Assembly: GCF_004117075.1 (NCBI RefSeq)
Contig: NZ_CP026721.1
Coordinates: 1,116,001-1,180,000 of the forward strand
DNA: 64,000 nucleotides
Reading direction: 5' to 3'
Source of the DNA: Fervidobacterium changbaicum
Lineage (GTDB): Bacteria; Thermotogota; Thermotogae; Thermotogales; Fervidobacteriaceae
A program made the position numbers and the translations under genes. Below, in pieces: positions 1 to 64,000 of this stretch (positions are counted from its first letter, which is position 1; each line of letters opens with the position of its first letter). The notes below the pieces were generated by a model. That model did not search any database. It saw only the letters and a program-made list of their open reading frames with translations, and was not told where the DNA came from.

Positions 1-54
1 ACTCCAAACTTTACAGTACGTTAGCAAGACTATTCACATGGCTCTTCAAACGTT

Positions 55-92
55 TAAAAATACCGGGCATCTCTGCCCGGTGCTGTTTTTTA
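55..92. terminator. Bidirectional Rho-independent terminator
   Basis: A 7-bp GC-rich stem (CCGGGCA / TGCCCGG, loop TCTC) has a T-run on its right side on the + strand and an A-run on its left side, so it can terminate in both directions. It closes the leftward secreted-protein gene that ends at 90 and perhaps a rightward gene ending left of the window. Confidence 0.75.
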
Positions 93-1142
93 TCTAGCAA
101 TTCTGCCTTGTTGATAGCCCATGCTCGTTCTGAATATGTATTGTAACAAGAGTCCATTTTGTGCATATTCATATGATGCGATTTTTACTCCTTGAATATA
201 CACTCCCGTCTGTATTCCGCCCATCTGTCCTTGACCTTCAACCATCCATCTAAGCCCTATTTCAGGTATGCTTAGTATTTCGCCTTTCAGTAACTGCGGA
301 TTTATGTAGTTTGGTCCTATTAAGTCCGTTCCCAATACCTTAGACCGAGAGCTTGTGTAGTTTGTGATAGCAGCGCTGTCGAATGAGTAGATTCCATCGG
401 AGACTTGTTTGTCGAAATTTATATTGACCTGAAAGTAGGTCATTATCATCCCCGTCATTCCTTCGATTATCGCGCCTTGGTAAGTGTAATTATTTCTGAG
501 AATTTCTTGCGAAAGTCGGGAAATTGGGAATTGGACATTCGTTATTTTTATCAAATCCAATTGTCCAACTGATGAGCTTGTACCGGAAGTGTTTTCAAGA
601 AAACCACTTGAAACCAATACTCCTTCTTTGCTGAGAGTATAGTTGTATCTGGTAAATCCGTAATAATCTCCGCTTGCGTAGGCAAAGTAAAAACCACCGT
701 CTGGTAAGTATCCTCCTTGGACTTCGACACCCACAGGTGAAACACGTGCGATTTGTGAGAGAAATTCAGCGAGCGATTCTAATTCAGCAAACTGGATTTG
801 TGCAATCTGTGAACTGAAATCGATGTTCCCTCGAAGGTCAAATGTGATACGCCATTGCAAACCAGCAACAAATCCGCTATTTTTATCAATACCTACCACT
901 ATTTTTACGTTATATCCTTGCGTGCTGTATGCATCTACCCCTTTTGTACCTGTTCCTACCTGCTCTTGATATACGAAAACCGTTCCCACTTTAACCCAGT
1001 CGGGCGGTTTTGGAAATCTACCGTAGGCTTTGTAGTATTCTTGGATATAGAGTGGTAGTGGTTCAACGCTCTGAGCAAGCAAGCTTACTGCGACAAATAG
1101 GAAAATCAAAAGTACCGATATTTTTGCGACCTTCCCTACCAT
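90..1142 (-). CDS. Secreted protein of unknown function
   Basis: A 350-residue protein that I do not recognise. It opens with a classical signal peptide: Lys at position 4, a hydrophobic core VLLIFLFVAVSLLA, then AQS as a likely cleavage site. The remainder is rich in Gly, Tyr, Gln and Ser and has the alternating pattern of beta-strands, so an exported beta-rich protein is likely. The start at 1142 is preferred over the longer frame (1184) because GGAGGTGGAGAGC precedes it and the signal peptide then begins at once. It lies downstream of dnaK on the same strand, but a terminator-like hairpin separates them, so it is probably a separate unit. Confidence 0.7.
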   Translation of the reverse strand: MVGKVAKISVLLIFLFVAVSLLAQSVEPLPLYIQEYYKAYGRFPKPPDWVKVGTVFVYQEQVGTGTKGVDAYSTQGYNVKIVVGIDKNSGFVAGLQWRITFDLRGNIDFSSQIAQIQFAELESLAEFLSQIARVSPVGVEVQGGYLPDGGFYFAYASGDYYGFTRYNYTLSKEGVLVSSGFLENTSGTSSSVGQLDLIKITNVQFPISRLSQEILRNNYTYQGAIIEGMTGMIMTYFQVNINFDKQVSDGIYSFDSAAITNYTSSRSKVLGTDLIGPNYINPQLLKGEILSIPEIGLRWMVEGQGQMGGIQTGVYIQGVKIASYEYAQNGLLLQYIFRTSMGYQQGRIAR

Positions 1143-1228
1143 GCTCTCCACCTCCACGTACTTCAAAGTGGCTCTTCTAATCATTTAGACCAAATTTTTC
1201 TGCGAACCGTTCTTTGGGAACATGAAAA

Positions 1229-1260
1229 AGATAAAAGCCAGTGGCTTTTGACCACTGGCT
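1229..1260 (-). terminator. Terminator of dnaK
   Basis: A 9-bp perfect stem (AGCCAGTGG / CCACTGGCT) at 1236-1260 is followed on the minus strand by TTTTATCTTTTT. It lies just after the dnaK stop codon. Confidence 0.85.
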
Positions 1261-1283
1261 CTGGAAAATGTTCAATTATTGAA

Positions 1284-3071
1284 TTATTGTTCGGTAGTAG
1301 TTCCACCCTGAGCTTGCTGTTTGTAGAGGTACTCGCCTATCTTCATGCTTTCTCTCTGCAAGTCGTCGAATAGTATCTTGACTTTTGCGATGTCATCTCT
1401 GTTGATTGCATCTTTCAAGTCTCTAATGATTTCTTCGAGTCTGTTCTTTGTATCTTCTGGTATCTTGTCACTGTTTTCTTTGAGCACTTTTTCAATGTGG
1501 TATGCAAGGTCGTCTGCTTTGTTCTTGAGTTCGACTTCTTCACGTTTTCTTCTGTCTTGTTCTTCGTACATCTGAGCTTCTCTAATCATTCTTTCGATTT
1601 CATCACTGCTGAGCTGGTGTCTACCTGTGACAACCATCGATTGTTCTTTACCAGTTCCGAGGTCTTTTGCAGAAACGTGCACTATACCATCTGCGTCGAT
1701 ATCGAATGTGACTTCGATTTGTGGTACTCCTCTCGGTGCTGGTGGAATGCCTACGAGTTGGAAGCTGCCAAGGAATATGTTGTCCCTTGCCATTGCACGT
1801 TCACCTTGGTAGACTCTGACTTCAACGCTTGTCTGTCCGTCTTCAGCTGTTGTGAATATCTTGCTCTTTTTAACTGGTATGGTCGTGTTCCTTGGAATTA
1901 TTGGCTCGAGCAATCCACCTTTGACTTCAACACCAAGTGTCAGCGGTGTAACGTCTACAAGCACAACGTCTTTGTCTTTTGCACCTTCTGTTCCAGCCAA
2001 AATGGCAGCCTGTATTGCAGCACCGATAGCAACTGCTTCGTCTGGGTTGACGCTCTTGTTCGGTTCTTTTCCGAAGATGTCCTTGATGAATTTCTGAACC
2101 ATTGGAACTCTTGTCATACCACCGACAAGGATGATTTCATCGATGTCTTGTGGTGATAGTTTCGCATCGCTAAGCGCCCTTTCTATTGGTTCTCTTGTCT
2201 TTTCAACGAGGTCTCTTGTGAGCGATTCGAACATAGCTCTTGTAAGTTTCATTTCAAGGTGCAACGGACCTTCAGCCGTTGCTGTGATGTATGGCAAGCT
2301 TATGTCCGTTTCAAGTTTTGTAGAAAGCTCAATCTTTGCTTTTTCCGCAGCGTCTCTGATTCTTTGTAATGCCTGCTTGTCGTTTCTCAGGTCTACTCCG
2401 TGCTGTTTTTTGAACTCGTCGATTATGTAGTCCATTATCCTCTGGTCGAAGTCGTCACCACCAAGGTGGTTGTTACCGCTTGTTGCGATAACCTGAATAA
2501 CACCTCCACCGATTTCCAGTATGGAAACGTCAAACGTACCTCCACCAAGGTCGTAGACAAGAACTTTTCTTTCGCCTTCCATCTTGTCAAGACCATATGC
2601 AAGTGCAGCAGCCGTTGGTTCGTTGATGATTCTGAGCACTTCCAGTCCAGCTATGATACCAGCCTCTTTTGTAGCTTGTCGCTGAGCGTCGTTGAAGTAA
2701 GCTGGACAAGTAATAACTGCCTTTTTAATTTCACCACCGAGGTACTCTTCTGCGTCTTTTTTGAGCTTTTTGAGTATGAGCGCACTGATTTCTTGTGGAG
2801 TGTACTCTTTGTCATCGATCCTCACCTTGTAGTCTGAACCCATCTTTCTTTTGATAGATTTTATAGTCCTGTCCGAGTTCAAAATGAGCTGACGTTTCGC
2901 AGGTTCACCGACAAGAATCTCTCCAGTTTTCGTAAACGAGACTATAGATGGTGTTGTTCTGCTACCTTCTGCGTTTGGAATGACCTCAACGGTTCCATCC
3001 GGTTTCATCCACGCAATGACCGAGTTGGTCGTTCCAAGGTCAATTCCAACAACAAACTCCTTCTTTGCCAT
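1284..3071 (-). CDS. dnaK: Chaperone protein DnaK (Hsp70)
   Basis: This 595-residue Hsp70 is a cytosolic ATP-driven folding chaperone. The N-terminal ATPase carries the phosphate-1 motif GIDLGTTNS near residue 10, the phosphate-2 motif [11 protein letters not shown] and the adenosine motif [10 protein letters not shown]. The substrate-binding domain begins after [11 protein letters not shown], and the lid ends in a short Gln/Gly-rich tail ([11 protein letters not shown]). The length is normal for a bacterial DnaK. The start has GGAGGTGGATAT upstream. grpE and dnaJ are not adjacent here, and the gene is followed by its own terminator. A CIRCE operator overlaps the promoter, so HrcA heat-shock repression is expected. 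Confidence 0.98.
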
Positions 3072-3119
3072 ATATATCCACCTCCGTTATATTTTTGTTT
3101 TCTTTTGCTTGGCAGTTAT

Positions 3120-3157
3120 ATTCTACCAGATTAGCACTCTTTTGTCAAGAGTGATAA
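3120..3157 (-). promoter_or_regulatory. dnaK promoter overlapped by a CIRCE operator
   Basis: On the minus strand TTGACA (3143-3148), a 17-bp spacer and TAGAAT (3120-3125) form a near-consensus sigma-A promoter. The sequence TTAGCACTC, nine bases, GAGTGATAA at 3131-3157 matches the CIRCE consensus with one mismatch in the second arm. CIRCE is the known HrcA operator. Here it covers the -35 box and most of the spacer, so bound HrcA should block polymerase directly. Confidence 0.92.
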
Positions 3158-3229
3158 TTGAAATTTTTAAAAAATTCGTCCTGGGAATTTGGACGGTGTA
3201 AGTCGTTTGTACCTTTATTAATTAGGCGA

Positions 3230-3994
3230 TCAGCCTATGTAGAACACTTTGTCTATTCGGTTTAGCCAACCGTTTAGATATCTTGGATTTTTGATGCCAA
3301 GCTGTTTGGCATGTTGTCGAAAGGCAAGTCTGAGCTGTTCAATTACCTGTGGGAACTCGGGATCGGAATCTCGTAGGATGATGAGTTTGCTTTTTGGTAC
3401 TATAGAATAAGCAATGGAAAAGGCTTTGTTGCCAAAGAGAACACACATGTGCATGAGAGCAACCTGGAGTCTAACACTATGGTACTCATATAGTTTGTTT
3501 GGAACATAGTAGCGAACGTAAAGGATGTTGAAGGCGTCTTTCCTTGTAACTCTGAAGACGTCTATATCTGGGTTGTGCTTTGAAGAAATCCCATACTTTG
3601 TAAAACCACCCAGCTCATCAAAAGTGAGTTCGTCTCCTTCGTAGTCAACCACACTGTAGATTACGTATTCGACTGTTCTATCTCTTGCCAGTGCTTGTTT
3701 TATCCTTTCCAACTCTTCATGCATTTGGTTGTACCGTTCAAGTATTGTTGATGTGTCGTCTTGAATATCAGTTTCAAAATCAGTCTTGCTAGAAACAACG
3801 CTTTCTTCGGTTTCTTCAGAGGGACTTTCTGTTGATGAAATATACAGTGCAGCAGTGGCAAGCTCAGTAGGTTCGGCTTGGGCTTGCGAGGATTCGTTGT
3901 TTAGGAAGATTAAAATAATTGAAAAGATGATAATTAGGCTTCCTGTGATTATTGCATAAAAAAGGATATTTTCAAGCTTTTTGGAATCGCCCAC
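3230..3994 (-). CDS. Membrane-anchored GH108-like N-acetylmuramidase
   Basis: This is a 254-residue protein with one transmembrane segment (about 9-31), an acidic Ser/Thr-rich linker (35-85) and a C-terminal domain. That domain matches the glycosyl hydrolase 108 pattern: a Glu in 'DYEGDEL' (E119) where the family has the catalytic Glu of 'EGGY', then GGFTKYGIS (129-137), 'TRKDAFNILYVRYY' (150-163) and the terminal GWLNRID (242-248). The family cleaves peptidoglycan glycan strands, and this protein would act outside the cytoplasmic membrane. The GTG start at 3994 has GGAGGTTAAAGA upstream. Family membership rests on motifs read by eye; the domain is divergent, so activity is uncertain. Confidence 0.6.
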   Translation of the reverse strand: MGDSKKLENILFYAIITGSLIIIFSIILIFLNNESSQAQAEPTELATAALYISSTESPSEETEESVVSSKTDFETDIQDDTSTILERYNQMHEELERIKQALARDRTVEYVIYSVVDYEGDELTFDELGGFTKYGISSKHNPDIDVFRVTRKDAFNILYVRYYVPNKLYEYHSVRLQVALMHMCVLFGNKAFSIAYSIVPKSKLIILRDSDPEFPQVIEQLRLAFRQHAKQLGIKNPRYLNGWLNRIDKVFYIG

Positions 3995-4164
3995 TCTTTA
4001 ACCTCCGAACATGCACAATTTGGAGTTTTTCAGTATTTAAGATTATACCATAACACGCAATGTTGGAAAAAACTGAACGATTCTTCCTCACACAAGGTCA
4101 AAAGTTATATAGGGCCACGTGGAGCAGCCATGTGACCCAAAAAACTACGAAAGAAGGCGATAGT

Positions 4165-5412
4165 ATGTTGAACCGTGGCAAGTTTAAGGTTGTTTTTGGA
4201 GTTTTAGCTATTATTTTCGCTGTTGTCTTGGTGTTCTTTTCTTGTGTTCCTGTTACCCCGCCTTCTGCTTCCAAAGAGGTGGTCATCCAGACATCAAGGC
4301 ACGGGCATATTACAAATGCGCACCTTGTGTATGCAAGAGATGGGTTAACAGGGACATGGACGAAGTTGACGGGAACGAACGGTGTCTACAAGTTCACCGT
4401 GAACGATCCAAAAGGTATCTATTCCATAGCTGTTGCAGAACCTGAGTTTGGCTATTCAGAAAAGACGGTCTACTTATTTCATGCAAAGCTCAGTGAGACT
4501 AACTTTATCCCCGTGGATGTTGGAAATCCAACTGATGAAGACGCTGCTACGTTGACCATTAACGTACCAGCTCAATATTCAGGAAAGCAACTGAGCGTGT
4601 TCTTTTCACATGAACACAGATTTCCCGAAGTAGAAGATGGAAAAGCAGTAGCTTTCGGATTGCCAAAAGCAAAAGGTGATTTAGTGATTTTTGTGGGTAG
4701 TCCGTGGAGTGATGAAGGTATAGAAAAAGTAGCGATCAAACGCAGTTTCATGCTTGATTCGGATAAGAGTTTGGATATTACGGAAGCTGACTTGAAAGTT
4801 ATTGAACCTTTAGAACCTTTTGAAGGTATTTTTACGGACTGGCTCATCGGCGGAAATTGTTATGTTTTTGGTGGATACAAGATACCAAGTTCGTTGAAGA
4901 GCGATAAAGATCTGTATGTCTTCAGCTATACTGATTATTCAGTGAAGCGTTTTTCTTATTCTGAATACAGAAAAGACTTCCCAACAACTACACCGTTCGC
5001 AACAAGTTCCATTAATCCTGCGAATTATCCTACCACTCCTTTTAGTACTTCAACTACATCTAACAGTGTGAAAGTCACTGTTAGTCCTTACTCCCCCGGA
5101 ATTAGCGGAATAGACACGATTTTGTACAGTTTCATGCTTTATTCATACACTGGTGTCAATGAAGGGGGCTGGCCTAACAGGGATGTAACGTATGTTGTAG
5201 ATTTATCAAGTGGATATCTTGCCGAACTCACAAATAACGAGTATACATTACCTATCATAGGCGGCGATTTTGCAGAGTTTGATATCGATTTAGCTAAAAG
5301 TATAATTGTTGATGAGTCATTTTACCTTCCTAATTACATTGCTTCGAACAAAACATTGAAAGACTATTTCATTCCAGTTGACGGATTGAAGGTACTGGAG
5401 AAATTTAGGTAA
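4165..5412 (+). CDS. Putative lipoprotein of unknown function
   Basis: A 415-residue protein with an N-terminal hydrophobic segment ending in VFFSC (Cys about residue 27), which resembles a lipobox, followed by a Pro/Ser-rich linker. It is therefore probably a lipid-anchored exported protein. The body looks beta-rich and has no motif I can name. A Thr/Ser/Pro-rich stretch around residues 270-305 looks like a flexible linker. The start at 4165 is chosen over the longer frame (4060) because GAAGGCGATAGT precedes it and the signal sequence follows directly. It is a single gene transcribed away from the GH108-like gene and ends at a strong terminator. Confidence 0.65.
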   Translation: MLNRGKFKVVFGVLAIIFAVVLVFFSCVPVTPPSASKEVVIQTSRHGHITNAHLVYARDGLTGTWTKLTGTNGVYKFTVNDPKGIYSIAVAEPEFGYSEKTVYLFHAKLSETNFIPVDVGNPTDEDAATLTINVPAQYSGKQLSVFFSHEHRFPEVEDGKAVAFGLPKAKGDLVIFVGSPWSDEGIEKVAIKRSFMLDSDKSLDITEADLKVIEPLEPFEGIFTDWLIGGNCYVFGGYKIPSSLKSDKDLYVFSYTDYSVKRFSYSEYRKDFPTTTPFATSSINPANYPTTPFSTSTTSNSVKVTVSPYSPGISGIDTILYSFMLYSYTGVNEGGWPNRDVTYVVDLSSGYLAELTNNEYTLPIIGGDFAEFDIDLAKSIIVDESFYLPNYIASNKTLKDYFIPVDGLKVLEKFR

Positions 5413-5423
5413 TAATCAAAGAA

Positions 5424-5460
5424 AAGCGGCATCGCCCAACGATGCCGCTTGCTTGTTTTT
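5424..5460. terminator. Bidirectional terminator between convergent genes
   Basis: An 11-bp perfect stem (AAGCGGCATCG / CGATGCCGCTT, 5424-5450) has a T-rich tail on the + strand and TTTTCTTT on the minus strand. It separates the rightward lipoprotein gene from the leftward aminotransferase operon. Confidence 0.9.
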
Positions 5461-5463
5461 ATC

Positions 5464-6663
5464 TTATTTTCTTGAATTATACGCCTTTATCCCTTCTCCA
5501 AGTATTCTTACAGCGTCTGCAAGTTTTTCTGCTTCAAGTACGTAAGCTATCCTTATCTCGCTCATTCCAGCTCCAGGTGTTGCGTAGAATCCGCTGAGTG
5601 GTGAAACCATGGTGGTTTTGCCGTCCACGTTGAATTCTTTTAGCATCCAGATGATGAAGTCCTCGGCGTTATCTACGGGAAGTTTTGCAGACAGGTAAAA
5701 CGCACCTTCTGGTTTGTGGACTACGACACCGGGGATTTCTTTCATAGCTTCGTAGGTTGCATCTCTTCTTTTTTGGTATTCATCGCGCACTGAGTCGGTA
5801 TAATCTTCTCCGAGCGTGAGCAAGCCTATGGCTCCAAACTGCGTTGTTTCCGCTGGGCAAAGTCTTGCTTGAGCAAATTTGAGTGCGTTTTTGTAGAATT
5901 CTTTGTTTTTGGTGACAAACGTTCCTATTCTTGCACCACATGCACTGTAGCGCTTGGATATGCTGTCAACCATTATTACTTGTTCTTCGATACCTTCGAA
6001 ATGGAATATCGATACGTGCTTTCTGCCATCGAATGTGAATTCTCTGTAGACTTCGTCGGAGATTATAACCAGCCCGTGTTTTTTTGCAAATTCAACGATT
6101 GTTTTCATTTCTTCGTACGTGTATACGGTCCCTGTTGGATTGGACGGGTTTGAAAAGAGTATGGCTTTTGTTTTCGGGCTGACGACTTTTTCAAATTCGC
6201 TCAGTGGTGGAAGTCTGTAACCGTCTTCTGGATGAGCTGTGACAGGAACGAGTTTGACGTTTAAATAGGATGCAAAGCCGAGGTAGTTCGCGTAAAATGG
6301 TTCGATGGTTATAACCTCATCACCCGGGTCACATACAACACCGAGGGCAAACATTATAGCTTCACTTCCGCCGTTGGTAACCATTATCTCATCTGGTGTG
6401 ACGTGTATATTGTGCCTTGCGTAATATTTTGAGAATGCTTCTCTTAATTCCAGCAAGCCTTGCGAATGAGTGTACGCCACAACTTCGGGTTTGTATTTTT
6501 CTATGTACTCATACCAAACCTTCGGGGTTTTAATGTCCGGCTGGCCGATGTTTAGATAATAAATCTGGATACCCCTCTTCTTCGCCTCATCGGCGTACGG
6601 TACTAATCTTCTTATCGGACTTGCTGGGGTCTCTATTGCCCTTTTTGATATCTTAGAAACCAT
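5464..6663 (-). CDS. PLP-dependent aminotransferase, class I/II (aspartate aminotransferase-like)
   Basis: A 399-residue fold-type I aminotransferase, the usual length for this group. Recognisable features are the N-terminal substrate segment (LNIGQPDIKTP), the 'TNGGSEA' cofactor-phosphate loop, 'SNPSNPTG', 'ISDEVYREF' with the Asp that contacts the pyridine nitrogen, and 'DSISKRYSACGARIG' with the Schiff-base Lys. The Arg that binds the substrate carboxylate is in 'EIRIAYV'. It should transfer amino groups between amino acids and 2-oxo acids in the cytosol. The exact substrate (Asp, Ala or aromatic) cannot be read from sequence. AAGGAGGAATTTGGC precedes the start. It is the last gene of the psuG operon, 25 bp after yigZ. 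Confidence 0.9.
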   Translation of the reverse strand: MVSKISKRAIETPASPIRRLVPYADEAKKRGIQIYYLNIGQPDIKTPKVWYEYIEKYKPEVVAYTHSQGLLELREAFSKYYARHNIHVTPDEIMVTNGGSEAIMFALGVVCDPGDEVITIEPFYANYLGFASYLNVKLVPVTAHPEDGYRLPPLSEFEKVVSPKTKAILFSNPSNPTGTVYTYEEMKTIVEFAKKHGLVIISDEVYREFTFDGRKHVSIFHFEGIEEQVIMVDSISKRYSACGARIGTFVTKNKEFYKNALKFAQARLCPAETTQFGAIGLLTLGEDYTDSVRDEYQKRRDATYEAMKEIPGVVVHKPEGAFYLSAKLPVDNAEDFIIWMLKEFNVDGKTTMVSPLSGFYATPGAGMSEIRIAYVLEAEKLADAVRILGEGIKAYNSRK

Positions 6664-6688
6664 GCCAAATTCCTCCTTGTATTTGCTG

Positions 6689-7291
6689 TTATATATATAC
6701 TAATTCATTACTTAGAACTTCTGGCATGTCCAGTGGCTCAGAGTGAAGCAGTTCAATTAAAGCATATTCTTCGGTATACGAAATATCAAGTATGGTAACC
6801 CCTATATAGCTCAGTTGTTGCATTCTTTTGCCGTACGAAAGGAAATCAATCTTTAGTTTTTGCTTGTATGCTCTTTTTTTCTCATGTATACGTCCCTCAT
6901 TGTGCGCTCGCTCGATAGCCATTTCCACCGCTTTTGAATACGCATCTATGAGTCCTCTAACACCAAGCTTCACTCCACCGAAATACCTCGTCACTACGAC
7001 TGCCACGTTGAGCAGTTGGTGTTTCCGAAGTGTGTTTAACATCGGTAGACCTGCAGTTCCAGAAGGCTCACCAGCATCTGAGGAAAATTCGATGATGCTA
7101 CCGCTCGAAAGTACCCTGTAAGCTGGGCAATTGTGCGTTGCATCTGGGTATTTTTTGTTCATCTCACTGATGAACGATTTTGCCTCTTCTTCCGATTGAA
7201 CCTCACAAATAGTAGCGATAAATATTGAACGCTCTATATTTATCTTGGCCTCAATTATTCCTTTAACAGTTTTGAATCTATCAAGCTCCAT
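6689..7291 (-). CDS. YigZ/IMPACT family protein
   Basis: A 200-residue member of the UPF0029/IMPACT family. The signature block is clear: 'RSIFIATICEVQSEEEA', 'YPDATHNCPAYRV', 'SDAGEPSGTAGLPMLNTL' and 'VVVTRYFGGVKLGVRGLIDAYSKAV'. The C-terminal ferredoxin-like DUF1949 half is present but less conserved. The family is linked to translation and nutrient-stress control in eukaryotes (IMPACT); the bacterial role is unclear. The gene overlaps the 3' end of the phosphoesterase gene by 37 bp, so translational coupling within the operon is likely. Confidence 0.88.
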   Translation of the reverse strand: MELDRFKTVKGIIEAKINIERSIFIATICEVQSEEEAKSFISEMNKKYPDATHNCPAYRVLSSGSIIEFSSDAGEPSGTAGLPMLNTLRKHQLLNVAVVVTRYFGGVKLGVRGLIDAYSKAVEMAIERAHNEGRIHEKKRAYKQKLKIDFLSYGKRMQQLSYIGVTILDISYTEEYALIELLHSEPLDMPEVLSNELVYI

Positions 7292-7854
7292 TTTGATTCC
7301 ATATACACCTGCCCGGTATCAAGGTTATAGAACTTCGCAGCTAAGTTGTTATTATCGATTTCAAGAACAAGAACGCTCCTTGGAGAGTTATTCTTTGGTA
7401 GGGAAGTGCTGCCTGGGTTTAGAACGTATTTACCGTTTATTTCTTCTACCTTCGAGACGTGCGTGTGGCCATGGATGATGAACTGAGCATGGCTATTTTT
7501 TGTAAATTCCGCAATATCGTTTTCTTCAAAAAGCTCGCCGTGGACAAGTATGAATAAGAAATCGCCAAAAGATTCCATAGATATCCTGGGCATCTCTGGT
7601 ATTTCGAGCACTTTCAAATCGATATCTGCATCGCAGTTCCCTCGTATGTAGTTGATTTTGTATTTCCTGAGTTTGTCAACCAATTCTTTGGGGTTGTATC
7701 CCTCTGGAAGAGGGTTCCTTGGGCCATGGTAGAGTATGTCACCCAAATGGAAGATGCTTGTGAATGAAGTTAGATCGAATAATTTCTCTATTTCTTCCCA
7801 AGCCTTCACCGACCCGTGCGTGTCACTTACTATCAACACTTTCATCCGTTCCAT
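7255..7854 (-). CDS. YfcE/MJ0936-type metallophosphoesterase
   Basis: A 199-residue calcineurin-like phosphoesterase. The metal-binding motifs occur in order: 'SDTHGS' (D and H near residue 10), 'FHLGDILYHG', 'IRGNCDAD', 'LVHGE' and 'IHGHTHVSKVEEINGKYVLNPGS'. This is the YfcE/MJ0936 arrangement; characterised members hydrolyse phosphodiesters in a Mn2+- or Ni2+-dependent way, with unknown physiological substrates. The start at 7854 is supported by AGGAGGATGGAAGC. An internal Met at residue 4 (MKVLIV) is possible but has no better ribosome site. It sits between rpoN and yigZ in the operon. Confidence 0.9.
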   Translation of the reverse strand: MERMKVLIVSDTHGSVKAWEEIEKLFDLTSFTSIFHLGDILYHGPRNPLPEGYNPKELVDKLRKYKINYIRGNCDADIDLKVLEIPEMPRISMESFGDFLFILVHGELFEENDIAEFTKNSHAQFIIHGHTHVSKVEEINGKYVLNPGSTSLPKNNSPRSVLVLEIDNNNLAAKFYNLDTGQVYMESKWSLIDSKLLKE

Positions 7855-7892
7855 GCTTCCATCCTCCTGATTCGTGTGCGTTTTTCTTTTCG

Positions 7893-8783
7893 CTATTTGA
7901 TTTGTCTTCCTTTTTGGCTTTCGATTATTTTTCTGTACTTATTTACCGTTCTGCGCGATATTTGTATGCCTGCCGATTTGAGAACGAGTGTGATATGAAA
8001 ATCTGTAAGATTGTCGTCCATATTGAGGAGTTTTTCAATCTCCTGCAGGACGATCTTTTTATTGATTGTTCTTCCAAAGAAGAACCTCAGCGGAAGTATC
8101 CCAAATGGGGTGCTGACGTACTTATTCCTTACTGCCCTGCTTACAGTTGAAACGTGCAATCCGAGAAGTCTTGCCATGTATCTCATGGTGAAGACCTGTG
8201 GATATTTCCTGTAACCCCTTAGGAAATACTCGTTCACCTTCCGTATTTCTTCGCAAATCTTTGCGATGGTCTCTTCTCTCATATGCAATGCTTTAGCTAT
8301 TATCGGATCTCTCACGTCTATTTTCCTTACCTCAACCTTCTCAGGAGTCATTATCACATCGGGCTCGATGTACGCTTGATCTTCGTTAAATGTATGTTGG
8401 GCAATTTCTTCAGAGAATTCTGTGAGAATCAGCTCAACCATTTTTTGAGCATGCAGAAGGTCTATCGAAAATTTTTCGGTTAGTTCTTCTGGTGTTATCC
8501 TTAACTTCCCCGTACTGTCAATGTTGTAGATTATGTATTCAGCTATTTGTTCTTCTTGATCAGACAATCCAAGGTATGGCAACAACTTAACTAAGACCTC
8601 GTGCAGGTCTTCCGCATGTGGGTGATATGTATCATCCAATTCCACCACAGGTAGATACTTTTCGCGCAATACATGGTAAGGTGCCTCGAGTATGTTGAGA
8701 TAGAGTTTTTCTGTTCTTGTGAGTAAAAGCTTCTGTTCTAACCTTGGACCTTGAGATTGACTATTTCTTTTGCTATCTGGCAT
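7893..8783 (-). CDS. rpoN: RNA polymerase sigma-54 factor, short form
   Basis: Sigma-54 directs polymerase to -24/-12 promoters and needs an AAA+ activator. This 296-residue copy is clearly shorter than the usual 400-480. The activator-interacting N-terminus is reduced to 'QKLLLTRTEKLYLNILEAP', without the Gln-rich run. The core-binding region follows (about 45-150). The DNA-binding part is complete: an HTH 'LGLHVSTVSRAVRNKYVSTPFG' near residues 205-225 and the RpoN box SRRTVNKYRK at about 276-285, close to the consensus ARRTVAKYRE. The ATG at 8783 has GTGAGGTTAGC upstream and lies inside psuG (46-bp overlap), so translation is probably coupled. No sigma-54 activator lies in this window. Confidence 0.9.
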   Translation of the reverse strand: MPDSKRNSQSQGPRLEQKLLLTRTEKLYLNILEAPYHVLREKYLPVVELDDTYHPHAEDLHEVLVKLLPYLGLSDQEEQIAEYIIYNIDSTGKLRITPEELTEKFSIDLLHAQKMVELILTEFSEEIAQHTFNEDQAYIEPDVIMTPEKVEVRKIDVRDPIIAKALHMREETIAKICEEIRKVNEYFLRGYRKYPQVFTMRYMARLLGLHVSTVSRAVRNKYVSTPFGILPLRFFFGRTINKKIVLQEIEKLLNMDDNLTDFHITLVLKSAGIQISRRTVNKYRKIIESQKGRQIK

Positions 8784-9646
8784 GCTAACCTCACATTATT
8801 TTTTAAAAGTTCAATATTCGCTCGCAGTGTTTTGTAGTTGCTCAGCTCAGCTACGCGGGAAAGAATGTACGGTGTGACCTGTTTACCCGTGATGCCCTTT
8901 TCTTCGCATTCTTTCAAAGCCTGCTCTATGTACTTTTGAACTTCGCTTTCTTCAATTGCATATTCTTGAGGGATTGGATTGGCAACTAAAACCGCCCCTT
9001 CTATTCCAAGTTCCTTCTTTGTTAGATAGATCTTCGCAACCTCATCTGGTTGTTGGACTACATGTTCCAGCGCAAAAGAAGATAGCCCTTCGTAGAATAT
9101 TGGGAACTTATCGGTTCTGTATCCAAGAACAAGTATCTGGAAAGTCTCCATGAACTCGACGGTCTTTTTTACATCGAGTATAGACTTACAACCGGCGCTC
9201 ACAACAACCAGATCCGTTTTCGCCATTTCCGTTATGTCCTGCGAAACATCCCAATCACCTACGTGTACACCTCCGATTCCACCTGTTGCAAAAACATCGA
9301 TACCTGCCATCTTTGCTATGCGCATCGTCGCACTGACCGTTGTTGCTGCACTCTTTTTCATCGCAACCACGTACGGTATCTCACGCGTGCCTATCTTCAG
9401 TGGTTCATCGTTCAGCATTTCATTGATTTCTTCCTGAGTCATTCCTACGATGATTTCACCCTTAAGTACTCCTATCGTGGCTGGAACAACACCGTTTTCG
9501 GCGCATATATCTTCCAAAAGCTTTGCTGTTTCGACATTGTGAGGATAAGGCAAGCCATGTGCTATTACCGTGCTTTCAAGAGCTACAACTGGTTGACCAT
9601 TTTCAAGTGCTTCTTTAACTTTCTTTTCGATTCTTAATTCTACCAT
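8738..9646 (-). CDS. psuG: Pseudouridine-5'-phosphate glycosidase
   Basis: PsuG reversibly splits pseudouridine 5'-phosphate into uracil and ribose 5-phosphate, in cytosolic pseudouridine salvage. The 302-residue protein shows the family hallmarks: 'VALESTVIAHGLPYPHN' near the N-terminus, 'PATIGVLKGEIIVGM', 'SAATTVSATMRIAKMAGIDVFATGGIGGVH' with the catalytic-site Lys region, and 'NPIPQEYA'. I start it at 9646, where AGGAGTGAGATTCAG precedes the ATG; the longer frame adds 27 residues foreign to the family. No psuK kinase is adjacent. It leads the operon that continues into rpoN. Confidence 0.95.
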   Translation of the reverse strand: MVELRIEKKVKEALENGQPVVALESTVIAHGLPYPHNVETAKLLEDICAENGVVPATIGVLKGEIIVGMTQEEINEMLNDEPLKIGTREIPYVVAMKKSAATTVSATMRIAKMAGIDVFATGGIGGVHVGDWDVSQDITEMAKTDLVVVSAGCKSILDVKKTVEFMETFQILVLGYRTDKFPIFYEGLSSFALEHVVQQPDEVAKIYLTKKELGIEGAVLVANPIPQEYAIEESEVQKYIEQALKECEEKGITGKQVTPYILSRVAELSNYKTLRANIELLKNNVRLACQIAKEIVNLKVQG

Positions 9647-9698
9647 CTGAATCTCACTCCTAAATTTTTCGAGTATTTTTCTTGCTTTCCCGTTGTTA

Positions 9699-9727
9699 AT
9701 TATAGCATATGCAAAGATGTTGGGCAA
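9699..9727 (-). promoter_or_regulatory. Sigma-A promoter of the psuG-rpoN operon
   Basis: On the minus strand TTGCCC (9722-9727), 17 bp, TATAAT (9699-9704) lies about 50 bp upstream of the psuG ATG. The -10 box is perfect and the -35 box matches 4 of 6. Confidence 0.75.
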
Positions 9728-9740
9728 AGATTAGGAAGTT

Positions 9741-9767
9741 AAAAAAGGAGCCGAACCACTCGGCTCC
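9741..9767 (-). terminator. Terminator of the PrcB-like gene
   Basis: An 8-bp stem (GGAGCCGA / TCGGCTCC) is followed on the minus strand by TTTTTTAACTT. It ends the leftward gene at 9800 just before the psuG promoter. Confidence 0.88.
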
Positions 9768-9799
9768 ATACTGCACTCGGAATTTATCCAATTAGCATA

Positions 9800-10627
9800 T
9801 TACTTTACATTAAAAATCGTTCTGAACTCACCTAAGTTTTTTACATTAACAACCAGCTCGTATTGCCCGGCAGGAAATTTGCCAAGTTCTATCGTTTTTG
9901 TTGGTGTTGTAAACGCCTGAGTTACCATATCACCGGGACCTGGCTTGTAGAATGTTCCTGTCAGGGTTATTTTTCCTGGATTATTTCCAACTGGATACAC
10001 GATATCCGGTTCATCCAGTTCGATTCTGTAGCCACCCGTTGGGAAAGTACCAGCTATGATTTGGAGAAGTACAACATCATCTTTTGATATTGTTTCACCT
10101 TCTGAAATAGCTCTGTATCCGCTTTGTGTTTTGACCAAAAGCACCATTCCTGCTTCTGATTTATCACCAAAGATTGGCACGTTGACATCACCACCTGAAG
10201 TTTGTTTGGATTGCTCAACGATCTGGTTGTCGACGTACAATGTATAATTGGAAGGCATGATAACGAGGACAAGAGGTAAGCGAAGGTACAGCTTGTCACG
10301 TTCTGCTTTGAGCTCTTCGACGTATTCTTTTTTACCATCAGCACTAACAGCTCGGATTTTGAAAGTGTTTTTTGTTTCCTGAACATTTACAGATTGGAAT
10401 AGCCAAGCTTTCAAGATATAACCTTTGCTTTCTTTATCCTCATATAACTTGATGTATTGCACAGAAAACGTTTTAGTTCCAACAGATTTAAAAAGTGGGT
10501 CTGGGAAAGTGACAGTTAATTTCTTGACAATAAACTGAGTGTTTTGTGCTAACGATACAGTAGAGAACGCAAACAGCAGCATCAAAATCAGCACTCCAAC
10601 CAAACCGAAAAATTTCTTTCCTCGCAT
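9800..10627 (-). CDS. Secreted protein with PrcB-like C-terminal domain
   Basis: A 275-residue exported protein. The signal peptide runs over residues 1-27 (MRGKKFFGL, hydrophobic core, cleavage near SLAQN). The C-terminal 90 residues resemble the PrcB_C domain: 'LLQIIAGTFPTGGYRIELDEPDI', a strand pair with 'PGPGDMVTQAFTTPTKTIELGKFPAG' and a final Ig-like strand. PrcB domains occur in protease-associated secreted proteins, but the role here is unknown. The start at 10627 follows AGGAGGTGCTCAA. It lies just downstream of the interrupted GGDEF gene, and the longer frame overlaps that gene's 3' end. Confidence 0.65.
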   Translation of the reverse strand: MRGKKFFGLVGVLILMLLFAFSTVSLAQNTQFIVKKLTVTFPDPLFKSVGTKTFSVQYIKLYEDKESKGYILKAWLFQSVNVQETKNTFKIRAVSADGKKEYVEELKAERDKLYLRLPLVLVIMPSNYTLYVDNQIVEQSKQTSGGDVNVPIFGDKSEAGMVLLVKTQSGYRAISEGETISKDDVVLLQIIAGTFPTGGYRIELDEPDIVYPVGNNPGKITLTGTFYKPGPGDMVTQAFTTPTKTIELGKFPAGQYELVVNVKNLGEFRTIFNVK

Positions 10628-10665
10628 TTGAGCACCTCCTCCTTGTTGGTCTTTTAAATACCGTT

Positions 10666-11849
10666 TCATCTTTTTTCTCGCTTTTTCAGTTCCTGAGCAT
10701 ACTTTTCCATCTTTTTTTCGTACATCACTTTATCAGCCGTTTCGTACGCTTTATCGAAATCATCGAACGGAGCTGTTCCGTACGAAAAGCCTAGGTTGAG
10801 TTCGTTACGACAGTCGTTGTACAAGCGAATGATGATTTTATGCACATCTTTTTCCTCTACCGAATTAAAGATCAGACAGAACTTGTCTCCTCCCAACCGT
10901 ATAAAGTAATCTTCACTTCTAATGTGCGATTTCACAATCTCAGCGAACCTTTTCAAAACTTGGTCACCATAAACATGGCCATACTTGTCGTTTATAAGTT
11001 TAAAACCGTCAAGATCAAGAAGTACGAACGTTCCCTTCTTTGGAACAAGGTCTATTACCTTTCTATTATACACCCCTGTGAGTGAATCAATAAGGTTTTC
11101 ATTTTTCAGTCTTTCGTGAGAAGCAGAAATCTTTTTGAATCTTCCCATAGTTACAGTCCCCACGTACACTAAGAAAACAAAGCGACCGTAGTGGATCATG
11201 AGTTCATTTGATTTGTTGAATGAAAGCACGTACAAAGTTTCGATACCAGTCATCACCAAAAACGAAATAGGAAATACGAAATCAAGGATTTTGTACCTAA
11301 AAACAAAAAATAAAACAGAAAAGATAAGAGCTAATGAATAAAGTTCTGAAAGCGTACTTGCAATGTGAATGTATTTTACCTTAGTGGAAAATAGAGCCAA
11401 TGCAAGCAAGACCACAGGGAAATATTTCAAGAATGCCTTTAGCTTTCTGTTAATTGCTTTATCAGGTACTGAAAGAGTCCTTATGGCAAAAAATAGGTAA
11501 GTAATAATAAAAGGTGAGGCAGTTACTCCCAACTCTTCAAAAATTAAATACATCTCGGGACTCCCAGAACTCTCACGATAGACAAACTGAATGAGGGAGG
11601 CTATCATGAAGCTGGAAGCTATCATCAAATAGCGATAAACAAGCTTTTCATCTCTGCTTAAGCTTTGATAAGCAATAATCAGTAAGTATAGTATTAGAGC
11701 AGTCATTCCTATCCCAATAAGAGTTATATTATTTCTAAACAAATCTATCAAAGCAGCTCTCTGGACGGCTACTTGCGGAATTGTGGCATACGGTTGTCCA
11801 TATATCCCAGCTCCGACCAAACCGTAGAGTGTAACCTTTATCTTATTAG
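10666..11849 (-). pseudogene. C-terminal part of an IS-interrupted membrane GGDEF protein
   Basis: This fragment holds several transmembrane helices (roughly 11230-11740) and a C-terminal GGDEF domain. The domain has 'LTGVYNRK', 'VLLDLDGFKLINDKYGHVYGD', the inhibitory-site motif RxxD (RSED) and the signature GGDKF in place of GGDEF. The Glu-to-Lys change suggests weak or no cyclase activity, while the intact RxxD could still bind cyclic di-GMP. The 5' part of the gene lies at 13427-13824, across the IS1182 insertion. Removing the IS and one copy of the 10-bp target duplication rejoins the frame exactly ('NRTNKIKVTLYGLVG') to give a 523-residue protein. The 5' end here (TSD and beyond) is IS-derived sequence. 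Confidence 0.9.
11840..11849. repeat. Target-site duplication, left copy (IS1182-type element)
   Basis: ATCTTATTAG lies directly left of the IS end and is repeated at 13427-13436 directly right of it. This 10-bp direct repeat shows that the element arrived by transposition into the GGDEF gene. Confidence 0.93.
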
Positions 11850-13426
11850 CAGACTGTTGACAAAGTATAACTTGTTCAAGTATAATCTCTTCAAAAGAGG
11901 ATCCTTTCCAAACAGGATCCTCTTTTTTTACACAAATAGTAGGAGGAATATACATGCTGACCATCAACAAAGATAAATCACGCAGAGAACAAATCGAATC
12001 CGTCTCCATCGAGCAACTCGTCCCTCATGACCACCTCGTCAGAAAAATCGAATCCGCCATCAATTTCGATTTCATCTACGACCTTGTCAAAGACAAGTAC
12101 TGCCTCAATAATGGCAGACCTAGTATTGACCCCGTTGTGTTAATTAAAATTACCATTATCCAATATATGTTCGGCATAAAATCCATGCGTCAAACCATAA
12201 AGGAAATACAAACAAACGTCGCATACAGATGGTTTCTCGGATTCGGGTTTTCTGATACCATCCCTCATTTCAGCACGTTCAGTAAAAACTACGAACGTAG
12301 GTTCAAAGGAACCGATTTGTTTGAGCAAATCTTCAACAAAATACTGCAGCAAGCAATCGAGCATGGCTTGGTAAATATGGATGCCGTGTTCATGGATTCA
12401 ACACACATCAAAGCAAGTGCGAACAAGAAAAAGTACGAGAAGGTATTTGTAGAGGAGCAAACCAAGACATACAAACAAGCTTTAGAAGAAGAAATAAACA
12501 AAGATAGGCAAAAACACGGATTGAAGCCTTTGGATTTCACACATGAGAAAGTAAAACTGAAGGAAATAAAAATAAGCACGACAGACCCAGATAGCGGGAT
12601 GATAAACAAAAATGAAAAAGAACACCAGTTCGGATATTCTGCACACATAGCATGCGATAAGAACGGGATAATACTAAGCTGTATAACAACACCAGCAAAT
12701 GTCCACGACAGCATGGTGTTTGAGAACTTATTCAATAAAACAAAAAAGAACGCTGGCAAATCGAAAAGGGCAGCTTTGGATGCAGGATACAAGACTCCAC
12801 CGATATGTAAGCTATTGATGGACGAAGGTATAGTCCCGTGCATGCCATACACACGTGCACAACACAAAGAAGGGTATTTCAAAAAAAGACAATTCGTATA
12901 CGATGAATATTACGATTGCTACATATGTCCACAAGGGCAGATATTAGAATACTCAACAACAAACAGAAAAGGGTACAAAGAATACAAATCGGATCCGAAG
13001 GTATGTGAGAAATGTGAAGATTTAGGTAGATGTACAAGCAGTAAGAATCACACGAAGATAATCACCCGACATGTATGGGAAGAATACATGGAAGAAGTAG
13101 AGTATTTAAGGCACACGAAAGAATGTAAAGAGTTGTACAAAGAAAGAAGCAAGACGATAGAGAGGGTATTTGCGGACTTGAAGGAGAAGCACGGTATGAG
13201 GGTGACGATGCTGAGGGGGATAGAAAAGGTGCACATGCAAGTGTTATTGACTTGCACATGTTTTAACATGAAAAAATTAGCGAATTGGATATGGAAAAAG
13301 GGGAAGGGAGGTCCAGGGAAGGGCAAAAATTTGGAAGTTTTATTAGAATTTTTCTCAAAAGTTGTATTGGCGATAATAAAACCCCACCTTTCGTTTATCG
13401 AAAAGTGGGGGTTTGTCAACAATCTG
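11850..13426 (+). mobile_element. Intact IS1182-family insertion sequence, 1577 bp
   Basis: The ends are imperfect inverted repeats: CAGACTGTTGACAAA at 11850 and CAGATTGTTGACAAA read inward from 13426, one mismatch in 15. They are flanked by a 10-bp target duplication. One transposase gene fills the element. A terminator hairpin at 11897-11929 lies between the left end and the transposase, a common arrangement that limits transcription entering from outside. A second imperfect hairpin (13382-13410) lies near the right end. The element interrupts a leftward GGDEF gene in the opposite orientation. Confidence 0.95.
11897..11929 (+). terminator. Terminator inside the left end of the IS1182-type element
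   Basis: GAGGATCCT / AGGATCCTC (9 bp) is followed by seven T on the + strand, 25 bp before the transposase start. It should stop outside transcription from entering the transposase gene. Confidence 0.85.
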
Positions 13427-13531
13427 ATCTTATTAGTTCTATTCTCTTGCAATAGTACTTTTGGCACTCTAACAACACGAGACCTTGGCCAAAGATTGCC
13501 AGTCCCATCACCAAACGAAACAACATGGTAA
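11954..13531 (+). CDS. IS1182 family transposase
   Basis: A DDE transposase for cut-and-paste or replicative movement of the element. The N-terminal IS1182-type domain ('LVPHDHLVRKIESAINFDFIYDLVKDKY') is followed by the catalytic residues: Asp in 'VFMDSTHIKA', Asp in 'AALDAGYKT' and Glu in 'TIERVFADLKEKHGMR'. A Cys cluster ('CPQGQ', 'CEKCEDLGRC') lies between the second Asp and the Glu. AGGAGGAATATAC precedes the ATG. The IS ends in frame after codon 491 with no stop codon, so the frame runs 34 codons into the host gene before stopping at 13531. The protein looks complete and active. Confidence 0.93.
   Translation: MLTINKDKSRREQIESVSIEQLVPHDHLVRKIESAINFDFIYDLVKDKYCLNNGRPSIDPVVLIKITIIQYMFGIKSMRQTIKEIQTNVAYRWFLGFGFSDTIPHFSTFSKNYERRFKGTDLFEQIFNKILQQAIEHGLVNMDAVFMDSTHIKASANKKKYEKVFVEEQTKTYKQALEEEINKDRQKHGLKPLDFTHEKVKLKEIKISTTDPDSGMINKNEKEHQFGYSAHIACDKNGIILSCITTPANVHDSMVFENLFNKTKKNAGKSKRAALDAGYKTPPICKLLMDEGIVPCMPYTRAQHKEGYFKKRQFVYDEYYDCYICPQGQILEYSTTNRKGYKEYKSDPKVCEKCEDLGRCTSSKNHTKIITRHVWEEYMEEVEYLRHTKECKELYKERSKTIERVFADLKEKHGMRVTMLRGIEKVHMQVLLTCTCFNMKKLANWIWKKGKGGPGKGKNLEVLLEFFSKVVLAIIKPHLSFIEKWGFVNNLILLVLFSCNSTFGTLTTRDLGQRLPVPSPNETTW
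13427..13436. repeat. Target-site duplication, right copy (IS1182-type element)
   Basis: This is the second copy of ATCTTATTAG, immediately after the right terminal repeat at 13426. Confidence 0.93.
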
Positions 13532-13824
13532 CCGTTGATGTAGACATCCATCTTCGTTGCCAAGACTTTTTGAAAAACAATATAGTTATTAACCCCATCG
13601 AACTCGAAGGTTCCATTCAAAACGATTTTGGAAGGTTTGTGAAATTCGTAGTACTTTCCCAGCTCCTGATTCCATTCAATAACTGTTCCGCAAGGTGCAT
13701 TAACTATTCCTAAGGTGATGTAAAGTACGAAGAAAAGCGAAAAAGACAAGAGTATCAAGAGTACAGCTCTGAAACGAAAAGAACTCCTGAAGTTGTTCTT
13801 AGCAAGCACTTTGACTTCCCCCAC
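13427..13824 (-). pseudogene. N-terminal part of the IS-interrupted membrane GGDEF protein
   Basis: This fragment encodes a GTG start (13824), a transmembrane helix (about residues 18-39) and an extracytoplasmic beta-rich sensor domain ('DVYINGYHVVSFGDGTG...VPKVLL'), similar in layout to ligand-sensing modules that precede 7-TM regions. The frame then runs into the IS1182 element and continues as meaningless antisense of the transposase gene. Together with 10666-11849 it formed one signalling protein: exported sensor, multi-TM domain, GGDEF. The break is clean and there is no other lesion, so the inactivation looks recent and reversible. Confidence 0.85.
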
Positions 13825-14028
13825 TATTCCACCCCGACTCAGCTCTTCAAGAAAGTCCCTTTAAAACTTCTTATTTTGTCGTGGTTTGCTACCCCTCGAT
13901 TGTAATTATACCACTTCTTACCTTGATGGGACATTGTTCATACATTCTTAACATTTTTGAGTTCACTAGAAAAACTTTCTGATATAACATTAAGAGCTGA
14001 TTTTCTTTTTGACAGAAACCAACAAAAA

Positions 14029-14058
14029 ATAAAAAAGCCTCTGCGATATACAGAGGCT
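14029..14058 (-). terminator. Terminator of the rRNA operon
   Basis: AGCCTCTG / CAGAGGCT forms an 8-bp stem (14036-14058), followed on the minus strand by TTTTTTATTTTTT. It lies about 20 bp beyond the 5S 3' end. Confidence 0.92.
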
Positions 14059-14076
14059 TTTTTGAGCATATAGGAA

Positions 14077-14196
14077 TCCTGGGCACTACCTACTCTCGCA
14101 AGGGGTCGCCCCCTTACTACCATCGGCCCACGGTGGCTTAACGGCCAGGTTCGGAATGGAACTGGGTGTTTCCCACCGCGGTATCGGCACCCAGGG
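14077..14196 (-). rRNA. rrf: 5S ribosomal RNA
   Basis: About 120 nt with complementary ends (CCCTGGGTGCC at the 5' end, GGGCACT...AGGA near the 3' end) and the conserved loop-B/C and loop-E sequences of bacterial 5S RNA. It is the last gene of the leftward rRNA operon, directly after 23S. Ends are approximate to a few bases. Confidence 0.95.
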
Positions 14197-14197
14197 T

Positions 14198-14217
14198 CAT
14201 TCAAAAGTGCATAGGGT

Positions 14218-14228
<11 letters not shown>
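14198..14228. repeat. 23S processing-stem half, paired with 17136-17166
   Basis: The sequence around 'aaaagtgcatagggt' (14203-14217) is repeated in inverted form at 17148-17162. The match extends to roughly 30 bp with one substitution and one 1-base bulge. The two copies bracket the 23S gene and should pair in the precursor RNA to form the stem cut by RNase III. Confidence 0.85.
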
Positions 14229-17142
<2,914 letters not shown>

Positions 17143-17178
17143 CTTACCCTATGCACTTTTCAATGACCCTCCACCCAT

Positions 17179-17254
17179 TGGTGGAGACAAGGGGATTCGA
17201 ACCCCTGACCCCCTGCTTGCAAAGCAGGTGCTCTCCCAGCTGAGCTATGTCCCC
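17179..17254 (-). tRNA. tRNA-Ala (anticodon TGC)
   Basis: A 76-nt cloverleaf with acceptor stem GGGGACA / TGTCTCC, anticodon loop CTTTGCAAG, T-loop GGTTCGAATCC-type, and encoded CCA. It lies in the 16S-23S spacer, the usual place for tRNA-Ala(UGC). Confidence 0.97.
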
Positions 17255-17259
17255 ACCCA

Positions 17260-17336
17260 TGGTGGGCTCGGGAGGAATCGAACCTCCGACCTCACGCTTA
17301 TCAGGCGTGCGCTCTGACCATCTGAGCTACGAGCCC
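17260..17336 (-). tRNA. tRNA-Ile (anticodon GAT)
   Basis: A 77-nt cloverleaf with acceptor stem GGGCTCG / CGAGCCC, anticodon stem CGCCT with anticodon GAT, and encoded CCA. It is separated from tRNA-Ala by five bases and follows 16S in transcription order. Confidence 0.97.
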
Positions 17337-17349
17337 GATCACTCAAATC

Positions 17350-17364
17350 CGAATAGCAGCCACC
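17350..17364. repeat. 16S processing-stem half, paired with 18924-18938
   Basis: CGAATAGCAGCCACC just after the 16S 3' end is the exact reverse complement of 18924-18938 in the 16S leader. The 15-bp perfect pairing brackets the 16S gene and should form its RNase III processing stem. Confidence 0.88.
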
Positions 17365-17375
17365 AACCTCTCCTT

Positions 17376-18885
<1,510 letters not shown>

Positions 18886-18996
18886 AATCCTTGTCAGGCT
18901 CAACCCTGCTCTTTTCTTTTTTCGGTGGCTGCTATTCGTATTTCAATGACCGGACTCTTTTTTTACCTTCATCGAGTCGCTGCTGTGCGCTTTGCT

Positions 18997-19025
18997 AATT
19001 TATCACACTCTATTAGTTTTGTCAA
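18997..19025 (-). promoter_or_regulatory. rRNA promoter P2 (proximal)
   Basis: On the minus strand TTGACA (19020-19025), 17 bp, TAAATT (18997-19002), about 110 bp upstream of 16S. Confidence 0.85.
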
Positions 19026-19076
19026 GACCTCAAATTTTTCCGCTTAATTTTTCTTAAGCGTTCTTAAGCGTTACTT

Positions 19077-19105
19077 AATTTACCACATGCTTTTGATTTT
19101 GTCAA
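19077..19105 (-). promoter_or_regulatory. rRNA promoter P1 (distal)
   Basis: On the minus strand TTGACA (19100-19105), 17 bp, TAAATT (19077-19082). The hexamers and spacing are identical to P2, and the two promoters lie 80 bp apart. A short repeat unit, AACGCTTAAG in tandem, lies between them (about 19051-19072). Confidence 0.85.
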
Positions 19106-19366
19106 CTGCGCTTTTTGTTTTCCTTTTTGCCTGTCTTTTTTCAGACGGCGAATGCCATTTTACTATGGTTTGTGTTAACTGTAAAGTCAATCTCAGTAAC
19201 GGATTATCCGAATCTTCTGTTACACATTCCAAACACTTTCCTATTCCTCAGGCGTTTCGAAAGACTCTAGAATTAGCTTGTTTTGATTCTTGTAAGAAGC
19301 CATTATTATTTTGTGCCTTATTTAGGCAATTGGTGTATAATTTTTCCGAAAGTGGTTTTCCTGCAC
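19106..19366. other. Gene-free stretch upstream of the rRNA operon
   Basis: About 260 bp with no credible gene. It is AT-rich next to P1, as UP elements are. A weaker third leftward promoter may lie near 19165-19195 (TTGACT, about 17 bp, CATAGT). A rightward TATAAT at 19336-19341 points towards the IS110 element and may once have served the DUF429 gene beyond it. Confidence 0.4.
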
Positions 19367-19377
19367 TAAGGAGTCAA

Positions 19378-20577
19378 CTATGCAAAATTAAATTTTTGTT
19401 TTGAGTGTGAGATAGCATAATCAATATTGAACTTCTCTTTCTTTCTCAACATTGCGTACAACGTTCGCAATAACTTGTGTACTACTGACATTATCGCTTT
19501 TTTGTACGGTAAACCTTGCTGCCTTTTTCGTTCATAGTATGTTCGGAAATATTCGTTGTGAATCACTACACTCACTGCCATTAGCCATAGTATTCGTCTT
19601 AGGTGGGCATTGCCCCTTTTCGATATGTGTCCTTCTACTTTGCTTTTGCCTGATTGGGCAATGCTTGGATCGAGTCCACAATACGCAATGAGTTTTTTGT
19701 ATGTACTAAATCTTGAGATATCTCCAACTTCTGCCAAGAAATGCATCGCGCTGTTTTCACCAATACCTGGTATTGACGTGAGTATCTCGATATCAAGGTT
19801 TATCGCACTACATTCGCAATATTCTTTCATCATCTTGTCGTATTCTTCAAGCTGTTGCTGTAAAAATTGTAGTTCTTTGATATTTTGCACAAGAATCTTT
19901 TCTTTCATCGGCCAATATTGAGCAATCGAGTTATTAGCGAGTTCTTTAAGTTTTTGAGCATTAAGTTTTGTACTTCTGCCACGGTCTTTGGAAAAGAACA
20001 CATCCAGATTACGAGCCTTTTGAATAGCCTTGGCAGAAGGGAAATGAGAAAGAAGATTGAGGATAGTGTCACTGTAGATATTGGTAACTCTTTCGAGTTC
20101 AGGGAAAAGAACGTTGAGCAGTTTTTCGATATTGCCTTTAACTTTTGCGATGCGGTGGATAATGTTTTCGCGTGCTCTGACAATATCACGAAGCTCAGAG
20201 TTGACAAAAGCAGAAGAAGGAATTTGATGTTGTAGGTAAAACAAAGCAGTAGCGATAATGCGAGCATCGATTTTGTCGGTTTTGGTCTTTCGAAGAGAAG
20301 CAAAGTTTTTAACAGTTAGAGGATTAAAAACAGCGCAAGCAAAGTCGTTGGAAGAAAGGAAAGCCAGAAGGTTGAGATGATAACAGCCAGTAGATTCCAT
20401 AGCGATGATGATGGATTGTTTTGGGAAGGCAGAGAGTTTGTTTGCGAAGGAGGAAAAGCCTTGCTGGGACATATCGAAAGAAGATTCGAAGATGATGGAA
20501 CTGGGATTAGAGATAGCGCAGACGTTGAACTTATCCTTGGAAACATCGATGCCGACGAAAACAGGGAAGTTATCCAT
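19378..20577 (-). CDS. IS110 family transposase (DEDD recombinase)
   Basis: A 399-residue recombinase. The N-terminal RuvC-like DEDD domain shows 'VFVGIDVSKDKF' (first Asp), 'AMESTGCYH' (Glu) and 'KTDKIDARIIA' (Asp pair), followed by a coiled-coil middle region. The C-terminal Transposase_20 domain has 'LTSIPGIGENSAMHFLAEVGD' and 'YCGLDPSIAQSGK...SKRGNAHLRRIL', with the conserved Ser-containing segment. Members use a bridge RNA from the non-coding end to pair donor and target DNA. The start at 20577 follows AGGAGGATTTTTC. The gene appears intact, at normal family length. Confidence 0.95.
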   Translation of the reverse strand: MDNFPVFVGIDVSKDKFNVCAISNPSSIIFESSFDMSQQGFSSFANKLSAFPKQSIIIAMESTGCYHLNLLAFLSSNDFACAVFNPLTVKNFASLRKTKTDKIDARIIATALFYLQHQIPSSAFVNSELRDIVRARENIIHRIAKVKGNIEKLLNVLFPELERVTNIYSDTILNLLSHFPSAKAIQKARNLDVFFSKDRGRSTKLNAQKLKELANNSIAQYWPMKEKILVQNIKELQFLQQQLEEYDKMMKEYCECSAINLDIEILTSIPGIGENSAMHFLAEVGDISRFSTYKKLIAYCGLDPSIAQSGKSKVEGHISKRGNAHLRRILWLMAVSVVIHNEYFRTYYERKRQQGLPYKKAIMSVVHKLLRTLYAMLRKKEKFNIDYAISHSKQKFNFA

Positions 20578-20600
20578 GAAAAATCCTCCTTTCGAATGAT

Positions 20601-20736
20601 GAGGGCAGGGAGCCTGCTGAACCAATCCTCCATGCTGACGAGGGCTGAAAGCCCAACCAACTAATCATGGTTAAAGGCAGGCAACAGACTCCTTAAATGG
20701 CTTAAAAGCCAAGGTGACATAAGTTGTCCTGCCCTC
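20601..20736 (-). ncRNA. Candidate IS110 bridge RNA
   Basis: This region between the IS110 left end and the transposase is closed by a perfect 9-bp inverted repeat: GAGGGCAGG at 20601-20609 and CCTGCCCTC at 20728-20736. Inside are clear hairpins: TGGCTT / AAGCCA (20698-20711), GGGCT / AGCCC (20642-20654) and GCCTGC / GCAGGC. The RNA read on the minus strand contains TAAGGAGTC, the exact complement of GACTCCTTA at the element's right end (minus strand, 19367-19375), as expected for a donor-binding guide. The IS110 bridge-RNA principle is established; the assignment here is inference. Confidence 0.55.
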
Positions 20737-20788
20737 AATTTTTTTAAGCTAAATTATTTATACCATATTTTTATGTAGGAGGCTGTTT

Positions 20789-21496
20789 ATGTTTTCAATC
20801 CAATATGAAAAAGAGTTTGATTATTTCATAGGCATTGACCCATCTTGGACTGGAAGAAACCCAACGGCAGTTGTTGTATTGAGAGAAGATAGGGAAATTG
20901 GGAAGCTAAGTCTTTACAGATATGTATATGCAAAGGCTCTGGAAGAGATTGTTGAAGTTGTTTCGGAGTTGAAGAGACCTTCCGTAATAGGTGTTGACGC
21001 TCCATTGATTGTCAAAAATTTGCAAGGTCACAGGGAAAATGAGTTGGAATTCTTGAAAAATTATCCAATAAAGGTGCCGCTTTATCCAGTTAACACGGAA
21101 AGGTATCCAGAATTTTTTCCTTCGGCGCTGTACGAAAAGCTAAACGAAATAGGTTTTAGCTTCGCTAATAACAATGTATACGAAGTGTATCCACACGCTA
21201 CTTTAGCAGCTAAATTCTTTGGGAAGTTGTTCAGTTACAAAAGGGGCAAGAGAAAGGAAAGATTAAGAAAATTGGAAGAGATTGAGCGCAAGCTTTCTGA
21301 GTACATAGAATTTTGTGGGACGTCATTTGGCTGTGTTAAGGAACGAGAAGATTTTGACGATGCGCTAATATGCGCTTTGACTGTTTATTTACCAACCAAA
21401 GAAACATGCCTTGGGTTCGGTAGTTTTTCAGACGGTATACTGCTTGTGCCAATTCCAACATCTGTTCAGAAAGAACAAAGAGAGGATATTCGATGA
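20789..21496 (+). CDS. DUF429 family protein
   Basis: A 235-residue DUF429 protein, a family predicted to have an RNase H-like fold. Visible features are an N-terminal 'FIGIDPSWTGRNPTAVVVL' strand with Asp, 'VIGVDAPLIV', 'YEVYPHATLAA' and the C-terminal 'REDFDDALICALTVYL' with acidic residues. The arrangement is consistent with a metal-binding nuclease site, but no activity is established. TAGGAGGCTGTTT precedes the ATG. The stop overlaps the next gene's start by 4 bp (ATGA), so the two are one operon, which continues into the photolyase. Confidence 0.82.
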   Translation: MFSIQYEKEFDYFIGIDPSWTGRNPTAVVVLREDREIGKLSLYRYVYAKALEEIVEVVSELKRPSVIGVDAPLIVKNLQGHRENELEFLKNYPIKVPLYPVNTERYPEFFPSALYEKLNEIGFSFANNNVYEVYPHATLAAKFFGKLFSYKRGKRKERLRKLEEIERKLSEYIEFCGTSFGCVKEREDFDDALICALTVYLPTKETCLGFGSFSDGILLVPIPTSVQKEQREDIR

Positions 21497-21888
21497 GAGG
21501 TGCGTATGTTATTGTTCTAACACTCGATGTCTCAATTAAGCTAAATGTAGGAAGAAATTGCTGGAAGTTGAAATGCGGCACGTACGCTTATATCGGCTCA
21601 GGAATGGTAAACCTTGAAAAAAGGGTGCTCAGACATTTTTCTTCCAGCAAGAAATCGCATTGGCATATTGATTATTTGACGCAATTTGCTAGACCGCTCT
21701 TTGCAGTTTTGATTCCTTCCGATAGGAGATTAGAAGAGGAAATTTCGTTATCTTTCCAAAAATTTTTCGAATGCATTGAAGGTTTCGGTGCTTCCGATTT
21801 GAAGGTCCCATCTAATTTGTACAGAATCCATGATTTTAAAAAATTCTCAGAAATTTTGCATTCTTTTCTAGACACTGTTGAAAAGTGA
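21493..21888 (+). CDS. DUF123 (GIY-YIG-like) protein
   Basis: A 131-residue stand-alone DUF123 domain. The family pattern is clear: 'GAYVIVLTL', 'YAYIGSGMVNLEKRVLRHF' (the GIY-YIG-like YAY...IGS pair and Arg), 'HWHIDYL' and a C-terminal 'GFGASDLKVPSNLYRI' that lacks the usual Cys of 'CG.SDC'. In some archaea and bacteria this domain is fused to endonuclease III, which links it to DNA repair, but its own activity is not established. It overlaps DUF429 by 4 bp and ends 8 bp before the photolyase. Confidence 0.82.
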   Translation: MRGAYVIVLTLDVSIKLNVGRNCWKLKCGTYAYIGSGMVNLEKRVLRHFSSSKKSHWHIDYLTQFARPLFAVLIPSDRRLEEEISLSFQKFFECIEGFGASDLKVPSNLYRIHDFKKFSEILHSFLDTVEK

Positions 21889-21896
21889 GGAGGTGA

Positions 21897-23302
21897 ATGG
21901 TTGTGGATTACAAAGAGGTGTTCTGCGACAAAAGAAGGATTCGGAGCCTCGAAGATTTTGAAACCAGCGCTGAGCAATCAAAAGGTCCCGTGGTTTACTG
22001 GATGCAGCGAGAGCAAAGGGCACACGACAACTGGGCGTTGCTGTACGCTCAAAAGCAAGCTTTAAAACACAACTCTGACTTAATAGTGGTTTTCAACATC
22101 GTTCCGAAGTTTTTGGATGCCACGCTCAGGCAGTACGATTTTATGCTAAAAGGTCTATTCGAAACCAAAGGTGTACTCGAAGAGTTCAACATTCCATTAG
22201 TATTCACCTTCGGAGAACCTGAGAAGGAAATACTTAACATTGTTGATATTGTCAAAGCAAGTATGATCGTCACCGATTTCAACCCATTAAAAGTTGTAAA
22301 AACCTGGAAGAGTAGTTTAGCACAGAAGTTGAACATACCTATTTACGAAGTTGATGCTCACAATGTTGTTCCAGCTTTATTTGTCTCACAAAAGCAAGAA
22401 TACGGTGCGTACACTTTGAGGCCGAAAATTCATAGGTATTTGCATGAGTTCCTCACAGACTTTCCGCAACTAAAAAAGATGCCGGTGTCGAATTTGGAGT
22501 ATGAAAAGTTAAGTGTGTTTAAGGAAATAGGCGAAGTGATACCAAAGCTAACCATCGACTTTTCCGTCAAACCTGTCGAATGGTTGAAACCGGGATACAG
22601 CTCTGGAATGTCGGTTTTGAAAGAGTTCTTAGAAAGAAGTTGAAATGGTACGGTGAACAGCGCAACGACCCAACAAAGGATGCAACATCGAATCTTTCCG
22701 CTTACCTTCATTTCGGCCAGATCGCTCCGCAACGAGTAGCTTTTGAAACTCTCAAATACGAACACGAATATCCAGAGAGTGTTGCAAGTTTTCTGGAAGA
22801 GCTCATAGTTCGACGCGAACTTGCCGATAATTTTTGTTTCTACAACGAAAACTATGATTCTTTCGAAGGATTTCCCGACTGGGCGAAAAAGACGTTGAAT
22901 GAGCACAGACAAGATAAGCGACCATACATTTATTCTTTGGAAGAGTTAGAACAGGCAAGAACACACGATGAACTGTGGAATGCAGCGCAAAAGGAGATGG
23001 TAGTGAAAGGTAAGATGCACGGCTATATGAGAATGTACTGGGCGAAGAAGATTCTTGAATGGACAAGCTCGCCCGAAGAAGCTTTGAAATATGCGATATA
23101 TTTAAATGATAAGTACGAACTTGACGGCAGAGACCCGAATGGATACACTGGTATAGCTTGGGCAATAGGTGGTGTTCACGATAGACCTTGGCAACCAAGA
23201 CCCGTCTTCGGAATGATCAGGTATATGAGTTACGAAGGCGCTAAAAAGAAATTCGATGTGGAGAAATACGTTCAGTACGTCGAGAGTTTATCGAAAAGTT
23301 AG
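21897..23302 (+). pseudogene. phr: Class II deoxyribodipyrimidine photolyase, frameshifted
   Basis: A DNA photolyase repairs cyclobutane pyrimidine dimers using light, FAD and an antenna chromophore. Two overlapping frames together cover a full protein (about 466 residues). The first frame has 'PVVYWMQREQRAHDNWALLYAQ' and ends at 22643 after '[10 protein letters not shown]'. The second resumes '[34 protein letters not shown]' and runs to '[17 protein letters not shown]' and the stop at 23302. One A appears to be missing in the A/G run at 22632-22638. The start is ATG 21897 or, with better spacing from AGGAGGTGA, GTG 21903. Either the gene is a recent pseudogene, or the base was missed in sequencing. 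Both halves are otherwise well conserved. Confidence 0.85.
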
Positions 23303-23877
23303 CCCAATAATTTCAAAAAGAAGTTCACGAAAACAGGTACCAATAGAGAAACTATAAACCCATGCCCAAATGAAACTAACGCGGTTTCCCTGTCGCTGTA
23401 CATGGCGATGATTCCCAGGAGTGTGTCCATCGAAGTGGCACCAGCAACGGATATTGTTCCATATCTTGTGTGCTTTAACGCAAACGGAGATATAACTATG
23501 GCTATCAGTTCTCGGAATACGTTTGCAAAAAATGAGATACTACCTATGTAAGCACTGTAACTACTTGTAATCAATATTGCAGACAGACTGTACCAACCAA
23601 AACCTGAGGCAGCAAGTAATGTTTCAAGCTTTTTCAGTGGGATGAAGAAAGAAAGTATAAACGCAAATAGTAGCGTTCCCAACAGCGTTGATAAGATTAC
23701 AAGGAGTATGTCTTTGAAAAACTTCTTCTCAATTTTCTCTTTACTTAAGTCCAATCCTACGAGTGCTACAAGCATGTACAAAACGACTTCAACAGAACCA
23801 CTTGGGAGTTGGAAGTGAGTTATTCTTCCAACAAGCACACCAACGACAACAGAACTGATTAGAAAAAGGACCGCCAC
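23299..23877 (-). CDS. LysO-family exporter, C-terminal component
   Basis: A 192-residue membrane protein with several hydrophobic helices. It matches the C-terminal part of the LysO (DUF340) lysine exporter: '[13 protein letters not shown]', '[17 protein letters not shown]', '[22 protein letters not shown]', '[16 protein letters not shown]' and '[12 protein letters not shown]'. LysO is normally one protein of about 300 residues; here it is split over two genes. I start it at GTG 23877: GGGGGAG lies 7 bp before it and it begins one base after the upstream stop, so reinitiation is likely. The ATG at 23898 has no ribosome site. The substrate is inferred from the family. Confidence 0.78.
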
Positions 23878-23878
23878 T

Positions 23879-24190
23879 TTACTGCTCCCCCTCTTCATTT
23901 AGAAGTTTCTTACTGTTGTTTTTAGACTTTTCGTCCCCAAATGTTTTTTCAAGAATTAATCCAAAGATGAAGCTTCCCAAACTCCCAGCAACTGCTATCG
24001 AAAGTCCGTAGAGTAATATGGTGTCAATTTTTCGGAATAGTTCATCGTTACTGCCGATTTCTAATCCGAGTGAGAAAAGTAATAACATAGTCAATACGAG
24101 CACGAGTTTGTATTTACCTATCCAATCCGTTCTTATAAGTTTTCCTACAAAAAAGCCCCCGAAAAATACTATCAACACCCACCATATCAT
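23879..24190 (-). CDS. LysO-family exporter, N-terminal component
   Basis: A 103-residue membrane protein with about three hydrophobic segments and the LysO N-terminal pattern 'LLLFSLGLEIGSND'. A charged Lys/Asn/Glu-rich tail ends the protein. Together with the following gene it reconstitutes a full LysO-like exporter. GAGGTGAACAGGA precedes the ATG at 24190. Because both frames start and stop cleanly and are tightly coupled, this looks like a genuine two-subunit form rather than a frameshift. Confidence 0.72.
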   Translation of the reverse strand: MIWWVLIVFFGGFFVGKLIRTDWIGKYKLVLVLTMLLLFSLGLEIGSNDELFRKIDTILLYGLSIAVAGSLGSFIFGLILEKTFGDEKSKNNSKKLLNEEGEQ

Positions 24191-24220
24191 TCCTGTTCAC
24201 CTCATAATAAGCTTTTTTAT

Positions 24221-24250
24221 AAAACGGGAGGCACAAAGCCTCCCGCTCTT
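24221..24250. terminator. Terminator after asnS
   Basis: CGGGAGGC / GCCTCCCG (8 bp, 24225-24245) is followed on the minus strand by TTTTATAAAAAAG and on the + strand by CTCTTTGTTTTT. It ends asnS just before the LysO pair. Confidence 0.85.
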
Positions 24251-24271
24251 TGTTTTTCCTTCATAACTGTT

Positions 24272-25570
24272 TTATGGATGCACTCTGTAGAGCGTTCTCG
24301 CAAAAGGTATGGCTTCTCGAATGTGCTCAAGACCAGCGATCCACGCTATCGTTCTTTCAACACCGAGTCCAAATCCGCTGTGTGGGACTGAACCAAATTT
24401 CCTTAGGTCAAGGTACCAATCGTATTTTTCAACAGGTAGATTGTTTTCTTTAAGTCTTTCGACGAGCAAGTCGTAATCATGGATACGCTGTGAAGCACCT
24501 ATAATTTCACCGTAACCTTCTGGTGCGAGTAAGTCGTCACAGAGCACAACTTGTGGATTTTCTGGGTCAGGCTGCATGTAGAATGCCTTTGCCTGTCTTG
24601 GATAGTGGGTTACGAACAACGGACTGTCGAATTGTTTTGCCAATACAGTCTCTTCATCGCCCCCAAAATCATCTCCCCATTTGATATCAAATCCCTGGTT
24701 TTGGAGGAATTTAACAGCTTCTGTGTAGGTCATCCTTGGGAATGGTTTTTGGACTTTTTCAAGCTTTGATACATCTCTTCCAATAGCAACAAGGTCATCG
24801 TATGCGTTGTTGAGAACGTATTGGACGATATAGTAAACCAGATCTTCTTGGAGTTTTACGTTGTCTTCGTGCTCGTAATATGCAACCTCAGCTTCGTTCA
24901 TCCAGAATTCTATAAGGTGCCTTCGGGTCTTTGATTTTTCCGCTCTGAATGTTGGGCCAAGGTTGTAAACCTTTCCGAATGCCATACAAGCAGCTTCGAG
25001 GTAGAGCTGTCCTGTCTGCGTGAGATAAACTTTACCGTAGTCAAAGTAATCAACTTCGAAAAGGTTGCCTGCAGTCTCACCGATAGCACCTGTGAAAATT
25101 GGTGTATCTATTTGTACAAAATCCCTTTCCCAGTAGAATTTTCTAATTGCTTTAATCACCGCATCCCTTATTCTCATAATGTGGAACTGGCGCTTTGCCC
25201 TGAGCCAGAGATGGCGGTGCTCCATAAGGTAGTCGATACTGTGGTCTGGTTTTTGGATGGGGAAATCTTCTGTCGGGATTTGAACGGGGATAACTTCCGT
25301 TGCGAGAACTTCAACTCCGCTTGGTGCCCTTTCATCTCTTCTGACCTTACCTTTTATGATAACCGAAGATTCTAACCTCAACTTGTCAGCAGCGGTGAAA
25401 TTTTCATCACCAACCGTGCTCTTTTCAACAACTACCTGAACAAAACCCGTGCCATCGCGAAATTCGATGAACATTATCTTCCCGCTGGATCTTTTTCTTC
25501 TTACCCAACCGCGTAGCTCAACTTCTTTATCAATATAGTCTTTTAAGTTCTTTATATACACCCACTCCAT
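24272..25570 (-). CDS. asnS: Asparagine-tRNA ligase
   Basis: A class IIb aminoacyl-tRNA synthetase that charges tRNA-Asn in the cytosol. The 432-residue protein has an N-terminal OB-fold ('VELRGWVRRKRSSGKIMFIEFRDGTGFVQVVV'), class II motif 1 around 'FYWERDFVQIDTPIFTGA', motif 2 'GPTFRAEKSKTRRHLIEFWMNEAE' and motif 3 'GLGVERTIAWIAGLEHIREAIPFARTLYR'. The 'GAIGETAGNLFEV' segment and the overall pattern favour AsnS over AspS. AAGGAGGTTTAAG lies upstream. GTG 25573 directly before the ATG is an alternative start. Confidence 0.95.
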   Translation of the reverse strand: MEWVYIKNLKDYIDKEVELRGWVRRKRSSGKIMFIEFRDGTGFVQVVVEKSTVGDENFTAADKLRLESSVIIKGKVRRDERAPSGVEVLATEVIPVQIPTEDFPIQKPDHSIDYLMEHRHLWLRAKRQFHIMRIRDAVIKAIRKFYWERDFVQIDTPIFTGAIGETAGNLFEVDYFDYGKVYLTQTGQLYLEAACMAFGKVYNLGPTFRAEKSKTRRHLIEFWMNEAEVAYYEHEDNVKLQEDLVYYIVQYVLNNAYDDLVAIGRDVSKLEKVQKPFPRMTYTEAVKFLQNQGFDIKWGDDFGGDEETVLAKQFDSPLFVTHYPRQAKAFYMQPDPENPQVVLCDDLLAPEGYGEIIGASQRIHDYDLLVERLKENNLPVEKYDWYLDLRKFGSVPHSGFGLGVERTIAWIAGLEHIREAIPFARTLYRVHP

Positions 25571-25622
25571 CACCTTAAACCTCCTTTTGTATCTTTTATT
25601 GAAATATGTGTTACTTACCTAA

Positions 25623-25674
25623 GATTATACCACACAACGTGGTTTTTCAACACGGGATGTATGTGGTATAATCC
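25623..25674. promoter_or_regulatory. Divergent promoters inside a 12-bp inverted repeat
   Basis: GATTATACCACA (25623-25634) and its exact reverse complement TGTGGTATAATC (25663-25674) carry the -10 boxes of two divergent promoters. Leftward TATAAT at 25624-25629 serves asnS (possible -35 TTGAAA at 25645-25650, short spacer). Rightward TATAAT at 25667-25672 serves the NlpC/P60 gene. The perfect symmetry could also bind a dimeric regulator, which is inference. Confidence 0.6.
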
Positions 25675-25709
25675 ATAGTAGTTATTCTATTCCTCGGAGG
25701 CTGGATACT

Positions 25710-26252
25710 ATGCGCAAAACGTACATTCTAATTAAGCTCGCACTATTCATCGTCATTTTGTTAATTTTCACATCTTTGAGTTTAGCTTTTCCAACACGTG
25801 AGTTATCAAAAACAGAGATAGATAAAATGTTTTCCGAATTGAAGAGATTGCAAGGTCTTCCTTACGTTTGGGGAGGAATCGATAGCACTGGTTTAGACTG
25901 TAGTGGATTGGTTCTGTATTTACTTAAGCTCCTTGGTCACGAAAGGTTTATATACCAAGGCTTTCTTGTGTACGACGTGACAGCAGATAATCTATATAAG
26001 TACAACACCAAACCTATCTCTGATCTGAAAGACTTAAAGAAAGGAGATCTAATCTTCATTGACACAAACGAAGATACCGTTTACGACCACGTGATGATCT
26101 TCGAAAAAATCGATGGTTATGGAAATATATGGGTCTGGGATGCCGCAGAGATGCCGGATGGGATACATCAAAATAAGGTAGACAGAAGACCGATATCCCT
26201 GCTTTCCCTCAGAAAATACGTATTCGGCAGGATCGTTGTCTTGAACAAGTAA
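25710..26252 (+). CDS. Exported NlpC/P60 family peptidase
   Basis: A 180-residue secreted cell-wall hydrolase candidate. A signal peptide or anchor occupies residues 1-26. The papain-like NlpC/P60 fold follows: 'LPYVWGGIDSTGLDCSGLV' with the catalytic Cys at about 64, 'LKKGDLIFID', and 'YDHVMIFEKI' with the catalytic His at about 127. The third polar residue would lie in the following strand. Family members cut D-gamma-glutamyl-meso-diaminopimelate or related peptide bonds in peptidoglycan. There is no substrate-binding SH3 or LysM domain, so it is a minimal version. TCGGAGGCTGGATACT precedes the ATG. Confidence 0.88.
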   Translation: MRKTYILIKLALFIVILLIFTSLSLAFPTRELSKTEIDKMFSELKRLQGLPYVWGGIDSTGLDCSGLVLYLLKLLGHERFIYQGFLVYDVTADNLYKYNTKPISDLKDLKKGDLIFIDTNEDTVYDHVMIFEKIDGYGNIWVWDAAEMPDGIHQNKVDRRPISLLSLRKYVFGRIVVLNK

Positions 26253-26269
26253 TTCTCGACAAATCCAAC

Positions 26270-26465
26270 AAATTCGCTGTTAGGAGATAACCTAGTCAAT
26301 CACTCATCGTTGAAGTGACGAGCTTGTGAAAACCTTGGTTAACTACCCTTAGAACGAAAGGTCAGATCGCTACGTCTGGAAAAAGCAAGGCACTGATGTT
26401 CGAAAGGAGGGAAGTGGCTGTTTTTTGACACAACTAAAGTCGCATGTGTCGGCAACTACAAGTGT
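26270..26465 (+). other. Candidate structured RNA or leader region
   Basis: About 195 bp between the NlpC/P60 gene and an ORF that lacks a ribosome site. Several short stems can be drawn: TAGG / CCTA (near 26280), TCACT / AGTGA (26301-26320), CAGA / TCTG (26364-26379) and GACACA / TGTGTC (26427-26450). Base composition is more balanced than in other intergenic DNA here. AAAGGAGGGAA at 26403 precedes a GTG-initiated frame of only four codons. I could not match it to SRP RNA, RNase P RNA, tmRNA or a riboswitch class that I know. Confidence 0.3.
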
Positions 26466-27059
26466 ATGAATGAGCTGAATGGGTTCCTCATAAGTTTTTT
26501 TGGACTAATCTTGAATTTGTTCAAAAAGTTCTTCAGGTTCTCGAGAATCCTTGGCAAACAAAAAAGCCAGACATTAACTTTAGCTATTATCCATTACGAT
26601 GGGAGAGATTTGCAAAGTGTGTTGAAGGAATTTTCATTAGAGCTGAACACGGCTGACGTAATTGTAGCACGAAACTTCACTCAAGCAGATTTGAAGACTA
26701 CGAAAAGACTTTTGAAAAAGGATGTGGTGTTCCTAGATAAAAACGGTGTTTTAATTTTCAAGCATGGAAATAGAGCCAACTTCATATCTTCTTTTGATGT
26801 TCACAAACTGCGCAGCTTTGAAAAACACGGAGCTAAGATTGTGGTTAGCCTTGATAAGAAAACTGCATGGATGATTAGTCAGATGTTCCCATTTTACTGC
26901 GTTGTCCCAGGAGAACCTTTTCAGGACACTATCATAACCGCTCCTATCCCCCTCACAAGGAGTTCCGACGGATTTTACTTCTCGAAGATCGCCTACCGAA
27001 ATCAGGTAACATTAATCGATCTGAACGTCGACATCTTAAAAGACTTCAAAGCAGGTTAG
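26466..27059 (+). CDS. Protein of unknown function
   Basis: A 197-residue protein that I do not recognise. The first 30 residues are hydrophobic and basic ('GFLISFFGLILNLFKKFFRFSRI'), suggesting a membrane anchor or interfacial helix. The rest looks like a soluble alpha/beta domain with 'TLAIIHYDGRDL' near the start. The ATG at 26466 has no Shine-Dalgarno sequence, so the start is uncertain and the gene may be controlled by the unusual leader upstream. No pathway clue comes from the neighbours (NlpC/P60 and glpX). Confidence 0.5.
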   Translation: MNELNGFLISFFGLILNLFKKFFRFSRILGKQKSQTLTLAIIHYDGRDLQSVLKEFSLELNTADVIVARNFTQADLKTTKRLLKKDVVFLDKNGVLIFKHGNRANFISSFDVHKLRSFEKHGAKIVVSLDKKTAWMISQMFPFYCVVPGEPFQDTIITAPIPLTRSSDGFYFSKIAYRNQVTLIDLNVDILKDFKAG

Positions 27060-27252
27060 CTATAGGTTTATATAGCTTTTCCTTCCTTTGTTTTGGTCTA
27101 AAAACGGTATTTTTAGACGAACCTGTGTAAAATTTTTCAGTATGCTTTCGTACAGCTTATAATATTCTTGTATGCATTATAATGTAACAATTACATTACT
27201 CGCTACTCGAGTGCTACAATTTTATAGTCAGAACAAAAGAGGGGGGAACGGT

Positions 27253-28263
27253 ATGGAAAAGGAGATAACATTAGAACTTGTTAGGGTTACCGAAGCTGCG
27301 GCTTTGATGGCAAGTAGATACTTGGGACGCGGAGACAAGGAAATGGTAGACAAAATGGCGTCAGATGCTATGCGCGGTATGCTTGACTATATCGAAATGA
27401 AGGGAACAGTTGTGCTCGGCGAAGGTGAAAAGGACAAAGCTCCCATGCTCTACCTTGGCGAGCAAGTTGGTAGATGGGCGGATGACGACCCAGAGTTGGA
27501 CATCGCAGTTGATCCTATCGATGGGACAAGACTCGTCGCATACGGCCTTCCAAACGCCATCAGCGTCATCGCCGCAACGGAAAAAGGTGGTATTGAATTT
27601 TTGCCAACGTACTATTCGTACAAACTCGCCGTTGGACCTGAACTAGCTGGAAAGTTGGACATAAACGCAACTATAAGGGAAAATCTCAGAGTAGCGGCGG
27701 CTATTTTGGGTATGGAGATTTCGGAACTCACATGCGTTGTGCTGAATAGAGACAGACATAGGGAAATTATAGATGAGATAAGAAGGGTAGGAGCGAGGAT
27801 AAAGCTCATCAGCGATGGTGACATAGCTGCTGCGATAGCAACCGCTCTTCCAGAAAGCAATGTCAACATATACATCGGTATCGGTGGCTCACCTGAGGCA
27901 CTTCTCGCAGCTGCTGCACTGAAATCACTTGGCGGTGAAATACAAGTAAAACTCTGGCCTATGGATGAAAACGAGAGAAATAAGTTATTAGAAATGGGAT
28001 ACGATCTTGAGAAGGTCTACAAGACAGATGACCTTATCAAATCCGACAACGTGATATTCGCTGCTACAGGAGTTACCGATGGAGATATGCTCAAAGGTGT
28101 CAGATTCTACAAGAATACCGCAATCACAGAATCGATAGTCATGAGGTCAAGAACAAGAACAATACGAAGGATCATCGCACAACATAATTTGAATTATAAA
28201 ACGATACCTCTGAAGAGCTCTGGAGAAATCAAATACGTTAACGGTCTTAGGAGAAATTTGTAA
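27253..28263 (+). CDS. glpX: Class II fructose-1,6-bisphosphatase
   Basis: GlpX removes the 1-phosphate of fructose 1,6-bisphosphate in gluconeogenesis, using Mn2+ or Mg2+. The 336-residue protein carries the family core: 'VVLGEGEKDKAPML', 'DIAVDPIDGTRLVAYG' (the metal-binding DPxDGT motif), 'ISDGDIAAAI' and 'IGIGGSPEALLAAAALKSLGG', ending 'FAATGVTDGDMLKGV...TESIVMRSRT'. The start at 27253 follows GAGGGGGGAACGGT; the longer frame from 27172 is unrelated to the family. A likely promoter is TTACAT, 18 bp, TACAAT between about 27191 and 27220. A strong terminator follows. Confidence 0.95.
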   Translation: MEKEITLELVRVTEAAALMASRYLGRGDKEMVDKMASDAMRGMLDYIEMKGTVVLGEGEKDKAPMLYLGEQVGRWADDDPELDIAVDPIDGTRLVAYGLPNAISVIAATEKGGIEFLPTYYSYKLAVGPELAGKLDINATIRENLRVAAAILGMEISELTCVVLNRDRHREIIDEIRRVGARIKLISDGDIAAAIATALPESNVNIYIGIGGSPEALLAAAALKSLGGEIQVKLWPMDENERNKLLEMGYDLEKVYKTDDLIKSDNVIFAATGVTDGDMLKGVRFYKNTAITESIVMRSRTRTIRRIIAQHNLNYKTIPLKSSGEIKYVNGLRRNL

Positions 28264-28271
28264 AAAATAAA

Positions 28272-28302
28272 GGCTACTACCGGTCGGGTAGTAGCCTTTT
28301 TT
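28272..28302. terminator. Terminator between glpX and the GH65 operon
   Basis: GGCTACTACC / GGTAGTAGCC (10 bp, 28272-28296) is followed by six T on the + strand. An A-rich tract on the left lets it also terminate the leftward GH65 operon. Confidence 0.92.
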
Positions 28303-28304
28303 GT

Positions 28305-30593
28305 TTATAGCTGAAATTCATTCTTGCCAGCTATCAATTTGCGTTTCTCACCTTTTATCCTTATTTCAAGCTCTGAAGGTGAAACGATAGTTATTCTGCC
28401 CTTTTCGATAGATACATTCAGTAGATTACCCCTGTAGTTTACGTTAAATGCGATACTCTTCCAATTTTCGGGCAACCAGGGTGAAAAGTTGAGAATCTTG
28501 TCGCTTCCGAGGGTCATTCCACCAAAGCCGTTGACAACACACTGCCATGCACCACCAGCACTTGCTGCGTGGAACCCGTTGTTCGTGTTTCCTTGGTTGT
28601 CTTCAAGGTCTACAAGAAGCGTTTTCATAAAGTATTTGTACGCGTTATGGGTGTCACCAACCTTAAGCCCCATGATGGAGTACATCGATGGACTTAGAGA
28701 TGATTTATGCATGGTTCTTTTCTCGTAGTATTCGTAGTTTATTTTCATTTCTTCTTCGTCGAATTCTTCGGGTAAAACCAGCATTAGCATGACAACATCG
28801 GGTTGTTTGATTAGCTTAGTTTCGTTCAGTTTCGTTAGATCAAGGCCCTTTGGCCATTTAGGTAGCCCGTTCTCATCCCACTCGGTTATTTCAACTTCTT
28901 CCAGTTGGAAGTAACCTTCGAACTGTTCTATCAGCTTTTCGCCTTCTTTTCTTGGAATGTAGATTTTCTCCGCCAATGACTTCCAGTTATGAACCTCTTC
29001 TTCGGTAAGGCCCAACAGAGTTTTTAACTTCTCAAATTTCAACGGTGATTTTTGTGAGAGCCATTCATAGTATTCCACAGCTTTCAACATGTTCCATTTT
29101 GCAAGGTAGTTCGTGTAAACGTTATTGTCGACATGTTCGTGGAATTCGTCTGGACCTATTACTTTACGTATCTCGTATCTATCTTTTTCTGAGTTGTACT
29201 CAAGTCTCGATGCCCAGAACCGTCCAGTTTCAAGCAGTAGCTCCACGCCGTAATCTATCATGAATTGGTCGTCTCCTGTGACGGAATGGTAGTGAACCAA
29301 GGCAACTGCAATATCAGCGTTTATATGAAATTCTTCATCACCGGTCCAGATCCTCACGGGATTCCCAAGATAGTCTTCTCCCCACTTGGGGGTAACTTCG
29401 AGTCCGTCGTCTGCTGACTCCCAAGGAAATTGAGCACCTTTATAGCCGTTCATCTGAGCATTCCTTCTTGCACCATCGAGTGTGTTGTATCTGTACAAAA
29501 GCAAGTTCTTCGCGTATTCTGGTAATGTGTACAGGAAAAATGGGAACATGAATATCTCCGTATCCCAGAATACGTGTCCTTTGTATCCCTCACCGTGTAT
29601 TCCCCTTGCTCCAATGCTCACTCTTGGGTCATCTGGAGCGCAGGCATAAAGGTGGAATAAGTTGAACCTTATCCCTGTCTGCGCAGTTTCATCACCGTCT
29701 ATAACTATATCCATCCTCTGCCAAATGTCGTTCATATGTCTTGTGTGCGCTTCCAGCTCTTTTTCCAAGCCTAAGACTATAAAGCTATCAAGCTCGCACG
29801 ATGTTTTGGCAACCACTTCGTCTTCTTTATCTTCGCTTTTCAGTCCGATATCTCTTGAGGTGTAAATAACACCGTATTTTTCTAAGATTACCGGCTCTCC
29901 TTCAGAAAGGAAAATCGTATAACTTTCCTGTGGATTTTGACCTATATTTCTGTATTTTCTGTACATAAGTACGTTCTCTCCGAATCGATTCTTACCAGTT
30001 AGAGATGTGGCTAAGGAGACGATGTGTCCTTTGTCGTACGTTTTAACAGACGCAAGTACACCTGGCTTAAGGTCGAAAATCTTTGTTACAAAGTAGTGCT
30101 GTATTTTGTTGAGCGGATCTAAATGACCATTGTACGTGGCTGTATCTATACAATTTTCTACAATGATTTTCCCAGAGAAGTTCACAGGGGTAATCGTGTA
30201 CTTGATCCCAAATCTGTGAATGTTTGCGCGACTTACAAATCTTTGAGATTCAACGCGAAGTACCTTCCCATTAACTTTGAACTCGTAGACCGAATTCAGC
30301 GTTCCGTTTTTCATGTCGAGCTTACGTTCATATTTCAAAAGCTCAGAGTAATCAAGTGAAATTTCTTCGTTGTCCAAGTAGATCTTAAAAACTAATGGAT
30401 CCGGCAGATTCACTAATTCAGTAACTTGTGCCAAGTGTTTGTCAAATACGCCAGCAACGTAAGTACCTTTCATTGTAACCTTTGAAAATTCTTCTCTACC
30501 ACGCAGACTCATGTAGCCGTTTGCTAATGTGAAGAGCGTTTCGTAAACGAGGTTTTTCTCAGCAGCGTACTTGTCTCTTACAACCGTCCACAC
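28305..30593 (-). CDS. Glycoside hydrolase family 65 disaccharide phosphorylase
   Basis: GH65 enzymes split alpha-linked glucose disaccharides with phosphate, giving beta-glucose 1-phosphate and glucose. The 762-residue protein has the N-terminal beta-sandwich ('NLVYETLFTLANGYMSLRGREEF') and the (alpha/alpha)6 barrel with 'GHVFWDTEIFMFPFFLYTLPE' and 'FPWESADDGLEVTP'. The general acid Glu sits in 'VIGPDEFHEHVDNN' (about residue 481), and 'HKSSLSPSMYSIMGL' is also present. The length fits kojibiose, trehalose or maltose phosphorylase; sequence alone does not decide which. I prefer GTG 30593 (GGAGGG 7 bp upstream) over TTG 30620, which overlaps pgmB. It is the last gene of the LacI operon. Confidence 0.9.
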   Translation of the reverse strand: MWTVVRDKYAAEKNLVYETLFTLANGYMSLRGREEFSKVTMKGTYVAGVFDKHLAQVTELVNLPDPLVFKIYLDNEEISLDYSELLKYERKLDMKNGTLNSVYEFKVNGKVLRVESQRFVSRANIHRFGIKYTITPVNFSGKIIVENCIDTATYNGHLDPLNKIQHYFVTKIFDLKPGVLASVKTYDKGHIVSLATSLTGKNRFGENVLMYRKYRNIGQNPQESYTIFLSEGEPVILEKYGVIYTSRDIGLKSEDKEDEVVAKTSCELDSFIVLGLEKELEAHTRHMNDIWQRMDIVIDGDETAQTGIRFNLFHLYACAPDDPRVSIGARGIHGEGYKGHVFWDTEIFMFPFFLYTLPEYAKNLLLYRYNTLDGARRNAQMNGYKGAQFPWESADDGLEVTPKWGEDYLGNPVRIWTGDEEFHINADIAVALVHYHSVTGDDQFMIDYGVELLLETGRFWASRLEYNSEKDRYEIRKVIGPDEFHEHVDNNVYTNYLAKWNMLKAVEYYEWLSQKSPLKFEKLKTLLGLTEEEVHNWKSLAEKIYIPRKEGEKLIEQFEGYFQLEEVEITEWDENGLPKWPKGLDLTKLNETKLIKQPDVVMLMLVLPEEFDEEEMKINYEYYEKRTMHKSSLSPSMYSIMGLKVGDTHNAYKYFMKTLLVDLEDNQGNTNNGFHAASAGGAWQCVVNGFGGMTLGSDKILNFSPWLPENWKSIAFNVNYRGNLLNVSIEKGRITIVSPSELEIRIKGEKRKLIAGKNEFQL

Positions 30594-30616
30594 AGTTCTT
30601 CCCTCCGTTTCTAATA

Positions 30617-31264
30617 TCAAAATTCTATCAATTCAATACCTTGACCAACGAACGACTGAATAACTTTGTCCGCACCTTTTAAAATTGAAGGATCTCCAAC
30701 ACCTATGACTTTCATTCCTGCGGCTTTTGCAGCCTCGATACCTGCAACCGCATCTTCAAAAACACAGCACTCTTCCGGCCTTACGTTCAGCTCTTGAGCA
30801 GCTTTTAAGAAGACTTCTGGGTCTGGCTTGGCTTTTGTTATCTTTGTTCCATCGATGATCGCATCAAATATGTCCTTGATGCCTATCCTGTTGAGAATCG
30901 TCATCGTGTTTTTGCTTGCTGAACCTATGGCTATCTTTATTCCATTCTCTTTCAACATCTTAAGAAAGTCTTCAACCCCAGGTAATATCTCATCTTTGGT
31001 CATTTGGCTGATGTATTCTACATACCATGTATTTTTCTTATCAGCGAGTTGTTCCTTAACACTTGCGTCGTCAATTTGAATGCCACCTACGGATAGAAGA
31101 ATTTCTAAAGATGCCATCCTACTAACGCCTTTCAGTCGCTCGTTATCCTTTTCTGTGAACTCAAAGCCAAGTTCTTTAGCCAGTCTTTTCCATGCCAAGT
31201 AGTGGTATTTGGCTGTATCGACAATAACACCATCAAGATCGAATATACAAGCCTTCGGTCTCAC
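30617..31264 (-). CDS. pgmB: Beta-phosphoglucomutase, HAD family
   Basis: A 215-residue HAD subfamily IA enzyme. It shows 'FDLDGVIVDTAKYHYLAWKRLA' (nucleophile Asp and acid/base Asp), the 'LKGVSRMASLEILL' cap motif typical of beta-phosphoglucomutase, 'IAIGSASKN' and 'CVFEDAVAGIEAAKAAGMKVIGVG'. It converts beta-glucose 1-phosphate to glucose 6-phosphate, exactly the product of the neighbouring GH65 phosphorylase, which makes the assignment secure. The GTG start at 31264 follows GGAGGGATTCTTA. It lies between the permease genes and the phosphorylase gene. Confidence 0.93.
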   Translation of the reverse strand: MRPKACIFDLDGVIVDTAKYHYLAWKRLAKELGFEFTEKDNERLKGVSRMASLEILLSVGGIQIDDASVKEQLADKKNTWYVEYISQMTKDEILPGVEDFLKMLKENGIKIAIGSASKNTMTILNRIGIKDIFDAIIDGTKITKAKPDPEVFLKAAQELNVRPEECCVFEDAVAGIEAAKAAGMKVIGVGDPSILKGADKVIQSFVGQGIELIEF

Positions 31265-31323
31265 TAAGAATCCCTCCTCGTAGCCTCTATACCTTCTTTA
31301 TATTTCTCTTTGCTTTTATTTTT

Positions 31324-32214
31324 TCATCCTTTCACTGCTACCGCTTTTCCAGTTTCAATGAAGTACCTCTGGAACGACAGAAAGATGATGAGCATTGGTA
31401 CTGTCATAAAGATCGACGCAGCCATCATATACTGCCAGTATGTGTAGTAAGAGGTCTTAAAGAAGTTGAGACCAAGTGTGAGCGTGTACATTTCTTTGTT
31501 GCTCAAAATGATAAGTGGCCACTGGAAGTCGTTCCAAGCTCCAAGAAATGTGTAAATAGCCAAAGCACTGACCGCTGGCAAGGCGTTCGGTAAGACAATC
31601 CTGAAATAGGTTCTAAGTATCCCTGAACCATCGATTCTTGCTGCTTCTTCAAGCTCTTTTGGAAAATTTAAGAAAAATTGCCTCATCAGGAACAAACCGA
31701 ACACGTTGGTAAGTTTCGGGAGGAACAATCCAGTGTACGTGTTCACAAGACCGTATCTGACAAGCAAATTGTACTGCGGAATCAATGTCACTTGACCGGG
31801 GACCATCATCGTAGCAAGAAACATAGTGAACCAAAAATTCTTCAGCGGGAAATTCAACCTCGCAAACGCATATCCACCGAGAGAATTTAGCAAGATGTTT
31901 CCAAGCGTCAAAAGACCAGCATAGATGATTGTGTTCAATAACCACCTTCTGTACAATGGAACAACTTCAAATATGAGTTTGTAATTTGCAAAAGTAAGTG
32001 GTGCACCAAAAGCTGAAGGCTTTGGAAAAAGCTTGATTTTTGGAGGCCAATCGAATATGTTCACGCCTTTTTCATTTCCCTGGGCATCAATGTAAGTTAT
32101 CGGCGTAAGTGAAATAAGAATTGCCCACGTAAACGGAAAAAGTGTAGCAATCGTGTAAGCTATTAATATTAAGTAAGAGATGATGACAGCGGTACTATTC
32201 CTTTTTTCAGTCAT
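31324..32214 (-). CDS. Sugar ABC transporter permease (MalG type)
   Basis: A 296-residue inner-membrane permease with six predicted helices. The ATPase-contacting EAA loop is visible ('EELEEAARIDGSGILRTYFRIVLPNALPAVSALAIYTF'). It belongs to the carbohydrate CUT1 family, second-permease type. It should form the channel with the next permease upstream and the binding protein. No ATPase gene is present in the operon, so a shared MsmK/MalK-like ATPase encoded elsewhere is expected. GGGTGGTGTTATC precedes the ATG. Confidence 0.92.
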   Translation of the reverse strand: MTEKRNSTAVIISYLILIAYTIATLFPFTWAILISLTPITYIDAQGNEKGVNIFDWPPKIKLFPKPSAFGAPLTFANYKLIFEVVPLYRRWLLNTIIYAGLLTLGNILLNSLGGYAFARLNFPLKNFWFTMFLATMMVPGQVTLIPQYNLLVRYGLVNTYTGLFLPKLTNVFGLFLMRQFFLNFPKELEEAARIDGSGILRTYFRIVLPNALPAVSALAIYTFLGAWNDFQWPLIILSNKEMYTLTLGLNFFKTSYYTYWQYMMAASIFMTVPMLIIFLSFQRYFIETGKAVAVKG

Positions 32215-32246
32215 GATAACACCACCCAGTTGCCTTTTTTTACTCT

Positions 32247-33416
32247 CTAATATTCTTCTTTGATAACTTTACGTTGAATGAGAGAAAGCGCCAATATTAC
32301 TGCAAATAGTACAACAGCGAGCGCTGAGGCGTAACCCATTTTTCCGTACTCGAACGCGTTCTTGTAGATATAGTAAGATATTGTTATGTTTCTCAAGTTC
32401 CTGATCAAGAAATAGATCTGGTCAAACACCTGCATACAACCGATCGTTCCCATTATAGAAACAAAAACTATCTGCGGCCTTAAAAGAGGGATAGTTATCT
32501 TCCAAAAAATCTGAGTGCCCGTGGCTCCATCGATTCGAGCTGCCTCGTAAATACTCGAGGGTATATCCTGAAGACCAGCTAAGAACGTGACCATGAAATA
32601 CCCTGCGGTTGACCAGATATTCATTGCCATGATTGCAAAGAGAGCTACTTTCGGTTCGTTGAGGTAATCTACAGGCTGAAACCCAAGCCGTCCAAAAAGT
32701 GCGAGTAAGATTTTGTTGAGTACGCCTGGTTTAGAATAAATCAGCCAAAATATCATCGAAAGCGCGGCTGAAGATGTAATAGCCGGTAAGAAAAAAACAG
32801 ATTTAAAGAAGTTAACTCCTCTTATCTTTGAATTAGCCGCAACCGCCAGTATTATTGCCAAAAGTGTTTGAATGGGGACAACAATTATTGAGTACAGTAG
32901 TGCGTTCCAGAAGGATGTGTAGAAATACATATCTTTAAACATCTCTTTGAAATTCTGAAGTCCAACAAAACGGGGAACGTATTTCGTGAACCGTTCTGAA
33001 TGGCCTTTCATATATTTCTTCATGAAATCAGATATCTTGATTTGCTTTGGTAATTTTCCTTCCTTAAAATCGTTCAGTAAATTCAGCGAGTCAAAATAAT
33101 CTTTTACAATCTTTTTTTCTTCTTCACTCAGCTTCACACCGACATCAAGCTCGACAAAAGTAACCGGGTCGAAGTATTCTTTGAGTTCATCCACCGTATA
33201 ATCTTTTGCCTCTTCTTTAAGCACACCGGTATGCAGTTCAAGTGCGTCGTAAGGGTCGAATGTGTATGTAAATTTTCTTGCTTCCAAGGGTTGATAGTCA
33301 GTTAAACTATAATAAAAGGCGGCTATTATTGGATAAATTGTGAAAATCAGTACGGTGAGTATAATTGGTGTTGCGAACAAATATCCCACGAGTGCTTCCT
33401 TTGTCCTATATTTCAT
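32247..33416 (-). CDS. Sugar ABC transporter permease (MalF type) with large loop insert
   Basis: A 389-residue CUT1 permease. TM1 occupies about residues 12-37. Between 'YYSLTDY' (41) and 'RFVGLQNFKEMF' (149) lies a hydrophilic insert of about 107 residues, where related permeases have about ten. This recalls the periplasmic P2 loop of E. coli MalF, but it lies after the first helix rather than the third. The remaining helices and the EAA loop ('SIYEAARIDGATGTQIFWKITIPLLRP') are standard. GGGGGTGCACTT precedes the ATG. It pairs with the permease at 31324. Confidence 0.92.
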   Translation of the reverse strand: MKYRTKEALVGYLFATPIILTVLIFTIYPIIAAFYYSLTDYQPLEARKFTYTFDPYDALELHTGVLKEEAKDYTVDELKEYFDPVTFVELDVGVKLSEEEKKIVKDYFDSLNLLNDFKEGKLPKQIKISDFMKKYMKGHSERFTKYVPRFVGLQNFKEMFKDMYFYTSFWNALLYSIIVVPIQTLLAIILAVAANSKIRGVNFFKSVFFLPAITSSAALSMIFWLIYSKPGVLNKILLALFGRLGFQPVDYLNEPKVALFAIMAMNIWSTAGYFMVTFLAGLQDIPSSIYEAARIDGATGTQIFWKITIPLLRPQIVFVSIMGTIGCMQVFDQIYFLIRNLRNITISYYIYKNAFEYGKMGYASALAVVLFAVILALSLIQRKVIKEEY

Positions 33417-33442
33417 AAGTGCACCCCCGAAATTTTAAATAA

Positions 33443-33465
33443 GCGGGAGGTGAGAGCCCCCCCGC
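33443..33465 (-). other. Intercistronic hairpin after the binding-protein gene
   Basis: A GC-rich hairpin (GCGGG...CCCGC with further G-C pairs) lies between the binding protein and permease genes, followed by TTATTT on the minus strand. It probably protects the upstream mRNA or partly attenuates, raising binding protein over permease. Confidence 0.6.
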
Positions 33466-33490
33466 AATGAATTATGTACGTTCCTTTAGT

Positions 33491-34711
33491 TTATCTTCCA
33501 ATCCATTTGTTATAGTTGGACTCTATAATCTTCACTGCTTCGTCAACTGTGAGTTTCTTGTAGAACAGGTCTTTAAGTAGTGAATTAATCTGGTCATTTG
33601 CAGTTGCGAACAAACCAGTTGGCGTTGGAACTCTCCAAGGTACACCGTATTCTGCACCTTTGTAAAATACTTTTTTAACAGGATCTGTATCCTTTGCTGC
33701 AATTGATTTTCTGGAAGCAAGAACACCGGCACCGTCAACGAATATCTGCTGGCCTTCCGTAACGAGGAATTTCAATACTTCCCATGCAGCATCTTTGTTC
33801 GGAGTTGCCCGGTTGATTGACCACGCGACTGTGTAGATCATCGTTGCCTTCTTTATTCCTTTTGGCATTTCAACAATTCCCATCTTCTTGAATGTATCTG
33901 GGAATGAGCCTTTCATAAATCCAATCGTCCATGGACCTTCCATAACAACCGCACACTTTTCCGTTGCTATTGCTTCGCCAAGCCAACCAGAACCAAGTGC
34001 TGAAGGCTCTTTTGCTACATTGTACTTTGTGACCAAGTCAATGTAGAACTGGATAGCTTTTTTGGAATTTGGCTCGCCAAGTGCTGTGGAAAGATCAGGC
34101 TTTACAAGTCTTCCACCGAAGCTTATAATAAATGGTATGACCCTGTTGAAATCTGGTGCCAGTGCTAACGGGGTCTCGTAACCAGCTGCTTTGAGCTGTT
34201 GGAGTTTTTTGAGGAAGGAGTCCCATGTCTCATCGTTGGTGAGATATGGGACTTTGTATTTATCGAAGATCTCCTTGTTAAACCAGACTGCGAGCGTAGA
34301 GAAGTCTTTTGCTATACCGTAAAGTCTGTTCTGATACTTGAAAGCATCAACGAGTGATGGGTAGAAGTCGTTAATATCGAAGTTGTCTCTTTTCACGTAC
34401 GTATCAAGTGGAAGGAGCACATTTGCTCGTGCAAGTTCTTCAAAGACGTAAACGTCGACGTAGAAAAGATCTGGTCCTGTACCGCCTGAGAGCCTTGTCA
34501 TCAAAACCTGTTTGTAATCACCGGCAATGGGTTCCCACACGACTTCGATGCCTTTTTGTTTACCGATCGTGCTGTTAAATGTGTCAACTGCCTTTTTAAT
34601 AGCACCTTCCTCAATGGGGTTACCCGGCCATCCTGAAATCGTGATCTTTGTTGCGGCGAAAAGCCCAACCGTCAAAAGTACCGCCAACACTACCGCTAGA
34701 ACCCTTCTCAT
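33491..34711 (-). CDS. Sugar ABC transporter substrate-binding protein
   Basis: A 406-residue family 1 solute-binding protein with a signal peptide over residues 1-19 (MRRVLAVVLAVLLTVGLFAA). The mature part starts 'TKITISGWPGNP' and shows 'LMTRLSGGTGPDLFYVDVYVFEELARANVLLPLDTYV' and 'AVVMEGPWTIGFMKGS', typical of maltose- or trehalose-type binding proteins. It captures sugar outside the membrane for the two downstream permeases; the operon suggests an alpha-linked glucose disaccharide. The start overlaps the LacI stop by 4 bp, with AAGGAGGTAGAGGTGT upstream. Confidence 0.93.
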   Translation of the reverse strand: MRRVLAVVLAVLLTVGLFAATKITISGWPGNPIEEGAIKKAVDTFNSTIGKQKGIEVVWEPIAGDYKQVLMTRLSGGTGPDLFYVDVYVFEELARANVLLPLDTYVKRDNFDINDFYPSLVDAFKYQNRLYGIAKDFSTLAVWFNKEIFDKYKVPYLTNDETWDSFLKKLQQLKAAGYETPLALAPDFNRVIPFIISFGGRLVKPDLSTALGEPNSKKAIQFYIDLVTKYNVAKEPSALGSGWLGEAIATEKCAVVMEGPWTIGFMKGSFPDTFKKMGIVEMPKGIKKATMIYTVAWSINRATPNKDAAWEVLKFLVTEGQQIFVDGAGVLASRKSIAAKDTDPVKKVFYKGAEYGVPWRVPTPTGLFATANDQINSLLKDLFYKKLTVDEAVKIIESNYNKWIGR

Positions 34712-35697
34712 ACACCTCTACCTCCTTTCGAAAAGTTGAGGAACTTTTTCGTTCCTCTGACGACCAACTGTGTATTGATTACCTCTGATTCCACTTGTTC
34801 ACCAGAAACCATTTCATGGACTTTCTGAGCAACCTTTTCTCCTACAAGATGAATGTTCTGATCAACGGTTGTGATATTTGCTATTTCTGACAGTAAAATA
34901 TTGTCGTAGCCGACTATAGGGATTTCCACACCGTTTCTTTCACACACCCTCAAAGCTGCGTAAGCTATGACATCCGATGTACAAAAAATTCCGTCGATCT
35001 TATCCAAGTACCGTTCGACAATTTTTTGGGCAATTTCTTGATCGTAATTTGCATACTCTTTGTAAAGAGTGCCTTTAAAACCTTCTAACCCGGAGACGAA
35101 ACCTCTTAAACGTTCCTTTTCAAACGGTAGTGAAGGATCACCACCTATGAAAAGAATATTTTCACACCCGAGTTCTTTGAGATGTTCTCCTGCTTGACGT
35201 CCACCTAAGTAGTTGTCAGTGTCAACGTACACAAAATTGTTTTTGTTGTTTCGTCCCACGCAAACGAAAGGCACGCCAAGTTCATTTAACAAGTCAACCC
35301 TTACATCATCGTCTTTTATGTCCATCAGTATGTATCCATCGACAAGTTTTGAAGAAACAATTTTCCTATAGTAGCCCACTATATCTCCTTTTGTAAAAAC
35401 ATCGATAATAAGCTTGAGTCCATTTGAGGAAAAGTACTTCACGGCACCTCGCAAAAATTTGGACACATAAGAATCCTCAAAAACGAGCTCGACACTACTC
35501 ATCACTGTAAGCGAATAAACACCCGTCTTTTTAGTTCTTAAAGACTTTGCAATTGCATGTGGCATGTATCCGTATTTCTGTGCTACTTGCAAGACCTTTT
35601 CTCTGGTCTCCGGTTTTACTTTCTCCGGCTCGTTGAAAACCCTTGAAACTGTTGCAACGGAAACCCCACACAGATTGGCAATCTCCTTCACAGTCAT
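34708..35697 (-). CDS. LacI family transcriptional regulator
   Basis: A 329-residue LacI-type repressor. The N-terminal HTH and hinge are clear ('MTVKEIANLCGVSVATVSRVFNEPEKVKPETREKVLQVAQKYGYMPHAIAKSLRTKKT'), followed by a periplasmic-binding-protein-like sensor domain with 'YILMDIKDDDVRV', 'GRQAGEHLKELGCENILFIGGDP' and 'PIVGYDN'. It heads the disaccharide operon and very likely represses it by binding the 39-bp palindrome upstream, with release by a sugar or sugar phosphate. I start at ATG 35697 (AAGGTGAGACAA upstream); GTG 35706 would add three residues. Confidence 0.95.
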   Translation of the reverse strand: MTVKEIANLCGVSVATVSRVFNEPEKVKPETREKVLQVAQKYGYMPHAIAKSLRTKKTGVYSLTVMSSVELVFEDSYVSKFLRGAVKYFSSNGLKLIIDVFTKGDIVGYYRKIVSSKLVDGYILMDIKDDDVRVDLLNELGVPFVCVGRNNKNNFVYVDTDNYLGGRQAGEHLKELGCENILFIGGDPSLPFEKERLRGFVSGLEGFKGTLYKEYANYDQEIAQKIVERYLDKIDGIFCTSDVIAYAALRVCERNGVEIPIVGYDNILLSEIANITTVDQNIHLVGEKVAQKVHEMVSGEQVESEVINTQLVVRGTKKFLNFSKGGRGV

Positions 35698-35749
35698 TTG
35701 TCTCACCTTCTTAAACTTACAATCGAATGTCTTAACATAAGTGTGTTTA

Positions 35750-35788
35750 TTGCAATGTAATCGATTACTGTAATCGATTACATTGCAA
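35750..35788. promoter_or_regulatory. Perfect 39-bp palindromic operator for the LacI regulator
   Basis: Two 19-base arms mirror each other exactly around a single T at 35769. Each arm contains the 12-bp palindrome GTAATCGATTAC (35757-35768 and 35770-35781). This is the size and symmetry of LacI-family operators, so the region is two operators one base apart. It lies about 50 bp upstream of lacI and probably covers the promoter. Confidence 0.9.
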
Positions 35789-35946
35789 ATTTAACATTTT
35801 TCAGTGCAAATACAAAACTCCGTTATATGGCAAAAACATCTGCAAATTTTCGGATTTGACATTATATTAATCGTTTTTTTGTGTTTCTAATTTTTTCGCT
35901 GTTTTTCGTAAAACAATTTTGAACAAGTTGGTGAATTGTTCATCGC

Positions 35947-35975
35947 TTCACCCTATAACTGATGTATGGTATAAT
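35947..35975 (+). promoter_or_regulatory. Promoter of the rightward GNAT-yqeH-dnaN gene run
   Basis: TTCACC (35947-35952), 17 bp, TATAAT (35970-35975) lies 70 bp upstream of the GNAT start. The -10 box is perfect; the -35 box is weak. Confidence 0.65.
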
Positions 35976-36045
35976 TTTGTTAGTAATGTAAATTTTTTCT
36001 CTTCTTTTGTACTTGTTTTTTCACTATCAGCTGAGGTGATTTATT

Positions 36046-36654
36046 TTGGAAGTTATAAGAAAAGCCGAAATTTCAGATGCTGATGTTATTGCAAGCTTAA
36101 TTCTTGAAACAGGACGCTCATTTTTGCCATTGCTTTTTGGTCCATATGTGAAGTTGATACTTGGTAGGTTAGTTAAAACTCCAGGGACCGTTTTTTCCTT
36201 GGACAACACTCATGTGCTTGAAATCGATGAAGGTAAGGTTGTCGGGATAATCGTTATGTTCGAAGGTAACACCGTTAGAAAACGAGCATTGAAGACCGGA
36301 TTCGCCCTCTTCCAGTTGATGGGATTCGAGCTTTTTAGAAGATTGCCGATGTTCAGATACGTTTGGATGCGTAATAAAATTAGACCTGATGAGTTTTATA
36401 TTTCGAATGTTGCCGTTGATAAAAACTACAGAGGTCGAGGCTACGGGCGAAAGTTGATGCTTTTTGCAGAAGAGGTGGCAAAACAAAAGAAATTCAAGAA
36501 GATATCTTTAGATGTTGAGAATACAAATGTTCAGGCAATAGAGCTCTACAAAAGACTTGGGTACGTAGGTACCAGAGTGAATAGGATAAACCTTAAGAAC
36601 GTTCGTTTTACATTCATTAGAATGGAAAAGCTTCTGGTAGAAACGGGAAGTTAA
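36046..36654 (+). CDS. GNAT family N-acetyltransferase
   Basis: A 202-residue acetyltransferase with the GNAT fold. The acetyl-CoA pyrophosphate loop is 'NVAVDKNYRGRGYGRKLM' (about 123-140), followed by 'KKISLDVENTNVQAIELYKRLGY'. The N-terminal half has 'VIRKAEISDADVIASLI' and a hydrophobic segment around 'FLPLLFGPYVKLILGRLV' that probably forms the acceptor site. The substrate is unknown. The start is TTG at 36046, preceded by GAGGTGATTTATT; no in-frame ATG gives a full GNAT domain. Confidence 0.87.
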   Translation: MEVIRKAEISDADVIASLILETGRSFLPLLFGPYVKLILGRLVKTPGTVFSLDNTHVLEIDEGKVVGIIVMFEGNTVRKRALKTGFALFQLMGFELFRRLPMFRYVWMRNKIRPDEFYISNVAVDKNYRGRGYGRKLMLFAEEVAKQKKFKKISLDVENTNVQAIELYKRLGYVGTRVNRINLKNVRFTFIRMEKLLVETGS

Positions 36655-36696
36655 GGACTCTTATCGTTTTAAAAACCTTTAAGGATGGTGAAATTG

Positions 36697-37821
36697 ATGG
36701 CTAAATGTCCAGGTTGCGGTGCAGAAATACAGTTCGACCATCCTGGCAAACCAGGTTTCATACCGTACGAAGTCTACACCAAAAGATACGAAGAGGGCAA
36801 AGAGATACTCTGTCAAAGATGCTTTAAACTGAAGCACTATGGGATGCTTATAAGTGAAGCGGATGAAGAGGAGATAATGGAGTTCATAATGAAAGTGATA
36901 AAAAAGTTTAAGTACATCATCTACATCTTTGATGTTTTTGACTTCGAAGGGACATACAGACCAGAGATCGTGGAGTTATTATCCGATGCTAACGTTGTCT
37001 ACGTTGCAAATAAGTTTGACACACTACCAAAAACAGTGAGTGGTAGCCAACTAAAAGAGTGGCTGAAAAAACGCATCCCAGCTAAGAATTCCGAGATATT
37101 TATCACAAGCACGAAGAACGGATTTGGAATTAGTAAATTAAGAAAAGAACTGGAAACTCTGAAAGGTAGTGCACTGGTGCTGGGTGTTACAAATGTTGGT
37201 AAGTCATCAATACTTAAGGCAATAACGGATTCCACAGCAACAGTCTCTCCTTATCCTGGAACAACCATCGGACTGATAGAACACAAATTGGGCGGTCTTA
37301 AGCTCTTTGATTCCCCTGGAATTGTTGTTAACGACAGGATGATAGACCTTTTCGATCCCGAATGCCAGTCGAGGATTTTGGCAAAAGGAGAGGTTACAAG
37401 AAAGACGTTCAAACCATTCCCGGAAGAGACGATTTTCGTTGGGGGATTGTGTCAATTAAAGGCAGTTATGAGCGGTAATCAACAAGAAACCAAGTTGAGA
37501 CCCATATTCCAAATCTTCGCTCCTGAAAACGTTACGTTCCACAAGACGAAAAATCAGAACTTTTTGAGCAACTATTCAAAGCATTTTGGAAAGCTACTTC
37601 TCCCACCATGTGGTGAAATGGATGTTGAGGAAATTACTTTCAAAGAAGAAAAACTCGTGGTTGACGTAAATCAGGAACTTTCTATCTCTGGCCTTTGCTG
37701 GATAAATGTAAAGAGGGGACCGGTCGAGTTTACAGTAAGATTGCCGGAAAGTGTGAGGATTTACGTAAGAGAAGCTTTAATGAAGCCGCAAAGAAAATTT
37801 AATCAAAATTCCCAAAACTAA
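36697..37821 (+). CDS. yqeH: YqeH-type circularly permuted GTPase
   Basis: YqeH helps assemble the 30S ribosomal subunit. This 374-residue protein begins with a zinc finger (CPGCG...CQRCF). The GTPase motifs follow in permuted order: G4 'NKFD', G5 'TSTKNG', G1 'GVTNVGKSS', G2 'YPGTT' and G3 'DSPG'. The C-terminal half is the treble-clef/TRAP-like RNA-interaction domain. I start at ATG 36697 ('MAKCPGCG'), with GGATGGTGAAATTG upstream; the ATG at 36685 has no usable ribosome site. It lies 42 bp after the GNAT gene and 31 bp before pduL. Confidence 0.9.
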   Translation: MAKCPGCGAEIQFDHPGKPGFIPYEVYTKRYEEGKEILCQRCFKLKHYGMLISEADEEEIMEFIMKVIKKFKYIIYIFDVFDFEGTYRPEIVELLSDANVVYVANKFDTLPKTVSGSQLKEWLKKRIPAKNSEIFITSTKNGFGISKLRKELETLKGSALVLGVTNVGKSSILKAITDSTATVSPYPGTTIGLIEHKLGGLKLFDSPGIVVNDRMIDLFDPECQSRILAKGEVTRKTFKPFPEETIFVGGLCQLKAVMSGNQQETKLRPIFQIFAPENVTFHKTKNQNFLSNYSKHFGKLLLPPCGEMDVEEITFKEEKLVVDVNQELSISGLCWINVKRGPVEFTVRLPESVRIYVREALMKPQRKFNQNSQN

Positions 37822-37852
37822 ACCACGAGATTTCAGAGAGGAGGAGTATTAT

Positions 37853-38443
37853 ATGAAGAAGAAGGAGATACCTATCATCGCAGGAGTTAGTAACAGACAC
37901 GTTCACCTTTCAAGAGAGGATGTGGATATACTCTTTGGAAAAGACTATCAGCTCACACCAATAAAGGACTTGGGACAACCGGGACAGTTTGCGTGTAAAG
38001 AAACGGTTATCATCGTTGGTCCAAAAGGTGCTATCGAAAATGTTAGAGTTCTTGGTCCTGAGAGAAAAGAAACTCAAGTGGAGATCTCTCTAACAGATGC
38101 TTTTAAACTCGGTGTTATGCCTCCGGTAAGGGACAGTGGAGACCTTGAGGGGACACCCGGTATTGTTATCGTCGGTCCAAAAGGTTCGGTTATAAAGGAA
38201 AAGGGGGTAATAATTGCTAAAAGGCATATTCACATGCATACATCAGATGCCGAAAAGTTCGGTGTGAAGGATAAGGATATCGTTAAGGTTGTTGTTGAAA
38301 AGGGAGACAGAAGGTTGATTTTTGACGATGTGCTCATCAGAGTTAGTGAAAAGTTCGCTCTCGAATTCCATGTTGATACAGATGAAGCAAACGCAGCATT
38401 GTTAAAGACAGGAGATGTCGTCTACATTGTAGAAGAACTATAA
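37853..38443 (+). CDS. pduL: Phosphate propanoyltransferase (PduL-type phosphotransacylase)
   Basis: PduL exchanges CoA for phosphate on short acyl groups (propionyl-CoA or acetyl-CoA), feeding substrate-level phosphorylation through a kinase. The 196-residue protein has the two repeated beta-barrel domains and the zinc-binding His motifs: 'SNRHVHLSREDVDILFG' and 'AKRHIHMHTSDAEKFGV'. It also shows 'DLGQPGQFACKETV', 'VRVLGPERKETQVEIS' and 'GDLEGTPGIVIVGPKGSV'. There is no N-terminal microcompartment-targeting extension, so it is a free cytosolic enzyme. GAGGAGTATTAT precedes the ATG. Whether acetyl or propionyl is the main substrate is open. Confidence 0.93.
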   Translation: MKKKEIPIIAGVSNRHVHLSREDVDILFGKDYQLTPIKDLGQPGQFACKETVIIVGPKGAIENVRVLGPERKETQVEISLTDAFKLGVMPPVRDSGDLEGTPGIVIVGPKGSVIKEKGVIIAKRHIHMHTSDAEKFGVKDKDIVKVVVEKGDRRLIFDDVLIRVSEKFALEFHVDTDEANAALLKTGDVVYIVEEL

Positions 38444-38475
38444 TTAGAAGAAAAAACAAATTGCGAGGGGAAACC

Positions 38476-38664
38476 GTGAAGGTTTATTACGAATTCAAGA
38501 TTTATGAATTTGATGAATCGATGCGTGGTTATGATTTATTAAAGAAGTTAGGACTGAATCCAGAAGAACATTTGATAATCGTAGATGGCGAGCTGTACAC
38601 CGAAGATAGGGTTATAAAGAAGGACAAAGAAGTAAAAATTGTTAAAGTGACAAGTAGTGGTTAA
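38476..38664 (+). CDS. MoaD/ThiS-like beta-grasp protein lacking the terminal Gly-Gly
   Basis: A 62-residue ubiquitin-like small protein with the pattern 'YDLLKKLGLNPEEHLIIVDGELYTEDRVIKKDKEVKIVKV'. This resembles ThiS, MoaD and TtuB sulfur carriers. Those end in Gly-Gly, which is adenylated and thiolated; this one ends 'TSSG', so a carrier role is doubtful unless a single Gly is enough. I start at GTG 38476 (GAGGGGAAACC upstream) rather than TTG 38461. It lies between pduL and the HD-GYP gene in a rightward run. No E1-like activating enzyme is nearby. Confidence 0.6.
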   Translation: MKVYYEFKIYEFDESMRGYDLLKKLGLNPEEHLIIVDGELYTEDRVIKKDKEVKIVKVTSSG

Positions 38665-38722
38665 GAAAATTAAAGCCTATCAGTTTCTTATATTCTAAGA
38701 TTCCTGCTCGGGAGGTTGCAAC

Positions 38723-39871
38723 GTGGAAATCTCAAACATTATAACCTTAGCTTTAGGAGTGTCGGTTGTAGCAAACGGTTTTCTGGTATCAAAACTGATG
38801 AAAAAATCCAAAGAAAATAAATATTTTTCATCGCAGCTACAGAAATTCAAGGACCTTTCATCAAAGCTAAGAGACATCGTTGTTCAGAGGGAAGAAACCT
38901 TTTACAAGAATCTGCATGAAGTCGCAGTTGGATTTTTGGAAAGGGTTAACAAGAGTTATTTTATAGTCTTCGATGGTGAATACGGAAGCACAGTATCTAC
39001 ATTCGGAGACTCCTCAATTAACGTAGCAAAACGTGTGAAAAAGACAGAACTTCCATTTGCAACCGAGCGAGTTTATACCATTGAAAAGGACAAACTTAGC
39101 ACTCTTTTTCCAAATTTGGTCAAAGACGGTTCCGAGAAGAAAATGTTGTTGGTTTCCGATATCTTCATCGGAGGGGAGCTCAAAGCAAAGTTACTTTTCG
39201 AACGCGATGAACCATTTGCAAAAGAAGAGATGGAAACTATAAAGAGTTTAGGGCCTTTCTTTACATCTTTTATAGCAACACACAGTTATGTGTCCAACCA
39301 GGGAAAGTTTCAAAAGGACATGATTCTTACAATCATACGCATCTTAGAATACCACGATCCTTACACGAAAGGGCATTCAAAAAACGTTGCAACCTTGGCT
39401 TCGCTTATAGCTGAGAAAATGGGATTATCTGATGAAATGATTCGAAAGACCTACTGGGCAGCCCTCGTACATGATATAGGAAAGATTGTTATTCCTTCAA
39501 CGATACTGAACAAAGAAGGTAAACTGACGATTGAAGAATTCGAGGTTATAAAAAAGCATCCGGTTTACGGGCATGATTTTTTATCCACCTCTTCTGATTT
39601 AAGAGAACTTGCTAAGTACGTGTATCACCATCACGAACGGTGGGATGGAAAGGGATATCCTTCCGGACTATCTGGAGAGGATATCCCCTTAATATCAAGG
39701 ATCATCACGGTAGTGGATGCTTGGGATGCGATGAGAAGTGATAGGCCATACAGAAAGGGTTTACCAAAAGAGGTCGCTATGAAAGAATTGGTAGAACATT
39801 CCGGTATTCAGTTTGACCCAAATATTGTTAAAGTGTTTCTTAGCCTGATCGAAGAGCAAGGAATTGGCTAA
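38723..39871 (+). CDS. Membrane HD-GYP domain phosphodiesterase
   Basis: A 382-residue signalling protein with one N-terminal transmembrane helix (about 5-25), a short coiled coil, a GAF-like sensor region (60-185) and a C-terminal HD-GYP domain. The catalytic motifs are canonical: 'HDPYTKGHSKNVA', 'ALVHDIGKIVIP', 'IKKHPVYGHDFL' and 'HHERWDGKGYPSGLSGEDIPL'. It should hydrolyse cyclic di-GMP at the membrane, and it is the only intact c-di-GMP-related gene in this window; the GGDEF gene at 10.7-13.8 kb is broken. GTG start at 38723 with GGGAGGTTGCAAC upstream. dnaN follows 30 bp later. Confidence 0.92.
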   Translation: MEISNIITLALGVSVVANGFLVSKLMKKSKENKYFSSQLQKFKDLSSKLRDIVVQREETFYKNLHEVAVGFLERVNKSYFIVFDGEYGSTVSTFGDSSINVAKRVKKTELPFATERVYTIEKDKLSTLFPNLVKDGSEKKMLLVSDIFIGGELKAKLLFERDEPFAKEEMETIKSLGPFFTSFIATHSYVSNQGKFQKDMILTIIRILEYHDPYTKGHSKNVATLASLIAEKMGLSDEMIRKTYWAALVHDIGKIVIPSTILNKEGKLTIEEFEVIKKHPVYGHDFLSTSSDLRELAKYVYHHHERWDGKGYPSGLSGEDIPLISRIITVVDAWDAMRSDRPYRKGLPKEVAMKELVEHSGIQFDPNIVKVFLSLIEEQGIG

Positions 39872-39901
39872 AAGATGACAAAGGAAAGGGGGAATTGCTT
39901 G

Positions 39902-41005
39902 ATGCTTAAATTTGTTGTGAGTAAGTCAGAAGTCCAAGAAAAGATATCTGTTGCATCATCTTCGATCGGTTCGCGAACAGTTGATCCAATTCTTCAGTGC
40001 TTGCTTTTTAAACCCGTTAACGGTCATATCAATATTCACGCAACTGATTTGCAAACCTCAGTAATATCGACCGTGAAGGTTGGAGAGTACGAAGGCAGTG
40101 AATCATTCGCTGTTGATGCCGATTTAATAGATGATATAGTAAGGAACTTACCGGAAGATGAAGTCATCTTTGAATACGCAAATGGTAAGTTATTGATAAA
40201 GAGTGGAAAAGCAAGATACAATTTGACAACCGTATCAGATGTCGAAAGATTTCCGATAATAGAAACAGATGAAGGTGGAATAAAATTCAGTATAGATACA
40301 TCGATTCTTGAAGAGATGCTTGACAGGGTGAGCTTTTGTGCTTCAAGCGAAAGCGCTATGAGGGCACTGAATGGTGTATACTGGGAGGTTCATGGTGGTT
40401 TTTTGAGACTTGTTGCAAGTGATGGTTACAGACTTGCACTTGCAGAACAAAAACTGGACATAGACAACGAATTCGACTTCATTATCGCCCTCAAAAGCGT
40501 AAAAGAACTTGAAAAGTTGCTTTCAAGTACAACGGAACCAACGATAAATATTACATTCGACCATTCAATCGTTTCCTTCAACGCAGGCGATGTCACGATG
40601 ATAGTAAGAACCGTTGAGGAAACATTCCCAGACTACAAACGTGTCTTGCCGAAAGCATTCAAAACCAGAGTTGTACTGAACTCGGACGACTTCTCCGAAG
40701 CGCTCAAACGTGTTATGGTGATCGCTAAAAGAGGAACTGAAAAGGTCCAGTTGAAAATATCAGATGACGTAATGGAACTTTCAAGCCAGAGCCCAGATTA
40801 CGGTGATGCAGTTGAAAACATCCCCGTAACGAAAGATGGAGAAGATCTGATAGTGAACTTCAATCCAAAGTTCTTAAGTGAAGCTATAAAACACATCGAC
40901 GAAAAAGAAGTTGAGTTTAATTTCGTCGATAATTTGAGTCCACTTCAGATTAACCCGAGGAATGTGGAAGGATACATGTACATAGTTCTTCCTGTAAGAG
41001 CGTAA
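39902..41005 (+). CDS. dnaN: DNA polymerase III beta subunit (sliding clamp)
   Basis: The clamp encircles DNA and tethers replicative polymerase. The 367-residue protein is the normal length for three clamp domains. Recognisable elements are 'LQCLLFKPVNGHINIHATDLQTSV', 'LEEMLDRVSFCASSESAMRALNGVYWEV', 'LRLVASDGYRLALAE' and the C-terminal 'MYIVLPVRA' strand next to the partner-binding pocket. I start at ATG 39902 (AAAGGGGGAATTGCTTG upstream). dnaA and recF are not adjacent; the gene sits instead between HD-GYP and pilin-like genes. Confidence 0.95.
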   Translation: MLKFVVSKSEVQEKISVASSSIGSRTVDPILQCLLFKPVNGHINIHATDLQTSVISTVKVGEYEGSESFAVDADLIDDIVRNLPEDEVIFEYANGKLLIKSGKARYNLTTVSDVERFPIIETDEGGIKFSIDTSILEEMLDRVSFCASSESAMRALNGVYWEVHGGFLRLVASDGYRLALAEQKLDIDNEFDFIIALKSVKELEKLLSSTTEPTINITFDHSIVSFNAGDVTMIVRTVEETFPDYKRVLPKAFKTRVVLNSDDFSEALKRVMVIAKRGTEKVQLKISDDVMELSSQSPDYGDAVENIPVTKDGEDLIVNFNPKFLSEAIKHIDEKEVEFNFVDNLSPLQINPRNVEGYMYIVLPVRA

Positions 41006-41037
41006 GTACATAGAAATTTAAGAAAGAAGGAGGTAAC

Positions 41038-41433
41038 GTGAGGCGAGGTTTTACCCTTATTGAGTTACTGATAGTCATGTCCATCATTGCAGCTCTGATG
41101 GCTGTAGCAACACCTGTTGGAGTGAACGCTGTAGCGCAGGCAAAGGCGACGAATGTAGCTGGAAATTTTCGAACACTTCAGCAGGCCGTTATACAGATGA
41201 TAACGCTTGAACCTACCCCACCCAAAAGTGGTGATATACTTGAATATCTCTACACAAAAGGTTACATATCGACGAAACCCATAGGTTTCGAAGTTGGGTA
41301 TGAAACTAATGAAAAAGCTTATATTATAAGGTACACGCAAAGTGATGTTGATGTAGTTAAAGTAAAGAACATCTTCAGTGCTGTTGAAATCAACTCATCG
41401 GGTGGACTTGTTTTGCGCATTCCAGCACCATAA
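41038..41433 (+). CDS. Type IV pilin-like or pseudopilin protein
   Basis: A 131-residue protein with a short basic leader and a classic prepilin motif: 'RRGFTLIELLIVMSIIAALMAVATPV', with cleavage after Gly and Glu at position 5 of the mature protein. The C-terminal part is a small globular domain with strands around 'YIIRYTQSDVDVVKVKNIF'. It would be processed by prepilin peptidase and assembled into a pilus or a type II-like pseudopilus. GTG start at 41038 with AAGGAGGTAAC upstream. No other pilus assembly gene adjoins it. Confidence 0.88.
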   Translation: MRRGFTLIELLIVMSIIAALMAVATPVGVNAVAQAKATNVAGNFRTLQQAVIQMITLEPTPPKSGDILEYLYTKGYISTKPIGFEVGYETNEKAYIIRYTQSDVDVVKVKNIFSAVEINSSGGLVLRIPAP

Positions 41434-41459
41434 ATCCTTGTGAATTTGAGGTTGAATGT

Positions 41460-42302
41460 ATGATCAAACTTGAAAATATAACACACAAGTTTAGAGAAAA
41501 AACTGTTTTGAAAGAGATAAATGGTTCCATCGATGATGGAGAGGTTGTTGCAGTTATAGGAGAGAATGGCAGTGGAAAAAGTACACTGCTTAATATTCTT
41601 GCTACTTTCATCAAACCAACAAGTGGCAAGGTGTTTTACAATAGTACGGACGTTTTTGAAAAGCAAGAAAATACAAAAAGATTCCGAGAACTCGTATCCT
41701 ATATTTCAGAGAAAAGCACCTTTATTCCGGAACTCGACCTGAGTGAGAATCTTTTATATTTTAAAACGGTCTTCAAATCGTCTAAAGACATTCTTGAAAT
41801 CGCGAAGCGAGTAAGCATCGACGATCTATTGGGGAAAAAACCTGACAAGCTTTCAAAGGGCCAAAGACAGCGGTTGGCGTTGGCAGTTAGTATGCTTAAA
41901 GATGCTAAGATCATACTGCTTGATGAACCAGCCGAAGGCTTGGATGTTGAAACAAAGCAGGTGGTGAAAGATTTAGTCAAAGAATTCAAAGAGAAAGGTT
42001 GCACAGTTTTTTACGTTACGCACGATGAGGATGAAGTTGAAGAGGTGTGCGATAAAATTATCGCCTTGAAAGACGGGAAAGTTAAGTTTTTTGGAAGCGT
42101 TGACGAACTCTGGAGGACCTATGAAAAATTTTATTCGGTAACCTTCGAAATTCCAGAGAGTCCCGGAAAGAAAGTGACTCGAATTATGAACATCGATGAA
42201 CTGAAAACTGCTCAGGAAAGTTTTCGGATATTGCATATAAGAAATCTTGGATTAAGGGAGATTATAAACATCAGCGAAGGTCTAAATGGAAGGATTGGTT
42301 GA
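41460..42302 (+). CDS. ABC transporter ATP-binding protein, solitary
   Basis: A 280-residue ATPase. It shows Walker A 'GENGSGKST', the signature 'LSKGQRQRLALA', Walker B 'IILLDEPAEGLD' and the switch His in 'VFYVTHDEDEVEEVCDKI'. After residue 210 a C-terminal extension of about 70 residues follows, as in ABC-2 type exporters (CcmA-like) that move drugs, Na+ or polysaccharides. No permease gene lies next to it; the neighbours are a pilin-like and a GNAT gene. Its partner must be encoded elsewhere, or it may be a non-transport ATPase. GAGGTTGAATGT precedes the ATG. Confidence 0.88.
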   Translation: MIKLENITHKFREKTVLKEINGSIDDGEVVAVIGENGSGKSTLLNILATFIKPTSGKVFYNSTDVFEKQENTKRFRELVSYISEKSTFIPELDLSENLLYFKTVFKSSKDILEIAKRVSIDDLLGKKPDKLSKGQRQRLALAVSMLKDAKIILLDEPAEGLDVETKQVVKDLVKEFKEKGCTVFYVTHDEDEVEEVCDKIIALKDGKVKFFGSVDELWRTYEKFYSVTFEIPESPGKKVTRIMNIDELKTAQESFRILHIRNLGLREIINISEGLNGRIG

Positions 42303-42338
42303 TATTGCAATGACAAATTTTTGAGAGGGTGAAATGAT

Positions 42339-42881
42339 ATGAGAATGGAAGGGAAATTGGCCACACTCAGACCTATGGAAGTATCCGATGCACAGAAGTT
42401 TGTACAACTTATCAACGATGAAAAAACGAAAGAGTACTTAAGTCTTGTCTTCCCGATGAATCAATTTTTGGAAGAAGAATGGATTAAAAAGAACGCAATT
42501 TCCCATAATCAGGCGAACTTTTCAATAGAGGCAGGTGACAACCTTATAGGCTCAGCGGGTTTAATGGGGATTGATTGGGTTGCACGCAGTGCAGAGTACG
42601 GTATTGCTATTTTCGACCCGAATTATTGGAATAAGGGTATCGGAACGGAAGTCACACAGATGATGCTTAGGTACGCTTTTGAATATCTTAATCTAAACAG
42701 AGTCTGGCTGAGGGTTTTCGAAAATAATCAAAGAGCGATAAGGGTGTATGAAAAGTGTGGTTTTATTCAAGAAGGTCGAATGAGACAGGCCAGATATTTG
42801 AAAGGTCAATACTTCGACGTTATTATTATGAGTATTCTTGCTGACGAATACTGGAGAATTAAATCTGATTATCAATTATAA
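42339..42881 (+). CDS. GNAT family acetyltransferase, RimJ/RimL-like
   Basis: A 180-residue acetyltransferase of the RimJ/RimL/SpeG type. It has 'ATLRPMEVSDAQKFVQLIND', 'AEYGIAIFDPNYWNKGIGTEVTQMMLRYAFEYLNLNRVWLRVFENNQRAIRVYEKCGFIQEG' with the acetyl-CoA loop NKGIGT, and 'RYLKGQYFDVIIMSIL'. Targets in this group are ribosomal-protein N-termini, polyamines or small metabolites; the target here is unknown. GAGGGTGAAATGAT lies upstream. An ATG two codons later is also possible. Confidence 0.88.
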   Translation: MRMEGKLATLRPMEVSDAQKFVQLINDEKTKEYLSLVFPMNQFLEEEWIKKNAISHNQANFSIEAGDNLIGSAGLMGIDWVARSAEYGIAIFDPNYWNKGIGTEVTQMMLRYAFEYLNLNRVWLRVFENNQRAIRVYEKCGFIQEGRMRQARYLKGQYFDVIIMSILADEYWRIKSDYQL

Positions 42882-42919
42882 CAAGCACAGTGTATAAAGT
42901 GTTGTTAGGAGGTGAAACC

Positions 42920-43600
42920 ATGTATTGGTACTACGACCCAACGTTTTTGCTTTTGATACCCGCTTTACTTTTATCGTTGTGGGCTTCGATAACGGTTCAA
43001 ACTCGATTTGCGCGTTATTCACAGCTAAAATCAAGGATCGGCATGACGGGAGCACAGCTTGCAAGATTCATTCTTGATTCGGCAGGTTTGTACAATGTAA
43101 GAATCGAATCCGTTCCAGGAACACTAACTGACCATTACGATCCCAGAACAAAGGTTGTGAGGCTTTCAAGTTCAACGTACTCTAGTGATTCAATCGCTGC
43201 TCTTGGCGTTGTAGCACACGAAATAGGACACGCTATTCAGGATGCAAAAAGATACGTACCATTGGTTGTGCGGAATACTATCGCTCCTGTTGCCCAGTTT
43301 TCTTCAAACCTCGCATGGGTGTTCTTCATAATCGGACTCATCACTGGAGCCTTTGGGCTGGCTCAATTTGGAATATTACTCTTCTCTATAGCTGTGCTAT
43401 TCACAATAATCACGCTACCTGTTGAATTCGATGCAAGCAGGAGGGCACTACAGATTCTGGAGAAGAATCTCTTAATGCCAACCGACGAATTGAAAGGTGT
43501 CAAAGCTGTGCTCTCTGCAGCTGCGATGACTTACGTTGCTGCGATGCTCACAGCTGTCTTGCAACTTATTAGGATGATTTTGATAGCAAGAAGAGACTGA
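42920..43600 (+). CDS. YugP-family zinc metallopeptidase, membrane protein
   Basis: A 226-residue integral membrane protein of the neutral zinc metallopeptidase 2 (YugP) family. TM1 is at about residues 8-26. The zinc motif 'GVVAHEIGHAIQDA' follows near 107-118, then two or three further helices and 'LPVEFDASRRAL', which supplies the likely third ligand. Proteolytic activity is predicted, not demonstrated for most members. I start at ATG 42920 (TTAGGAGGTGAAACC upstream); the frame from 42890 has no such site. It is the last gene of the rightward run. Confidence 0.9.
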   Translation: MYWYYDPTFLLLIPALLLSLWASITVQTRFARYSQLKSRIGMTGAQLARFILDSAGLYNVRIESVPGTLTDHYDPRTKVVRLSSSTYSSDSIAALGVVAHEIGHAIQDAKRYVPLVVRNTIAPVAQFSSNLAWVFFIIGLITGAFGLAQFGILLFSIAVLFTIITLPVEFDASRRALQILEKNLLMPTDELKGVKAVLSAAAMTYVAAMLTAVLQLIRMILIARRD

Positions 43601-43662
43601 AAGATTATCAAAAAACTATTAACTCGCGCTAGTGTGAATGAGAATAATCATATCTCACGATT

Positions 43663-43697
43663 AAAGGGGACAGAACCATCTGTCCCCTTTGTTTTTT
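43663..43697 (+). terminator. Terminator of the rightward gene run
   Basis: AAAGGGGACAGA / TCTGTCCCCTTT forms a 12-bp stem followed by GTTTTTT. Confidence 0.92.
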
Positions 43698-43867
43698 AAC
43701 CACGTTTAGATTTGCTCAAAAGATAGTCCATACTATTCAATTTGGTCTTTATACAATTCCATAAAGTGCGTGTTCATAGGCTTTTCTATTCGATTTTTCT
43801 TTAAGATGAATTCCTTGCAGTTCTAAAAAACAATGTCTCTTTTCGGAAAGAAAAGTAGTATAATTAA

Positions 43868-43875
43868 ATTATCTG
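43868..43875. repeat. Target-site duplication, left copy (IS6-like element)
   Basis: ATTATCTG flanks the element on the left and recurs at 44917-44924 on the right. An 8-bp duplication is characteristic of the IS6 family. Confidence 0.88.
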
Positions 43876-44916
43876 GATCCTGTTAACTTGTAGTGATGGA
43901 AGACAATAGAACACAGATAACACGCGCAATATCATTGTTGTTCAGTTTCAAGAGATTTCTCACTACACAAAAGCTGTTCACGTACATTGGAAGATTGTCA
44001 ATATTCTTAAATCCACGCTTGGCTCGTACAAAGTCTTGGAATAACGAAAACTTCGATTCACATTGATTGTTTTGCCCAAGTCTCACAACAATATGATTGA
44101 TATTCTTGTATAGTATCTTCACTGCACCATATGCACCAAGTCCATCTGTAATTAGTTCGATTGTTCTTTCGTTGTTACCAAAGAACTTCTCTAACAATAT
44201 CTTCACTTGACCCATATCGCGATATTTGGATACATGCCAAGCAACAATAAGATTCGAATCGTGCTCAACTAAGAACCAAACGTAGTACTTTTTGGATTTA
44301 AACAAAACGACAGTTTCATCACCATGGACTTTGAAAGCATCTACAGGAACGAGGATGGAAAAGAAACAAGACAACTTAAGGATCCACTTGTAGATAGCGA
44401 CATGAGAGACTTTGATATTAAGTGAGTCTCTGATGGAACGCAAGGACACAGCTTTGAAATAAAGGACGAAGGCTTTAAGGACAATAAAGATAGGGAAACG
44501 GAAGAACTTGAAAGAGTCGAAAGGAAGAGGGACAAATTGAGGTAAGTTAGTTGGGATTTCGTCTCTGGTATGGCAAGAACGGCAACGGAACTTAACGAAG
44601 GCTTTTTTGATTTTGTGGATTTGCATAGTTTTTCCACAGACAGGGCATTTAGGATAAGGGAAAGAGAAGAGCTTGTGTTTTTTTGAATGAACAAGTCTGA
44701 AAGTGCGCTTACAGTCTTTGCAAAAGTATTGTTGGTTACCGTACTTATCATGACCGTTTTTGTAGATGTTGGTAGAGCCGCATTTGGGGCAAGAGACTAC
44801 AGAATTTTGCATAGTGGAGTACCTCCTTTTTGTGAGAATTGATGGTGGGGGGTGTTCCACTAATAAGAAGATAATACGGTTTTTGGAAATTTTCAATACT
44901 TTTAGTTAACAGCATC
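43876..44916 (-). mobile_element. IS6-like insertion sequence, 1041 bp
   Basis: The terminal inverted repeats are GATCCTGTTAACT at the left and GATGCTGTTAACT read inward from the right, one mismatch in 13. They are bounded by an 8-bp target duplication. The element carries one transposase gene on the minus strand, whose stop codon lies within the left repeat. It has inserted only a few bases upstream of the ribosome site of a sugar-binding-protein gene, separating that gene from its former promoter region. Confidence 0.9.
43883..44812 (-). CDS. IS6-like DDE transposase with two zinc ribbons
   Basis: A 309-residue transposase. The N-terminus carries two Cys4 motifs ('CPKCGSTNIYKNG...FCKDCKRTF' and 'CPVCGKTM...CRSC'), then an HTH-like segment ('VSLRSIRDSLNIKVSHVAIYKWI'). 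The DDE core has 'VHGDETVVLFKSKKYYVWFLVE' (first Asp), 'ELITDGLGAYGAVK' (second Asp) and 'CESKFSLFQDFVRAKRGF' (Glu). The core resembles IS240/IS6 transposases. The start at 44812 is supported by AAGGAGGTACTCCACT; the longer frame to 44896 covers the IS end. The gene looks intact. Confidence 0.88.
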   Translation of the reverse strand: MQNSVVSCPKCGSTNIYKNGHDKYGNQQYFCKDCKRTFRLVHSKKHKLFSFPYPKCPVCGKTMQIHKIKKAFVKFRCRSCHTRDEIPTNLPQFVPLPFDSFKFFRFPIFIVLKAFVLYFKAVSLRSIRDSLNIKVSHVAIYKWILKLSCFFSILVPVDAFKVHGDETVVLFKSKKYYVWFLVEHDSNLIVAWHVSKYRDMGQVKILLEKFFGNNERTIELITDGLGAYGAVKILYKNINHIVVRLGQNNQCESKFSLFQDFVRAKRGFKNIDNLPMYVNSFCVVRNLLKLNNNDIARVICVLLSSITTS

Positions 44917-44924
44917 ATTATCTG
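44917..44924. repeat. Target-site duplication, right copy (IS6-like element)
   Basis: The second ATTATCTG copy lies directly after the right inverted repeat and 16 bp before the binding-protein ATG. Confidence 0.88.
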
Positions 44925-44940
44925 ACAAGGGGGTGATGGT

Positions 44941-46206
44941 ATGTTTAGGAAAGTGCTGTTCGTACTTCTCTTGGTTTCGGTAATCATATCTTTCGGTGCC
45001 AAGATACAGATAACCATTTGGACGCATGAAGATCCTAACCGCACAAGGATAGAGGAAAAGTACATCAAAGAATTCATGAAAATGTATCCCAACGTCGAGG
45101 TAAAAAGAGTCACTTACCCATCAGATAAGATTCGAGACATCGTACTTACCGCTTTCGCTGCAGGAAAAGGTCCAACAATTTTTAACTTGGAGATCCAGTA
45201 CGCTTATCCGTATATTACCAACAGAAGAGTTGTACCCGTGGACTTAAACGCAATAGGTTTGAAAAGCTACGATGAGCTGAAGAAATTGTACGTAAAGGGT
45301 ACACTCGATGCAGTGACTTACGGAAATATGATTTACGGTCTACCTTTGGAGATAACAAACTGGGCACTTTTCATAAACAAGAAATATTTCAGAGAGGTCG
45401 GACTTGACCCTGAGAAAGATTATCCGAGAACTTGGGAAGATCTTATGAGAATAAGCGAAAAGCTTACTATCCGAGAAGGAAACATAATTAAAAGGCGAGG
45501 CTTCGACTTTAGGTATCCTTATTACCTAACTTTTTTCCTCCCGATGGTAGAACAGCTGGGAGGTGCTCTATTTGACAAGAAAGGAAACCCAGTGGTCATC
45601 AACGACCAAGCATGGATCAAAGTCTTAAACTTTATGAAAGAATGGGGACCAAATGGGAAGAACTTAGGTTCTCCAACATATCCTGCAGCACGAAAAGAAT
45701 TCAACAAGGACAACAACACCATAGCGATGTGTGAATCTGGACTGTACCAGATTCTTAGAATCAAAGAAGAAAATCCTAAATTTTACAACAGCAACGAGTG
45801 GATGGTAGTGAATTGGCCGATCTGGAAAGATGCGGTGAAAGATGTAAGATGCAATTACTATGGGCACTACTATATGGTAAACATGCAAGCTTCTCGCCCA
45901 GAACGTGAAATGGCTTGGAAACTGATATGGTACATGCTCAGCCACCCAGAAGAATATCTCACAGAGGTTGGGTTGATTCAACCAAGGCTCTCCTTAATGC
46001 AATCAGAAGTATTCAAAAAATTCCCGTACGCTAATGTGTTTCTTGAAGACCTGGAAAAATCGCATATGATACCGCTACATGAAAAAGATCCACAAATCGA
46101 ACAGTTACTTAAAGAAATGGTCGAGTCCGTGATGTTGAGTAACGTTTCACCCGAAACCGCGTTGAATACTTTCAAGAAAAAACTAGCACAACTTATGGAA
46201 GAATGA
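44941..46206 (+). CDS. Sugar ABC transporter substrate-binding protein
   Basis: A 421-residue family 1 extracellular solute-binding protein. A signal peptide covers residues 1-20 (MFRKVLFVLLLVSVIISFGA). The mature protein starts 'KIQITIWTHEDPNRTRIEEKYIKEFMKMYPNVEV' and includes 'AFAAGKGPTIFNLEIQYAYPYI' and 'IYGLPLEITNWALFINKKYFREVGLDPEKDYPRTWEDL'. The sugar is unknown. AAGGGGGTGATGGT precedes the ATG. An IS6-like element ends 24 bp upstream, so expression now depends on readthrough or an IS-borne promoter. Two permease genes follow. Confidence 0.9.
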   Translation: MFRKVLFVLLLVSVIISFGAKIQITIWTHEDPNRTRIEEKYIKEFMKMYPNVEVKRVTYPSDKIRDIVLTAFAAGKGPTIFNLEIQYAYPYITNRRVVPVDLNAIGLKSYDELKKLYVKGTLDAVTYGNMIYGLPLEITNWALFINKKYFREVGLDPEKDYPRTWEDLMRISEKLTIREGNIIKRRGFDFRYPYYLTFFLPMVEQLGGALFDKKGNPVVINDQAWIKVLNFMKEWGPNGKNLGSPTYPAARKEFNKDNNTIAMCESGLYQILRIKEENPKFYNSNEWMVVNWPIWKDAVKDVRCNYYGHYYMVNMQASRPEREMAWKLIWYMLSHPEEYLTEVGLIQPRLSLMQSEVFKKFPYANVFLEDLEKSHMIPLHEKDPQIEQLLKEMVESVMLSNVSPETALNTFKKKLAQLMEE

Positions 46207-46228
46207 GGTTTGTTCGTTAAAAAATTGT

Positions 46229-46251
46229 GCGGGGGCGTAGCCCCCGCTTTT
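46229..46251 (+). other. Intercistronic hairpin after the binding-protein gene
   Basis: A perfect 8-bp stem GCGGGGGC / GCCCCCGC with loop GTA and a short TTTT tail. It parallels the hairpin after the other binding-protein gene (33443-33465) and probably sets a higher level of binding protein than of permease. Confidence 0.65.
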
Positions 46252-46318
46252 GGTGAGATAACTTGAGCTATCTGATTAAAAACATAAGAACAGCTGTTAG
46301 CCCAAGGGGGAGTTTGCA

Positions 46319-47233
46319 TTGAAAGGAAATAAGAAGAGAAAGCTATCATTGGAGAAGAAGATTGGATTGTGGGGCATTATTTTTGTGATGCCTTCTATAG
46401 TACTGTTTTCCGTATTCAGTTTTTACCCCATTGCTTACGCCTTTGTCGTCAGCCTCTACAAGAAGGAACTTCTATCGCTTGAAGCACCTAAGTTTATCGG
46501 GCTAAGGAACTACATACGACTTTTACAATCGGAAAGTTTCTGGAATTCAGTTGTTGCAACACTGAAATTTTCAGTCGGGACGTTCATCCCGATGGTTGTT
46601 TTTAGTTTATTGCTCGCAACTTTTATTCTTGGAAGGAAAAGATTTCAAAAGCTTTTCCAAATGATGTACTATTCTCCAGCGATCATGCAGTCTGCCGTTG
46701 CTGCACTTGTATGGCTCATAATATTTGACCCAAGAAGTATAGCAAATCAATTTATGAATTTTATCCTTAGAACAAGGGGCGTGGATTATAAGTGGCTAGT
46801 AAATGAGAATATGCTGATTCTGTCGACAATAATTGTTTACTTTTGGAAGTACATTGGTTACTTTACAGTGCTATTTCTTGCAGGTTTGGCAAGCATACCC
46901 AAAGAAATTAACGAAGCAGCAAGAATCGATGGAGCCAGCAGATTCCAGAATTTTATTTATATCACTTTGCCACTTTTGAAACCTACAACAACCCTTGTAT
47001 CCATAACCGCAATGATCCAGTGCCTTAGAACGTTTAGTACACAATATCTATTTGTGCAGGCTGGTGCGAGCATAAAACCTATAGAAGTTATAACACTTAA
47101 CATTTACAATACTGCGATCAGGGATAGAAACATAGGTCGAGCAAGTGCTATGAGCGTTCTTTTGTTTCTTGTAATAATGATTCTAACAGTTATTCAACTG
47201 AAAATATCGAGATCTGAAGAAACTTACTACTGA
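46319..47233 (+). CDS. Sugar ABC transporter permease (MalF type)
   Basis: A 304-residue CUT1 permease with six helices, TM1 near residues 17-40. The EAA loop is 'EINEAARIDGASRFQNFIYITLPLLKP'. Unlike the permease at 32247, the segment between TM1 and 'FIGLRNYIRLL' is short and ordinary. The start is TTG at 46319 with AAGGGGGAGTTTGCA upstream. It forms the channel with the next gene. No ATPase is encoded nearby. Confidence 0.92.
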   Translation: MKGNKKRKLSLEKKIGLWGIIFVMPSIVLFSVFSFYPIAYAFVVSLYKKELLSLEAPKFIGLRNYIRLLQSESFWNSVVATLKFSVGTFIPMVVFSLLLATFILGRKRFQKLFQMMYYSPAIMQSAVAALVWLIIFDPRSIANQFMNFILRTRGVDYKWLVNENMLILSTIIVYFWKYIGYFTVLFLAGLASIPKEINEAARIDGASRFQNFIYITLPLLKPTTTLVSITAMIQCLRTFSTQYLFVQAGASIKPIEVITLNIYNTAIRDRNIGRASAMSVLLFLVIMILTVIQLKISRSEETYY

Positions 47234-47267
47234 CCGTAGGAAATTAGCAAGAACTGGAGGTAATAGA

Positions 47268-48137
47268 ATGCGCCGTGTTGATACTAAGAATACTTTCTCA
47301 AAGCTTCTATCTTTGGTTATCGATGTAGCAATCTGGTTTTTCTTAATTGGTTTTGCTGTATTCGTCCTAATACCTGTGGTCTTTATGTTTACCGCATCAC
47401 TTATGCCTGCGAGAGATATAATGAGTATTCCATATCCGTGGATCCCGCGCACTCTACACATCCAGAACTTCTGGCAAGCAATAAAAGGGAACGACGGTAA
47501 GTTCCTCTTTCCGCGCAGCATATTAAACAGCCTTATTGTAGCTTCCCTCACAACTTTGGGAACAGTTCTTCTGTCGGCTTTGACAGCATTCGGATTGGCA
47601 AAGTACAAGTTCAGAGCAAGGAATGTAATTTTCTTGATCATATTGAGCACTATGATGATACCATTCGAAGCAATAATGATTCCGTTATATCTGCTCATTG
47701 TGAACATAGGCTGGCAGGACACGTATACTGGTTTAATTATTCCTTTAATTGCAAGTGCCTTTGGTATATTCATCATGAGGCAATTTTTTATAACATTTCC
47801 AGACGAGCTAATAGACTCAGCCAGGATAGACGGCGCAAATGAATTCATGATTTTCTGGAAAATCGCATTGCCAAATAGTAAACCAGCCATCGCCGCACTT
47901 TCTGTTCTAACTTTCAGAGCTCAATGGGATAACTTAATCTGGCCTTTATTGGTTGTTCAAAGCCCTGAGAAGAAAACAATCCCATTATATATCTCTCAAT
48001 TTGCCTCGGAAAAGTATACGAACGAGGGTGCATTAATGGCAGCAGCGGTAATTGCCAGCATACCGATGATAATTATTTTCCTTTCTTTCACAAAGTACTT
48101 CATAACCGGAGCCGAGCTATTTACGGGCAGGAAATAG
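47268..48137 (+). CDS. Sugar ABC transporter permease (MalG type)
   Basis: A 289-residue CUT1 permease with six helices and the EAA loop 'ELIDSARIDGANEFMIFWKIALPNSKPAIAALSVLTF'. It pairs with the MalF-type permease 34 bp upstream. ACTGGAGGTAATAGA precedes the ATG. It is the last gene of the transporter operon and converges with the DUF2520 gene 23 bp away; no clear terminator is visible between them. Confidence 0.92.
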   Translation: MRRVDTKNTFSKLLSLVIDVAIWFFLIGFAVFVLIPVVFMFTASLMPARDIMSIPYPWIPRTLHIQNFWQAIKGNDGKFLFPRSILNSLIVASLTTLGTVLLSALTAFGLAKYKFRARNVIFLIILSTMMIPFEAIMIPLYLLIVNIGWQDTYTGLIIPLIASAFGIFIMRQFFITFPDELIDSARIDGANEFMIFWKIALPNSKPAIAALSVLTFRAQWDNLIWPLLVVQSPEKKTIPLYISQFASEKYTNEGALMAAAVIASIPMIIIFLSFTKYFITGAELFTGRK

Positions 48138-48160
48138 AATAGTATGGATAGAACGGGGCT

Positions 48161-48976
48161 TCATTGTTCATTAATTTCTCTTAGTATTTCAACCATAATC
48201 TCGTAAAGTGTTTTGTACTCGGGAAACTTTGCGTTGAATATTTTCCGCTCGCTTTCGACAACTTCCCAATCACCACGTTTTATAGGTCCTGTAAGTGCGT
48301 CTTTTAGTTGCTTAGACCCTATGTTTTGACTAACGCTTTCAAGTAATTTCGAAATGACTTTTCTTGATAATTCTTCTGAGAAACCGATATCCATGTAAAG
48401 TCTTTGCGATAGGTAAGCTAATGCAACGGGGAAATTACTCGCAATAACCGCTGCCAGATGATATTCTGCCTTTTTCTCTTTAGGTATTACGACGTATTTA
48501 GCACCAATGAGCTCCACCAAGCATTTCGCTATCTGTAGCCCTTTCTCAGCTCCTTCAATGCCGAAAACTACATCGTTGAATTTTTGCCATTCATTTGCGA
48601 CAGCACAATTCGGATGCATAGAAGCAGGGGACCAATCCTGTGGCAGTATATCTGAAGGTAGGAAACCGCTGAAATGTATTGCTATTACATCGCTTCCGAC
48701 TTTCCCCTGAAGCATTTTTGGAATATCTGCCAGGACTGAATCACCCACACCTATCAGCAACACTCCATTAAGCAGAAAGTCGTCATCGTACGTTTTGGCT
48801 TCGGCACTTATCTCTTTGGCCAAACTTTCGGCTTTTCTTTTATCCCGCGATATAACGTATCCGAATTTAACTTTCCCTGAGAGGTTTCTTGTTAGTGAAG
48901 ATGAAACCCGCCCAACTCCTATCACATTTACGACGATATTGGATAGAGCCGAAATACCTTCCCCAACAAGATGCAT
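48161..48976 (-). CDS. Rossmann-fold DUF2520 protein
   Basis: A 271-residue protein with an N-terminal NAD(P)-binding Rossmann domain ('VVNVIGVGRVSSSLTRNL') and a C-terminal DUF2520 helical domain with the family landmarks 'SMHPNCAVANEWQKFNDVVFGIEG', 'EYHLAAVIASNFPVALAYL' and 'ALTGPIKRGDWEVVE'. The fold resembles ketopantoate reductase or 6-phosphogluconate dehydrogenase types, but no reaction is established. It follows meaB by 2 bp, so it belongs to the methylmalonyl-CoA mutase operon; a link to that pathway is possible but unproven. Confidence 0.85.
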   Translation of the reverse strand: MHLVGEGISALSNIVVNVIGVGRVSSSLTRNLSGKVKFGYVISRDKRKAESLAKEISAEAKTYDDDFLLNGVLLIGVGDSVLADIPKMLQGKVGSDVIAIHFSGFLPSDILPQDWSPASMHPNCAVANEWQKFNDVVFGIEGAEKGLQIAKCLVELIGAKYVVIPKEKKAEYHLAAVIASNFPVALAYLSQRLYMDIGFSEELSRKVISKLLESVSQNIGSKQLKDALTGPIKRGDWEVVESERKIFNAKFPEYKTLYEIMVEILREINEQ

Positions 48977-48978
48977 TC

Positions 48979-49947
48979 TCAGGACTTCCCTTCATTTTGC
49001 GTTCGATTTAGACAAAATTGTTCAACAACATCTTTAACGAGTTCGGAAACCTGCGTTGAATCTGCTAAATCACGTTTCGATAAAATTTCCGCAATACTTT
49101 TGTTTATAATCACCTCCGCATGCTTTTTAATCCGTCTCTTAGCCCTTTCTTTTATCTCACCTGTTTCGTTTAGCTTCACTTTGTGATTCTCTATCTCTTT
49201 GTAGAGCTCTTCGATACCTTTTCCGGAAGTAGCAACAGTTAACACTATTGGTTTTGAGGATTCTGAAAACTGAAGAACCATTTCGAGGTTGACTTTGAGT
49301 ATGTGCGCACCTTCCAGGTCGGATTTGTTGATTACGAAGATGTCTGCTATTTCCATAATTCCCGCTTTCATGAGCTGGATTTCATCTCCAGCAGCTGGTG
49401 ATAGCACCAAAACAACAGTGTCAGCAACGTAGGCTATGTCCACTTCACTCTGCCCAGCCCCTACGGTCTCAATGATAACGTAGTCGAAACCGTAAAGTTT
49501 GTAGAGTGTGATCACTCCAAAGACCGAATCGTTTAATCCCCCGACATTCCCTCTACTACCCATGCTTCTGATGAAAACGTTGTCGTCTGTGAAGTGCCTT
49601 TTCATCCTTATGCGATCACCAAGTAAAGCGCCCCCTGTGAAGGGACTCGAAGGATCAACAGCTATTATTCCTACTTTCTTACCATTTGCTCTTAGTTTTA
49701 CAACATAGGCATCGGTCAGCGTACTTTTTCCTGCACCAGGGCTACCAGTGAAACCTACGATATGAGAGCTGTTTTCTGCAAGTACGTCTTTGTACCTTTC
49801 TTCAACATTAAAAACAAGCTCTGGATTGTTTTCAATAAGTGTAATAGCCCTTGCAAGAGCCAGCTGGTCTTTTACAATTATTTTGTCACAGAGTGACAAA
49901 AGTTTTTGAATTTCGTTTTCTAAAGAACTTGCCGCTTTGTTTACCAT
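48979..49947 (-). CDS. meaB: Methylmalonyl-CoA mutase-associated GTPase MeaB
   Basis: MeaB protects methylmalonyl-CoA mutase and gates loading of adenosylcobalamin. This 322-residue G3E-type GTPase has the P-loop 'GFTGSPGAGKSTLTDAY', the switch region 'VDPSSPFTGGALLGDRIRM', 'DYVIIETVGAGQSEVDIAYVADTVVLVLSPAAGDEIQLMKAGIMEIADIFVINKSD' with Walker B and the NKSD guanine motif, and a C-terminal dimerisation arm. It lies 3 bp after the B12-binding subunit gene, which confirms its role. Confidence 0.95.
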   Translation of the reverse strand: MVNKAASSLENEIQKLLSLCDKIIVKDQLALARAITLIENNPELVFNVEERYKDVLAENSSHIVGFTGSPGAGKSTLTDAYVVKLRANGKKVGIIAVDPSSPFTGGALLGDRIRMKRHFTDDNVFIRSMGSRGNVGGLNDSVFGVITLYKLYGFDYVIIETVGAGQSEVDIAYVADTVVLVLSPAAGDEIQLMKAGIMEIADIFVINKSDLEGAHILKVNLEMVLQFSESSKPIVLTVATSGKGIEELYKEIENHKVKLNETGEIKERAKRRIKKHAEVIINKSIAEILSKRDLADSTQVSELVKDVVEQFCLNRTQNEGKS

Positions 49948-49950
49948 CTA

Positions 49951-50352
49951 TCAAGCTACCCCTTGCCCAACAACCTCTTGAACTTTCTTTACGATTTCCG
50001 ATATAGGAGTCCCGGGCCCGAAAACAGCTGCAATGCCCATTTTTAATAGTTGTTCTGCATCATCGGGAGGGATGATTCCACCGACAAAGACAGGAACGTG
50101 GAAGTTGTACTGGTCCATCAACTCAAGCACTTTTTTGCATATACTCAAATGCGCACCGGATAAGATGGACAGGCCAATTACGTCCACGTCTTCTTGCATT
50201 GCTGCTTTGACTATTTCTTCGGGTGTTTGCCTCAGGCCAGTGTAAATCACTTCCATTCCAGCGTCCCTCAGACCTCTTGCAACAACCTTCGCACCTCTGT
50301 CGTGCCCATCAAGACCAGGTTTTGCTATCAAAACTCGAATTTTCTTTTCCAT
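49951..50352 (-). CDS. Methylmalonyl-CoA mutase, B12-binding small subunit
   Basis: A 133-residue stand-alone cobalamin-binding domain. The motif DGHDRG (DxHxxG, His axial ligand) lies near residue 18 in '[43 protein letters not shown]', followed by '[12 protein letters not shown]' and '[28 protein letters not shown]'. The catalytic TIM-barrel subunit must be encoded elsewhere, as is common for split archaeal-type mutases. The enzyme interconverts succinyl-CoA and methylmalonyl-CoA. I start at ATG 50352 (AAAGGGGGAGTCGGGAT upstream); the frame from 50376 is longer without support. Confidence 0.93.
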
Positions 50353-50408
50353 ATCCCGACTCCCCCTTTCTTTCAAAGTTCACGTTTTTCCAAATATCTC
50401 TTGTTTCT

Positions 50409-50436
50409 ATTTTAGCACGAAATAAGACCTTTTCAA
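50409..50436 (-). promoter_or_regulatory. Promoter of the mutase subunit-meaB operon
   Basis: On the minus strand TTGAAA (50431-50436), 16 bp, TAAAAT (50409-50414), about 60 bp upstream of the mutase subunit start. Confidence 0.6.
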
Positions 50437-50807
50437 ACGTTGATATAATCGGCACAAGATGTTTTTGAAATGAAGGTGTACGAAAACTTTGCTTAGCTCC
50501 ATTTTCTTCAAGATTTAACAGTGCTGCGATCGGATAATTTAAGGAGCAAACCTTCGGCGTTCTATGGTTATTTAACAGTCCTAATGCCAACACGAGTGAA
50601 TTCATTACTGTATAACTGTAATGTTATGGAAAATTAATCAATGTAATGTTTGAACTTAAGAGAGCGGAAGTATAATAATAGCAACAAGTTTGAACATTGT
50701 TTGAGTTCTTCAGTAAAACTAATAATTTCATTCATAATTTTCTCTTTAATTCCACTTCATGCAACTATTTCATCAATACATCGTGTTTTTCAGGGGAGTG
50801 GTTGGAT
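50437..50807 (+). promoter_or_regulatory. Leader and promoter region of the surface-system locus
   Basis: About 370 bp without a credible gene. A rightward promoter candidate is TTGAAC (50650-50655) with TATAAT at 50671-50676 (short 15-bp spacer) or AATAAT three bases on (18 bp). TAATGT-type repeats (for example AATGTAATGTTTGAAC near 50640, GTAATGTTATGG near 50613) are frequent but not regular. The open frame extends left to 50697 but that part has no ribosome site and reads like leader. Confidence 0.4.
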
Positions 50808-51566
50808 TTGATTCATTTTTTGGGAGATTTTTTTGTCGATGAAGTTCCAAATTGTAAACTTTCTAAGAGTGAACTCGTCACACTCGTTTATCTTATAACT
50901 AAGAAGAGTGCCTATTTGACAGAGATTGTTAACATCCTTGGAACAGCAAATTTGTATGATGAGTCCTATGCACGCAAGATATTAAAGAAACTTCCAGAAA
51001 AACTGGGTAATCAAGTTCGAATACTTAGTAGTGGGAGGTCAAAGGTTAAGATTGAACTTTCGACCGATGCTGACTTTGAAATCATTGAAAACACTATCGA
51101 AGCAATCCATGATGGAAGGTTAGATTACCAAAAAGGTGTTATGGAAATTGTTGAACTTTACAAAGGAGACCTTCTACCATTCTTAGACAACCCTTGGATT
51201 GTTTCGTATAGGAATCTGCTAAAATCTCTTGTTTTTCCAGTACTTTCAAAATCTTACGCTGATCCGGATACGCCAAGTCATATAAAGATTAGACTTTTAA
51301 AGATTCTCCCAGAACTTTACTCATCAACCATTAATATTGAGCTTTTCAAACTGATTTCAGAAAAATTCGAAGTCTCCTTGGCCAGTACCGTTTTTGATCT
51401 TTCAGATGGTTTGACGGCTGTGAAGTTGAGAATTAAAGAACCGGAGACCCTTCGACAAATACTGGATAATGTCAAGAAAGCTTCCTTACTTGGTGACACC
51501 GAACTTCTTCTTCTCGTCGATTCAGAGGTGGCTAAAGAATTTCTTTCAATACAAAGAACTAAATAA
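50808..51566 (+). CDS. SARP/BTAD-like regulator, divergent
   Basis: A 252-residue protein resembling a degenerate SARP-type regulator. The N-terminal third looks like a winged helix ('KLSKSELVTLVYLITKKSAYLTEIVNIL...YARKILKKLPEKLGNQVRIL'). A BTAD-like helical segment follows ('IIENTIEAIHDGRLDYQKGVMEIVELYKGDLLPFLDNPWIVSYRNLLKSLV'), with the typical 'YKGDLL...W...RNLL' spacing. The TTG start at 50808 has AGGGGAG nine bases upstream; the longer frame to 50697 lacks a site. It sits 29 bp before a second, clearer SARP-like gene. The role is inferred from fold resemblance only. Confidence 0.6.
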   Translation: MIHFLGDFFVDEVPNCKLSKSELVTLVYLITKKSAYLTEIVNILGTANLYDESYARKILKKLPEKLGNQVRILSSGRSKVKIELSTDADFEIIENTIEAIHDGRLDYQKGVMEIVELYKGDLLPFLDNPWIVSYRNLLKSLVFPVLSKSYADPDTPSHIKIRLLKILPELYSSTINIELFKLISEKFEVSLASTVFDLSDGLTAVKLRIKEPETLRQILDNVKKASLLGDTELLLLVDSEVAKEFLSIQRTK

Positions 51567-51595
51567 CCAAAAAGACTATCGTACGAGGTGAGAAC

Positions 51596-52381
51596 GTGAT
51601 CTACATTAAATTTTTTGGTGATTGGAAGGTCTATAAGGATGGTAACGAGTTCAACAGTTTTAAATCGAAAAAAGCTCTGAAGTTGCTCTTTTATCTTCTG
51701 CTCTCATCAAGAAGTAAAGTTTCCATCGAAGAATTAATTAGAACTTTTTGGTCTGGATACTCCTCTGAGTACGCACGGAAAAACTTAAATACACAGCTGT
51801 ACTACATAAGAAGAGATTTAGGCATTCCGTATAAATACTTGAGAAACGAAAGAGACTTTGTGTTTATTGATCACTCCTATTTTCAAAGCGATTACAGTGA
51901 TTTTATTAAAGCTATTGAAAATGCTGATACCAGGAAGGCTTCGGAAGTTTACTCGGGAATATTGCTTGATGGTCTTGAAGATGATTGGATAAGAAAACAT
52001 AGAATCAAATGTCAAAAACTTTACGAAGAGCTGCTGAAGATGAGTTCAGAGTCTCGAACCGAGGGCTATAAAGGTGTTTCTGAACTTATAGCAAAAGCCA
52101 AGGTCTTGATCGAGCATCAAAAGATCACACGTGAGAAATACTTTATCCCTGTTGAACTTCCAAAAATGGAATGTTGTAAAGAAATAAGGGTAAGAAAAGG
52201 GGACATAATTTTCGATTTGAGTGACAAACTTTTGATAATACTTGAGCGAGGAGTAAAGAGTTTTGATGATACAGTACGCGGTTTTGCCAAGAGGTTGGGA
52301 ATAGACCTAAGTGAGATCAATATTTTAACTGAGGAGGACGTTCTAAACATTCTTAGTTCTTTCAATTCCAAAACTGCTTAG
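51596..52381 (+). CDS. SARP/BTAD-like transcriptional regulator
   Basis: A 261-residue protein whose N-terminal domain matches an OmpR-type winged helix as found in SARP regulators: 'IKFFGDWKVYKDGNEFNSFKSKKALKLLFYLLLSSRSKVSIEELIRTFWSGYSSEYARKNLNTQLYYIRRDLG'. A BTAD region follows ('DYSDFIKAIENADTRKASEVYSGILLDGLEDDWIRKHRIKCQKLYEELLKMS'). The C-terminal 100 residues are unassigned. SARP proteins usually activate neighbouring biosynthetic or secretion genes, so it is a good candidate activator of the downstream exported-protein genes. GTG start at 51596, preceded by CGAGGTGAGAAC. Confidence 0.75.
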   Translation: MIYIKFFGDWKVYKDGNEFNSFKSKKALKLLFYLLLSSRSKVSIEELIRTFWSGYSSEYARKNLNTQLYYIRRDLGIPYKYLRNERDFVFIDHSYFQSDYSDFIKAIENADTRKASEVYSGILLDGLEDDWIRKHRIKCQKLYEELLKMSSESRTEGYKGVSELIAKAKVLIEHQKITREKYFIPVELPKMECCKEIRVRKGDIIFDLSDKLLIILERGVKSFDDTVRGFAKRLGIDLSEINILTEEDVLNILSSFNSKTA

Positions 52382-52417
52382 AATAAGTTCAAAGTACTAG
52401 TAAAAGGGGAGAAGTTG

Positions 52418-53791
52418 ATGATGAGAAAACTTATCTTAGTCTTTTCATTTTACGTTGTGCTACTAATTACAAGTGGATTCTCTCTGGAAATATCTCCCAG
52501 TTTGATATACCAAATAGACACTGCAAAATATCAATTCACATACGAGTTTTATGTGAAAAATGATATTCCTATCGATTCGCGAATAACCATTGAAATAATA
52601 GACTTTATAACAGACGGCAGAAGTTATTCATTCGACGACCCTGATTACAAGTACAGTCTTAAAAAGTACGTTCGTGTTGCGGATGCGTCTCTAAATTTGT
52701 CGGTTAATGAACAGAAACCTATTAAGGTAGTGTTCGACGTTCCTCAGAATTTTCCAGGCGCGGTCGGAATTTTCGCTTTGAAGATAACGCAAGAAAGTTC
52801 TTCTAGTGGAAAGGTCCAGCTAAGATTAAATTACATAGTACCGTTTTTTGTTAGGTTTACTAACGTGCCTGTTTACCAGTCTGTGGCAATTAAAAATATA
52901 TCTGTCAAAGATCTCCTGAATGAACCAGATGAAAAATATGGTGACTACGGTTCACTGATAACTCTCGAAATTGAAAATACCGGAAATATTGCGTTTATCC
53001 CGAAAGGGAACATGCAGATTTCCTCTAAGGTCTTAAGAACGATCATCACAGAGGTTCCTATTGATTCCTTTGACCTTGTTGTTTTCCCAGAAAGAAGAAC
53101 TTTCTATTCTGTATACATACCATACAGTTTACCTTCTGGGAGTATTGATGTGTTGCTAACGGGCAAGTCTTACGGACAAGAGTTTAGCATTAGCGCTTCG
53201 AAAGAGCTAAACACGAGCAATTCATTGTTAATTATCCAGAGCCAACCAATGATTATCCTTTTTACGGAAGGCACAAAAAATACTACACAGAATCTCGTTC
53301 TAAAAAATCTTTCTCCTCATAAAGAGACATTGCAATCAAGTCTCTCAGAAAACATATTCTCGTTCCTACCAAAAAAAGTCACACTTTATCCGTATAGAGA
53401 TGTTAGTATCAATATCAAAAGTAACATTAAGGATTTCAACTTCACTGGTGACAAGATATATTTAGTAGAATTCTCTGCAGAGTCTGGACGAAATATCTAT
53501 AATGTTTCCCCAAGTTATGTTGTATTACGCGGAAAAGTTATAAATCCGTCACTAAATGCTACAGTTAGCTCTTCGCAAGCAAGTTCCGTATTAATCGTCC
53601 AAAACACTGGAGATTGTATTTTAGAATTCAATGTGGTTTATAACAACCAAATGCTCAACGAAAAACCTTTGGTAATATTCCCTAGCCAAGTCATAAATTT
53701 AGACTTTGGAAGAGTTATAAGAACAAGCATATTAAAAATAGAATATTCCGCATATGGTGAGCAGAAAAAATACATCTACGATGGTTTTTAA
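52418..53791 (+). CDS. Secreted beta-sandwich protein with pilus-chaperone-like N-terminus
   Basis: A 457-residue exported protein with a signal peptide at residues 1-24 (cleavage near GFSLE). The first 150 residues resemble PapD-like periplasmic chaperones in strand pattern: 'ISPSLIYQID', 'FYVKNDIPIDSRITIEIIDF', a long strand region, then 'PGAVGIFALKITQES...LRLNYIVPFFVRF'. The rest looks like further Ig-like beta-sandwiches ('LENTGN', 'LVLKNLSPHKETLQ', 'LIVQNTGDCILEFNV'). The similarity is weak and the protein is twice the usual chaperone length, so the role is inference. ATG 52418 has AGGGGAGAAGTTG upstream. Confidence 0.6.
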   Translation: MMRKLILVFSFYVVLLITSGFSLEISPSLIYQIDTAKYQFTYEFYVKNDIPIDSRITIEIIDFITDGRSYSFDDPDYKYSLKKYVRVADASLNLSVNEQKPIKVVFDVPQNFPGAVGIFALKITQESSSSGKVQLRLNYIVPFFVRFTNVPVYQSVAIKNISVKDLLNEPDEKYGDYGSLITLEIENTGNIAFIPKGNMQISSKVLRTIITEVPIDSFDLVVFPERRTFYSVYIPYSLPSGSIDVLLTGKSYGQEFSISASKELNTSNSLLIIQSQPMIILFTEGTKNTTQNLVLKNLSPHKETLQSSLSENIFSFLPKKVTLYPYRDVSINIKSNIKDFNFTGDKIYLVEFSAESGRNIYNVSPSYVVLRGKVINPSLNATVSSSQASSVLIVQNTGDCILEFNVVYNNQMLNEKPLVIFPSQVINLDFGRVIRTSILKIEYSAYGEQKKYIYDGF

Positions 53792-54047
53792 TTTATTTTG
53801 ATCGAGATTGTTAATTTGTAGCGGTATAACATATAAGCTTACTTAACATTGTTATTGTTATGCTTCAAAAGGTTTCACGCTACACAAATGTATTTTGGTA
53901 AGTTCTCCATGTTTTCGTTAACACTTAGACCGTTGAAATCCTTTGAACATCAAAAAATTTGGTGGGGATGTTTTGAACTTTAGAAAATGATATGATTTTT
54001 GGATATTTTTATTTCAAAAGTATTCTTGATTCTTTGGGGGGTAAAAA
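53792..54047 (+). other. Intergenic region before the secretin-like gene
   Basis: About 255 bp, very AT-rich, with no gene. It may hold a separate promoter for the secretin-like gene (TTGAAC near 53972 and TATGAT near 53990, but the spacing is too short to be convincing). GGGGGGTAAAAA directly precedes the ATG at 54048. No terminator is evident. Confidence 0.4.
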
Positions 54048-55196
54048 ATGTACAAGAGATTGTTTGTTTTTCTGAGTTTTGTTGTTCTTCTAACCATTGT
54101 TCAAGCAATTGAAGTTTCGTTCTTTAATACTAATATAAAGGACGCACTAAACATGCTCTCTGTAGAAACGGGAGTTGTTATTATATATGAACCTTCCGTT
54201 AGCGGAGCTGTCAGTATACAGACCGAAGATGAATCGATCGAGAAAATTTTGGATCTCTTGCTCATGCCATACAGCTATTATTGGACTAAAGTGGACGATG
54301 TGTATTTCATAGGCAGTACAAATCCAAATTCAAGTGGTTTTACAAACGTTGCAAGAGTTTATCAAATTCCTCTTAAGTATAACCCTGCAGAGATGATAAT
54401 GGGTGCACTTCCAAGGATTTTCCAAGATTATATGCTAAAGCCGATTAATCAAAACAGCCTACTTGTCTACGCACCTCCCCCGATAGCCTCAAAAATTGCT
54501 TCTTTTGTTTCCCAAATAGATTTACCAATTAAGACAGAGGAAATTTACGTAAAAATATTGGACATTAGCGAGAGGTTTTTAAATACGCACTTAATCGATA
54601 TTGGAATACAACCTTACGTTTCTGGTGTTGCTTATGTGCCTAACATTTTTCAGATCCCTCTTTTTGGCACAAACCTCTATCTGCTTTTGAATCTCTCAAA
54701 CTCTGAAGGTGGCAACTCTGAGGTAGAAGTGCTTTACGAGGGTAAAGTTAAGGCAGCGAATGGAGTTCAAAGTAAACTAACCGCTCAGCGCAATTATACT
54801 ACAATGCGATACGTCGATGGAAAACTGACCAGTGTAATAAGTCAAGCAATTGTTGAAATGAATATAACCCCAAAATTTTTGTATAATAGATGCGTGTTGG
54901 ATTTATCACTCAAAATAGAGGGTTTTCCGTTTACAAATGAACTGAATTTCGAAACTCGTGGTACCTCTTTGCAGACAACTTTGAATTTAGAATATTCTAA
55001 ACCCTATCTTGTTGGTTCGTTCAGTTACGAAAGAACTGTCCAAAAAGAAGGTGGAATTAGTTTTCTAAAAGATCTACCCATAGTCGGATGGCTTTTCAAG
55101 AAATATTACAACGAATCTGAAAAGCGTTATATTATCTTCTTGGTATCCGTTGGTACGAACATGGAAAAAGATGTACTGGTCGGTGATTCAAGATGA
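54048..55196 (+). CDS. Short secretin-like outer-membrane protein
   Basis: A 382-residue exported protein with a signal peptide (1-20). An N0/STN-type domain follows ('EVSFFNTNIKDALNMLSVETGVVIIYEPSVSGAVSIQTEDESIEKILDLLL', about 21-80), then an N1-like domain ('ARVYQIPLKYNPAEMIMGALPRIF...SLLVYAPPPIASKIASFVSQIDLP', about 102-165). The C-terminal part ends 'GGISFLKDLPIVGWLFKKYYNESEKRYIIFLVSV', the secretin signature form of 'P-x-LG-x-IP-x-x-G-x-LF'. Secretins form large gated pores for type II/III secretion or type IV pili. At about 380 residues this is short, and no ATPase or inner-membrane partner lies nearby. It overlaps the next gene by 4 bp. Confidence 0.78.
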   Translation: MYKRLFVFLSFVVLLTIVQAIEVSFFNTNIKDALNMLSVETGVVIIYEPSVSGAVSIQTEDESIEKILDLLLMPYSYYWTKVDDVYFIGSTNPNSSGFTNVARVYQIPLKYNPAEMIMGALPRIFQDYMLKPINQNSLLVYAPPPIASKIASFVSQIDLPIKTEEIYVKILDISERFLNTHLIDIGIQPYVSGVAYVPNIFQIPLFGTNLYLLLNLSNSEGGNSEVEVLYEGKVKAANGVQSKLTAQRNYTTMRYVDGKLTSVISQAIVEMNITPKFLYNRCVLDLSLKIEGFPFTNELNFETRGTSLQTTLNLEYSKPYLVGSFSYERTVQKEGGISFLKDLPIVGWLFKKYYNESEKRYIIFLVSVGTNMEKDVLVGDSR

Positions 55197-56674
55197 AGAG
55201 AATTGCACTCTTAGCTTTTATTCTTCTAACGTGTTTCGGTGCACGCATTTTATCGATCACTCTCGACTTTTCAAATGCAGCACTCTCAGATGTTCTTAAT
55301 TACCTATCTAATGAGTCGAATGTGAATTTTGTGTACTCATCAGAATTTGGTAGCAGGTCTGTTTCAGTATCCCTACAAAATGTAGATCTCGAAACTGCAT
55401 TGAGAATGGTTCTGTTACCCTTGAATCTCGATTTTGAAAAAATCACCAAAGACACTTATGTGATACTCAACCTTTCGAAATACGGTTCTATGCCAAGATA
55501 CGCAGCTACATATGATCCGCGCTACGTATCTCCAGAAACGTTATCAAAAATTCTTGATAAGATGAAGATAGAAAACTACGTGCTGGGTGGTAGATTAACG
55601 TATTACGTATTTAGCCATAATCAGCTTATGCAGGTAAGAAACGTTTTATCAAAACTTGATACTGAACATGATGAAAATTCACAATCAGTATTGCTCAAAA
55701 TAACCTATCTTTCTACTTCTGAACTTAGAACGCTTAAGGAATTGTCAATTGAAGACCTTGGAAAGATACTGTTCACCGAAAGATATACAACCTTCTCCAC
55801 CACCACACACTATGTCTTGTTTAATTACACCTTAAAACAATCGAATTCCACACCGTATTCTCTTAATGATCCTACCGTAACTACTGAGGAAACGACTTTA
55901 GGAAGATATGAACTAAATGAAGGGGATTTTAGAATAAGTCTAATTGTCTTAGGAAAAGGTAATAATGTGATTATTAATGCGTCGAATGAGTTTTCGCAAG
56001 TTGAGGTCCCAGTTTTAGAAAACGTACGGGAGGAAAACCTTTCAGGTGCCGTCCTAAAGTCCGGGAATTTCTTAGTTTTCATAGAAGCCCACAGAATTGA
56101 CAGTTCCATGTGGACTGGTAAGAATGGTCTGACAACTGAAATTGAGAAAGTTAAGAAAGCAACGGATGGTAAGTCATTATTAAATTCTTTTGAAGTGTTT
56201 CTCAATGAATCCAGAGCAAAAATATCACTATCAAACGATAATAAGAGATTTTCTTTAGAGTTGGCAAACAGCACGGAAACGGGAATGAACGGTTGGAATG
56301 TTGAATCCTCAAGCATGTTTGTTAATATCCTCAGCGGAACTTACATTGGTATATCTTACAATTTTCCTAAGAACTCGTTCCGTCTTTTGTTAGAAGATGA
56401 GATTAAGATTTTTGATCAACTGTCTGTAACCCCACAAATTTCGTACGATTTTACGAATGGCTCTTTCTCAATAAAGGTGTGGGCAGATTTTACTTTATCG
56501 TTTTCACAAACGAGGCTGCTACTAAGTACAAGAATCTCAAGAGAGTCTACCGCTAACACGGTTAACTTAGGTTTCACAGCAGCTCTGGGTTTTGGAATAA
56601 ACACGGGAGAATATTGGGTTGGTCTTTATGTAGAGGATGGAAAGGTAGGGTTCTATGGTTCAGTCAAGTGGTAA
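55193..56674 (+). CDS. Exported N0/N1-domain protein with barrel-like C-terminus
   Basis: A 493-residue exported protein with a signal peptide (1-21). Its N-terminal organisation parallels the preceding secretin-like protein: an STN-type domain ('ITLDFSNAALSDVLNYLSNESNVNFVYSSEFGSRSVSVSLQNVDLETALRMVLL') and an N1-like domain ('YVSPETLSKILDKMKIENYVL...FSHNQLMQVRNVLSKLDTE'). It lacks the secretin C-terminal signature. The last 150 residues show alternating strands and end 'EYWVGLYVEDGKVGFYGSVKW', like an outer-membrane beta-barrel with a terminal aromatic. It could be a partner pore or anchor. Start overlaps the secretin stop (ATGA). Confidence 0.65.
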   Translation: MKRIALLAFILLTCFGARILSITLDFSNAALSDVLNYLSNESNVNFVYSSEFGSRSVSVSLQNVDLETALRMVLLPLNLDFEKITKDTYVILNLSKYGSMPRYAATYDPRYVSPETLSKILDKMKIENYVLGGRLTYYVFSHNQLMQVRNVLSKLDTEHDENSQSVLLKITYLSTSELRTLKELSIEDLGKILFTERYTTFSTTTHYVLFNYTLKQSNSTPYSLNDPTVTTEETTLGRYELNEGDFRISLIVLGKGNNVIINASNEFSQVEVPVLENVREENLSGAVLKSGNFLVFIEAHRIDSSMWTGKNGLTTEIEKVKKATDGKSLLNSFEVFLNESRAKISLSNDNKRFSLELANSTETGMNGWNVESSSMFVNILSGTYIGISYNFPKNSFRLLLEDEIKIFDQLSVTPQISYDFTNGSFSIKVWADFTLSFSQTRLLLSTRISRESTANTVNLGFTAALGFGINTGEYWVGLYVEDGKVGFYGSVKW

Positions 56675-56681
56675 GTGTCCT

Positions 56682-57134
56682 TTAAAACGGGTAAAAAGTG
56701 AATTCTAAGGTCACGGGGAACTCTTCGGTCTGGAGGTTTCCCCAATCTATATCGAAAGCAACCGAGAGATTTCCTTCCAACTTCTTCGAGGGGACTGAGA
56801 TAGTTTGACCAATGTTGATTGGTTCGGAACCAATTTTTAACTGCCTTGGTGCAACAACGGTTTGAATTGAATTTTCAGGAACGTACACGTTGACAGAAAT
56901 TTTGAATCGCTTATTAGATTGTATACTTATGAATCCAACGACACCTTCGGAACTTTCCGGATCCAATGGAATGGGTTGAGATTCGTTGTATTCCCATTGA
57001 ACTTTTACAGTTTGCTTGACTGTGAATGTGAGAACCTGACTCCAAGTTAATCCTCCTGGTTCAAGCAGTGCGTAAAAAATACCGGAACCGAAGGTGTTAA
57101 CTGCATATACGATAAGTAAAAAAAGATAGATAAT
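56682..57134 (-). CDS. Secreted 150-residue beta-sandwich protein, copy C (ATT start)
   Basis: An in-frame stretch from 57134 gives exactly 150 residues and aligns along its length with the copy at 57714: 'LTWSQVLTFTVKQTVKVQWEYNESQ' against 'TAWSQTLTFSVRQWIKVTWDYNENQ', then 'GFISIQSNKRFKI' against 'GNIEFRSNKQFKV', and the shared ending FTF(Y)PF. A hydrophobic export signal ('IIYLFLLIVYAVNTFG') opens it. No ATG, GTG or TTG is in frame before the signal; ATT at 57134 lies 9 bp after GGAG. The unsupported alternative is TTG 56966, which would discard half the domain. It follows copy B by 43 bp. Confidence 0.6.
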   Translation of the reverse strand: MIYLFLLIVYAVNTFGSGIFYALLEPGGLTWSQVLTFTVKQTVKVQWEYNESQPIPLDPESSEGVVGFISIQSNKRFKISVNVYVPENSIQTVVAPRQLKIGSEPINIGQTISVPSKKLEGNLSVAFDIDWGNLQTEEFPVTLEFTFYPF

Positions 57135-57177
57135 TTTCTGTTTCTCCGTGGTTGATCACTCCTCAGATCTTAATAGC

Positions 57178-57621
57178 TCAAAACGGCAAGAACACAAACG
57201 TCAACAGCAACGTAAAGTCATCAGGCAACTCAGTAAATGTAAAGTATATAACCAAATCTCCGTATAACCAACGATTTGGAACGGAGGTTGGATACGCAGG
57301 ATTTAGGGATATCCAGTCGTTTTTTATCCTGATTCGGCTTACACTAATACCTGTTGCATCAAAAATCTGCGCAACTGCGTAAACTTTGAATTTGATGTCT
57401 GAATATATGTATATCCTTCCTATTGTTGCAAGTTTGTTTACGTCATCAAAAATAAACCTCTGGTTTTCATCGTAGAACCACTGAATGTTTATAACAGCCC
57501 CAAACGTTGATAGAGCAAAAGAAGTTACAAGAACAACTATGGCAAGTGTTAACGAAAAGTTTTCTACAATCAAGTAAAGCATACTCACAATAGTCTTAAA
57601 ATTATCGTTGAACAAATTCAT
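57178..57621 (-). CDS. Membrane or secreted beta-sandwich protein, copy B
   Basis: A protein of about 147 residues, paralogous to copies A and C: 'INIQWFYDENQRFIFDDVNKLATIGRIYIYSDIKFKVYAVA' aligns with 'IKVTWDYNENQTFAVDDTNYTATVGNIEFRSNKQFKVYYGV', and the C-terminus ends LTFVFLPF. The N-terminus differs: a longer hydrophobic helix ('FSLTLAIVVLVTSFALSTFG') after a polar stretch, so it may stay membrane-anchored. ATG 57621 is preceded by AAAGGTGGTG (tight spacing); GTG 57624 and 57627 are alternatives. Function unknown; it is probably a structural surface subunit. Confidence 0.65.
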   Translation of the reverse strand: MNLFNDNFKTIVSMLYLIVENFSLTLAIVVLVTSFALSTFGAVINIQWFYDENQRFIFDDVNKLATIGRIYIYSDIKFKVYAVAQIFDATGISVSRIRIKNDWISLNPAYPTSVPNRWLYGDLVIYFTFTELPDDFTLLLTFVFLPF

Positions 57622-57647
57622 CACCACCTTTATTATACCACAACTTT

Positions 57648-57677
57648 CAAAAAACTAAGAGGGGCCTTAAGCCCCTC
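57648..57677 (-). terminator. Terminator after copy A of the secreted-protein tandem
   Basis: GAGGGGC / GCCCCTC (57659-57677) is followed on the minus strand by TTAGTTTTTT. It lies between copies A and B, so copy A can be expressed alone or in excess. Confidence 0.8.
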
Positions 57678-57713
57678 TCAAATATTTTAAACCTTTCACT
57701 CAAGTATTAAGTA

Positions 57714-58166
57714 TTAGAACGGAAGGAATGTGAAATCAAATCTCACTTGAAAGTCGTTTCCCACATTCAAAACCTCGGAGTTAAACTCAACAGCAAATGC
57801 TCCTGACAAAATTTTCGTTGAGACTTGCGTTGGTGAAGTGCTTGAGCTCGACAATGTTGTTGAACCAACTTTAAGAGAGACTACTTGAACACCTGTTGGT
57901 AAGGTACTACCAACGCCATAGTAAACTTTGAACTGTTTGTTTGACCTAAATTCGATGTTCCCAACTGTAGCCGTATAGTTTGTGTCGTCAACCGCAAAAG
58001 TTTGATTTTCATTATAGTCCCATGTAACTTTAATCCACTGTCTCACAGAGAATGTCAAAGTCTGGCTCCAAGCAGTGCTTTGGTTCAATTGCAAAGTTAC
58101 ACTTCCAGCCGCAAGCATAAGCCCCGTAAGTAACACCATCAACGAAACTACAAAAATCCTTCTCAT
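57714..58166 (-). CDS. Secreted 150-residue beta-sandwich protein, copy A
   Basis: A 150-residue protein with a clear signal peptide (MRRIFVVSLMVLLTGLMLAAG, cleavage near residue 21). The mature part is rich in Thr, Ser, Val and aromatics, with alternating strands and a C-terminal 'FQVRFDFTFLPF'. Size, single-domain beta structure and terminal aromatic strand recall pilus or coat subunits, but I find no family match by eye. GGGGAGGTAGTGAT precedes the ATG. It is the first of three tandem paralogues that face the secretin-like genes. Confidence 0.75.
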   Translation of the reverse strand: MRRIFVVSLMVLLTGLMLAAGSVTLQLNQSTAWSQTLTFSVRQWIKVTWDYNENQTFAVDDTNYTATVGNIEFRSNKQFKVYYGVGSTLPTGVQVVSLKVGSTTLSSSSTSPTQVSTKILSGAFAVEFNSEVLNVGNDFQVRFDFTFLPF

Positions 58167-58276
58167 ATCACTACCTCCCCTTTAGTGTAGTTTTGCATCT
58201 GTTTTTTAACCGACACTTGGGATTATAATAACGCTGGACGGAAAAAGAAAGGAAAAAGTGAAAAAAAACAATAAAA

Positions 58277-58310
58277 AACACCGATGGCCAAAAAAGCGAC
58301 CATCGGTGTT
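58277..58310 (-). terminator. Terminator of the decarboxylase operon
   Basis: AACACCGATGG / CCATCGGTGTT (11-bp stem, 58277-58310) is followed on the minus strand by TTTATTGTTTTTTTT. It ends the leftward biotin-carrier operon. Confidence 0.9.
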
Positions 58311-58337
58311 TCGGTAGTGTATTTTTTTGAAAAAGAT

Positions 58338-58793
58338 TTACTCTAGTTCCACCAATACCTGCCCTGTGTCTACTGTATCTCCTTCTTTGACGTGAATCTT
58401 TTTGACGGTGCCAGCTCTATCTGCAACTATGTCGTTTTCCATCTTCATTGCTTCAAGAATTACAACTTTTTGCCCATATTCTACCTTCTGGCCTTCGCTA
58501 ACTAAAACTTTGAGGATAACGCCCGACATCGGAGAGATTATTTTCGCACTTAGACCCGATGAGCTCGCTGCCGGTTCTTGTGTTGATTGTGTTGGTCGTG
58601 GTACTTTTGTTTCTACAACCGCAGGACTTTTTTCTCCAAGGGCTTGCGATTGTGTTTGGACAGGTTGTGAAACTGTCTGGACGCTCTGAGTTATGGTGTT
58701 CTGAACACCTTGAGTTTGCTGAACAGCTCCGAGCTCTTCAACTTCAACCACGTACTCTTTTCCATTAACCCTGACAACGAATTTTCTCACCAT
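58338..58793 (-). CDS. Biotin carboxyl carrier subunit of the decarboxylase/carboxyltransferase
   Basis: A 151-residue biotin-carrier protein. A short N-terminal strand domain ('KFVVRVNGKEYVVEVEEL') is joined by a Gln/Thr/Pro-rich flexible linker (28-80) to a biotinyl domain with 'ISPMSGVILKVLVSEGQKVEYGQKVVILEAMKMENDIVADRAG'; the Lys in EAMKMEN carries biotin. It shuttles CO2 between the carboxyltransferase and the membrane decarboxylase subunit. The start overlaps the OadG-like gene by 7 bp. GAGGTGGAAATAG lies upstream. Confidence 0.93.
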   Translation of the reverse strand: MVRKFVVRVNGKEYVVEVEELGAVQQTQGVQNTITQSVQTVSQPVQTQSQALGEKSPAVVETKVPRPTQSTQEPAASSSGLSAKIISPMSGVILKVLVSEGQKVEYGQKVVILEAMKMENDIVADRAGTVKKIHVKEGDTVDTGQVLVELE

Positions 58794-59311
58794 CTATTTC
58801 CACCTCGCCATCCGTATGTTCTCCATTCTTCCCATCCACGCTGTCCTTTGATTCTTGTAGTCCTTGTTGCATTTGGAGGAACCTTGGTTACAGACCTAAC
58901 AACAACGTTTGTTCCAAGTACAGCATAGATTGCGCCAAAAACGGCCGCTATTTCTTCAGATTCATCTACTTTCGTTTGTGAAGTAGGTTGAATGCTTTTT
59001 TCCGAGATATTTTGCGTAGTTTGTATAGATTGTTCTTCTCTAGTTTCACCAGGTGCTTTTACTGATGGAATTTTCATCTGCTTATTCTTGCTTACTCCAA
59101 AATATTCCATCAGTTTAAATATCGCGTAAAGTATTACAAAAACAAGGAAAACAGTCGTTATTCCAACAATTGTCACTGTGAGTTCTATTGGCAATGATGT
59201 TGTCTGTGTAGCGGTTTGAGCTGTTGTTTGAACCAATGACGCCGCCTCGTTAATTAGTTGAGTAGCTTGGAGTGTTTGAGATAATTGTGTTACCGTAGCT
59301 TCAATAGGCAT
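58787..59311 (-). CDS. OadG-like gamma subunit of a Na+-pump decarboxylase
   Basis: A 174-residue protein with one transmembrane helix ('LPIELTVTIVGITTVFLVFVILYAIFKLMEYF', about 39-70) and a Gln/Thr/Glu-rich cytoplasmic tail ending 'VDESEEIAAVFGAIYAVLG...WRTYGWRGGNRW'. This is the pattern of the small gamma subunit that anchors the carboxyltransferase to the membrane decarboxylase in oxaloacetate and methylmalonyl-CoA decarboxylases. The pre-helix region is unusually long and polar. It lies between the carboxyltransferase and biotin-carrier genes. Confidence 0.88.
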   Translation of the reverse strand: MPIEATVTQLSQTLQATQLINEAASLVQTTAQTATQTTSLPIELTVTIVGITTVFLVFVILYAIFKLMEYFGVSKNKQMKIPSVKAPGETREEQSIQTTQNISEKSIQPTSQTKVDESEEIAAVFGAIYAVLGTNVVVRSVTKVPPNATRTTRIKGQRGWEEWRTYGWRGGNRW

Positions 59312-59364
59312 TTGCTTATCACCTCGTTAGTGTTTGGAAACTTCGAATCAGAAAGTTACGAGTA

Positions 59365-60909
59365 TTACAGCGGTATGTTTCCGTGTTTTTTCCTCGGTCT
59401 TGACTCAACTTTTGTCGCACTGTACTCAAGTGCTTTTTCGATCCACGTTCTTGTTTCTGCTGGATCAATTACGGCATCTATATAACCTCTTGATGCTGCG
59501 ACATATGGATTTGCAAAGAGTTGTCTGTACTCTTCTATTTTCTGTTTTCTTGTTTCTTCTGGATTTTCGGAAGAGTCAATTTCTTTTTTGAATATGATAT
59601 TGGCTGCGCCATCCGGACCCATAACAGCAATTTCTGCCGTCGGCCAGGCAGCTACAAAATCAGCCCCTAGGTGTTTACTGCCCATCGCGATATACGCCCC
59701 ACCGTATGCCTTTCTCAAGATTATCGTTATTTTTGGAACCGTAGCCTCACTGTAAGCGTACAGCAATTTGGCGCCATGCCTGATTATTCCTCCGTGCTCT
59801 TGTTTTGTTCCTGGTAGATATCCCGGTGTATCAACAAATGTGATAATCGGAATGTTGAACGCATCCAAGAACCTTATAAACCTTGCCGCTTTGTCAGAGG
59901 AGTCTATATCAAGCACACCAGCAAGGTAGTTTGGTTGGTTTGCAACAATTCCAACAGACCTTCCGTTGATTCTTGCAAAGCCAACAACTATGTTCTTTGC
60001 AAAATGTTCGTGCACCTCGAAAAACGTTCCTTCGTCGACAACTTTCTTTATCACATCACGTACGTCAAAACCTTTCTTAGGATCAACAGGAACTATCGTG
60101 TGAATATCTGAACTATTTGGAACTGTCACTTCCCCTTCAAAAGGTGGTTCTTCCATATTGTTCTGCGGAATGTAAGAAATTAGTTTTTTAACCATTTCTA
60201 TAGCTTGTTTATCATCTGACGCTAAGAAATGCGCGTTTCCGCTCTTGGTGTTGTGAACGAACGCACCTCCGAGGTCTTCTTTTGATATGTCTTCGCCTGT
60301 AACAGCCTTTATGACGTTTGGACCGGTGATAAACATCTGTGCCGTTTTGTCAACCATCACGACAAAATCTGTTATTGCTGGAGAATAAACCGCCCCTCCG
60401 GCGCATGGACCTGCGATAACGGTGATTTGTGGTATTACACCGGAAGCTATTGTGTTCCTGAAGAATATCTCTCCGTAGCCGTAAAGTGAATCAACACCTT
60501 CTTGTATTCGCGCACCGCCAGAATCGTTTATCCCAACAAGCGGGATGCCCATTTTAAGCGCCAAATCCATTACCTTCATTATCTTTTTTGCGTGCATTTC
60601 ACCAAGTGAACCACCCATAACTGTAAAGTCCTGTGAAAATGCGGCAACAGGTCTCCCGTTTACTTTTCCAATGCCTGTCACAACACCATCAGCGGGTAGC
60701 TTCATCTTATCGAGTCCAAACATGGTATTTCTATGTTTAACAAACTTATCGATTTCCTCAAATGTTCCTTCGTCAAATAGCAACTGGAGTCTTTCGCGAG
60801 CTGTTAATTTCCCTTCTGCATGTTGCTTTTCTATTTTGTCCTGGCCACCACCTTGTTCAACTTCAGCTTCTATGGATTTGAGCTGCTGTATAAGTTCTTC
60901 CATCTCCAT
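59365..60909 (-). CDS. Methylmalonyl-CoA decarboxylase/propionyl-CoA carboxylase alpha subunit (carboxyltransferase)
   Basis: A 514-residue acyl-CoA carboxyltransferase with the two crotonase-like halves: 'GKLTARERLQLLFDEGTFEEIDKFVKHR', 'SQDFTVMGGSLGEMHAKKI', 'GINDSGGARIQEGVDSLYGYGEIF', 'FVDTPGYLPGTKQEHGGIIRHGAKLLYAYSEATVPKITIILRKAYGGAYIAMGSKHLGADFVAAWPTAEIAVMGPDGAANII'. With epimerase next to it and the B12 mutase subunit 10 kb away, methylmalonyl-CoA/propionyl-CoA is the likely substrate pair. Direction (Na+-pumping decarboxylation or carboxylation) cannot be read. GGGGTGGATTAG precedes the ATG. Confidence 0.93.
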   Translation of the reverse strand: MEMEELIQQLKSIEAEVEQGGGQDKIEKQHAEGKLTARERLQLLFDEGTFEEIDKFVKHRNTMFGLDKMKLPADGVVTGIGKVNGRPVAAFSQDFTVMGGSLGEMHAKKIMKVMDLALKMGIPLVGINDSGGARIQEGVDSLYGYGEIFFRNTIASGVIPQITVIAGPCAGGAVYSPAITDFVVMVDKTAQMFITGPNVIKAVTGEDISKEDLGGAFVHNTKSGNAHFLASDDKQAIEMVKKLISYIPQNNMEEPPFEGEVTVPNSSDIHTIVPVDPKKGFDVRDVIKKVVDEGTFFEVHEHFAKNIVVGFARINGRSVGIVANQPNYLAGVLDIDSSDKAARFIRFLDAFNIPIITFVDTPGYLPGTKQEHGGIIRHGAKLLYAYSEATVPKITIILRKAYGGAYIAMGSKHLGADFVAAWPTAEIAVMGPDGAANIIFKKEIDSSENPEETRKQKIEEYRQLFANPYVAASRGYIDAVIDPAETRTWIEKALEYSATKVESRPRKKHGNIPL

Positions 60910-60950
60910 CTAATCCACCCCTTTTATTAATCTATTACCATGCATTGTAA

Positions 60951-61358
60951 TCAATGTTCACCTTCCACGAGCTCAATTAAAACTCCTCCTGTTGTTTTCG
61001 GATGTAGGAACAAAACTCTTGTTCCACCAGCACCAGGCTTTGGTTCTTCAGATAGTGGTTGAAGCCCGTGAGACTTTGCCAAAACCACGGCTTCGTCGAT
61101 ACCGTGTACGTTAAAGGCAATGTGATGGATTCCCTCGCCCTTCTTTTCAAGGAAGCCTGAAACTTCCGAATTTTCATTCATCGGTTCAAGCAATTCGATT
61201 CGTGTATCTCCGACTTTTATAAAGTAAACTCTTAGCCCCCGTTCGGGAAGTTCCTCAATTTCTGTAACTTCTAATCCCAGAAAATCTTTGTACAGTTTTA
61301 GCTTTTCTTTTGCATCTTTAACCGCTATTCCAATATGGTCTATTCTGTTTGTATGCAT
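60951..61358 (-). CDS. mce: Methylmalonyl-CoA epimerase
   Basis: A 135-residue vicinal-oxygen-chelate protein that interconverts (R)- and (S)-methylmalonyl-CoA. It has the metal-ligand pattern of the family: 'RIDHIGIAVKDAKEKLKLYKDFLGLEV' (His), 'VYFIKVGDTRIELLEP' (Glu), 'KGEGIHHIAFNV' (His) and 'GVLIELVE' (Glu). It connects the carboxyltransferase product to the B12-dependent mutase. GGGGGTGAACTAAGGT precedes the ATG; the carboxyltransferase gene follows after about 40 bp. Confidence 0.95.
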   Translation of the reverse strand: MHTNRIDHIGIAVKDAKEKLKLYKDFLGLEVTEIEELPERGLRVYFIKVGDTRIELLEPMNENSEVSGFLEKKGEGIHHIAFNVHGIDEAVVLAKSHGLQPLSEEPKPGAGGTRVLFLHPKTTGGVLIELVEGEH

Positions 61359-61450
61359 ACCTTAGTTCACCCCCGAAAGTAATTTTACTGCTTGTCTTCT
61401 AATTACATTCTACAGATTTTTCATAACTTCTCAAACCCTTCTAAAGCCGT

Positions 61451-61774
61451 TCATATCCATCCTAAGGCTTTTGCGGTTCTTCTCATAAAGCTTTTGAGTG
61501 CTTCCTTTCCAACTTCAGTTTTTACGTATATGTCTTTGAATTCGTTTTTTTCGCAGCGTATTACTTTCACATCACCAACGGCAATGCAGGTTTCTGTATA
61601 AGGTTCATCAACCAGGGCTTCAAGTCCAAACACATCTGGAAGTTCCTCGGAAAGTATTGTCTCATATGCGCCCAAGGAAACCTTTACCTTCCCAGACTTC
61701 ACGATGTACACGTACGGTTCTTTCTTGTCTTTTTCAATTATCTTATCTCCATCCTTGAATTCAAGAGTTTCCAC
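61451..61774 (-). CDS. Small cyclic-nucleotide-binding-fold protein
   Basis: A 107-residue single cNMP-binding (cupin-like) domain: 'EFKDGDKIIEKDKKEPYVYIVKSGKVKVSLGAYETILSEELPDVFGLEALVDEPYTETCIAVGDVKVIRCEKNEFKDIYVK'. The phosphate-binding cassette is degenerate, lacking the conserved Gly-Glu and Arg, so it may bind another ligand or none. There is no DNA-binding domain. The GTG start at 61774 overlaps the preceding gene by 14 bp (AGGTGATGTTAC upstream). The two adjacent cNMP-fold genes probably act together. Confidence 0.75.
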   Translation of the reverse strand: METLEFKDGDKIIEKDKKEPYVYIVKSGKVKVSLGAYETILSEELPDVFGLEALVDEPYTETCIAVGDVKVIRCEKNEFKDIYVKTEVGKEALKSFMRRTAKALGWI

Positions 61775-62492
61775 GTAACATCACCTCTAAAACTCTTGCC
61801 ATTTTGGCGTACCTTCTGTATATGATGTTACCTTCTTCTCTATATATGCTCTCCAACGTCTTTATTGCCTCGTAAGAGTAGTCCAGAAGATGTGAATAGT
61901 AGAGCAAAACCTTTTTCAGCAAGGCTTTGGCAACGTATCTGTCGTTTAGAACAATATAAACCTTTGCAGCTGTTTCGATAAGAAGCTTCCCACCGATTTG
62001 TTCTTCTGGAAAGCGTTCAACGAATTTCTTCACCAAATTGACTTTAGTGAGCAATTTGTCGTCCTCAAGGCTTTCTATCAATTCTACAGCTTCGTCTTTA
62101 TCTTCAGGCAATTCTCCACCAGAAAGAGTTAAGAGGGCTTCTATTTGATTAAGGTATTCATCCATGTTTTCCGTTTCAAAATTGAAGTCATCTAAGACAA
62201 GATTTTCCAAATCTATCGATGTCTCGTATATGATTTTTCTCAAGGCGATAATACTTCGGATAATTCTTTCGTATTCATTTTCTAAGTTTGTTTCGACAAT
62301 TTCAGATTCTTCTAAGGCTATTACGTCATCCTCCAAAGGGATTTGAAGTAAGTACTCAACAAGTGCCACGTAGTCGCCTTTCGTCAAGTCGTGATATGTA
62401 TCATGTCTTGTTTCTCGGATTGTACCTGAAATGATCTTGAACAGTGTCTTGGGTACTTCTCCTTTTCTAAAGATTACTCCCTCGACCTTCAT
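61761..62492 (-). CDS. cNMP-fold and helical-repeat protein
   Basis: A 243-residue protein. The first 70 residues look like a truncated cNMP-binding fold ('GVIFRKGEVPKTLFKIISGTIRET...DLTKGDYVALVEYLL...DDVIALEESEIVETNLE'). After about residue 110 an acidic linker leads to a helical region ('AKVYIVLNDRYVAKALLKKVLLYYSHLLDYSYEAIKTLESIYREEGNIIYRRYAKMARVLEVML') that resembles TPR-type repeats. It is cytoplasmic, with no membrane segment. It follows secA by 51 bp and overlaps the next cNMP-fold gene. The function is unknown; the pair may sense a nucleotide or act as a scaffold. Confidence 0.65.
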   Translation of the reverse strand: MKVEGVIFRKGEVPKTLFKIISGTIRETRHDTYHDLTKGDYVALVEYLLQIPLEDDVIALEESEIVETNLENEYERIIRSIIALRKIIYETSIDLENLVLDDFNFETENMDEYLNQIEALLTLSGGELPEDKDEAVELIESLEDDKLLTKVNLVKKFVERFPEEQIGGKLLIETAAKVYIVLNDRYVAKALLKKVLLYYSHLLDYSYEAIKTLESIYREEGNIIYRRYAKMARVLEVMLRGNS

Positions 62493-62543
62493 CTTTTCAC
62501 CTTCTTTGAAAAGATGTACGTGTTTTTAGTACTTTGGCATGCG

Positions 62544-64000
62544 CTATCCTCTCTTAATCTTTAGCTTCGGCTTCCTGTTACCTGACTTATCTTGTTTACT
62601 TTCCTCAATAAGTTTGAACTCTTCATGGATTGTGCTAACCCTTGCGAGCTCTTTTTTCGATTCTTCCTCGGCTTTGTTGTCAACTCTCCTGAGGTTGAGT
62701 AGGTAAGAAACGGCCAGCTCGTAATTGCGCATCATCATGTCTGTGAACATTTCATAAGTTTCCTTCTTGAACTCCAAAACAGGATCCTTTTGGCCGTAAC
62801 TTCTTAATCTAACAGATTCCTTGACGTGTTCGACTTCTTCAAGATATTGTCTCCAATTCTCGTCTATGATCCTCAACACTATGAATTTTGCGACGTGTTC
62901 AAAATCTTCTTCTCCGAATTCTTTTTTCTTCGATTCATAGGCTTGTTTGATGCGATTTATGAGTTCTTCCTTGAGCTTTTCTCTGTCGTCGTATTTTTCT
63001 ATAATTTCATCGACGTTCACATAGTCTTTTATTATGGCAAATGAGTCTTTAAGCCCTTCCTTGTTCCATTCAGGTGTTGAACAGAATTCCTCCAATCTTG
63101 ATTCTACAAAGTTTTCAATCGCCTCTTCCATGAAATGGTCAACGTTGTGCTGCAATATGTAATCTCTGTAGCCGTAGATTGCTCTTCTTTGTGTATCTAA
63201 GACGCTATCAAGTTCGAGCAGGAATTTACGCACTCCAAAGTTTATACCCTCGACCTTCTTTTGAACTTGCTCTATCAATTTGGTCAACAAAGGATGGTAT
63301 ATCGGCTGACCCGGTTCGATTTTCACCATGTCCATGACCTTTTGTATCCTGTCACCACCGAAGATTCTCATTAAGTCATCTTCAAGCGAGAGAAAGAATA
63401 TCGACTCCCCAGGGTCTCCCTGCCTACCTGACCTTCCGCGTAGTTGGTTGTCTATCCTTCTGCTCTCGTGCCTTTCTGTTCCTATAACCAACAATCCACC
63501 AAGCTCTTTAACACCAGGTCCGAGCTTGATGTCCGTTCCCCTACCAGCCATATTGGTGGCAATTGTGACCATGCCTTTTTGACCGGCTTGAGCTATAATC
63601 TGCGCTTCTTTTTCGTGGTACTTTGCATTCAAAACTTGGTGAGGAATTTTCTCTTTTTTGAGCATTTCACTGAGTCTTTCGCTTTTTTCTATGGACGTCG
63701 TTCCTACAAGAACAGGTTGCCCTTTCTCGTATCTTTTCTTTATCTCCTCAACAATTGCTTTGTATTTTTCTTCGACGGTCCTGTAAATTAAATCGTCCCT
63801 GTCTACCCTTATCATCGGCTTATGAGTCGGGATAACGACAACATCAAGCCCATATATTGCTTTGAATTCTTCTTCTTCCGTTTTAGCAGTTCCGGTCATA
63901 CCTGCGAGCTTTTCGTACATCCTGAAATAATTCTGATAAGTTATCGTAGCGTATGTTATGCTCTCCTCCTTTATTGGAACGCCTTCCTTTGCCTCTATTG
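62544..64000 (-). CDS. secA: Preprotein translocase ATPase SecA, C-terminal part (runs off window)
   Basis: SecA drives protein export through SecYEG. The visible 485 codons start within the nucleotide-binding domain just before '[18 protein letters not shown]' and continue through the second motor domain ('[17 protein letters not shown]', '[17 protein letters not shown]', '[18 protein letters not shown]') and the helical scaffold/wing ('[15 protein letters not shown]'). The frame stays open to position 64000, so the N-terminal part lies beyond the window. The C-terminus ends in a basic 'KLKIKRG' tail without the Cys-rich zinc motif that binds SecB in many bacteria. Confidence 0.97.

Follow-up and report, generated by a model that had tools for sequence, protein, structure and literature searches.

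A conserved cassette of Thermotogota pairs a short secretin with a WxLIP-related Ig-like protein and is a candidate surface-assembly system

Genes and products of the locus

The window, a 64,000-nucleotide stretch of the Fervidobacterium changbaicum genome, contains a cassette in which two regulator-like genes precede the genes for a secreted multi-Ig protein, a short secretin and a secretin-like partner, followed by three small secreted paralogues (Table 1). From the ORF list and the sequence, the whole gene set was recovered within positions 50697-58166, and every gene that a sequence-only reading of this DNA had listed at 50808-58166 is present. Position 50808, which that reading gave as the start of the first regulator, is possible, and the true start is uncertain. 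The partner ORF begins 4 bp before the end of the secretin ORF, and the genes of the small paralogues p1, p2 and p3 lie on the minus strand, facing the plus-strand series that runs from RegA to the partner. In the window, the cassette is embedded in a propionate/methylmalonyl-CoA gene cluster.

Table 1. Features of the cassette in the window
Feature	Coordinates	Strand	Basis or remark
RegA, regulator-like, 289 aa	50697-51566	+	ORF; true start uncertain
RegB, SARP/BTAD-type winged-helix regulator, 261 aa	51596-52381	+	PF00486, E 0.0018
Secreted multi-Ig protein, WxLIP/DUF916-related, 458 aa	52415-53791	+	Family profile vs PDB; PF06030
Short outer-membrane secretin, N0-N1-secretin domain, 382 aa	54048-55196	+	PF00263, STN
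Partner, N0-N1 and predicted C-terminal beta-barrel, W at end, 493 aa	55193-56674	+	STN
p3, small secreted beta-rich paralogue	56682-57149	-	ACG at start; homology to p1 and p2
p2, small secreted beta-rich paralogue, 149 aa	57178-57627	-	ORF, homology
p1, small secreted beta-rich paralogue, 150 aa	57714-58166	-	ORF, homology

RegA matches no Pfam family above the cut-off, is weakly similar to RegB-type regulators and has close homologues only at the equivalent place in congeners and relatives. The winged-helix match of RegB itself is weak; homologues at the RegB position of Thermotoga-type loci match the BTAD domain (PF03704) at 35.4 bits, with a cut-off of 22.1. A BTAD-type regulator lies no more than six genes away in 24 of 39 cassettes, and one such region, L064, was confirmed to encode a GGDEF protein after the BTAD regulator.

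The Ig-like protein was compared with solved structures through its family profile, which matched EfmWxLIP1 (9i1y, 9i25) at E 2e-8 over its first domain, and 20 of 36 family members matched WxLIP_PGBD (PF06030), the best at E 1e-8. The copy in the window, taken alone, matches PF06030 weakly (13.7 bits) and is fitted by no single curated family; the basis of the homology to WxLIP is the family profile. For WxLIP, insertion of a hairpin strand into the beta-sandwich of WxL has been predicted and peptidoglycan binding proposed (PMC10599100). The sequence-only reading had described the protein as PapD-like, a label that holds only broadly: the nearest solved relative is WxLIP and not a typical PapD. 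By analogy, we infer that strand complementation may still operate at this locus, an idea now carried by the relationship with WxLIP and no longer by PapD. Searching plasmids for the Ig protein or for the secretin gave no useful result.

The secretin in the window matches PF00263 at 37.7 bits (cut-off 27.5) and the STN domain at 29.5 bits, and the best solved matches of its family profile are GspD and PilQ, at E about 1e-40. When the short-secretin profile was applied to the long Thermotogota secretins, E. coli GspD, HofQ and phage pIV, these scored only 51-126 bits. A linker motif, Y-[FLYIV]-[VIL]-[GASTC]-x2-[DNT]-[PA], is shared by 38 of 39 short secretins but absent from all 18 GspD, HofQ, pIV and long secretins. 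In a tree spanning N0 to the C-terminus, the short family holds together with a support of 0.96; in a tree of the C-terminal domain only, it does not stay together. The deep branching order is poorly supported. The long Thermotogota secretins form a clade of their own (0.975). Grouping with standard PilQ and GspD secretins was a test that the sequence-only reading had named for its own proposal, and when run, it placed the short secretin outside the long-secretin clade, with a linker motif that the long secretins do not share. The idea that the short secretin is a truncated copy of a long one was rejected on phylogenetic grounds.

In the partner, the STN domain scores 40.4 bits. The protein exists in two forms, one of which has N0-N1 in common with the secretin (hhalign, 99.9%), while the other aligns with the secretin core domain (93.4%); the C-terminal region is common to both (93.7%). 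Outer-membrane barrels show an alternating strand pattern and a terminal aromatic residue. The C-terminal 140 residues of the partner have an alternating strand pattern with a z of 3.8 (mostly 2 to 4.6 among homologues), and 33 of 39 homologues end in F, W or Y. We read the partner as a putative secretin-derived protein that acquired its own outer-membrane barrel. Its AlphaFold2 model, built from 5 sequences, is poor (pLDDT 45 overall) and confident in N0 only.

The small proteins p1, p2 and p3 are mutually homologous and have no match in Pfam or the PDB; these databases gave no support for WxL, PapD pilin or spore-coat domains, each of which was considered as a candidate. Three secreted paralogues of 150 residues had been reported from the sequence alone, a description that suits p1 and p2, but p3 is listed mechanically as a 94-residue ORF (56682-56966). 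Its frame and signal peptide extend upstream to about 57149, where an ACG stands in place of the ATG of its relatives and a standard start codon is absent. The AlphaFold2 model of p1 (6 sequences) is likewise poor, with a pLDDT of 44. Of these proteins, p1 is a probable exported subunit of the cassette.

Conservation in Thermotogota and the core pair in Armatimonadota

We searched 103 Thermotogota genomes with the short secretin and with a profile of the Ig protein. The short secretin is present in 59 of them and the Ig protein in 57, all of which also carry the short secretin, so that the Ig protein without the secretin was found in none of the 103; in the two secretin-only genomes, the secretin sits at a contig edge. 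The Ig gene is directly upstream of the secretin gene in 62 of 70 loci, and the 8 exceptions comprise contig edges or unlisted fragments, a broken Ig gene (G075), and G020 and G021, where the Ig gene is close to the secretin gene but inverted. Across 40 mapped regions the order is constant, namely small secreted gene or genes, Ig protein, secretin and partner; the small genes are upstream or, in the genus of the window, convergent downstream, and one is nearby in 37 of 39 cassettes. Signal-like N-termini were found in 228 of 336 proteins encoded within four genes of the cassette, as compared to 75 of 265 further off. The flanks of the cassette are not conserved and differ between lineages.

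Two congeners inform on how the cassette is inherited. In G071, the genes for a B12-binding subunit and a biotin carrier are 365 bp apart with no cassette remnant between them, and in G074 only decayed fragments of RegA, the Ig protein, p1 and p3 are left; given this clean absence and these fragments, the cassette is a single unit that is acquired or lost whole. Because the Ig protein-secretin pair is conserved, chance neighbourhood can be excluded: it is ruled out by the co-occurrence in 57 genomes, the adjacency in 62 of 70 loci and the block absence in G071 and G074. The sequence-only reading had named conservation of the gene neighbourhood across Thermotogota as a check, and the genes proved to be together and not scattered (57 of 59 genomes, 62 of 70 loci).

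A contig scan with a narrower secretin profile (A5) returned 7 loci, one of them in a Fimbriimonas MAG of the Armatimonadota, where secreted proteins of 512 and 147 residues are followed by a 570-residue Ig protein and a 470-residue short secretin that scores 281 bits against the short-secretin profile; the same MAG has four such Ig genes. The Ig protein is matched at E 1e-15 or better in 19 of 151 Armatimonadota genomes, and nearly all full-length Ig genes checked there are followed on the same strand by a secretin of the family, the exceptions being G114:C169, with no neighbouring secretin, and G164, whose secretin is a few genes further along. The profiles applied here detected no barrel partner next to the Armatimonadota pairs. 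In the N0-to-C-terminus tree, the short family joins the Armatimonadota sequences with a support of only 0.56, and the kinship consequently rests on the profile score (281 as compared to 51-126 bits), the linker motif and the gene order. On these grounds the Ig protein-secretin pair is common to Thermotogota and Armatimonadota, and since the latter also have the core, the cassette is not specific to the toga.

Comparison with known export and surface systems

The secretins of type II secretion and type IV pili (GspD, PilQ) have N0, N1 and secretin domains homologous to those of the cassette protein, which differs in being short, in lying outside the long-secretin clade and in having its own linker motif, and ATPase, platform and pilin or pseudopilin genes were not seen by Pfam among the cassette genes of the window. 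A T2SSE ATPase is encoded in all 103 Thermotogota genomes, with or without the cassette; in the genome of the window, the ATPase genes lie at 0.19 and 0.46 Mb and the cassette at 1.17 Mb, at least 0.7 Mb from both. The cassette is independent of the PilB ATPase. In family f10, no genome has an ATPase of PilB size, and the 13 genomes of this family that carry the cassette have a match of PilT size only.

Chaperone-usher pili resemble the cassette in logic alone, combining an Ig-like periplasmic protein, small beta subunits and an outer-membrane pore without a motor, whereas the pore of the cassette is a secretin. No usher (PF00577) was found above the cut-off in the 103 Thermotogota genomes, the E. 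coli control being positive, a result that lends good support to the earlier proposal that a minimal secretin pore replaces the usher. The Gram-positive WxL/WxLIP (DUF916-DUF3324) clusters likewise have an Ig-type protein beside small secreted beta-rich proteins (PMC10599100). In contrast to these clusters, the cassette has two outer-membrane proteins, a longer Ig protein and diderm hosts, and it has no WxL domain (PF13731), which was detected in 0 of 103 Thermotogota genomes and in the Lactococcus control.

The pIV protein of filamentous phages is, like the cassette secretin, short and stand-alone, and the secretins of Vibrio phages VFJ and fs2 cover 91-97% of a Thermotoga-type sequence at about 26% identity. 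However, pIV has no linker motif, and the phage assembly protein pI, which filamentous-phage export also requires, is absent from the cassette. Some Armatimonadota operons encode related secretins, up to three in a row, but these have no adjoining Ig protein and form a separate clade (support 1.0). Because membership in the type II/type IV pilus, chaperone-usher and WxL systems failed in each case on a defining feature, we rate the cassette as a gene system of a new kind with a putative function. Neither this gene set nor a secretin combined with DUF916 turned up in the open-access literature that we searched.

Proposed function and competing readings

We propose, with what we judge to be an even chance of being correct, that the cassette is an ATPase-less surface-export or assembly system whose pore is a dedicated minimal secretin and whose chaperone or anchor is the WxLIP-like protein. 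The data support a dedicated motorless system of the outer membrane, and the parts to be expected of it are products for export, a pore, an Ig protein related to one that lends strands, and small beta-rich subunits. Briefly, Sec would carry all non-regulatory products, the small beta-rich proteins among them, over the inner membrane, and in the periplasm the multi-Ig protein would bind the small proteins, probably through strand lending, and might keep them at the peptidoglycan. The short secretin would form an outer-membrane ring through which the subunits exit, and the partner, stacked on or beside this ring, would anchor, pilot or gate it. Outside the cell, the subunits would build up a fibre, a coat or an adhesive layer, driven by their folding or assembly, and the BTAD regulators, which adjoin a GGDEF protein in some lineages, would switch the cassette. 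From the composition of the locus we infer export, strand lending, the role of the partner and surface assembly, as well as the fibre, coat or toga layer that the sequence-only reading had suggested as the product. It is unusual for a secretin to lack an inner-membrane motor, and one might be borrowed from outside the cassette.

An unlikely alternative, though the best placed of those considered, is that the cassette tethers the envelope and exports nothing, with the Ig protein bound to peptidoglycan, the outer membrane housing both the secretin ring and the barrel partner, and the small proteins serving as spacers to keep the outer membrane or toga in place. It would account for the lack of a motor, the barrel predicted in the partner and the peptidoglycan binding proposed for WxLIP (PMC10599100), but an essential tether would not be expected in only 59 of 103 genomes or to be lost within a genus, Armatimonadota have no toga, and tethering would make a secretin pore superfluous. 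We consider it somewhat less probable still that the short secretin acts in type IV pili or DNA uptake as an additional PilQ, served by an ATPase, platform and pilins encoded elsewhere, with its neighbours as accessory pilus factors. The solved relatives GspD and PilQ and the ubiquity of T2SSE ATPases agree with such a role, as does the RQ7 genome paper, which lists the plausible T. maritima orthologue of the short secretin, TM1117, beside TM0088 as a pilQ candidate (PMC5637354). However, genomes without the cassette (e.g. G069, G071, G076, G077 and G085) retain a long secretin, the long secretins form their separate clade, an ATPase of PilB size is missing from the 13 cassette-bearing genomes of family f10, and the invariant neighbour of the short secretin is the Ig protein and no pilus gene. 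An uptake or sensing module, with the secretin as a large porin fed by small surface polysaccharide binders, is very improbable: the metabolic cluster around the window cassette and the ties to carbohydrate use described for related Gram-positive surface clusters (PMC1534035) would suit it, but the flanking genes vary between lineages, no transporter or glycosidase is consistently linked to the cassette, and known secretins are gated export channels.

Under the reading that we prefer, surface export or assembly, the cassette is probably an undescribed way to place proteins on the cell surface. More tentatively, and at slightly less than even chance, it may represent a new class of diderm export, a motorless, secretin-based surface assembly with a WxLIP-type Ig chaperone and a secretin-barrel hybrid as co-pore, whose core is common to Thermotogota and Armatimonadota and whose chaperone is kin to Gram-positive WxL complexes. 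A 2016 survey of secretion systems found the Thermotogae to be the sole diderm clade with none and suggested clade-specific systems (PMC4793230). The cassette is a concrete candidate for the Thermotogota's own secretion system, present in 59 of 103 genomes and in cultivable species, including Thermotoga. Current annotation conceals it, as the plausible T. maritima orthologue is simply named pilQ, and this candidacy is the sole mention of that likely orthologue that we found in the open-access literature. If the proposal is true, a secretin would work without its usual motor, and the Gram-positive WxL surface complexes would be connected with outer-membrane export.

Genomic setting and decaying copies of the cassette

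The cassette that encodes the short secretin interrupts a methylmalonyl-CoA/propionate gene cluster, parts of which flank it on both sides. Decaying copies of the cassette are found at three loci in other genomes, L035, L036 and L196, and the state of each is listed with the flanking genes in the table.

Cassette flanks and features of related loci
Feature	Location	Content or state
Left flank	window 48161-50376	MeaB and B12 subunit
Right flank	window 58338-60909	biotin carrier and carboxyltransferase
L035	G067	internal stop in secretin
L036	G075	Ig gene broken
L196	G074	only fragments left
RegB	L033 7506-8335	two reading frames
RegB	L035 7330-8135	two reading frames
p3 start position	window 57147-57149	ACG
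Long secretin	L001 (G000:C1:1230338-1233796)	example

Other secretins and ATPases

The distinct long Thermotogota secretin (L001 and its homologues) spans 1200 to 2600 residues in many genomes and carries its secretin domain terminally. Armatimonadota operons (L173-L180) contain three consecutive secretin-like genes (~450, 580 and 550 residues), beside which the Ig protein is absent. Across the whole Thermotogota family f10 (G035-G055), a PilB-size T2SSE ATPase was not found, only a PilT-size one.

RegB and the third small gene

The SARP/BTAD-type regulator RegB is split in two congeners, at points that differ between them. The third small secreted gene, p3, has an ACG codon, preceded by a good ribosome-binding site, where its relatives have ATG; either this codon is a non-standard start, or the gene was silenced recently.
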